Source: Clostridia bacterium (GTDB lineage Bacteria; Bacillota; Peptococcia; DRI-13; DTU073). Taken from it: 36,757 nucleotides of DNA. Below the pieces are notes generated by a model. That model made no database searches. It saw only the letters and a list, made by a program, of their open reading frames with translations, and had not been told where the DNA came from. The translations under genes were made by a program, and so were the position numbers. Below are positions 1 through 36,757 of this stretch, in pieces (positions within the stretch are counted from its first letter, which is position 1; each line of letters begins with the position of its first letter). The DNA is taken from positions 1 to 36,757 of the forward strand of contig DUTS01000011.1 in NCBI GenBank assembly GCA_012841935.1. The letters run 5' to 3'.

Positions 1-7
1 GCTTCAT
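1..7 (-). CDS. 5' end of an unidentified gene (start codon only)
   Basis: An ATG occupies 7..5 and only about two codons remain before the left edge, so the product cannot be named. The start is convincing because a strong ribosome site (AGGAGGTGA, 22..14) lies 6 nt upstream and a good promoter lies behind it. The gene follows the XRE-type regulator at 83..478 in the same direction and may be its partner. That pairing is inferred from position only. Confidence 0.6.
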
Positions 8-28
8 TGTTTGTCACCTCCTGCTAAT

Positions 29-57
29 AATATAACACAAAAGTTATAGTTTAGCAA
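29..57 (-). promoter_or_regulatory. SigA-type promoter of the gene starting at base 7
   Basis: On the minus strand, TTGCTA (57..52) and TATATT (34..29) are separated by exactly 17 nt. A dyad TATAAC/GTTATA (31-36 and 43-48) covers the -10 and spacer. This suggests a repressor site, possibly for the neighbouring XRE protein, but that link is inferred. Confidence 0.65.
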
Positions 58-83
58 GCTGGTTCTATAATATTTTATAGTTT
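44..83. repeat. Two AAACTATAA motifs 31 bp apart (operator-like)
   Basis: The minus-strand motif AAACTATAA occurs at 52..44 and 83..75, a spacing of 31 bp or about three helical turns. Each copy is half of a dyad: TATAAC-N6-GTTATA at 31-48 and CTATAA-TATT-TTATAG at 65-80. The pair flanks the -35 of the downstream gene, as expected for a tandem operator. No binding protein is known. Confidence 0.4.
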
Positions 84-478
84 CATGTCAACAGCCCCTC
101 GCCTCCCCAAAGGTTGGAATTGATTGCCCCATACAGTTCATCACTTAGACAGTCAAGATGCAGCACCCGGTCTTTTTCTCCTTGTAAATAATCATCAATT
201 GCTTTTTGGATGCTTGCAGGAAGACCGCTCTCCAAATAATTTTTACGAGCCGGTTTTCCATCAACAGCTTTTGGACTTGGGCTGTTATCTACTTCTAAAA
301 GTTCTTCTAAAGACATATCAAGTGCCTTTGAAAGTTTAAGAAGTGTAGACGCATTGCACCTTTCCAGACGAGTTTTACCAGAATATATATCAGCAAGAGT
401 TGCCCAAGGAACACCGCTTATTTTAGATAAATGGTATCGGGAAATATCTCTTTCCCGTAAAAGTTCTTCAAATCTCAT
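83..478 (-). CDS. XRE/Cro-type helix-turn-helix regulator
   Basis: The protein has 131 residues. Residues 1-65 form a lambda-repressor-like HTH domain (RYHLSKISGVPWATLADIYSG, then a LLKLSKALDMSLEELL helix). The C-terminal half is acidic, with a PASIQKAIDDYLQGE segment seen in Clostridial relatives, and ends in an unusual LWGGEGLLT tail that may be a frayed end. The start at 478 is preferred over an in-frame ATG at 568 because a GAGGTGA ribosome site sits 5 nt upstream and the promoter lies between the two ATGs. The palindrome inside its own promoter suggests autorepression. It lies in accessory DNA next to IS and recombinase remnants and could be the antitoxin or regulator of a two-gene module with the gene starting at base 7; that role is inferred. 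Confidence 0.8.
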   Translation of the reverse strand: MRFEELLRERDISRYHLSKISGVPWATLADIYSGKTRLERCNASTLLKLSKALDMSLEELLEVDNSPSPKAVDGKPARKNYLESGLPASIQKAIDDYLQGEKDRVLHLDCLSDELYGAINSNLWGGEGLLT

Positions 479-494
479 ACTGGTCACCTCGTAA

Positions 495-522
495 ATATTA
501 TATCGGTGTTCCGATATAATAT
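495..522. promoter_or_regulatory. Perfect palindromic operator in the XRE promoter
   Basis: ATATTATATCGG (495-506) and CCGATATAATAT (511-522) are perfect 12-bp inverted arms around a TGTT spacer. The palindrome fills the space between -35 and -10 and overlaps both. This is the expected place for a dimeric XRE repressor to block its own promoter. Confidence 0.7.
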
Positions 523-525
523 CAA
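497..525 (-). promoter_or_regulatory. Consensus SigA promoter of the XRE regulator
   Basis: TTGATA (525..520) and TATAAT (502..497) lie on the minus strand with a 17-nt spacer. Transcription would start about 10 nt ahead of the ribosome site, giving a very short leader. Confidence 0.8.
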
Positions 526-680
526 GAAAATACCAGCCTATAAAATTTGGATTAAGACCAGATAACATAGGGACTGGGATGGTTAACCCATGTCCTTAAT
601 CATTCCTTCTGTTTGAGTATCTATATTTTTCTCTTTCTGTTTTTTAGCTTTTGGAGCTGGCATGCTCCCGTGTTTTTCAA

Positions 681-1126
681 TTAAAAACAAGGGTTAATAT
701 AGACCTTTTGGGCTTGATTAGTCAACTCCCTAACCGTATTACAGACGGTGGAATAGCTAATATCAAATCCTGCATCTACAAGTGCTTCATGAATATCAAT
801 TTTCTTTTTCTGTATTTTGGATTGTCCATTATGTCTTTTTAATTCATTTTCTTCCAAATGGGCTTTAATAGCGTCTACTAATTCCTTAGTTACTTTACGC
901 TTTTTTCTACCGCTAGAATCATATTTAGGCGGTGTAACGATGTTATCCGTGAGCTCCTTAATATCACCAAAGGTTTTCGAATTTCCTTCTTGTAATTGGG
1001 CCCTTTGTTTTTCATATTGCTTAATGTATTTGCTGATTGTTTTTCTTGAAATACCCGTTTCACGCTCAATGGCTCGTTGGGATTATCATCCCGTAAAAAC
1101 ATAAGTAAAATGTCCTGTTTTTCCAT
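681..1126 (-). pseudogene. IS21-family istA transposase remnant (frameshifted, truncated)
   Basis: Reading begins at the ATG at 1126 (MEKQDILLMFLRDD). After a one-base frame change near 1075-1085 it continues openly through RAIERETGISRKTISKYIK, a typical IS21 IstA N-terminal HTH. It then runs on to a stop at 681-683, about 148 codons. A full IstA is roughly 400-500 residues, so the DDE catalytic core is lost and no istB is seen. The leader just upstream contains a 10-bp inverted repeat (1153-1162 / 1175-1184). The element is clearly dead. A second short open stretch (about 589-680) ending GMIKDMG may be another scrap of the same element, but I do not recognise it. Confidence 0.8.
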
Positions 1127-1152
1127 TAGCTTTATCAATCTCCCCTCACCCT

Positions 1153-1184
1153 CCACATGTTAAAAATTTATTAATAACATGTGG
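1153..1184. repeat. Inverted repeat in the istA leader
   Basis: CCACATGTTA (1153-1162) and TAACATGTGG (1175-1184) are perfect 10-bp arms with a 12-nt AT loop. They lie directly upstream of the istA remnant's GGAGGGTGAGGGG ribosome region. Such a hairpin could limit read-through translation of the transposase, as in other insertion sequences; that function is inferred. Confidence 0.55.
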
Positions 1185-1199
1185 AAGTATATTTTAATG

Positions 1200-1249
1200 T
1201 GGGGTACTTTTCAATTATTATTTGGGGTACTTTTAGTTTAATATAAACA
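1200..1249. mobile_element. Terminal repeats marking one end of the IS21 remnant
   Basis: TGGGGTACTTTT occurs twice, at 1200-1211 and 1223-1234, start to start 23 bp apart. Multiple short terminal repeats are typical of IS21 ends. The outer boundary is probably the TGT (minus strand) at 1249..1247. No matching end is visible on the other side, so that end has been deleted. Confidence 0.65.
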
Positions 1250-1251
1250 AA

Positions 1252-1460
1252 ATGCACGAAGCAGAAATGCAATCCCATGCGTATATGCCAGATAAGCATA
1301 AAATCCGCTGCTATTTAAAACAGAATATGGATATAAAAAACAAAAACCTGTATGAGCAAAAAAATATCATACAGGCATATATTAAAAAAATATATGTACA
1401 CGAAAAAACTATTAAAATAACTAGCATTGTGGATACAGATGGTGGAGGTGAGGGGAATCG
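1252..1460 (+). pseudogene. C-terminal tail of a large serine recombinase, reading into the att repeat
   Basis: The plus-strand frame gives KNKNLYEQKNIIQAYIKKIY, then a KTIKITSIVDTDGGGEGNR ending. This resembles the extreme C-terminus of integrative-element serine recombinases whose last codons lie in the attachment site. The GGGEGNR codons are the antisense of the tmRNA 3' end. The N-terminal catalytic and DNA-binding parts are missing, and the fragment begins right at the end of the IS21 remnant, which probably interrupted it. The frame stays open through the hairpin unit to about 1545, but that part is not native protein. It is the only plus-strand coding trace I accept. Confidence 0.55.
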
Positions 1461-1535
1461 CTCCGAGAGCTCCGCTCTCTATCACGCCGGGGTGGGGAAA
1501 TGCTTTCCAGCATTTCCCTTCACCCGTTCGATTCC
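1452..1535. repeat. Compact multi-hairpin unit between the two att copies
   Basis: GGAATCG (1454-1460) and CGATTCC (1529-1535) form an outer inverted pair. Inside are GAGAGC-TCC-GCTCTC (1465-1479) and a long arm GGGAAATGCT-TTCC-AGCATTTCCC (1495-1518), extended by GGGGTG/CACCCG. The layout resembles a three-way junction. On the minus strand the unit also repeats GGAATCGAAC from the tmRNA T-arm. I do not recognise a named element. It could be a small palindromic mobile repeat or the folded attachment region of a lost island. Confidence 0.55.
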
Positions 1536-1543
1536 TTTTATTT

Positions 1544-1568
1544 AAAAAATTACCCATAGGGTAATTTT
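1544..1568 (-). terminator. Intrinsic terminator of ssrA
   Basis: AAAATTACCC (1546-1555) and GGGTAATTTT (1559-1568) form a 10-bp stem with a 3-nt loop. On the minus strand it is followed by a T run, 7 nt after the tmRNA 3' end. Confidence 0.8.
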
Positions 1569-1574
1569 AATTCT

Positions 1575-1924
1575 TGGTGGAGGTGAGGGGAATCGAACCC
1601 CTGTCCGAAAGAACAGCCACAGAAGCTTCTCCGAGTGCAGCCTATGTTTTAGTTTTCACCTATCAATCTCCCGTAGGCAGGATACTGACTGGCAAGTTTC
1701 CTTAAATTCCTCTTAGCTTAGGAAACGATAGTCCAAGAGTAGCCCGGTAAAATGACCTTTTATCCTTCACACCGGGCGTAGAAGGTAAAAGGTTAGACTG
1801 CAATTAAGCAGCTAAAGCGTAATTTTCTTCTGCGTTTAAATAACTGTGCACCGTTTTACGGGCTAGTGCAATCCCGACTCGCTTCTTCTGCCACTATTTC
1901 CCCCGTCGAAACCAGTACACCCCC
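1575..1924 (-). ncRNA. ssrA: Transfer-messenger RNA (tmRNA)
   Basis: tmRNA rescues stalled ribosomes together with SmpB, acting first as tRNA-Ala and then as mRNA for a degradation tag. The 5' end GGGGGTG (1924..1918) pairs with CACCTCC near the 3' end, ahead of ACCA at 1575. The conserved GTACTGGTTTCGACGGGGG follows the 5' end, and the T-arm is GGGGTTCGATTCCCC. The tag frame at 1833..1804 runs from a GCA resume codon and encodes AEENYALAA followed by TAA. Total length is about 350 nt, normal for bacteria. Its first base is the last base of the smpB stop codon, so it is probably processed from an smpB-ssrA transcript. Mobile DNA is attached to its 3' end. Confidence 0.95.
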
Positions 1925-2385
1925 TAATTACGTTCTTTTTCCCGCAAAGCCCGTGCCATTTCACGCTGAGCATCCCTTTCTGCCATGACTCTCCTTTTAT
2001 CATAAACCTTTTTTCCTTTGGCTAAAGCGAGCTCAACTTTTGCCCGACCTTTTTTAAAGTAAATTTTGAGGGGAATTAAAGTCATTCCTTGCTGTTTTAC
2101 CTTTCCCAAAAGGCGATTTATTTCCCTTTTGTGAAGTAAAAGTTTACGCGGCCGTAGAGGATCTACATTAAAACGATTACCTGGATCATAAGGACTAATG
2201 TGAACATTATAAAGAAACATTTCTCCTTTTTCAATTTGAGCAAAACTATCTTTTAAGTTTACTTTCCCGGCACGCAAGGATTTAACTTCTGTCCCTACTA
2301 AAACAATACCAGCTTCATGTGTTTCTTCTATAAAATAATCGTGATGGGCTTTACGATTTTCGGTAACAACTCTGACCTGCTTCAT
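1924..2385 (-). CDS. smpB: SsrA-binding protein SmpB
   Basis: SmpB binds tmRNA and delivers it to the A site of stalled ribosomes during trans-translation. The 153-residue length is normal. Recognisable signatures are [20 protein letters not shown] at the N-terminus, [18 protein letters not shown], the NVHISPY segment, and the basic C-terminal tail ([14 protein letters not shown]) that enters the mRNA channel. The start has a GAGGGGG ribosome site upstream. It follows rnr by 43 nt, and its TAG stop shares its final G with the first base of tmRNA. The rnr-smpB-ssrA order is common in Firmicutes and joins RNA decay with ribosome rescue. Confidence 0.97.
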
Positions 2386-2428
2386 TTTTTTCCCCCTCGA
2401 ATATACGCTGTCGGGAAATTAAATTATA

Positions 2429-4537
2429 TCATGAGCTTAATTCAAAATCAAGCAAACGCTCGGCAACGTTTACGGCCATTAAGGTTACCTTGACCGAATC
2501 GCCAATACGATAAGTCTGCCCTGTATAATCACCAATCAACATTAATCTTTTTTCCACATAATGATAATAATCATCAGTTAATGTAGAAATATGCACGAGA
2601 CCTTCCACAGTATTAGGCAATTCCACAAAAAAGCCAAAGGAAGTCACACTACTGATAATGGCCATAAAATCCTGCCCAATAAAGTTCTGCATATATTCCA
2701 CTTTTTTTAATTCCACGGATTCCCTTTCCGCTTCCTCAGCTACCCTTTCCCGCTGGGAAGCTTGCTCAGCATCTTTTTCCAAACGGGAGATTAATTTTTT
2801 ACTTTGTTTTACAACACCATTTTTTTGCACCTGACGGATCAAACGGTGAATCACTAAATCAGGATACCTCCTGATAGGGGCCGTAAAATGTGAATAATAT
2901 TGTGAAGCCAAACCAAAATGACCTAATGCTTCTACAGCATAACGTGCATGTTTTAAAGAACGTAAAATTACATAACTAAGAGCCTTTCCCACAGAACGTC
3001 CCTTTGTTTTTTCCACTATAGCTTGTAAATCACGAGGCTGTACATCACCCTGAGGATTAAAAGGGAGCCGATAACCAAAAACACCCAAAAATTCATTTAG
3101 TTCTTTTATTTCGTCTTTAGCCGGTTTTTCATGTACCCGATAAAGAAAAGGCATCTCCCGCCAAAAAAACTCCTCGGCAACTGTTTCATTAGTAACAATC
3201 ATGAATTCCTCAATAATCATTTCAGCAATTGAACGTTGACGCAAAACTATTTCCACAGGCTTACCTTGGTCATCCAAAATAACCTGACTTTCCGGAAAAG
3301 CAAAATCAATAGCTCCCCTTTGCAAACGTTTTTTTCGCAAAATTAAACAAAGTTCCCGCATTAATTCTAACATGGGCACCAAAACTTGATGTTCCTTTTT
3401 AATCTGCTCTTTTTTCTCCAAAATTTTACGTACCAAAGTATAGCTTAATCTTTTTTTTACATGAATGACACCAGGTACAATATCATGTTTAATCACTTGC
3501 CCTTGTTTATCAATTTCCATTAAACAAGATAAAGTAAGCCGATCCACACCCTCATTTAAACTACAAATTCCATTAGATAAAGCTGGGGGCAGCATGGGAA
3601 TAACCCGATCTACTAAATAGACACTAGTACCCCTTTTAAAAGCTTCCTCATCCAAGACACTGCCCGAAGGCACATAATAACCAACATCGGCAATATGCAC
3701 ACCTAAAAAATAATTACCATTGGGAAGGAGCTCCAAATTAACCGCATCATCCAAATCCTTTGCATCCTCACCATCAATGGTCACTATAAAGTGCTTTCTA
3801 AAATCACGCCTTCCTTTTAAATCCTCTTCACTAACTAGAGACGGTAATTGAGCTGCAGCTTTTAAAACCTTTTCTGGAAAAAACTCTGGTAGTTGATGTT
3901 TGCGAACAATAGATAAAATATCAACACCAGGATCATCCTTAAAACCCAAAACTTCGATAACTTTACCTAAGGGGGCACAATCTGCCTCCTGCCAACTAAG
4001 CATTTCCACAACTACTTTATCCCCGACCTTAGCTTTACCTCGTTCAGCAGGAGGAATTAAGATTATACAGCCCAAGCGGCGTTCATCAGGTAAAACAAAA
4101 CTATAATGTTCAAGTTCATTAAACATACCCACAATATGTTTATTGGCTCGCTTTAAAATCCGGATCACTACACCTTCACGCCTGCGGCTATCTCGCGAAT
4201 ATGGGTGTAAACGCACAATTACCCGATCATTATGCAGAGCACCTTGTAAATCCTCCTCACTAATAAAAACATCTTCCTCATCAGGTTCATCTGGAATTAA
4301 AAAGGCAAATCCTTTGGAATTACCTTGCAATCTGCCTACAACCAAGTTCATTTTCTCCGGTAAACCATAACGTTTTTTTCGACTAAGGACTATCTTGCCC
4401 TCATTTTCCAATTCCTGAAGTAAATCTAAAAAAACAGCCCCTTTTTCAATTTTAAAGACATCTGCTAACTCATCAGCAGTAAGTGGACGGTAAGAATGCC
4501 GCCGCATATAATCTAATAATTCTTCTTTACCAATCAT
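2429..4537 (-). CDS. rnr: Ribonuclease R
   Basis: This processive 3'-5' exoribonuclease degrades structured RNA and works with SmpB/tmRNA on non-stop messages. With the start at 4537 it has 702 residues. It shows an N-terminal winged-helix region, cold-shock domains (GRLQGNSKGFAFLIPD), and the RNB catalytic domain with the magnesium-binding DGEDAKDLDDAV motif near residues 255-266. A C-terminal S1 domain follows (SSVTSFGFFVELPNTVEGLVHIS). The open frame extends to 4609, but TAGGGGG at 4550..4544 is well placed for the ATG at 4537 (6 nt) and sits against the alternative ATG at 4543. It lies between an HD hydrolase gene and smpB. The usual Rnr basic tail is short or absent. Confidence 0.95.
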   Translation of the reverse strand: MIGKEELLDYMRRHSYRPLTADELADVFKIEKGAVFLDLLQELENEGKIVLSRKKRYGLPEKMNLVVGRLQGNSKGFAFLIPDEPDEEDVFISEEDLQGALHNDRVIVRLHPYSRDSRRREGVVIRILKRANKHIVGMFNELEHYSFVLPDERRLGCIILIPPAERGKAKVGDKVVVEMLSWQEADCAPLGKVIEVLGFKDDPGVDILSIVRKHQLPEFFPEKVLKAAAQLPSLVSEEDLKGRRDFRKHFIVTIDGEDAKDLDDAVNLELLPNGNYFLGVHIADVGYYVPSGSVLDEEAFKRGTSVYLVDRVIPMLPPALSNGICSLNEGVDRLTLSCLMEIDKQGQVIKHDIVPGVIHVKKRLSYTLVRKILEKKEQIKKEHQVLVPMLELMRELCLILRKKRLQRGAIDFAFPESQVILDDQGKPVEIVLRQRSIAEMIIEEFMIVTNETVAEEFFWREMPFLYRVHEKPAKDEIKELNEFLGVFGYRLPFNPQGDVQPRDLQAIVEKTKGRSVGKALSYVILRSLKHARYAVEALGHFGLASQYYSHFTAPIRRYPDLVIHRLIRQVQKNGVVKQSKKLISRLEKDAEQASQRERVAEEAERESVELKKVEYMQNFIGQDFMAIISSVTSFGFFVELPNTVEGLVHISTLTDDYYHYVEKRLMLIGDYTGQTYRIGDSVKVTLMAVNVAERLLDFELSS

Positions 4538-4655
4538 TAACATCCCCCTAGCGAATCGCAAAATGAAGACATCACCATACCGATATCTTTTAAATTCTTT
4601 CAATACCAAGTTTTAATATTTTTAAATTGGAATATACCTAAATCAGATTACCCCA

Positions 4656-5210
4656 TTATAATCCCAATTCTACGGCAATTTCCTGCATGGCCTTTAAAGC
4701 AATTTCCATAAATTCCTCCAAGGTTAAACCCATTTCCGTACAAGAGGAAATTACCTCCCTACGGGCTCCCCGGGCAAATGATTTTTCCCGAAAACGATTC
4801 AGCAAAAAAGGCACATCCACAGCAGCCAATTTTTTTTCTGGTTTAATTAAAGCCGCAGCTACAATTAAACCAGTTAAAGGATCAACAGCATATAGAGCCT
4901 TATCCATTAAACTTTTTCTAGCCAAGCCATGTAAATCATTATGACATTTTACCGCCGCAATAATTTCCTGAGGTAAACCTGCCTTCTTTAACATTTCCGC
5001 CCCTAATAAACTATGTTTTTCCGGTTCATTTACGGTTAAATCATAATCAAGATCATGTAAAAGACCAGCTAAACGCCAACTAGTTTCATCTTCACCAAAA
5101 TGACGGGCTAAACTACCCATGACAGCTTCCACCGCATACATATGTTTAATTAAATTCTTGTTTTTCACTTTTTCCTTTAATAATTGTAAAGCCTCTTCGT
5201 GCGACATCAT
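4656..5210 (-). CDS. HD-domain phosphohydrolase
   Basis: A 184-residue single HD domain carries a metal-binding LLHDLDYDLT motif near residues 47-56, an upstream histidine (KHMYAVEAVMG), and a later KCHNDLHG motif. Such proteins hydrolyse phosphate esters of nucleotides or signalling molecules; the substrate here cannot be told from sequence. An AGAAGGG ribosome site lies about 11 nt upstream of the ATG at 5210, and a second ATG follows at once. The gene lies just after the hppA terminator and upstream of rnr, so it probably heads the rnr-smpB-ssrA unit. I see no good promoter in the 42-nt gap, so expression may depend on terminator read-through. Confidence 0.85.
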   Translation of the reverse strand: MMSHEEALQLLKEKVKNKNLIKHMYAVEAVMGSLARHFGEDETSWRLAGLLHDLDYDLTVNEPEKHSLLGAEMLKKAGLPQEIIAAVKCHNDLHGLARKSLMDKALYAVDPLTGLIVAAALIKPEKKLAAVDVPFLLNRFREKSFARGARREVISSCTEMGLTLEEFMEIALKAMQEIAVELGL

Positions 5211-5252
5211 TTCAAGATCATTCCCTTCTAAAAACTAATTTCAATTACCTGT

Positions 5253-5288
5253 AAAAAAATGCTACCGTCAGTTTCCGCCAACGGTAGC
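5253..5288 (-). terminator. Intrinsic terminator after hppA
   Basis: GCTACCGT (5261-5268) and ACGGTAGC (5281-5288) form a perfect 8-bp stem that extends by G-U/G-C pairs to a short loop. Seven Ts follow on the minus strand. It closes the glycolysis-secG-hppA unit. Confidence 0.9.
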
Positions 5289-5307
5289 ACAATTATTCCT
5301 TACTTCA

Positions 5308-7314
5308 TTACAAAAAAAGAGGCACAAATACTAATGAAACAATCGTCATTAATTTAATCAAAATATTAATTGAAGGTCCAGAGGTATCTTTAAAAGGATC
5401 CCCGACTGTATCCCCAGTAACCGCGGCCGCATGGGCTTCTGAACCTTTACCACCTAATTGACCACCTTCAATATATTTTTTGGCATTATCCCAAGCACCA
5501 CCAGCATTAGCCATCATAATTGCTAACAAGAAGCCAGTAACCAAAGCCCCTGCCAATAAACCACCTAAAGCCTCTTTACCCAGTCCAGGAATTAAACCCA
5601 CGGCAATAGGTACCACAATGGCCATTAATCCCGGAACAACCATTTCCTTAATAGCGGCATCTGTACTAATACTAACACATTTGGCATATTCAGGTCTGGC
5701 ACTGCCTTCCATGATCCCTTCTATTTCCCTAAACTGTCTTCTCACTTCATCAATCATTTTACTAGCTGCTCTTCCAACAGCTCCCATGGTTAAAGCAGAA
5801 AAGAGAAAAGGTAAAGCACCACCCAAGAAAAGTCCGGCGACAACAGCAGGATTTAAAATATTGAGTTCACTTAAACCAGCTGCTTGTGTGTAAGCACTAA
5901 ACAAAGCCAAAGCTGTTAAGGCCGCTGAACCAATAGCAAATCCTTTACCAATAGCAGCAGTGGTATTACCTACAGAATCCAAGCCATCGGTAATCTCCCT
6001 AACTTCCGGTTCTAGTTCCGCCATTTCCGCTATCCCCCCGGCATTATCGGCAATCGGTCCATAAGCATCCACCGCTACCACCATACCAGTAGTGGAAAGC
6101 ATACCTACAGCCGCCATAGCTATACCATATAATCCGGCAAATTTATAGGAAATCAAAATGGCCAAAACAATTACGATCACCGGTAAGGTTGTACTTAACA
6201 TCCCTACACCCAAACCAGAAATAATATTGGTAGCTGCACCTGTTTCCGAAGCCGCGGCAATACTTTTTACCGGACCATAAGCATCAGAAGTATAATATTC
6301 CGTAATCTTACCAATAACAAAACCAGCCAACAAACCGGCCACAGTAGCAATAAAAACATCTCTGCCCCAGCCAGGCAATAATTTGATACACAAGAAATAG
6401 GTAGCAATTAAAGCCAAAAGCATCGCCGCTAATTCACCCATATTTAAGGCACGAGAAGCATCCCCAGTTTCCCCAGTACGTACGAAAAAGGCCCCAATAA
6501 TGGAAGCAATAATTCCTGCTGCAGCAATCAACATCGGCAAAACAATTCCATTTCTACCATATCCCAAAGCAACAGCCAAAGCTATAGCGGCAATAATCGA
6601 ACCAACATAAGATTCAAAAAGATCAGCACCCATACCGGCAACATCCCCGACATTATCTCCCACATTATCAGCAATAACTGCCGGGTTGCGGGGGTCATCC
6701 TCTGGAATACCTGCTTCCACTTTACCTACCAAATCAGCTCCCACATCAGCTGCTTTAGTATAAATACCGCCGCCAACACGTCCAAAGAGGGCTATCGAAC
6801 TTGCCCCTAAAGCAAATCCATTTATCGTATCCGGATTTTCAAATAAAAAAGTAACAATTCCCAAACCAATTAAACCCAAACCTACAACAGACATCCCCAT
6901 TACCGCTCCACCGGAAAAAGCTACATTAAGGGCCTGATTAGCACTTTCACGAGCAGCATTAGCAGTACGCACATTAGCTTTAGTCGCTACCCGCATCCCA
7001 ATATAACCAGCCAAAACCGAACAAATAGCCCCAATAATAAAGGCTACTGCAGTTTGTGGTTGTAAACTTGCCGAATTCTTAGTTAAAATTCCGGCCACAA
7101 AAATAAAGGCAGCCACCAGAACTACAAAAACAGTTAAGGCTTTATATTCCCGCAAGAGAAAGGCCATAGCCCCCTCCTCGATAGCTCCTGCTATTTCCTG
7201 CATTTTTTCCGTTCCAGTCTCTACTTTATAAATACGCCTAGTTAAATAATAAGCAAACAAAAGGGCAATCACCCCAGCAAGAGGTGCCCAAAAAATAAAC
7301 GAACTATTCCCCAT
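5308..7314 (-). CDS. hppA: K+-dependent membrane-bound pyrophosphatase (ion pump)
   Basis: This integral membrane enzyme (668 residues, about 16 membrane helices in the family) hydrolyses pyrophosphate and pumps Na+ or H+ out of the cell. The signature [11 protein letters not shown] is at 190-200, DNVGDNVGD at 216-224, and acidic and lysine pyrophosphate-binding loops recur near the C-terminus ([13 protein letters not shown]). [10 protein letters not shown] (449-458) has Ala at the position that is Lys in K+-independent enzymes, so this is the K+-dependent class, which contains the Na+ pumps. The pumped ion is not proven. It follows secG by 25 nt and ends the glycolytic cluster. Recovering energy from pyrophosphate fits an energy-limited anaerobe. 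Confidence 0.96.
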
Positions 7315-7339
7315 TTTCTTTCCTCCTCATAACTCTACC

Positions 7340-7567
7340 CTAATGTACTATTGACAATAATAAAGTTAAAATCATAAATGAAATTGCCGAAATTGTGGAT
7401 AATTTCGCTAAAAAATCATCTAATCCCTTTTTCTTTCCACCAAATATTGTTTCTGCTCCCCCAGCAATCGAGCCGGATAATCCCGCACTTTTACCAGACT
7501 GTAATAATACTGTAATAATTAAGCCAATAGCGGCAATAACTTGAAAAACAAGAATTACTGTTCGCAT
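7340..7567 (-). CDS. secG: Protein translocase subunit SecG
   Basis: A small membrane component of the SecYEG translocon, 75 residues. It has a membrane helix at 3-23, the conserved LLQSGKSAGLSGSIAGGAETIFG loop (shortened here as QSGKSAGLSG), a KKKGLDD cytosolic stretch, and a second helix at 53-73. It starts with ATG behind GGAGGGGGG. It sits in the common Firmicute eno-secG-rnr-smpB neighbourhood, with hppA and the HD gene inserted after it. A promoter upstream may allow expression separate from eno. Confidence 0.95.
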   Translation of the reverse strand: MRTVILVFQVIAAIGLIITVLLQSGKSAGLSGSIAGGAETIFGGKKKGLDDFLAKLSTISAISFMILTLLLSIVH

Positions 7568-7601
7568 TCCTACCCCCCTCCTTTGACCTGAAGTTATCCA
7601 A

Positions 7602-7610
7602 ATTATATCA
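7602..7610 (-). promoter_or_regulatory. Possible extended -10 promoter of secG
   Basis: TGATATAAT on the minus strand combines an extended -10 TG with a perfect TATAAT, in the 70-nt eno-secG gap. A matching -35 is weak (TTGGTG at 19 nt). Confidence 0.45.
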
Positions 7611-7637
7611 TATACTTCTTAAATTGCACCAACAAAA

Positions 7638-10468
<2,831 letters not shown>

Positions 10469-10469
10469 C

Positions 10470-11237
10470 TTATTCGCTTCCTTCCCTAGCTCCTTGAATA
10501 ATTTGATAAAAAGAATCTGCCTCTAAACTAGCTCCACCAACTAAAGCTCCGTCAATATTAGGACAAGCCATAAACTCCTCTATGTTTTCTGGTTTAACAC
10601 TACCACCATACTGAATACGCACCACAGCGGCCACTTCCGCACCCCAATGAGCCTTAATTAATTCCCGCAAACTAGCAATTGTTGCTTCGGCATCTACAGG
10701 TAAAGCATGCAAACCCGTCCCAATAGCCCAAACTGGTTCATAAGCAATTACCATTTCAGCTACCTGGTCTCCGGGAATATCTTTTAAACTACTCCATAAC
10801 TGTTCTTGACAAACAATGATAGTTTCCCCCGCTTGTTTCTGTTTTATCGTTTCACCTACACAAAGAATAGGTATGAGACCCACTTCCAAAGCCATTTTAA
10901 CCTTTTCATTAATAAAACTGTCCTTTTCTTCTAAAAGATGCCTTCTTTCCGAATGTCCCAAAATAACATATGTACAACCTAATTCCCGAAGCATCAAAGG
11001 TGAAATTTCCCCAGTAAAGGCACCCTTTTCCGCAGGATATAAATTCTGTCCTCCTAATTTTACACCTTTTTCTTTTAAACCTTTACTCAAGGCTCCCAAA
11101 GCCGTAAAGGGTGGACAAACCACTACTTCTATGGCTTGATAAAGAGATTCCTCCTTGGGTAAATTAGCTGCAAAACTCAACCCTTCGGCAATCGTTTTAT
11201 TCATTTTCCAATTAGCCGCAATAATCGGTTTACGCAA
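10470..11237 (-). CDS. tpiA: Triosephosphate isomerase
   Basis: It interconverts glyceraldehyde 3-phosphate and dihydroxyacetone phosphate. It carries NWKMNKT (substrate lysine), ILGHSERR (catalytic histidine), AYEPVWAIGTG (catalytic glutamate and flexible loop) and YGGSVKPEN (phosphate binding). The frame is open to a TTG at 11246. I place the start at the TTG at 11237, giving MRKPIIAANWKMNK, the family's usual N-terminus, 9 nt after AAGGGGG. The length is then 255 residues. It lies between pgk (about 20 nt upstream) and gpmI (1 nt downstream). Confidence 0.95.
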   Translation of the reverse strand: MRKPIIAANWKMNKTIAEGLSFAANLPKEESLYQAIEVVVCPPFTALGALSKGLKEKGVKLGGQNLYPAEKGAFTGEISPLMLRELGCTYVILGHSERRHLLEEKDSFINEKVKMALEVGLIPILCVGETIKQKQAGETIIVCQEQLWSSLKDIPGDQVAEMVIAYEPVWAIGTGLHALPVDAEATIASLRELIKAHWGAEVAAVVRIQYGGSVKPENIEEFMACPNIDGALVGGASLEADSFYQIIQGAREGSE

Positions 11238-11256
11238 TTTCAGCAACCCCCTTCTT

Positions 11257-12435
11257 TCAATCCCGCAAAGCCGCTACTCCAGGCAGCACTTTTCCACCTA
11301 AAAATGCTAAAGAAGCCCCTCCCCCAGTGGAAAGATGATAAATTTTTGCCGCTAATCCTGTTTTTTCTACAGCAGCCACCACATCTCCTCCCCCGATTAC
11401 CGCTTTTCCCGGGGCTTCGGCAATAGCTTTCACAATTTCATTTGTACCTCGGGCAAATTTGGGAAACTCATAAACACCCAGTGGTCCATTCCAAACAATC
11501 ATTCCAGCTTTTTGAATTACATTTTTAAAAGCCCCTAAAGTTTGAGGTCCAATATCTAAAATCATTTTATCTGTAGGAATAGCCTCTACAGCCGCGATCT
11601 CACTTACAGCTTCAGCCTCAAACTCCTCGGCTACAACCACATCCTGCGGCAAAATAATTTTCACCCCTTTTTTCTCTGCCTTCTTTAATAATTCTTTAGC
11701 CAAAGCTATTTTCCCTGTTTCCAATTTAGATTTACCAACCTGATGACCTTCAGCCCGTAAAAAATTATTAGCCATGGCCCCACCAATTAATAGACAATCC
11801 GCTTTTTTCAATAAATTCTCGATCACAAAAATTTTATCTGATACTTTGGCCCCTCCCAAAATAACGACAAAAGGACGACAAGCCCTTTCCAAAACCTCAC
11901 TCAAAACATAAATTTCCCTTTCCATTAAAAAACCGGCCACAGCCGGAAGATATTTGGTTACCCCTACCGTAGAGGCATGATCACGATGAGAAGCACTAAA
12001 AGCGTCATTGACATAAAAATCACCTAAAGCGGCTAAAGCCTTAGCAAATGCGGGATCATTTTCCTCTTCGGCAGCATAAAAGCGTAAATTTTCTAATAGT
12101 GCGGCTTGTCCAGGTTTTAATTGACTAACCACACGACGTGATTCCTGACCACCACAATCAGCAGCAAACAATACCTTTGTTTCCAATAAATCACTTAAAC
12201 GAGCGGTCAATGGCTTCACACTTAAACTTGGAACTACCTTACCTTTAGGTCTACCTAAATGTGTCATTAAAATAATTTTTGCCCCTTGTCTTTGTAAATA
12301 TTTAATAGTGGGCATGGCTTTTAAAATACGTGTATCATTAACTATTTGACCATCCTGTAAAGGCACATTAAAATCAACACGTACCAAAACTTTTTTCCCC
12401 GCGATTTCTACATCACGGATAGTTTTTTTATACAC
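11257..12435 (-). CDS. pgk: Phosphoglycerate kinase
   Basis: It makes ATP from 1,3-bisphosphoglycerate. Its 392 residues show VRVDFNVPLQDG near the N-terminus, the HLGRPKG substrate loop, YVNDAFSASHRDHAS, the nucleotide-binding VILGGAKVSDKI, and GGGDVVAAVEK with STGGGASLAFL at the C-terminus. The start is GTG, with GGAGG about 10 nt upstream. In many Firmicutes gapA precedes pgk. Here a ferredoxin gene takes that place, so the triose-phosphate oxidation step must be encoded elsewhere. Confidence 0.97.
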   Translation of the reverse strand: MYKKTIRDVEIAGKKVLVRVDFNVPLQDGQIVNDTRILKAMPTIKYLQRQGAKIILMTHLGRPKGKVVPSLSVKPLTARLSDLLETKVLFAADCGGQESRRVVSQLKPGQAALLENLRFYAAEEENDPAFAKALAALGDFYVNDAFSASHRDHASTVGVTKYLPAVAGFLMEREIYVLSEVLERACRPFVVILGGAKVSDKIFVIENLLKKADCLLIGGAMANNFLRAEGHQVGKSKLETGKIALAKELLKKAEKKGVKIILPQDVVVAEEFEAEAVSEIAAVEAIPTDKMILDIGPQTLGAFKNVIQKAGMIVWNGPLGVYEFPKFARGTNEIVKAIAEAPGKAVIGGGDVVAAVEKTGLAAKIYHLSTGGGASLAFLGGKVLPGVAALRD

Positions 12436-12503
12436 CCGGAACCAGCCTCCCCTAAAATAATCGAACCTTCTAGCAATCTTTTTCCCAAAGATTACTTTTA
12501 AGC

Positions 12504-12674
12504 TTATTCAGCTACCGGTGCCCCCACAGGACAAACTTCGGCACAAATACCACATTCTGTACATTTTTCCGCATCAATGACAAAAATAACATCACCAGCA
12601 CTAATGGCCTCACAAGGACATTCCATTTCACAGCTTCCACAAGCAATACACTCATCATTAATTAAATACGCCAT
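12504..12674 (-). CDS. Small 2[4Fe-4S] ferredoxin
   Basis: A 56-residue clostridial-type ferredoxin, a low-potential electron carrier in the cytoplasm. Two cluster motifs are complete: CIACGSCEMECP (residues 9-20) and CTECGICAEVCP (38-49). An extra cysteine follows the first motif (CPC instead of the common CPV or CPT). The frame opens further upstream, but the ATG at 12674 is directly preceded by GGGGGTG and gives the standard MAYLINDEC start. It sits between whiA and pgk. The protein is typical of anaerobes, and its partner enzyme is unknown. Confidence 0.93.
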   Translation of the reverse strand: MAYLINDECIACGSCEMECPCEAISAGDVIFVIDAEKCTECGICAEVCPVGAPVAE

Positions 12675-12747
12675 TTTTTCACCCCCAACTCTTACCAAAC
12701 TACACACAACTAATTATATAAAAAAAAATAAAAAAAACCAGCGAATT

Positions 12748-13719
12748 TTAATCTTTTTTATTTTTTTCCCCTGTTTGTAAATTTATTTTTCGAGCTAATT
12801 CCTCGATTTTCCGCAAACGATGATTAATTCCCGATTTACCCAAAGGGGGATTTAATAATTCACCCAATTCACGCAAACTACTGTCAGGATTATGCAAACG
12901 CAAATAGGCCACTTCTTGTAAGCGCGGTGGTAACTTGTCCAACCCAATAGTTTGCTCAATAAATTTTATTTGTTCAATCTGTTTTAAAGCAGCATTAACC
13001 ACCTTTTTCAAATTAGCTGTATCACAATTAACCAAACGATTAACTTGATTACGTACATCTTTCATAATCCTAATATTTTCAAATTTCAATAATGCCTGAT
13101 GGGCACCAATAATATTTAGGAAACCAGCAATTTGTTCACTTTCTTTAAAATAGATTAAATAACGTTTTTGTCGGGTACTAATTCTAGCCGCCATTTCCGG
13201 AAAACGATTTATTACCTTTACCAAAGCCTGTGCATAACGATAGTAATTAGTAATCATCTCCAAATGATAATTATTATCTGGATTACTAATTGAACCAGCT
13301 GCTAAAAAAACACCGCGCAAATAACTGCGCTGACAACATTTTTTACTAATCAACTTTTTTCTAATGCCCATCGTAAATTTACCTTCCCGATTTAAAAGCC
13401 CTAGTTCTTTTAACATTTTATCAGGAAGTGAATATGAATAAACACCATAAACGATTTTTTTTTGTAATTTTTTTCGACGGTGCATACTAATTTTAGGTTC
13501 CACTTGATATAACTCTTTCCATAAGCTAAATATTTTCCGAGCTATAGGTGCACTTTCCGTAGTTACAAGCAAACCAAGTGTCTGCTGCTCATTAAAACAC
13601 ATAGTGCCTTTCAAGCGTATTAATCCGGCTAATTCCGCTAAACGACAGCATTTTTTTTCCGGAAAAATCCGTGCCAATTCATGTTTTGTTTCCCTGGAAA
13701 AAGACAAACTTTTCACCAT
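12748..13719 (-). CDS. whiA: WhiA, sporulation/cell-cycle DNA-binding protein
   Basis: WhiA is a conserved Gram-positive DNA-binding protein, needed for sporulation septation in Streptomyces and linked to chromosome segregation and division in Bacillus. Its 323 residues begin with the conserved FSRETKHELARI. A degenerate LAGLIDADG-homing-endonuclease-like region follows (RLAELAGLIRLKGT, then YLRGVFLAAGSISNP). The C-terminal HTH contains SSLRELGELLNPPLGKSGINH. Its ATG overlaps the yvcK end by 7 nt, preserving the rapZ-yvcK-whiA order of Firmicutes. A T-rich stretch after it (12721-12745) may end some transcripts, but I see no strong hairpin. Confidence 0.96.
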   Translation of the reverse strand: MVKSLSFSRETKHELARIFPEKKCCRLAELAGLIRLKGTMCFNEQQTLGLLVTTESAPIARKIFSLWKELYQVEPKISMHRRKKLQKKIVYGVYSYSLPDKMLKELGLLNREGKFTMGIRKKLISKKCCQRSYLRGVFLAAGSISNPDNNYHLEMITNYYRYAQALVKVINRFPEMAARISTRQKRYLIYFKESEQIAGFLNIIGAHQALLKFENIRIMKDVRNQVNRLVNCDTANLKKVVNAALKQIEQIKFIEQTIGLDKLPPRLQEVAYLRLHNPDSSLRELGELLNPPLGKSGINHRLRKIEELARKINLQTGEKNKKD

Positions 13720-14774
13720 CCTATTGCTTTTTGTTCACCCAACAAATCAAACAAAACCGCCGCCAGGGCCGCCGAATCATGACGAATAAAATCATTTTTC
13801 TTTAATAAAGGGGCCTCAATCACCCTAATAGACATTTTGCTTAATCTTTCTTTATCAATATTTACCAACTCCACACCCTCAGCCCAATATTTATTTAAAA
13901 GCACAGCCGGCAAGCTCTGATTATTTACCAGTAAATAATCAACTAAGCCCACCAGTGTATGTTCATAAAGAGCCTCTAAATGTTCAGCAGCAGTATAACC
14001 CCGCGTCTCCCCCACTTGAGTCATCACATTACAAACATAAACCTTGATACCAGAAGCCCGCTTAATTTCTTCGGTAATACCGGGAACTAATAAATTAGGA
14101 ATAATACTAGTATAAAGACTGCCTGGACCCAAAACAATCATTTCGGCCTCCCGAATAGCCTTGATTGCTTCAGGTGTTGGCCGACAATTTGCCGGTTTCA
14201 GAAAAACCCGCTTAATGTGCTTTTCAGTTTTGGTAATAAAAGATTGGCCCATTAAAATAGAACCATCAACCAATTCCGCACCTAATTTTAAATCTGCAAA
14301 AGTAGTAGGCACAACTTTACCGCGAATTGCTAAAACTTTACCAGCTTCACGTAAAGCAGTTTCAAAACTACCCGTTAAATCTGCCAAAGCAACCAATAAA
14401 AGATTACCTAAACTATGGCCCGCCAATTCACCACCTTCGGTAAAACGATAATTAAATAAATTCTCCATCGCCGATTCTGTATCCGCCAAAGCCACTAAAC
14501 AATCTCTTAAATCACCAGGGGGTAAAACACCCAATTGACCCCGTAAACGACCCGAACTTCCACCATCATCTGCCACAGAAACTATCGCGGTAATATTGGA
14601 AGTATATTCTTTTAAACCGCGCAAAAGTACTGAGAGACCCGTACCTCCCCCTACTGTAACTAAGCGAGGTCCCCTCTTTAGATGCTGTCTTTGATAAACA
14701 TTTTTCATATTTTTACGCATTGACCCGGAAAAAATCAAATTATTAATTGTCTGCAAAAACCTTTTCCATTTCAT
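13713..14774 (-). CDS. yvcK: YvcK/CofD-like gluconeogenesis and cell-shape factor
   Basis: YvcK binds UDP-sugars and is needed for growth on gluconeogenic carbon sources and for normal cell shape in Bacillus. The 353-residue protein has a basic N-terminal extension of about 35 residues. Then come the nucleotide-binding VTVGGGTGLSVLLRGLK, SVADDGGSSGRLR, PPGDLRDCLVALAD, the GHSLGNLLL loop and VLGPGSLYTSI. The AAGGTGA ribosome site is 8 nt from the ATG at 14774. It lies 13 nt after rapZ and overlaps whiA. Confidence 0.95.
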   Translation of the reverse strand: MKWKRFLQTINNLIFSGSMRKNMKNVYQRQHLKRGPRLVTVGGGTGLSVLLRGLKEYTSNITAIVSVADDGGSSGRLRGQLGVLPPGDLRDCLVALADTESAMENLFNYRFTEGGELAGHSLGNLLLVALADLTGSFETALREAGKVLAIRGKVVPTTFADLKLGAELVDGSILMGQSFITKTEKHIKRVFLKPANCRPTPEAIKAIREAEMIVLGPGSLYTSIIPNLLVPGITEEIKRASGIKVYVCNVMTQVGETRGYTAAEHLEALYEHTLVGLVDYLLVNNQSLPAVLLNKYWAEGVELVNIDKERLSKMSIRVIEAPLLKKNDFIRHDSAALAAVLFDLLGEQKAIGW

Positions 14775-14787
14775 TTAATCTTTCACC

Positions 14788-15678
14788 TTACATTCTTTTT
14801 AGAATATCTCTATGGCGAATCATAATTTGATATTCCGGTGAAGCCAAACGTTCCCCCAAACAATTGGCTAAAACCACCGAACGATGCTGTCCACCTGTAC
14901 AGCCAATAGCAATTACTAAATGTGTCTTACCTTCACGTACATAATTAGGGAGCAAAAATGTTAAAACAGCATGATATTTTTGTAAAAAATCTTCTGTTGC
15001 AGGCAAATTACGTACATATTCATCTACCCGTCGATCACAGCCAGTCAAAGGCCGCAGTTCAGGAAGATAAAAAGGATTAGGCAAAAAACGCACATCTACA
15101 ACCAAATCAGCATCCAAAGGAATCCCATATTTGTAACCAAAAGACATCATGGTTAAATGTAATTTTACCTGATCACTGCCCACACCATATAATTCCACAA
15201 TTTGTTTTTTCAGTTCCTGTGGAGTCAGTTCAGAAGTATCAATAATTTTATTAGCCACTTCACGCAAACTTTCCATTTGTTTTCTTTCTCGCTGTAATTC
15301 CTCTAATAAAGGTCCCCGATTAGAAAAAGGATGTCGGCGGCGAGTTTCTTTAAAACGTCGAATCAAAACATCAGTGGTAGCCTCTAAAAAAAGAATTTCA
15401 TAAGGATAACCTTTTTCTTTTAAATCGGCCAAAACTCGAAATAAGTCAGCGAAAAAATGGCCACCGCGAATATCAATTACCAAAGCTACTCTTTGAATAA
15501 TATCTACACTTTGTAAACATAATTCCGCAAATTTTGGCAATAAAACAGGTGGCAAATTATCTACACAAAAAAACCCCAAATCCTCTAAAGCCCTTAAAGC
15601 ATGTGTTTTCCCCGCACCCGATAATCCCGTAATAATATAGAAAGGGGTTTTCTTTTTGGAAACCACTAATTCCGTCAC
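14788..15678 (-). CDS. rapZ: RapZ/YvcJ nucleotide-binding protein
   Basis: A P-loop NTPase family protein; in E. coli RapZ is an RNase adaptor controlling glucosamine-6-phosphate synthase, while in Bacillus YvcJ binds and hydrolyses nucleotides. Its 296 residues show Walker A GLSGAGKT near residues 19-26, FFCVDNLPP, a Walker-B-like VALVIDIRGG, and a C-terminal domain with SFGYKYGIPLDADLVVDVRF and IGCTGGQHRSVV. The start is GTG at 15678, 6 nt after AGGTGA. It probably begins the transcription unit running through yvcK-whiA and perhaps into glycolysis. Confidence 0.95.
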   Translation of the reverse strand: MTELVVSKKKTPFYIITGLSGAGKTHALRALEDLGFFCVDNLPPVLLPKFAELCLQSVDIIQRVALVIDIRGGHFFADLFRVLADLKEKGYPYEILFLEATTDVLIRRFKETRRRHPFSNRGPLLEELQRERKQMESLREVANKIIDTSELTPQELKKQIVELYGVGSDQVKLHLTMMSFGYKYGIPLDADLVVDVRFLPNPFYLPELRPLTGCDRRVDEYVRNLPATEDFLQKYHAVLTFLLPNYVREGKTHLVIAIGCTGGQHRSVVLANCLGERLASPEYQIMIRHRDILKRM

Positions 15679-15717
15679 TCTTTTTCACCTCTTTCTCCTT
15701 TAGCCTTATTATCTCAA

Positions 15718-15745
15718 ATTATAGATAAAAAAAACAGGGTCTAAA
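15718..15745 (-). promoter_or_regulatory. Possible rapZ promoter overlapping the upstream terminator
   Basis: A perfect TATAAT (15723..15718) is preceded at 16 nt by TTTAGA (15745..15740), which lies in the hairpin loop of the previous terminator. Only 48 nt separate that terminator from rapZ, so any promoter must overlap it. Confidence 0.4.
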
Positions 15746-15752
15746 ACCCTGT
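15727..15752 (-). terminator. Intrinsic terminator of the Spo0E-like gene
   Basis: ACAGGGT (15734-15740) and ACCCTGT (15746-15752) form a perfect 7-bp stem with a 5-nt loop. At least seven Ts follow on the minus strand. Confidence 0.9.
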
Positions 15753-15757
15753 CTAAA

Positions 15758-15925
15758 TTATTTATAATACTCCTCTTTTAAATATTTAACAATAACCCGA
15801 TCTAAATTGGTACTTACTTGATAAATTTCTCGCGAAGTAAGCACATGTTGAGCAGCGGAAAGATATAACTCCCTGCGTAATTCTTCCAATTCCTGTAAAA
15901 TATCCTTTTTTTGGTCAACAGCCAT
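15758..15925 (-). CDS. Spo0E-like small protein (candidate Spo0A~P phosphatase)
   Basis: A 55-residue gene with an ATG behind an AAGGGGGGC ribosome site. The protein is two amphipathic helices: ILQELEELRRELYLSA, then REIYQVSTNLDRVIVKYL. The second helix matches the Spo0E family signature (S-x-x-L-D, usually SQELD, here STNLD), including the following basic KY. Spo0E proteins dephosphorylate Spo0A~P and delay sporulation. The critical aspartate is present, but the usual Gln-Glu before it is Thr-Asn. It stands alone between uvrC and rapZ with its own terminator, which supports independent expression. Family membership is likely; activity is untested. Confidence 0.75.
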   Translation of the reverse strand: MAVDQKKDILQELEELRRELYLSAAQHVLTSREIYQVSTNLDRVIVKYLKEEYYK

Positions 15926-16050
15926 TTTTTTGCCCCCCTTTACCCCCTAATTTGTTCCCCTATATTCTAAATTCGACCTATACTTATAATTTCCTGCTAG
16001 CTTTTTAAAATTAATAACATTTTTTGTAAATTATTGTGTGTTTTCTCTTC

Positions 16051-17856
16051 TCATTCTTCACTAACCTGAAAGAAATTCCAAATTTGTTGAGCTAACTTAG
16101 GACCCACTCCTTTAACAGCCTTTAATTCCTCAAGAGAAGCCTGTCGTATCTTAGCCAAAGAAAACTGAAAATGTTCCAAAAGTGCAGTCCTTCTTTGTGG
16201 TCCCAAACCGGGAATCTCATCTAATACCGAAGACAAGCTTTGTTTTCCCCTTAACAAACGATGATACGTAATAGCAAAGCGGTGCACCTCATCCCGGATT
16301 TGAGCCAATAAATTAAAGGCCTCATCAGTAAGCACAATTGAACATCCCTCAAAAAAAACTTCACCCTGTTCAGTCAAAGCAATAATGGGAATAGCTAAAG
16401 CTAATTCATCCCTTACTTTTGTTACCGCAGAAAGCTGCCCTCGACCACCATCAACCAAAATTAAATCCGGCCAAATGGCAAAACGCTGCTCACCCGCCAA
16501 TCCCCTCATTAAGCGGCGTTTTAAAACTTCGCTCAATCCAGCGAAATCATCACTACCTTCCACGGTTTTTACCTTAAAACGACGATATTGATCAGGAAAT
16601 GGCCGCCCTTCTTCAAAAACAACCATCCCGGCGACCACTGCCGAGCCTTGAAAACCTGAAAGATCAAATCCTTCGATACGCCAAGGAGGTTCGGCTAAAT
16701 CTAAAATTTCGGCTAAATCTGCCAAAGCCTTTTGCCGAGTTTGCCGCCGCTGTTTTCTTAATTGTAATTCCCGTTCCAAATTTTCCTGAGCATTTTTAGC
16801 CGCCAAAATTAAAAGCCTTTTCTTTAAACCCCTTTGTGGTACTTGTAAAACAACCCGACCACCTCTTTTTTCGGCTAACCATGTTTCCAATACTGACTTT
16901 TCGGCAACCTCCACTGGTAAAAAAACTTGCCGTGGAATCACCTTAGCTTGATGATAATATTGTTTTAAAAAAGCACTAATTACTTCCTCAGCCTCTTTTT
17001 CCACTTCACCTTCTAATAAAAAATAATCACTGCCGATTAATTTTCCACCCCGCACAAAAAACAATTGAACACAAGCAAGTTCAGGTTTCCCCACATAATT
17101 CAATAGATCAAAATCGGCAAAACTAGTAGAAACCACCTTTTGTTTTTCACGCACCTCAGCGATTGCCCTTAATTGGTCCCGCAATTCAGCCGCCTTTTCA
17201 AAATTCAATTTTTCAGCAGCTGCTTGCATTTCTTTTGTTAATTTAACTACTATTTTTTCTTCTTTCCCTTCTAAAAAATGAATTACTTCCTTTATTAATT
17301 CCTGATAAGTTTCTTTATTAACTTCACCCTGACACGGGGCTAAACAGCGTCCTAAATAAGCGTTTAAACAAGGACGCTGCTTTTTTTTAACCTTTTTCTG
17401 TTTGCAAGTTCTCAAGGGGAAAATACGCTGTAGTAATTTTAAAATCTCTTGTACAGCACCAACATTAGGATAAGGGCCAAAATAGCGAGAACCATCTTTT
17501 AATAATCTGCGAGTAATTTCTAAACGAGGATACTCCTCCCCTAGGGTTATTCTTAAATAAGGATAACTTTTATCATCTGTTAAACGAATATTATATTTAG
17601 GCCGATGTCTTTTAATTAAATTACTTTCTAAAATTAAGGCCTCTATTTCCGAATCAGTTAACAAATATTCCACATCAGCAATATTTTTTACCAAAACCCG
17701 TGTCCTAGGTGAAATACTGTGACCAGCGGAAAAATAAGAGGAAACTCGACTGCGTAAATTTAAGGCTTTACCAACATAAATAACACGTCCCCGTTTATTT
17801 TTAAATAAATAAACTCCCGTTTTTGCCGGCAGCACAGCCAATTTTTCCGTAAGCAA
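16051..17856 (-). CDS. uvrC: Excinuclease ABC subunit C
   Basis: UvrC makes the two incisions in nucleotide excision repair after UvrAB damage recognition. It has a GIY-YIG nuclease domain at the N-terminus (GVYLFKNKRGRVIYVGKAL), a cysteine-bearing segment (LRTCKQKKVKKKQRPCLNAY; the canonical form carries four cysteines), a UVR motif ([20 protein letters not shown]), the RNase-H-like second nuclease with DLILVDGGRGQLSA, and C-terminal helix-hairpin-helices (IPGLGPQRRTALL, VKGVGPKLAQQI). A GTG at 17865 is in frame, but it forms part of GAGGTGA. The TTG at 17856, 5 nt further, gives MLTEKLAVLPAKTGVYLF, the usual N-terminus. The length is then 601 residues. It closely follows uvrA. Confidence 0.94.
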   Translation of the reverse strand: MLTEKLAVLPAKTGVYLFKNKRGRVIYVGKALNLRSRVSSYFSAGHSISPRTRVLVKNIADVEYLLTDSEIEALILESNLIKRHRPKYNIRLTDDKSYPYLRITLGEEYPRLEITRRLLKDGSRYFGPYPNVGAVQEILKLLQRIFPLRTCKQKKVKKKQRPCLNAYLGRCLAPCQGEVNKETYQELIKEVIHFLEGKEEKIVVKLTKEMQAAAEKLNFEKAAELRDQLRAIAEVREKQKVVSTSFADFDLLNYVGKPELACVQLFFVRGGKLIGSDYFLLEGEVEKEAEEVISAFLKQYYHQAKVIPRQVFLPVEVAEKSVLETWLAEKRGGRVVLQVPQRGLKKRLLILAAKNAQENLERELQLRKQRRQTRQKALADLAEILDLAEPPWRIEGFDLSGFQGSAVVAGMVVFEEGRPFPDQYRRFKVKTVEGSDDFAGLSEVLKRRLMRGLAGEQRFAIWPDLILVDGGRGQLSAVTKVRDELALAIPIIALTEQGEVFFEGCSIVLTDEAFNLLAQIRDEVHRFAITYHRLLRGKQSLSSVLDEIPGLGPQRRTALLEHFQFSLAKIRQASLEELKAVKGVGPKLAQQIWNFFQVSEE

Positions 17857-17867
17857 ATTTTTCACCT

Positions 17868-20681
17868 CTAAAGTACCTTTTTTAGATATTTCCCAGTATA
17901 ACTAGCCGGATTTTCGGCCAATTCTTCTGGAGTACCCACAGCCACAACACAACCGCCCTGCTGGCCACCTTCAGGACCCAAATCAATACAATAATCTGCA
18001 GTTTTAATTACATCCAAATGATGTTCGATTACTAAAACTGTATTCCCCGCATCTACCAAACGTTCCAGCACATTTAACAACTTTTTAATGTCTGCCAAAT
18101 GCAGCCCGGTAGTAGGTTCATCCAAAATATATAATGTCTGACCCTGATTACGGCGGCTTAATTCCGAGGCCAGTTTTATCCGCTGTGCTTCTCCCCCCGA
18201 TAAAGTAGTAGCCGGTTGTCCCAAACGCAAATAACCCAAACCCACATCCTGCATTAATTTTAAACGCCGGTAAATTCTTAAATGATGTTGAAAAAACTCT
18301 GCAGCCTCATCTACAGTCATTTCTAAAACCTCGGCAATCGATTTCCCTTTATATTTTACTTCTAGTGTTTCCCGCATAAAGCGAGTCCCTTTACAAACTT
18401 CACACGACACATAAACATCAGGCAAAAAGTGCATTTCTATTTTAATAATTCCATTTCCCCCACAGGCCTCACAGCGTCCACCGCGTACATTAAAACTAAA
18501 CCTACCCGGCCGATAACCCCGCATGCGGGCCTCCTTAGTTTGAGCAAACAATTCACGTATCCCATCAAAAGCACCAGTATAAGTAGCAGGATTAGAACGA
18601 GGTGTTCTGCCAATAGGAGCCTGATCAATATTCACTACTTTTTCTAAATACTCCAAACCACTAAGTGACTGATAATTACCAGGGCGACAGCGAGCACGAT
18701 TTAATTTAACAGCCAATGCTTTATAAATAATTTCATTAACCAAAGTACTTTTCCCAGAACCAGAAACACCAGTTACACAAGTAAATACCCCTAGTGGAAT
18801 ACTTACCTCCACATTTTTTAAATTATGTGCTTGGGCACCCCGCACAACCAACCACTGATCATTTAATTTTCGCCTCACTGGAGGTACAAGAATCTGCTTA
18901 CGACCACTTAAATAATCGGCAGTTAAAGAACCCCGAATTTCCTTTATTTGCTCAAATGTACCTTGGGCGATAATTTTGCCACCATTTACCCCAGCTCCTG
19001 GACCAATATCAATAATTTGATCTGCTGCAGCCATCATTTCTTGATCATGTTCAACTACAATTACCGTATTACCTAAATCCCTTAAAGATTTTAAAGTATT
19101 TATCAAACGCTGATTATCCCGCTGATGTAAACCAATAGAAGGTTCATCTAAAATATAGAGGACTCCAACTAATCCAGAACCAATCTGAGTCGCCAATCTA
19201 ATGCGTTGAGCTTCCCCACCAGATAACGTTCCGGAAGTACGCCGTAGAGTTAAATAATCTAAACCTACATCTACCAAAAATTGCAGACGTGCACAAATTT
19301 CCTTCAAAACTTGTTGAGCAATAATTTTTTCCCGTTTACTTAATTTTAAAGTTTGAAAAAAATCCAAAGCCTCACCAACCGATAAAGAAGTAATTTCACC
19401 AATATTTTTCCCCTCAATCAATACTGCCAAACTTTCCTTTTTTAACCTAAAACCACGACAGGCTGAACAAATAGTTTGACTCATATAAGCTTCCAATTCC
19501 CGCCTCACATAACCAGATTTGGTTTCTTGATAACGCCTTTTTAAATTGGGAATTATCCCTTCATAGACCGTATCAAAAACTCTTAATTCACCTTTATGAT
19601 TATAGTAACTACAGCGAATTTTCTTCTTACCCGCCCCATATAATAATAATTTTTGCTGTGCTGTACTTAATTCATTAAAAGGTATGTTTTGGGGAATTTG
19701 AAAATGCTCAACAACCGCCTGCAAAACCCCCTGCTGCCATCTAGTGTTTCTTTTTTGCCAAGGTACAAAAACCCCTTCCGCCAAAGTCTTGCTTTTATCT
19801 GGCACTACCAACTGTAAATCAAATTCCTGCATAAATCCCAAACCATCACACTGCGGACAAGCCCCATAAGGACTGTTAAAAGAAAATAAACGCGGTGAAA
19901 TTTCAGCAAAACTAATCCCACAATCTGGACAAGCAAAATGCTGATTAAATAAAACCTCGTCTTCATTTAACAACACATTGACCAAACCACCACTTAAATT
20001 AAGTGCAGTTTCCAAAGAATCGGCTAACCGCGAAGTAATTCCTGGCCGCAAAATAACGCGGTCTACAACCACTTCGATTGTATGCCGCTTTTGTTTATCC
20101 AAATACAGTTTTTCATTAATATCTTTAATTTCCCCATTTACCCTCAGCCTGACATAACCCTCTCGGCGTATTTGCTCAATTATTTTCTGAAACTCACCTT
20201 TTTTTCCCCGTACAACAGGAGCTAAAATTTGCAAACGCATCCCTTGAGGATAAGTCATTAAACGATCAACCATTTGCTCTACAGTTTGCTGTTCAATCGG
20301 CTTACCACAATGATAACAATGCACCTTACCAATACGAGCATATAAAAGACGTAAATAATCATAGATTTCCGTTACCGTACCCACTGTAGAACGGGGATTT
20401 TTACTTACAGCCTTTTGATCAATGGCTATCGCCGGTGATAACCCTGCAATATAATCAAGGTCTGGTTTTTCCATTTGACCTAGAAACTGACGAGCATATG
20501 CTGACAATGATTCAACATAACGCCTTTGTCCTTCAGCATAAATAGTATCAAAAGCCAAAGAGGATTTCCCTGAACCACTTAAACCAGTAATTACAATTAA
20601 TTTATTCCGCGGGATCTCTACATCTATATTTTTTAAATTATGTTCTCGTGCTCCTTTAATGATAATCTTATTTTGTCCCAT
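17868..20681 (-). CDS. uvrA: Excinuclease ABC subunit A
   Basis: UvrA is the damage-sensing ATPase that loads UvrB. At 937 residues it has normal length and two ABC modules. Walker A is [13 protein letters not shown] near residue 32 and [11 protein letters not shown] in the second half, each with its own LSGGEAQRI signature and ILDEP Walker B. Zinc-finger cysteines are CPDC...CPQC and CEAC...CEVC. The ATG at 20681 has GGTTG-type purines just upstream and lies 15 nt after uvrB. The uvrB-uvrA-uvrC order gives a complete excision system here. I saw no GAAC-N4-GTTC SOS box upstream of uvrB. Confidence 0.97.
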
Positions 20682-20696
20682 TTTTTCAACCTACCT

Positions 20697-22676
20697 TTAT
20701 TTTACCTGAGCCCGTAATTCAAACAATAAATCTCTCAATTCGGCGGCTTTTTCAAAAGCCAATTCCTTTGCCGCCCCTTGCATTTCTTTTTCCAAACGGG
20801 CAATTAATTTCTTTTTTTCCTGCTGTGAGATCATAGTTAAATCAATCCCATATTCTTTTTCTTCCTCAGCAATTATCGTCGCCTCTAAAACATCTCTTAC
20901 CCCTTTTTGCACAGTTTGCGGCACAATACCATGTTTTGCATTAAAAGCCTTTTGAATACTTCGCCGCCGTTCTGTTTCCGAAATTGCCCGCTGCATGGAA
21001 TCCGTAATTTGATCCCCATACATTATTACCTTCCCTCTTACATGACGGGCAGCCCGCCCAATAGTTTGAATCAAAGAACGCCCTGAACGCAAAAAACCTT
21101 CTTTATCAGCATCTAAAATAATTACTAGAGAAACCTCTGGCAAATCAAGACCTTCTCGAAGCAAGTTTACCCCCACTAAGACATCAAAAACACCTAAACG
21201 CAAATCCCGCACAATCTGTATTCGTTCCAAAGTATTAATTTCAGAATGAAGATAACGAACCTTAATTCCCCATTCCCGTAAATAATCGGTTAAATCTTCA
21301 GCCATTTTCTTAGTCAAGGTAGTTATCAAAACCCGTTCCTTTCTTTTTTCCCTAACCTTAATTTCAGCTAAAAGATCTTCTATTTGACCTCTAGTTGGAC
21401 GAACCTCTATTTTAGGATCTAACAAACCAGTAGGACGGTTGATCTGTTCCACAACTACACCACTTCGTTCAACCTCATATGAACGAGGAGTAGCCGAAAC
21501 ATAAACCACCTGATTTAATTTTTCCACAAACTCATTGAACTTTAAGGGCCGATTATCCAATGCTGATGGTAAACGAAAACCATGTTCCACCAAAGTAGTT
21601 TTTCGCGAACGATCACCAGCATACATAGCCCCAATCTGGGGAATGGTTACATGAGATTCATCAATCATCAATAAAAAATCACCTGGGAAAAAATCAATTA
21701 AAGTATAAGGTGGTTCACCCGGTTTTCTACCTGTTAAATGACGAGCATAATTTTCAATTCCCGTACAAAAGCCCACTTCCCGCATCATTTCTAGATCATA
21801 AGAAGTGCGCTGCTCCAAACGCTGTGCCTCCAATAATTTCCCCTGACTACGTAAGACCTGCAAACGCCCTTTTAATTCCGTTTCAATTGTTTCTAAAGCC
21901 CCCAGCATTTTCTCTCTACCAATAACATAATGATTAGCAGGGAAAATACTCACTTGCCTTCTTCCTGCAATCACCTGCCCAGTCAAAGAATCTACTTCCC
22001 CGATCCTTTCTACCTCATCACCAAACAATTCCACTCGAATTATTTTTTCCCCATGTGAAGCCGGAAAAATATCAATAACATCTCCTCTTACCCGAAAAGT
22101 ACCTCGTACTAAATTAAAATCATTACGATCATACTGCATTGCAGTTAATCTGCGTAAAATAAACTCCCTTTCCACTAACTGACCTAAACGCAAAGCCAAT
22201 GTCTGTTTTTCATATTCCTGGGGTGATCCTAAACCATAAATACAGGAAACACTAGCTACCACAATCACATCTTTTCTTTCACATAAAGCTGCGGTAGCCG
22301 CATGCCGTAATTTTTCAATCTCCTCATTTAAAGAAGCATCTTTTTCAATGTAAGTATCAGTATGTGGTAAATAAGCTTCTGGCTGATAATAATCATAATA
22401 GCTAACAAAATACTCCACTGCATTTTCCGGAAAAAACTCCTTAAATTCACTACATAACTGAGCAGCCAAAGTTTTATTATGGGCAATTACCAAAGTAGGT
22501 TTTTGCATTAAGGCAATTACCTGTGCCATTGTAAATGTTTTACCTGTCCCCGTGGCACCCAATAAAACCTGCTCTTTTTTACCCCTTATAAAATTCCTTA
22601 CTAAAGCTTCAATAGCCGCCGGCTGATCCCCCCGCGGCTGATATTCTGAAATTAATTTAAATTTTCCCGGTTCCAT
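20697..22676 (-). CDS. uvrB: Excinuclease ABC subunit B
   Basis: UvrB is the helicase-like damage verification subunit. Its 659 residues show Walker [15 protein letters not shown] near residue 40, the beta-hairpin [16 protein letters not shown]-box [18 protein letters not shown], helicase motif [14 protein letters not shown] and QTIGRAARH. The C-terminal UVR motif is [19 protein letters not shown], which contacts UvrC. It heads the uvrBAC group after the terminator at 22744-22773. An extended -10 lies upstream. Confidence 0.97.
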
Positions 22677-22708
22677 TTACTTCATCCCTTAGATTAATCT
22701 CTAGCAAC

Positions 22709-22717
22709 ATTATAACA
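22709..22717 (-). promoter_or_regulatory. Possible extended -10 promoter of uvrB
   Basis: TGTTATAAT on the minus strand matches an extended -10 (TGnTATAAT) 33 nt upstream of uvrB and downstream of the previous terminator. The -35 region is poor; a TTGACG nearby is at the wrong spacing. Confidence 0.45.
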
Positions 22718-22743
22718 TAAGCGTCAAGTAAGCCCATAAATTA

Positions 22744-22773
22744 AAACGGGTGGGAAAACTTCCCCACCCGTTT
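22744..22773 (-). terminator. Hairpin terminator after the family gene at 22782
   Basis: AAACGGGTGGG (22744-22754) and CCCACCCGTTT (22763-22773) form a perfect 11-bp stem with an 8-nt loop, 9 nt after the stop codon. The following T tract is interrupted (TAATTTAT), so termination may be incomplete. Confidence 0.7.
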
Positions 22774-22781
22774 AATTTCAA

Positions 22782-23708
22782 TTAACCCCGTTCAAAGGCC
22801 GGTCGAATATGTTTCATATTCAAATCAGTCCCATCTACCTCTGTACGTAAAGTTAAGGCACTATCCTTTTTATCCCCCAATGAACTGCGTTTTTCAGCAA
22901 GCTGGGCCAACCGTTTATCTAAATGACGAATTACCCGTTCGACACGCCCCGAGTCCCCCACCAATGCATCCAAACAACGTTTATATTCTTGTAAAAGTTC
23001 AGAGCGGTTCCCAACTTTACTTACCCTTCCATCGGCTGCCAGTACTACCCCCCGGCTATATTGAACTATTTTATCTTCTAAGCAGCGTTCCATATCGGTT
23101 ATATCCTTAAAAAACTGTTCTTTGGGTTTCTTTCCTAAGGAAAAAAACGACAATGCATAGTTATCAACATCAAGCTCTAATAATTTATCCCTTACTTGTT
23201 TTTCCTCATTAATTAAAACAGTGCATATTTTTTGAGCTTCCTCAACAACCCGATTTGCCCCTAAAGCCTTGGCCCTTTCCTCCAAATCTTTTAAATCCTC
23301 TAACTCCCTCACATTTTCTTCCACATACTTTAAATAAAGCACATAAGAATTCGCCCAAAGACCCCGGTTAGTTGTTGGTCTTAAATTATATTTAATACTT
23401 ACCGATTGTGCTAAAATATATGCTGCATGGACACCATTACTAGCATCGTGTTTTTCTAGAAATTTTCTCCATCTGCCAGGAAAGAAAAACTCTTGCCCGG
23501 TTCTTTCCATAAAACCTCCCTCAATCGCCTTATCAATTTCCTGCAATTTCTTAACCATTATATTTCTGATAACAAAATTCTTATCCTTTTTAATCGCCGG
23601 TGCTATGGCTTTTCGAAATAACTTAGCTAATTCCTTTTCAATTCCCACCTCATCAGCATTTTTACTCGCTTCTTCAACATCCTTCTTTAATTTTTCCCAA
23701 AAACTCAA
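22782..23708 (-). CDS. Unrecognised helical protein, family member A
   Basis: 308 residues, highly charged, predicted mostly helical, with no signal peptide or membrane segment. I recognise no named domain. It shares an order of motifs with four other genes here: an MSFWEKLKK start; a helix ending in an NGVHAAYILA segment; a YLKYVEEN..L helix; LEERAKALGANRVVEEA; INEEKQVRDKL; then an aromatic-basic FF..KK segment; and a last coiled region with ENKIVQYS-type spacing (EDKIVQYSRG). The start is TTG at 23708 with GGGAGG upstream; members D and E share the same MSF beginning. It follows member B by 51 nt without a clear promoter, so B and A are probably one transcript ending at the hairpin. Confidence 0.85.
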   Translation of the reverse strand: MSFWEKLKKDVEEASKNADEVGIEKELAKLFRKAIAPAIKKDKNFVIRNIMVKKLQEIDKAIEGGFMERTGQEFFFPGRWRKFLEKHDASNGVHAAYILAQSVSIKYNLRPTTNRGLWANSYVLYLKYVEENVRELEDLKDLEERAKALGANRVVEEAQKICTVLINEEKQVRDKLLELDVDNYALSFFSLGKKPKEQFFKDITDMERCLEDKIVQYSRGVVLAADGRVSKVGNRSELLQEYKRCLDALVGDSGRVERVIRHLDKRLAQLAEKRSSLGDKKDSALTLRTEVDGTDLNMKHIRPAFERG

Positions 23709-23759
23709 CCTTAATAACCTCCCTTATTTTCTCCTTCTCTCATTTTTTAAATAAATAAC

Positions 23760-24614
23760 TTAAATTCTCTCTACCCCCCGCACCTCCTTAACCACGGTAG
23801 TAGTTTCCTCTCGCAGATTTTGAGCAGATACTGCTAGTTGATCCAAAGCACCGAAACGACTTTGCCTGGCCGAATCGGCAGCTAAAATAGCCTTTGCAAT
23901 TTCTATTAAATTCCGACCACAATCTTTAAGTAAATGCCTATAGGCTGACAGTAAAGGATTCCGCCCCTGCTCAGTATATAAAGCTGCTTTAGTTTCCAAC
24001 ACACTTTTTACCATTTCATAATCCTTGCTAAAACTTTCCTTCTTCTTCTTATAAAAAATCCTTTTATAAGGACGATATTTTCCCGGATAAGCCTCATTAA
24101 TCATTTTCCTAATTTTATTTTTTTCCGCAATCAAATTAGCTGCAGATAAATTAGCTTTATGAGCCAAATGATTAGCCCCTAAACGCCGTGCCGTACTTTC
24201 CAACTCTTTTAGACCAGTTACTTCTTTTTTAGTTTTGGCCCAATACTCCAAAAACTTCACTTTTAACTTTACCCATTTAACATCATTTGTTTCCTTCATT
24301 GAATCTAAATTTAAAGCCATTTCCTTAGCCAAATGTGCCGCTAATTCTATACCATCCTTAAAACCATATTTCCCTAAAAGAACTTGCCTTTCCTCAATTG
24401 AAGCCTGACCCAATATCTCAATTTCATCCATTATTTCTATTACTACCAACTCTTTGATTTCACGCAATTTAGTAGTAAAACTTATTTTATTTCCAATATT
24501 TAATGGCTTATAAATCCTCCGATAGGCATGTATAAACCGATCTTCCTCCAAGATTCCAAAATAAATTTCCCGAAATATCCATGCTTCCCTTTTTATATTT
24601 TCCAAGATACCCAT
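23760..24614 (-). CDS. Unrecognised helical protein, family member B
   Basis: 284 residues, basic and charged, predicted cytoplasmic and helical. Family motifs in order are MGILENIKRE at the start; LLGKYGFKDGIELAAHLA; WVKLKVKFLEYWAKTKKEV; LESTARRLGANHLAHKA; LIAEKNKIRKMI; KKKKESFSKDYEMVKSVLE; and a TKAALYTEQGRNPLLSAYRH segment shared most clearly with member D. A final helix ends in a basic KEVRGVERI tail. The start ATG has a perfect AGGAGGTGA ribosome site. Its own promoter lies directly after the stop codon of member C. Function is unknown; a structural or scaffold role is only a guess from composition. Confidence 0.87.
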   Translation of the reverse strand: MGILENIKREAWIFREIYFGILEEDRFIHAYRRIYKPLNIGNKISFTTKLREIKELVVIEIMDEIEILGQASIEERQVLLGKYGFKDGIELAAHLAKEMALNLDSMKETNDVKWVKLKVKFLEYWAKTKKEVTGLKELESTARRLGANHLAHKANLSAANLIAEKNKIRKMINEAYPGKYRPYKRIFYKKKKESFSKDYEMVKSVLETKAALYTEQGRNPLLSAYRHLLKDCGRNLIEIAKAILAADSARQSRFGALDQLAVSAQNLREETTTVVKEVRGVERI

Positions 24615-24674
24615 ATTTTCACCTCCTAAAATAGTATTTAGACTATATAGGAAAATTCAATTAACTACTGTTGT

Positions 24675-24703
24675 ATTGTATCACACTAATTTAAAGTTGG
24701 CAA
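24675..24703 (-). promoter_or_regulatory. SigA-type promoter of family gene B
   Basis: TTGCCA (24703..24698) and TACAAT (24680..24675) have exactly 17 nt between them on the minus strand. The -35 begins one base after the stop codon of the preceding gene. Confidence 0.7.
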
Positions 24704-24704
24704 A

Positions 24705-25406
24705 TCATCTTCTCAAACAAACCTCATTCCTGTTAATTGCCCTGCTCCTACGATTTGAGCGGAGTTTTTGGGCAGACTCCACTAATTCGACTAATTCTCT
24801 TTCCTCGGAAAGGCCCTTTCTTGCCAAAGAAACAAGCTTTCGCAAATTCATTTCAAGTAGATCACAAGCCTTGAACCATTCCTCTTGAAATATGGCCATT
24901 CCTTGATACCAACTTTGTCCAGGCTTAAACTTGTCCACCTTCTCTCGCAAAAGTTCCTCTTCTTTGTTTAATTTTTCCCGCTCCTCTTCATTTTTCAAGG
25001 TCTTTAAACATTTTTCTTTTTCATAACTAAACTGGGCCAATTTTACCTCTAGGGAAATCCATTTTTCTTCCTCAGTTAAACAGGGATTATAATAAGCATT
25101 TACATGTCCGGATACCTTTAATACGGCTTCCTCGGTACTAGATACCCCCAACTGAACTAGTAAATGTTCTTTTATTTCCCGATTAACCGTTGTTTCCCGA
25201 TTATCAATTTTATCCGAAGCATCTAAAAGGATCAAATTAAAAGCTTTATCCAAGCGGTCCAAATTTTCCTTTTGAATGTGGGGATTGGTTTCATATTTCC
25301 TTACAATATTCTCTAAACCCCTAAAGAGGGTGCCTTTTTCATTCACCAGACGATAATTGTCACGCACACGCCGTGCGAAACCCCAAAAGCGTGAAAAAAT
25401 ATTCAC
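24705..25406 (-). CDS. Unrecognised helical protein, family member C
   Basis: 233 residues if the GTG at 25406 is the start, giving VNIFSRFWGFARRVRDN. GGGGGTGGGG lies 6-12 nt upstream and a strong promoter precedes it. The open frame's first ATG (25472) overlaps that promoter's -35 and cannot be used from it. The protein is helical and charged without membrane segments. Family motifs are HLLVQLGVSSTEEAVLKV, KWISLEVKLAQFSYEKEKCL and EEREKLNKEEELLREKV with a following KPGQSW. The ALGAN segment is poorly conserved and the C-terminus is shorter and very basic (RSNRRSRAINRNEVCLRR). It follows the minJ-like gene. Confidence 0.83.
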   Translation of the reverse strand: MNIFSRFWGFARRVRDNYRLVNEKGTLFRGLENIVRKYETNPHIQKENLDRLDKAFNLILLDASDKIDNRETTVNREIKEHLLVQLGVSSTEEAVLKVSGHVNAYYNPCLTEEEKWISLEVKLAQFSYEKEKCLKTLKNEEEREKLNKEEELLREKVDKFKPGQSWYQGMAIFQEEWFKACDLLEMNLRKLVSLARKGLSEERELVELVESAQKLRSNRRSRAINRNEVCLRR

Positions 25407-25431
25407 CTTCCCCACCCCCTTTTTTGGAGAC

Positions 25432-25472
25432 ACTTCTGAAGTTATTATAACACTACTTTGCCTAATATTCAA
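25432..25472 (-). promoter_or_regulatory. Consensus-like promoter of family gene C with a palindrome at the start site
   Basis: TTGAAT (25472..25467) and TATAAT (25449..25444) lie 17 nt apart on the minus strand. Right after the -10, ACTTC-T-GAAGT (25432-25442) is an 11-bp palindrome at the expected transcription start, a possible operator. Confidence 0.72.
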
Positions 25473-25481
25473 ATATTAACA

Positions 25482-26735
25482 TCAATTCTTCCATTTTGCC
25501 AAAAAACTTTGCAATTCCACCCAGAACTTTTTTAGGGGGCTAACAGAAGTTAATACCTGTAAATAAGGGCCTATTTGACGGCCTGGCACAGGCAAAAAGC
25601 CCCACTCCATCCCTTTTTCTATAGTAAGTGTCATTTCTTTAATCTGCTCTTCAGCCAAATATTTTAATTTTAACTTCCCGCCTTTTTCCATATCTATAGC
25701 ACTAATTTCCGTTTCACAGCTTAGTGGCTGTTCATTGATAGCCAATAAAACGTCCCCGGCTTTTACCCCAGCATTGGCTAAAATACCTCCCCGCTCTACC
25801 GCCAATATTTTCACCCCATTATCTACAGGCACAAAAAGCGGTTCACCACGTACCTCACGCCGACGGCCCCAATAAATAACCAATTCATGCCCACCAGGAC
25901 CAAAAAGTGCAGCTAAATAGGCTAATGGAGGATAATAACCGGCCCCCAAAGCCAAACCTAAAAGAATAATACTATAAAGAGCCAATTCCCTACCAGCCAA
26001 TTTTGTTTTCTCACGCGGTGTCATCGAGATAGCCACATCTCCATAACCTAAAATAGCCGGAATGGCCAACAAACTATAAACCACATCACCTTGCCATAAA
26101 GCAAATTCTGGTTTTAATAAAGGCCACCAATCCGGCATACTGACTACACCCTTAATAATTTGCGGATCAGGATAGATTCCAGCAAACAAAACTATTAAAG
26201 GTAGTGGCCAAAACTTTTGTAAATTATAACCCCCTACGAGGTGCCCCTCTTTTGTGGACACATAAATAGGCAAAACATTCATACTACCTGTAAAATAAAT
26301 TAGAAAGGCCTCTACTAAATGCAAAATGGCTACCAAAGCCATTACCTGAGGCACATTGACTAGCTGTAATCCCCCCAGCAGCGAAATTAAAGAAAGTACA
26401 CCACCAGCATAAGCAAAACACAAGAAACGCTGTTGAATTAACATTAGTACCAAAGCCGTAATTAGCAAATAGAAACCACCAATTTCATTTAATGAAATCC
26501 CCACCAATACCAATAAACAACTACCTAAAAACCCACCACTTATCCCCAAAAAGGCAGCCGTGATTGTTAAACGCCAGGGCGATTCCCCCGGCGTTTTAAA
26601 CAAATCCTTTGTTGTCTGCGTCATTTTACGATACATAAAACCCACAATAATTAAGACAATCCAAAAAGCAGGTCGACAAAAACTAGCCCAAAAGCTGCTC
26701 CAAAGTAGGGGCAAGAACTCTTTCCAAGGAAACAT
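25482..26735 (-). CDS. MinJ-like polytopic membrane protein with PDZ domain
   Basis: 417 residues. About eight hydrophobic segments occupy residues 8-290, followed by a cytosolic or surface PDZ domain near 300-385 (GVKILAVERGGILANAGVKA, GDVLLAINEQPL). This architecture and position, directly after ctpA and ahead of uvrB, match Bacillus MinJ, which links DivIVA to the MinCD division-site system. I infer orthology from gene order plus domain layout; sequence identity was not measured. The ATG has GGAGGCGG about 8 nt upstream and lies 18 nt after ctpA, so the two are probably co-transcribed. The PDZ domain could instead, or also, present substrates to the protease. Confidence 0.85.
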   Translation of the reverse strand: MFPWKEFLPLLWSSFWASFCRPAFWIVLIIVGFMYRKMTQTTKDLFKTPGESPWRLTITAAFLGISGGFLGSCLLVLVGISLNEIGGFYLLITALVLMLIQQRFLCFAYAGGVLSLISLLGGLQLVNVPQVMALVAILHLVEAFLIYFTGSMNVLPIYVSTKEGHLVGGYNLQKFWPLPLIVLFAGIYPDPQIIKGVVSMPDWWPLLKPEFALWQGDVVYSLLAIPAILGYGDVAISMTPREKTKLAGRELALYSIILLGLALGAGYYPPLAYLAALFGPGGHELVIYWGRRREVRGEPLFVPVDNGVKILAVERGGILANAGVKAGDVLLAINEQPLSCETEISAIDMEKGGKLKLKYLAEEQIKEMTLTIEKGMEWGFLPVPGRQIGPYLQVLTSVSPLKKFWVELQSFLAKWKN

Positions 26736-26753
26736 TGTTTATGCCGCCTCCAA

Positions 26754-27899
26754 TCATTCTTGACTATTTAATTGTTTACGTAAAATTTCCAGTGCCTTGT
26801 GTAATTGCAAATCCTGCCCAGTTTCACTTTCACTTACCTCAATATCCGGGATGATCCCTTTAGCCTGAATATCATGTTGTTTAGGTGTTAAATATTTTGC
26901 TGTTGTTAACTTTATGGCATCCTTCCCCCTTAACTCAATCAATACCTGCACTAAAGCTTTTCCAAAAGTTTTTTCTCCCACTAAAACTCCTGTTTCCGTG
27001 TCCTTTATGGCCCCAGCCAATACTTCCGAGGCACTAGCACTACCATTATTAATTAAAACTACCAAAGGCACACCCAATTCTATCGGCTGATTATTTAACA
27101 TAGTTTCCATACGACCATTTTTATTAACAATATGCACTACTGGTCCTTCTGGAATAAAATAACGAGCTATATTTACTGCAGCCTCCAAATCCCCCCCGGG
27201 ATTATCCCGCAAATCTAAAACCAATCCCCTTATTTTCTCCTGCTTTAATTTAGCTAAATGTAAACTTAAGGCTTCATCAGAATTACTGGCAAATAATTTA
27301 AGCCGCAAATAACCAATTTTACCGGGTAAAACCTGACTTTCTACTGTAGGTACATCAATAATAGCTCTGGTAACCGTGAAATCTTTAATCTCCCCATCCC
27401 GGAACACACTAATCTCTACTTTTGTCCCTGGTTCACCCCGCATTTTGGCCACAGCCTCATCAAGGTCCATTTCACTAACCAATTTTTGATCAACTTTAAA
27501 AATGATATCACCTTTTAATAAACCAGCTTTACTAGCCGGTGTGTCCTCGATTACCGAAAAAATTAAAAATTTATCATTTTCAGTACTAACATAAACACCT
27601 ATTCCCCCTATTGAACCTTCGATATGCTGCCGAAACTCGGCATATTCTTCCTGATCCAAATAAACCGAATACGGATCCTCCAGGGCTTCTACCATACCCC
27701 GTACTGCCCCGGACATAATTTGCTTACCAGGAACCTTTTCTATATATTGAGTTTTAATTACCGCAGCTACTTCTAACATTTTACCGATATTCTGGTAGTT
27801 GGTAATAAAAAAAACACCTACACAGGCGGTAACTACAAAACTAAGCACCACTAAGATTGTAAAAAGAAACCTCAAAACTTGTTTTCGTTTTTCCGACAA
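26754..27899 (-). CDS. ctpA: Carboxy-terminal processing protease (S41 family)
   Basis: A membrane-anchored serine protease of the CtpA/CtpB type; in Bacillus CtpB signals between forespore and mother cell during sporulation. Counting from the in-frame GTG at 27908, a membrane anchor covers residues 13-36. A PDZ domain covers about 95-180 (SIGGIGVYV, TPASKAGLLKGDII). The catalytic triad is Ser292 in GSASASE, Lys317 in TFGKAL and Gln321, with the family's 25- and 4-residue spacing. I prefer the TTG at 27899, because AGGGGTG lies 6 nt before it and the GTG is part of that site. That removes three residues. It precedes the minJ-like gene. Confidence 0.93.
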   Translation of the reverse strand: MSEKRKQVLRFLFTILVVLSFVVTACVGVFFITNYQNIGKMLEVAAVIKTQYIEKVPGKQIMSGAVRGMVEALEDPYSVYLDQEEYAEFRQHIEGSIGGIGVYVSTENDKFLIFSVIEDTPASKAGLLKGDIIFKVDQKLVSEMDLDEAVAKMRGEPGTKVEISVFRDGEIKDFTVTRAIIDVPTVESQVLPGKIGYLRLKLFASNSDEALSLHLAKLKQEKIRGLVLDLRDNPGGDLEAAVNIARYFIPEGPVVHIVNKNGRMETMLNNQPIELGVPLVVLINNGSASASEVLAGAIKDTETGVLVGEKTFGKALVQVLIELRGKDAIKLTTAKYLTPKQHDIQAKGIIPDIEVSESETGQDLQLHKALEILRKQLNSQE

Positions 27900-27908
27900 A
27901 TTCTTCAC

Positions 27909-28223
27909 CCCTATAAAACTGCTTCCTAAGTCTAATGTATATTCCTATCTTATAGTATTCAGCACCCGAAAACAAGAAAAAGACGAGTAACTAAATTAAG
28001 TCCTCGTCTATCTACATAAATGTGAAATATTTTCCATTGTCTCGCGGTGAGGATAATACTCATCATCATACGACCCTATTTAATATAGGATGCTTAATAG
28101 CCTTATTTGCGGCTTTATAATGACGGAGGTTTGTTTTTAAGTCTTTAATAATATTCAGGTGAAAAAACAAGTCTCTCCCTGCTTAATTTTTGCTTATTAA
28201 TATTTTTTAGTATACCAAGTCTT
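27909..28223. other. 315-bp gap before ctpA with terminator and a coding scrap
   Basis: This is the longest gene-free stretch in the core region. It holds the terminator described separately. Upstream of that on the minus strand is a short open frame after a TAA (about 28084..28008) reading SYDDEYYPHRETMENISHL and ending in TAG. Its composition looks like real coding sequence, but it has no start codon or ribosome site. Another frame just upstream (NLRHYKAANKAIKHPILNRV) may be a different part of the same decayed gene, as the two are in different frames. I see no clear ctpA promoter, though AT-rich -10-like sequences occur at 27930-27955. Confidence 0.4.
27970..28009 (-). terminator. Intrinsic terminator between family genes E-D and ctpA
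   Basis: AGACGAG (27981-27987) and CTCGTCT (28003-28009) form a 7-bp stem extended by further pairs after a bulge. On the minus strand TTTTTCTTGTTTT follows. It lies 215 nt after gene D. Confidence 0.8.
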
Positions 28224-28850
28224 CTATCTAACTATTTCCCATTCCTTATTCTTAGCTTTTAACCGCTCCTGTGCTTTTAATAAAGGCGACTCACCCCGCT
28301 GATAATCACTCTTTCTAGCCTCTAGTAACTGCTTCAGCAGTAAATATTCTTGCTTGAATTTCAGTGGAGACTCCCTTGTAGAGAAATGCTTTACTGGTTT
28401 TAAATTATTCACCTTGACTATAAAACTTTCCCTTTCGGCCTCTATTTTTTCAAGCTCCTCTTGAGCTCTTTCCGCTAAATAATCAGCACGAATATTGCGG
28501 GCTTCTTTTTTAAATTCACTAAGCCTGAGCAACTCTTTTTCCGCACAAACTTGATATTCCCATAATTTCACTTGAATATCCAACCATAATTCCTCACAGG
28601 TACTCAATTGATTATGTTTATTTATTTTTTCACCCAAGGCAGCTAATGGTTTTAGCATTTCCAATCTTGAATAATCTTTCCGAATGAATATTTTACGGGC
28701 CATGGCTTCCCGAATCATCACTTCTTTTAAATCATTTAATTCTGCTTCCCCCACACCCGACATTTGACAAAACTTCTGCCAAACTGGCTCAACTTCACTA
28801 ATTATTTCCCTTAAAACACCTCTTTTTTTTAAATCTACCCAAAAACTCAA
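28224..28850 (-). CDS. Unrecognised helical protein, family member D
   Basis: 208 residues, the shortest member, charged and helical without membrane segments. It begins MSFWVDLKKRG, nearly the same as member A. Later motifs are ELWLDIQVKLWEYQVCAEKE, ARNIRADYLAERAQEELEKI, AERESFIVKVNNLKPVKHF, FKQEYLLLKQLLEARKSDY and QRGESPLLKAQERLKAKNK, the last matching member B's GRNPLLSAYRHLLKD. The start is TTG at 28850, with AAGGGGGA upstream. It ends soon after the PLL segment, so the C-terminal helix of A and B is missing. It follows E by 21 nt and is probably co-transcribed with it. Function unknown. Confidence 0.87.
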   Translation of the reverse strand: MSFWVDLKKRGVLREIISEVEPVWQKFCQMSGVGEAELNDLKEVMIREAMARKIFIRKDYSRLEMLKPLAALGEKINKHNQLSTCEELWLDIQVKLWEYQVCAEKELLRLSEFKKEARNIRADYLAERAQEELEKIEAERESFIVKVNNLKPVKHFSTRESPLKFKQEYLLLKQLLEARKSDYQRGESPLLKAQERLKAKNKEWEIVR

Positions 28851-28871
28851 CCCAATCCCCCTTAAAACTTT

Positions 28872-29702
28872 CTAGCGGCCTTCAATAATTTCCCGCCCAC
28901 TAACCTGCCTTTCAGAAGTTTTCTTCAACCCCCCGGAAGCTTGAGCCCAATCGGATAACCACTTCTGAAATTTACGTTGAGAAACCTCACTAGATTTTTG
29001 ATACTTTTGCAATAAAGTCAAACCTGCATCTAAATAGGCCAAATTCTCACGATTAGGACGCTGTTGACTTCCATATAATTCAAACTGTTTGAGCCCTTCA
29101 TTATAAAAGTCAATTTTTTCAGCAATCAAATTTTCCGCTTCTTTAATACCTTCAAATTGTATTTCTTCATCAAATTTAGGCCTTAAAGACCAAATCTTTT
29201 TAGCATATTCCTCTTTTTCATTAACTAATTTTTCAGCTGTCCGACGCAAACGCCCAGCCTGTATTTCATTATCATCAAAACAACATTCCATGGCTGAAAC
29301 TTTTTTCACCGCCCGCTGATTCAACTCCAAATATTCTAAATACTGCAGCTGCAGTTTTACCCAAGGGAAACCATTTAAATAATCTGCCCCAATTTCAGCT
29401 TGCCAATCCTCGGCTATTTTAAGTAGTGCTTTTTCACGTGTATCCACCTCATATTTTTCCAAAAGCTTCTTTTGAGCCTTTTTAACCCTATCTGTTAATC
29501 CCCGCTCTTTTTCCATAACACCCCAATGACACAAGCGTTGATAATCATAGATTTGTTCAAGAAGTACCTTCCCTTGCAAATCTACCCCTTTCCATGCTAG
29601 TGCTTTCCGTAATTCCCGAACAAAAATCTTTTGGCGGTAACTTTCCCGGCCAATCTCCTGTAGTGCCCCGAAGGCCTTTTTTAAATCATTGACAAAACTC
29701 AT
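28872..29702 (-). CDS. Unrecognised helical protein, family member E
   Basis: 276 residues, charged, helical and predicted cytoplasmic. It begins MSFVNDLKKAFG. Family motifs are LLEKYEVDTREKALLKIAED; PWVKLQLQYLEYLELNQRAV; LRRTAEKLVNEKEEYAKKIW, ending in SLRPKF; a glutamate-rich segment with EAENLIAEKIDFYNEG; and a long C-terminal helix. The ATG has AAGGAGGA upstream and a consensus promoter 45-73 nt upstream. The gene comes directly after envC's terminator, so E-D is a separate unit inserted between envC and ctpA. A cysteine pair (ECCF, near residue 146) is unusual for the family. Function unknown. Confidence 0.87.
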   Translation of the reverse strand: MSFVNDLKKAFGALQEIGRESYRQKIFVRELRKALAWKGVDLQGKVLLEQIYDYQRLCHWGVMEKERGLTDRVKKAQKKLLEKYEVDTREKALLKIAEDWQAEIGADYLNGFPWVKLQLQYLEYLELNQRAVKKVSAMECCFDDNEIQAGRLRRTAEKLVNEKEEYAKKIWSLRPKFDEEIQFEGIKEAENLIAEKIDFYNEGLKQFELYGSQQRPNRENLAYLDAGLTLLQKYQKSSEVSQRKFQKWLSDWAQASGGLKKTSERQVSGREIIEGR

Positions 29703-29746
29703 ACTTATCCTCCTTTTAACTCAACATTAATAATTATTTATATAAT

Positions 29747-29775
29747 ATTATACAATTCATATTATAAAAAAGCAA
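29747..29775 (-). promoter_or_regulatory. SigA-type promoter of family genes E-D
   Basis: TTGCTT (29775..29770) and TATAAT (29752..29747) are separated by 17 nt on the minus strand. The -35 overlaps the 3' side of the preceding terminator. Confidence 0.75.
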
Positions 29776-29794
29776 GCCCTAAAAAGCGGCTTTT
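29765..29794 (-). terminator. Probable terminator after the envC-like gene
   Basis: AAGCC (29774-29778) and GGCTT (29788-29792) pair around a 9-nt loop, followed by GC and six Ts on the minus strand. The stem is short, so it is moderate in strength. Confidence 0.5.
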
Positions 29795-30951
29795 TAAACA
29801 GCCTTTACATATTTTAACGGATCTTCAGGTTCACCATTAACTCGAATTATAAAATCCAAATGTGGTCCAGTACTCCAACCAGTACTACCTACCTTACCTA
29901 TGGGATCACCCTTTAAAACAAAGTCACCAACTTTAACCAAATAAGCACTCAAATGTGAATACTGAGTAGAAATACCGCCCCCATGATCAAGAATAATGGC
30001 TTGTCCATACCCTCCCTTGTTGCCTACATAAATTACCCGACCAGTTTCCGAAGCTAATACCAAAGTCCCGGTTGGGGCTGCAATATCAATAGCCGGATGG
30101 AAACTTCTTTCCTTAAAAATGGGATGTGTACGCCAACCAAATGGGGAAGTAATCCGAGTGTGACCAGGTAAAGGCCAACCCATCTTTCCCGAACCGAGAT
30201 AAGCCTCCTGATGTTCAGCTTGCCATTCTTTAATAAAACGATCAATACTTTTGCGTACTACCTCTAATTCTTTGATCGAACGTAAATATTCATCTTTTTG
30301 CTGTTCAATGGTTTTTAAGAGATTATTTTTTTGGCGCGACTGTAATTCCATCTGCCGTTGTTTTTGTTCCTTTTGGTTTTTTAAAAAATTATAATTTGCT
30401 ACCTGTTCTTGCAAATCCGCCTTTTTAAGAGCCAATTCTTCACGAGTTTTATTCAATATCTTTAATTTTTGCAGATCACTTTCTGCAATTTTTTGCAAAA
30501 AATCAAAACGAGTTAAAAAATCCGTCCAATCTGTAGATTGAAAAAGTACCTCTAAAAAACTTACTTCCCCTTGTAAATAAATTTCATTCAAACGCGTATT
30601 AAAATAAGCGGTGCGTTCCTCTACCAAAAGAAGTGTTTTTTCTATTTCTTCTTGGATATTATTTAATAATAATTCGGTAATACTTATTCGATTACATAAA
30701 GTATTAACATCCTCATTTAAACTACAAATATTATTTTCTAAATCCCTAATTTGGCCTAAGACTTGTTTCCCTTCCCTTTCTTTATCCTTATACAGCTTTT
30801 CAAATTTCTCAATCGCTGCCTCAATTTCTTCCAATTCGGTCTTTTTTTGCTCTATTTCCGCATCTTCCAGTGCTCCCAAAGGCAGAGTCATTAGGAAAAA
30901 AATCATAATCATCCAGAAACATAATCTTTTATGTTTTGATAAAGTCATCAT
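29794..30951 (-). CDS. EnvC-like coiled-coil protein with LytM/M23 domain
   Basis: 385 residues. An N-terminal signal or anchor helix (8-27) is followed by two long coiled-coil regions (about 30-125 and 155-245). A C-terminal M23 domain covers 258-385 (GWPLPGHTRITSPFGWRTHP). Metal and catalytic positions: H285-x3-D289 and YSH (H333) are kept, but the usual HLH is HLD (364-366), so one zinc ligand is Asp. The gene follows ftsE-ftsX. In E. coli EnvC and in streptococci PcsB are driven by FtsEX to switch on wall cleavage at division. I infer the same role here. The altered ligand suggests an activator or a weakened hydrolase. AGGAGG lies 7 nt before the ATG. Confidence 0.9.
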   Translation of the reverse strand: MMTLSKHKRLCFWMIMIFFLMTLPLGALEDAEIEQKKTELEEIEAAIEKFEKLYKDKEREGKQVLGQIRDLENNICSLNEDVNTLCNRISITELLLNNIQEEIEKTLLLVEERTAYFNTRLNEIYLQGEVSFLEVLFQSTDWTDFLTRFDFLQKIAESDLQKLKILNKTREELALKKADLQEQVANYNFLKNQKEQKQRQMELQSRQKNNLLKTIEQQKDEYLRSIKELEVVRKSIDRFIKEWQAEHQEAYLGSGKMGWPLPGHTRITSPFGWRTHPIFKERSFHPAIDIAAPTGTLVLASETGRVIYVGNKGGYGQAIILDHGGGISTQYSHLSAYLVKVGDFVLKGDPIGKVGSTGWSTGPHLDFIIRVNGEPEDPLKYVKAV

Positions 30952-30967
30952 TTTCTTTCCTCCTAAT

Positions 30968-31855
30968 TTACACCTTTAAGAAACGTCTTAAACTGATAGC
31001 ACTGCCAGCAGCACCTAAAAATACTCCTAAAATTAATAACCATTTATAAACATGCAAAATTACATTTAACTCCTTTAATACCGGCAGAAAGTTTAAAGTT
31101 AAAATTACATTACGCACTAAATTGGCATAAAAAAGATGTAAGAATAAAATAGCAAGTATTGCCCCCACCAAGCCGACAATCATACCTTCCAAAAAGAAGG
31201 GCCAGCGAATATACCAATCTGTAGCCCCTACCAATTTCATAATGCCAATTTCTCTACGACGAGCAAAAACGGTAAGTCTAATACTAGTAGCAATCAAAAA
31301 GATGGCCGCCATACCAATCACAATTACAATAACTATCCCCACAGTACGCATCCAGTTAGTTAAAGCCAAGAGTTTTTCTACCAAACCCTGCCCATATCTA
31401 ACCTTTTCTACCTCTTGGATTTTTTCCACTTCACCAGCTAAACGAGGCACATCTTCAGCCACTTTAGCTTTTAAACGATACATATCTGGCAAGGGATTAT
31501 GTCCGCCAAGAGCTTCAATAATACTAGTATCATCCCCTAAACGCTGCTGAAGCCTTTCCAAACCTTCTTCTTTGGAAACAAATGTTACTTCTTCTACACC
31601 ACCTAAGTTTTCAAACTTACGCCGCAGATTTAAAGCTTCATCTCTTTCCACTTCACTTCTTAAATAAGCGTTAATTTCCAATTCCGATTCCATTACTGTT
31701 GCCAAATGCTGCGAATTTAAAACTAATAACCAAGCACAGCCTAAAATTAATAAAGAAATAGCTACTGTAGCCATCGAAGCTAAACACATCACTTTATTCC
31801 TTTTCATGGAACGCAGGGCATCCCGAATCGAATATTCAAAACTGCTTAACCTCAC
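30968..31855 (-). CDS. ftsX: Cell division ABC transporter permease-like FtsX
   Basis: FtsX is the membrane half of FtsEX, which transmits ATP hydrolysis to periplasmic or wall-side hydrolase regulators rather than moving a substrate. At 295 residues it has the family topology: one helix near 22-46, an extracellular loop of about 120 residues (YLRSEVERDEALNLRRKFE, PLPDMYRLKA), and three further helices. The RREIGIMKLVGATDWYIRWPFFLEG cytosolic signature (here REIGIMKLVGATDWYIRWPF) is present. The start is GTG, directly after the ftsE TAA stop. Confidence 0.95.
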   Translation of the reverse strand: MRLSSFEYSIRDALRSMKRNKVMCLASMATVAISLLILGCAWLLVLNSQHLATVMESELEINAYLRSEVERDEALNLRRKFENLGGVEEVTFVSKEEGLERLQQRLGDDTSIIEALGGHNPLPDMYRLKAKVAEDVPRLAGEVEKIQEVEKVRYGQGLVEKLLALTNWMRTVGIVIVIVIGMAAIFLIATSIRLTVFARRREIGIMKLVGATDWYIRWPFFLEGMIVGLVGAILAILFLHLFYANLVRNVILTLNFLPVLKELNVILHVYKWLLILGVFLGAAGSAISLRRFLKV

Positions 31856-32536
31856 TTAATACCCGCCCCTTTCTTCATCACGAATAAGCTGGCCGGCATC
31901 TAGTGCAATTACCCGTTTTTGCATTCGATTAACAATGTCCCGGTCATGAGTGGCAACAATTAATGTAGTTCCCCGTTTATTTATTGCTTGAAAAATATTC
32001 ATAATTTCCCAAGAAGTATCTGGATCTAAATTCCCAGTAGGCTCATCAGCAATCACAATTAAAGGATTATTAATAATTGCCCGTGCAATACAAACTCGCT
32101 GCTGTTCTCCCCCGGAAAGTTGATGAGGGTAATTTCCCAATTTATCGGCCAAACCTACAGATTCTAAAATAGCGGGTACTTGTTCCCTTACTTCCTGTTT
32201 AGGTCTTTCAATAGCTTCCATGGCAAAAGCCACATTTTCATAAACCGTTCTTTCCATCAATAAACGAAAATCCTGAAACACAAAACCAATTTTACGACGA
32301 TAATAAGGGATTTCCCGCTCCCTTAATCGGGAAACACTTTTCCCGTTAACCAAAATTTGCCCATCAGTAGGCAGTTCTTCTCTAATTAATAAACGGGTTA
32401 AAGTCGATTTCCCAGCCCCACTCGGACCTACCAAAAAAACAAATTCCCCCCTAGTAATATGTAAACTTATATCCTGAAGTGCTTTCACTGTGACTTCACC
32501 CTGATACGTTTTAGAAACATTAAACAATTGAATCAT
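31856..32536 (-). CDS. ftsE: Cell division ATP-binding protein FtsE
   Basis: FtsE is the cytosolic ATPase of FtsEX. It carries Walker A GPSGAGKST near residue 37, a Q-loop in FVFQDFRLL, the signature LSGGEQQRV, Walker B LIVIADEPTGNLD and a switch histidine in VATHDRD. I use the ATG at 32536, giving MIQLFNVSKTYQG and 226 residues, because GGGGTG lies 5 nt upstream. The open frame continues to 32590 without a ribosome site. The gene follows the transketolase terminator, so a promoter must lie in the 75-nt gap, but I find none close to consensus. Confidence 0.96.
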   Translation of the reverse strand: MIQLFNVSKTYQGEVTVKALQDISLHITRGEFVFLVGPSGAGKSTLTRLLIREELPTDGQILVNGKSVSRLREREIPYYRRKIGFVFQDFRLLMERTVYENVAFAMEAIERPKQEVREQVPAILESVGLADKLGNYPHQLSGGEQQRVCIARAIINNPLIVIADEPTGNLDPDTSWEIMNIFQAINKRGTTLIVATHDRDIVNRMQKRVIALDAGQLIRDEERGGY

Positions 32537-32610
32537 ATTCACACCCCAAATTTCAGACAGTTTAAAACATAATCTTTCGCCTTTCACCAATATACATTTA
32601 TTTCGACAAG

Positions 32611-32640
32611 TAAAAAAAAATCCCTGCTTAAAAACAGGAA
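32611..32640 (-). terminator. Intrinsic terminator of the prfB-transketolase unit
   Basis: TCCCTG (32621-32626) and CAGGAA (32635-32640) form a 6-bp stem with an 8-nt loop. Nine Ts follow on the minus strand. Confidence 0.85.
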
Positions 32641-32666
32641 TTCAGCGTGGTAAAAACTTGTAGGTT

Positions 32667-33602
32667 TTATTTTCTTCTAATTACTCTTCTCACCGCTTCT
32701 TTAATATTGACTGCCCGCAAGCCATACTTTTCCAACAATTCATCAGGTTCACCTGATTCACCAAAAACATCTTTAACTCCTACTCTTTCTAAAGGTACTG
32801 GACAATTTTCGCCAACAACCTCTGCTACCGCACTTCCTAAACCACCAATAATACTGTGTTCTTCCGCGGTAACTAGTGCCCCAGTCTCACGTGCTGCCTG
32901 CAAAATAGCCCCTTCATCAAGTGGTTTCAATGTGGACATATTTAAAACTCTTACAGCAAATCCTTCTTCAGCCAACTCTTCCGCAGCTAACAAACTTTCA
33001 GCCACCATAATTCCACAAGCAATAATAGTTGCTTCCCGGCCTTCACGCAGCAGAGTAGCCTTCCCCAATTCAAATTCGGCTTCTTCCGGATAGATCACTG
33101 GCACAGGAGCCCGTCCCAAGCGTAAATAAGCTGGACCTTTTTGAGCAGCCACCGCCCAAATGGCTTTTTCCGCCTCAATGGCATCTGCGGGTACAATTAC
33201 TTGCATATTGGGTAAAGCACGCATAATAGCCACATCTACAATAGCCTGATGTGAAGCACCATCAGCCCCCACAGTTAAACCAGCATGACTGGCGGCAATT
33301 TTAACATTTAAACAAGGATAAGCAATAGAATTTCGAATTTGTTCAAAGGCCCTTCCTGTAGCAAAAATAGCAAAAGTGCTGGCAAAAACAATTTTACCGG
33401 CAGCCGCTAAGCCAGCAGCTGTACCCATTAAATTTTGCTCGGCAATGCCCATATTAAAAAATCTTTCAGGATTATATTTACAAAATTCATAAGACCTTGT
33501 AGATCTAGATAAATCTGCATCCAAAACCACCATATTGGGATACTTCGTACCTAGTTTGGCTAAGGCCTTACCATACCCCTCTCGTGTAGCAATCTTTTTC
33601 AT
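32667..33602 (-). CDS. Transketolase, C-terminal half
   Basis: 311 residues holding the pyrimidine-binding and C-terminal domains of a split transketolase. VLDADLSRSTRSYEF is at the N-terminus, NMGIAEQNLMGTAAGLA contains the thiamine-activating glutamate, and HAGLTVGADGASHQ follows. With the next gene upstream it forms a two-subunit enzyme that moves two-carbon units between sugar phosphates in the non-oxidative pentose phosphate pathway. ATG at 33602, 15 nt after the N-terminal half, so the two should be made together. Confidence 0.95.
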   Translation of the reverse strand: MKKIATREGYGKALAKLGTKYPNMVVLDADLSRSTRSYEFCKYNPERFFNMGIAEQNLMGTAAGLAAAGKIVFASTFAIFATGRAFEQIRNSIAYPCLNVKIAASHAGLTVGADGASHQAIVDVAIMRALPNMQVIVPADAIEAEKAIWAVAAQKGPAYLRLGRAPVPVIYPEEAEFELGKATLLREGREATIIACGIMVAESLLAAEELAEEGFAVRVLNMSTLKPLDEGAILQAARETGALVTAEEHSIIGGLGSAVAEVVGENCPVPLERVGVKDVFGESGEPDELLEKYGLRAVNIKEAVRRVIRRK

Positions 33603-33617
33603 TACCCTGCTCCTTCC

Positions 33618-34439
33618 CTAAACTAATTCAGCTAAAGCCCTGGCTGCTTCCTCTTGACTTGGTGCATTACCATGCCAATCCAATTGATTTTCCATAAAAG
33701 AAACACCTTTACCTTTGATTGTGTCAGCAATAATTATTACCGGCTGTCCCACAACCTTTTTAGCCTCTACTACTGCCTCACTTATTTGCTCCCAAGAATG
33801 ACCATCAATACGTCTTACTTGCCAACCAAAAGCCCTAAATTTATCTTCTAAAGGTTCGGGAGACATCACTTCTGCAACCGGACCATCAATCTGTAAACCA
33901 TTGTAATCTAAAAAGGCAATTAAATTATCCAAACGATAGTGAGCCGCGGCCATTGCCGCTTCCCAAACTTGACCCTCTTGACATTCCCCATCCCCCAAAA
34001 GAACAAAAACGCGATAAGTTTTACGATCCAATTTTCCGGCTAAGGCCATCCCTACAGCAGTAGAAATACCCTGACCTAATGAGCCTGTGGACATGTCCAC
34101 TCCAGGTACTTTGTGCATATCAGGATGACCCTGTAGTGGATAATTAATTTTCCTAATTTGTTTTAGCTCCTCTTTCGGGAAAAAACCCTTTTTAGCTAAA
34201 ACCGCGTACAGAGCAGGTGCTGCATGACCTTTACTTAAAACAAAACGATCCCGTTCCGGCCATTTAGGATTTTCCGTATCTACACGCATTTCAGCAAAAT
34301 AAAGATAAGTAATAATTTCCACTGCCGAAAGCGATCCCCCCGGATGACCCGACCCGGCTTCAGCCAACATTTTAATAATTTCTCGACGTATTTCTTTCGC
34401 TATTTCCCCCAATTCCCCCCAGGAAATTATTTTTTCCAT
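33618..34439 (-). CDS. Transketolase, N-terminal half
   Basis: 273 residues holding the thiamine-pyrophosphate and metal-binding domain. GSGHPGGSLSAVEIITYLYF is near the start, and LSKGHAAPALYA and GSLGQGISTAVGMA follow. The diphosphate-metal motif is GDGECQEGQVWEA with DYNGLQIDG. The ATG at 34439 has AGGGGGT about 9 nt upstream; an in-frame ATG at 34466 lies inside prfB without a ribosome site. Split transketolases are common in Clostridia and archaea. It is 7 nt after prfB and 15 nt before its partner. Confidence 0.94.
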   Translation of the reverse strand: MEKIISWGELGEIAKEIRREIIKMLAEAGSGHPGGSLSAVEIITYLYFAEMRVDTENPKWPERDRFVLSKGHAAPALYAVLAKKGFFPKEELKQIRKINYPLQGHPDMHKVPGVDMSTGSLGQGISTAVGMALAGKLDRKTYRVFVLLGDGECQEGQVWEAAMAAAHYRLDNLIAFLDYNGLQIDGPVAEVMSPEPLEDKFRAFGWQVRRIDGHSWEQISEAVVEAKKVVGQPVIIIADTIKGKGVSFMENQLDWHGNAPSQEEAARALAELV

Positions 34440-34446
34440 GTTCAAC

Positions 34447-35560
34447 TTACCCCCTATTTTTGGCATTTAAACGTAAAAAAGCATCAATAAAAGGATCTAT
34501 CTCACCATCCATGACACGATTTACATCACCAATTTCCACACCGGTTCGATGGTCTTTTACTAAACTATAAGGATGAAAAACATATGAACGAATTTGATTA
34601 CCCCAACTAATTTCACTTACTGCCCCACGCAAATTTTCTATTTCTTTTTCTTGTTCACGTCTTTTGAGTTCCCACAACTTAGCTTTAAGAATTTTTTCAC
34701 AGGCCTGTCGGTTTGCATTTTGGGAACGCTCATTTTGACACTGAACCACAATTCCTGTAGGTAAATGAGTCATACGTACCGCTGAATCAGTTTTGTTGAC
34801 ATGTTGCCCCCCTGCCCCACTAGCCCTATAAGTATCTACTTTAATTTCTTCGCTATTTAAAACTATTTCCGGAAGGGCATCATCCACCTCGGGTAAAACA
34901 TCAACTGCAGCAAAAGAAGTATGTCTTCTCCCAGAAGCATCAAAAGGTGAAATTCTTACTAAACGATGTACTCCTTTTTCCGCTTTTAATAATCCATAAA
35001 CATTTTCTCCTTTGATTAATAAGGCTGCTCTTTTTATACCAGCTTCCTCACCAGCAAGATAATCCAAACTTTCAACCGAGAAACCTTTTTGTTCAGCCCA
35101 ACGAGTGTACATCCTCAAGAGCATATTTGTCCAATCTTGTGATTCCGTACCACCTGCTCCAGCATGTAAAGAAAAAATAACATTATGGTCATCATATTTA
35201 CCCCGGAATAAAAGCTCCAATTCCAAAGCAGCCAAATCCTTTTCTACCTTTAACAATAGTTCTTCGGCCTCTTTTAAACATTCGGCTTCTTCTTCGCCCA
35301 ATTCATATAAAATTTCTATTTCTTCAATTTGTGACCCCAACTCCTGATACTTTTCCCAGCTATTTTTTAAACAAGTAATTCTTTGGGTAACTTTTTGGGC
35401 TTCAACCACCTCATCCCAAAAGTCGGGTCTAAGCAGTTTTTTTTCCAATTGAGTAATTTCTCTTTCACAACTTGCTAGGTCAAAGAGACCTCCCAAGCAT
35501 ACCATATTTTTCTTTTAAAAGATCTATTTTACCTTCCTCTTTATATAATTCCCAAGTCAT
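34447..35560 (-). CDS. prfB: Peptide chain release factor 2, programmed +1 frameshift
   Basis: RF2 ends translation at UGA and UAA. The start ATG at 35560 follows AGGAGGAATTAGAAG. The first 26 codons run to CTT followed by an in-frame TGA (35482..35480). Ribosomes shift +1, skip one T and continue with GAC. The internal ribosome-like GGGAGG (35494..35489) lies 3 nt before CTT, the standard stimulator. The product is about 370 residues, with the stop-codon motif SPF in LVRISPFDASG and the catalytic SGAGGQHVNKTDSAVR. Low RF2 lets the shift occur, giving autoregulation. It lies 21 nt after secA and 7 nt before transketolase. Confidence 0.96.
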
Positions 35561-35581
35561 CTTCTAATTCCTCCTTTACTA

Positions 35582-36757
35582 CTAAGCCCCACAACAGCGT
35601 TTGTATTTTTTTCCACTACCACAAGGACAAGGTTGATTACGACCTACCTTGTTTACCCGCCGCTGTCCACTTGTTTTCGGTTCTTGATAACGATTTTCCA
35701 CTAAATTTTCCCTTTCTGTCGGCCTTTCTACAAGAGATACATGGTAAACATACCTAACTACTTCCTCCTGTATTTCGGCAATCATCATTTGAAACATCTC
35801 ATAAGCTTCATATTGATATTCCACCAAAGGATCCCTTTGTCCATAGGCACGTAGCCCAATCCCCTGTCTTAACTGGTCCATAGCATCTAAATGATCTTGC
35901 CATTTCTGGTCAACAACTCGTAATGTCACTAGACGCTCTATTTCCCGCATATTTTCCGTGCCTACTTCTTTTTCACGCTGCTCATAATGGGCCAGGGCTT
36001 TTTCCAGAATTAATTCCCTTACTTCGGTTTCATGCATTTTAGCCAGTTCCTCGGCAGATAAACAATCTAATGGTAAAAATAATTGACTGGCTTTTTCCAG
36101 CAAATTCACCCAGTCCCATTCTTCCGGATAAATACTCCCACCAGTATAAGCATCAATCGTTCTTTCCACAACCTGAGTAATCATTTCTATAATATTATTT
36201 TTAATATCAGCACTCATTAAAACTTCTCGTCTTTGTCGATAAATAACTTCACGCTGCTGATTCATCACATTATCATATTCAAGCACATTTTTCCTTAAAT
36301 CAAAATGATAGGCTTCAACCCGCCTTTGAGCATTCTCAATCCCACGGGTAATCATTTTATTTTCCACTGGTTGGGAATCATCCATCCCTAGTCTATCCAT
36401 TAAACCCATAATATTTTCCGAACCAAAAAGACGCATTAATTCATCTTCCAAAGAAATATAAAACTGACTAGACCCCGGATCACCTTGACGACCGGCCCTT
36501 CCTCTTAATTGATTATCAATACGACGACTTTCATGTCTTTCCGTACCAATAACATGTAAGCCGCCCAAAGCCACAACTTTTTCATATTCTGCTTGTGTTT
36601 CTTCTAATTTTTGAGCATATAACTTTTGATATACCTGGCGAGCCTTTAAAATTTCTTCATCTTTAACCTCACTATAACTAGCTGCGGCTTCAATCAAAGC
36701 CGAATCATAACCTTGTTCCAACATATCCTGTTTAGCCAAATAAGCGGGATTACCACC
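35582..36757 (-). CDS. secA: SecA preprotein translocase ATPase, C-terminal part
   Basis: The gene is cut by the right edge; 391 C-terminal residues remain, beginning [12 protein letters not shown]. SecA pushes preproteins through SecYEG. Visible parts are [20 protein letters not shown] (helicase motif VI), [18 protein letters not shown], the helical wing and scaffold, DYNVMNQQR-type [17 protein letters not shown], and the two-helix-finger region [19 protein letters not shown]. The zinc-binding tail [14 protein letters not shown] contacts SecB or ribosomes. The open frame passes the TTG at 36739 and continues beyond the window, so no start is called. It is followed by prfB as in Bacillus. Confidence 0.97.

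Follow-up and report, generated by a model that had tools for sequence, protein, structure and literature searches.

A paralogous family of predicted helical proteins around ctpA and minJ in the DTU073 lineage

Five related genes around ctpA and minJ

The window, by which we mean the whole stretch of 36,757 nucleotides that was analysed, carries in transcription order secA, prfB, transketolase (two genes), ftsE, ftsX, an envC-like gene, two genes that we call E and D, ctpA, a minJ-like gene, the genes C, B and A, and then uvrB, uvrA and uvrC. The genes A to E are all present as open reading frames of the minus strand at the positions given in a preliminary description of this DNA: A (22782..23708, 308 aa) directly upstream of uvrB, B (23760..24614, 284 aa), C (24705..25406) directly downstream of minJ, D (28224..28850, 208 aa), and E (28872..29702, 276 aa), which is the most divergent of the five. 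Three genes on the same strand flank them and lie outside the family, i.e. those for the minJ-like PDZ membrane protein (25482..26735), the S41 peptidase CtpA (26754..27908) and the envC-like M23 peptidase (29794..30951). The identities of these three were checked, and the remaining genes of the locus carry names given from sequence.

The longest open reading frame of C starts at 25472. The GTG at 25406, which the earlier reading had chosen, is the better start, because it is preceded by AAGGGGGTGGGGAAG and because it gives the family N-terminus MNIFSRFW. In the relative G002 the genes envC, ctpA, minJ and uvrB are contiguous without inserts, so the broken order first noticed in the window is real. 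The same relative encodes a 791-aa protein with zero Pfam matches between its transketolase genes and ftsE (L023:6528-8903, minus strand). The third-position GC of the five genes is 0.31-0.38, close to the 0.25-0.36 of their neighbours, and there is no sign in it of a recent foreign origin. An Rfam search of the window from 20000 to 31000 gave zero matches. The spacer between D and ctpA is 315 bases long (27909-28223); a candidate remnant of a family N-terminus in this spacer was dropped, its score of 1.1 bits being reached by 17 of 500 shuffles.

Pairwise BLAST by itself connects some pairs only. The single-sequence comparisons of A with B (E=2e-11) and of B with D (6e-10) are significant, and the links of the other two genes are weak (B-E 0.016, A-E 0.05, C-D 0.09), so that C and E would stay doubtful on this comparison. 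An independent profile was made of seven relatives from other genomes and contains zero window sequences. It matches B at 3.8e-52, A at 8.8e-32, C at 3.1e-22, D at 3.9e-20 and E at 9.7e-13; among 900 composition-matched shuffles the best value is 0.016. Since all five are recovered by a profile free of window sequences and the shuffles are far weaker, the family is real, and these matches (about 4e-52 to 1e-12) show a common ancestry of A, B, C, D and E. The proposal of one family made from the motifs is thus borne out by the profile HMM. The motif order on which it was based is visible in the alignment, except that G-x-x-LL-x-AY is absent from C and altered in E.

Distribution and divergence

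The window genome (G000; 1.32 Mb in 130 contigs) encodes at least nine members. Apart from the five in the window, there is one each on contigs C16, C49 and C100, and a ninth, more divergent one on C34 (L060:7427-8182, minus strand), between a bioF-like and an rsfS-like gene. This last member was found only with an enlarged profile, and it matches a member of G001 with a BLAST E-value of 1e-10. Of the seven genomes in the taxonomic family to which the window genome belongs, four encode members: G000 itself, the congeneric G001 with four copies, G003 with a single copy, and G006, i.e. Clostridiales bacterium DTU073, with five copies (two on contig C1 and one each on C41, C6 and C31).

Of the 25 genomes searched in the order and the 46 searched in the class, the 18 and 39, respectively, that lie outside this taxonomic family have no member. 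A sample of 399 genomes of the phylum has no member outside the one taxonomic family, and two peptide patterns derived from the family hit only three relatives when run against 84,980 species genomes, the absences reaching as far as a pattern-based scan and a sampled, not full, phylum can carry them. The contigs of these three relatives match G001, G003 and G006. No relative of the family was found among the viral contigs, phages and plasmids searched. In the genomes searched, the sequence comparisons confine the family to one DTU073-like taxonomic family. A 2025 paper ranks DTU073 as a family within the order DRI-13 of the class Peptococcia (PMC11932165), and the taxonomic family of the window genome is probably this one.

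The branches of the family tree are long, and several of its forks stay open. The following groupings are supported: A with G001_2 (91/97), whose next gene downstream is likewise uvrB; C with G006_C1a/b (89/86), both directly downstream of minJ; E with G006_C31 (100/100); and G001_4 with G006_C6 (99/96). Since the supported pairs cross genomes, the duplication is old and common to the genomes rather than a recent local burst, and the tree shows several old subfamilies, each common to more than one genome. Divergence by duplication, as the preliminary description had it, is supported by our analysis. Local duplication is not supported as the main story, as each of A, C and E pairs in the tree with members from another genome and four copies lie on other contigs.

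The counterparts of A, B, C and E in relatives are 26-39% identical to them, compared with 62-82% for the counterparts of uvrB, minJ, ctpA, uvrA, uvrC and envC. Third codon positions vary more than second ones in all of the seven pairs compared, most weakly for E. The members are therefore constrained, though loosely, since second-position changes are fewer than third-position changes, and the coding constraint is relaxed relative to the neighbours. Between the two genomes, E and G006_C31 conserve subfamily-specific blocks. The G006_C6 copy (L015:7770-8620, minus strand), between NIF3-like and U32 peptidase genes, has a frameshifted N-terminus and is either a decayed copy or an assembly error. 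In the same genome a short open reading frame before the first C1 member (L021:10341-10517, plus strand) could be a fragment of a family N-terminus. It scores 11.7 bits, with 11.0 for the best of 500 shuffles, and is possibly the remnant of a duplicated copy.

Protein features and library searches

The structures of B and E were predicted with AlphaFold, with the same 11-sequence alignment as input. The models are all-helical with a low-confidence C-terminal tail (mean pLDDT 82.6 and pTM 0.77 for B, 79.4 and 0.73 for E), and their first six main helices stand in the same order, both models coming from one alignment. The position-by-position agreement of the helices is no better than in shifted controls. 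On these models, B and E likely have the same fold. The proteins had been described as helical, charged and devoid of an export signal, which is supported. In B numbering, conservation is highest mainly at W114, Y124, E164 and a number of leucines, and no obvious catalytic cluster was seen among these columns.

The alignment argues strongly that the short N- and C-terminal ends are conserved. The N-terminal pattern is M-x-hydrophobic-hydrophobic. SAQxLR or a close variant stands near the C-terminus in most full-length members. D and the members on C49, C100 and C34 are without this tail, yet end in Arg. All 13 members with a clear start have hydrophobic residues at positions 3 and 4 (background 15%), and the last residue is Arg in 12 of 19 members (13 of 19 if G006_C1b is read in its own frame) versus 9 of 125 background proteins, these statistics having been made after the pattern was noticed and with related proteins counted as independent. 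The codons for the C-terminal Arg are mixed. A, E and G001_1 rank near the top in N-terminal amphipathic moment; the values are low for G006_C1a and for C, the latter computed from the longer start. Since the N-terminal amphipathicity is unexceptional in some members, a membrane association is weakly founded.

Searches with the family against Pfam, NCBIfam, PHROGs and PDB sequences returned noise only, with no significant match to a PHROG or phage relative. Foldseek gave nothing with E below 0.001 for B and E against PDB, or for B against the viral models of BFVD. The family was thought to be undescribed, and zero matches in any library searched agree with this. It is new as a family without entry in these libraries, and lineage-restricted paralogous families are already known. 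It is like the bacterial ORFan paralogous families, which belong to one lineage, are multicopy and fast-evolving, undergo birth and death and have no library domain. The differences from the usual ORFan families are its conserved short ends on a variable body and its insertion spot at minJ-uvrB-uvrA. Its long, charged helices, together with a putative amphipathic helix at the N-terminus, recall PspA/Vipp1 (ESCRT-III-like) and BAR-domain scaffolds, but neither Pfam nor the fold search gives a significant match of the family to them.

Genomic sites and possible roles

The spacers of minJ-uvrB-uvrA are used by toxin-antitoxin or transposase genes in three relatives. Next to uvrB, where the window genome has family members, G005 carries an MNT-HEPN pair (L022:2162-2879), G003 an antitoxin of the Phd/YefM type and a small partner gene (L016:6359-7044), and G004 a Y1 transposase accompanied by a DnaA-like HTH (L062:402-1355). 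Since other accessory genes occupy this spot in relatives, it looks permissive for such genes, and a position there hence tells little about function. The other copies are dispersed over unrelated intergenic sites, with neighbours, as named from sequence, such as biotin genes (C34) or zapA, U32 peptidase and MutS2 genes (G006 C6). A search for flanking repeats or common DNA at the copies found nothing resembling mobile-element ends; the common DNA consists of neighbouring spacers, DNA upstream of uvrB and short pieces that resemble terminators.

The explanation that we favour, although we hold it tentatively, is that of a lineage-restricted, fast-diverging paralogous family of cytoplasmic helical accessory adaptors, a role that we infer from the sequences. 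The members would turn over by birth and death as accessory genes, outside the FtsEX-CtpA-MinJ machinery, and would most likely act by non-enzymatic binding or as adaptors. Their common ends may engage one shared putative host partner, which could be the membrane's inner face, contacted by the predicted N-terminal amphipathic helix, and the variable helical body would set the ligand. Some positional stability counts against an accessory repertoire, as A, B and C are found beside minJ or uvrB across genomes. We also speculate, though we think it rather unlikely, that the DTU073 lineage has an as yet undescribed system for sorting or conflict, in which one host machine reads the ends of variable adaptors (N-terminal amphipathic helix, SAQxLR, Arg); candidates for this machine could be a compartment, a protease or a membrane complex. 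An uncultured, small-genome, clostridium-like lineage gains here an unannotated multicopy protein family, and its end motifs, subfamilies and common insertion spot are handles for testing.

The main rival, which overlaps with the adaptor reading, is a role in conflict. The genes might form a repertoire of anti-phage, immunity or toxin-antitoxin-like proteins that has so far gone undescribed; their bodies would recognise invaders or toxins, and the diversity of these would drive the divergence, the changes in copy number and the sharing of the insertion spot. We judge this unlikely, while taking it as a serious candidate. It would fit the fast divergence and the copy number, which in related genomes varies between 0 and 9. 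MNT-HEPN and Phd/YefM-type modules sit in the same uvrB-side spacers of relatives, and an MNT/HI0074-like pair is found some 0.6 kb away from the copy on C49. However, the family has no sequence relation to these modules and lacks a consistent two-gene module of its own, and it shows neither a nuclease nor an NTPase motif. The PADLOC matches are all at noise level, with a best E-value of 0.0087, nothing significant, and each matched PADLOC family in one member only. Zero phage relatives also speak against conflict genes.

An alternative hypothesis could be that the copies are neutral or decaying selfish open reading frames with no cellular role, which would account for the frameshifted G006 copy, the possible N-terminal fragment in L021 and the fast divergence. 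We find it improbable, because the frames are open with second positions varying less than third ones, the subfamily blocks are kept between the genomes of E and G006_C31, the ends are conserved at the protein level, and neither a transposase nor terminal repeats accompany the copies.

The preliminary description suggested a division, wall or sporulation system, and the proteins could accordingly be read as envelope or division accessories of CtpA, MinJ, EnvC and FtsEX, with C-termini that may be PDZ ligands or CtpA substrates. Five of the nine copies are inside this gene cluster, members adjoin minJ or uvrB in G000, G001, G003 and G006, the C-terminal residue is conserved, and both CtpA and MinJ have PDZ domains. 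The distribution among the relatives points the other way and makes such accessories decidedly improbable. The family fails to co-occur with ftsX and ctpA in either direction across genomes: ftsX, envC, ctpA and minJ are present and the family absent in G002 and G005, and G003 has a family member with ctpA and ftsX undetected, any single absence being weaker for the incompleteness of the assemblies (G003 is 92% complete). Among the 25 genomes of the order, ftsX is found in 21 and the family in four. These patterns in the relatives do not support the proposed system. The position in the FtsEX-CtpA-MinJ cluster is not constant either, further copies being dispersed on C16, C34, C49 and C100 of G000 and on C6, C31 and C41 of G006; guesses of function from the neighbours call for caution, as relatives do not keep the ftsEX/ctpA/minJ position. 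In addition, the members are without an export signal whereas CtpA is predicted to be extracytoplasmic, and to our knowledge a C-terminal Arg is no classic PDZ ligand.

Substrates of type VII secretion, or similar exported helical proteins without a signal peptide, would match the helical character, the missing signal peptide and the conserved C-terminal tail motif, but this is very improbable and largely excluded, as no WXG or LXG domain match was found in the family and EssC is above the family cut-off in 0 of 7 genomes. Each of the seven genomes has one sub-threshold EssC match, which we take as FtsK/SpoIIIE.
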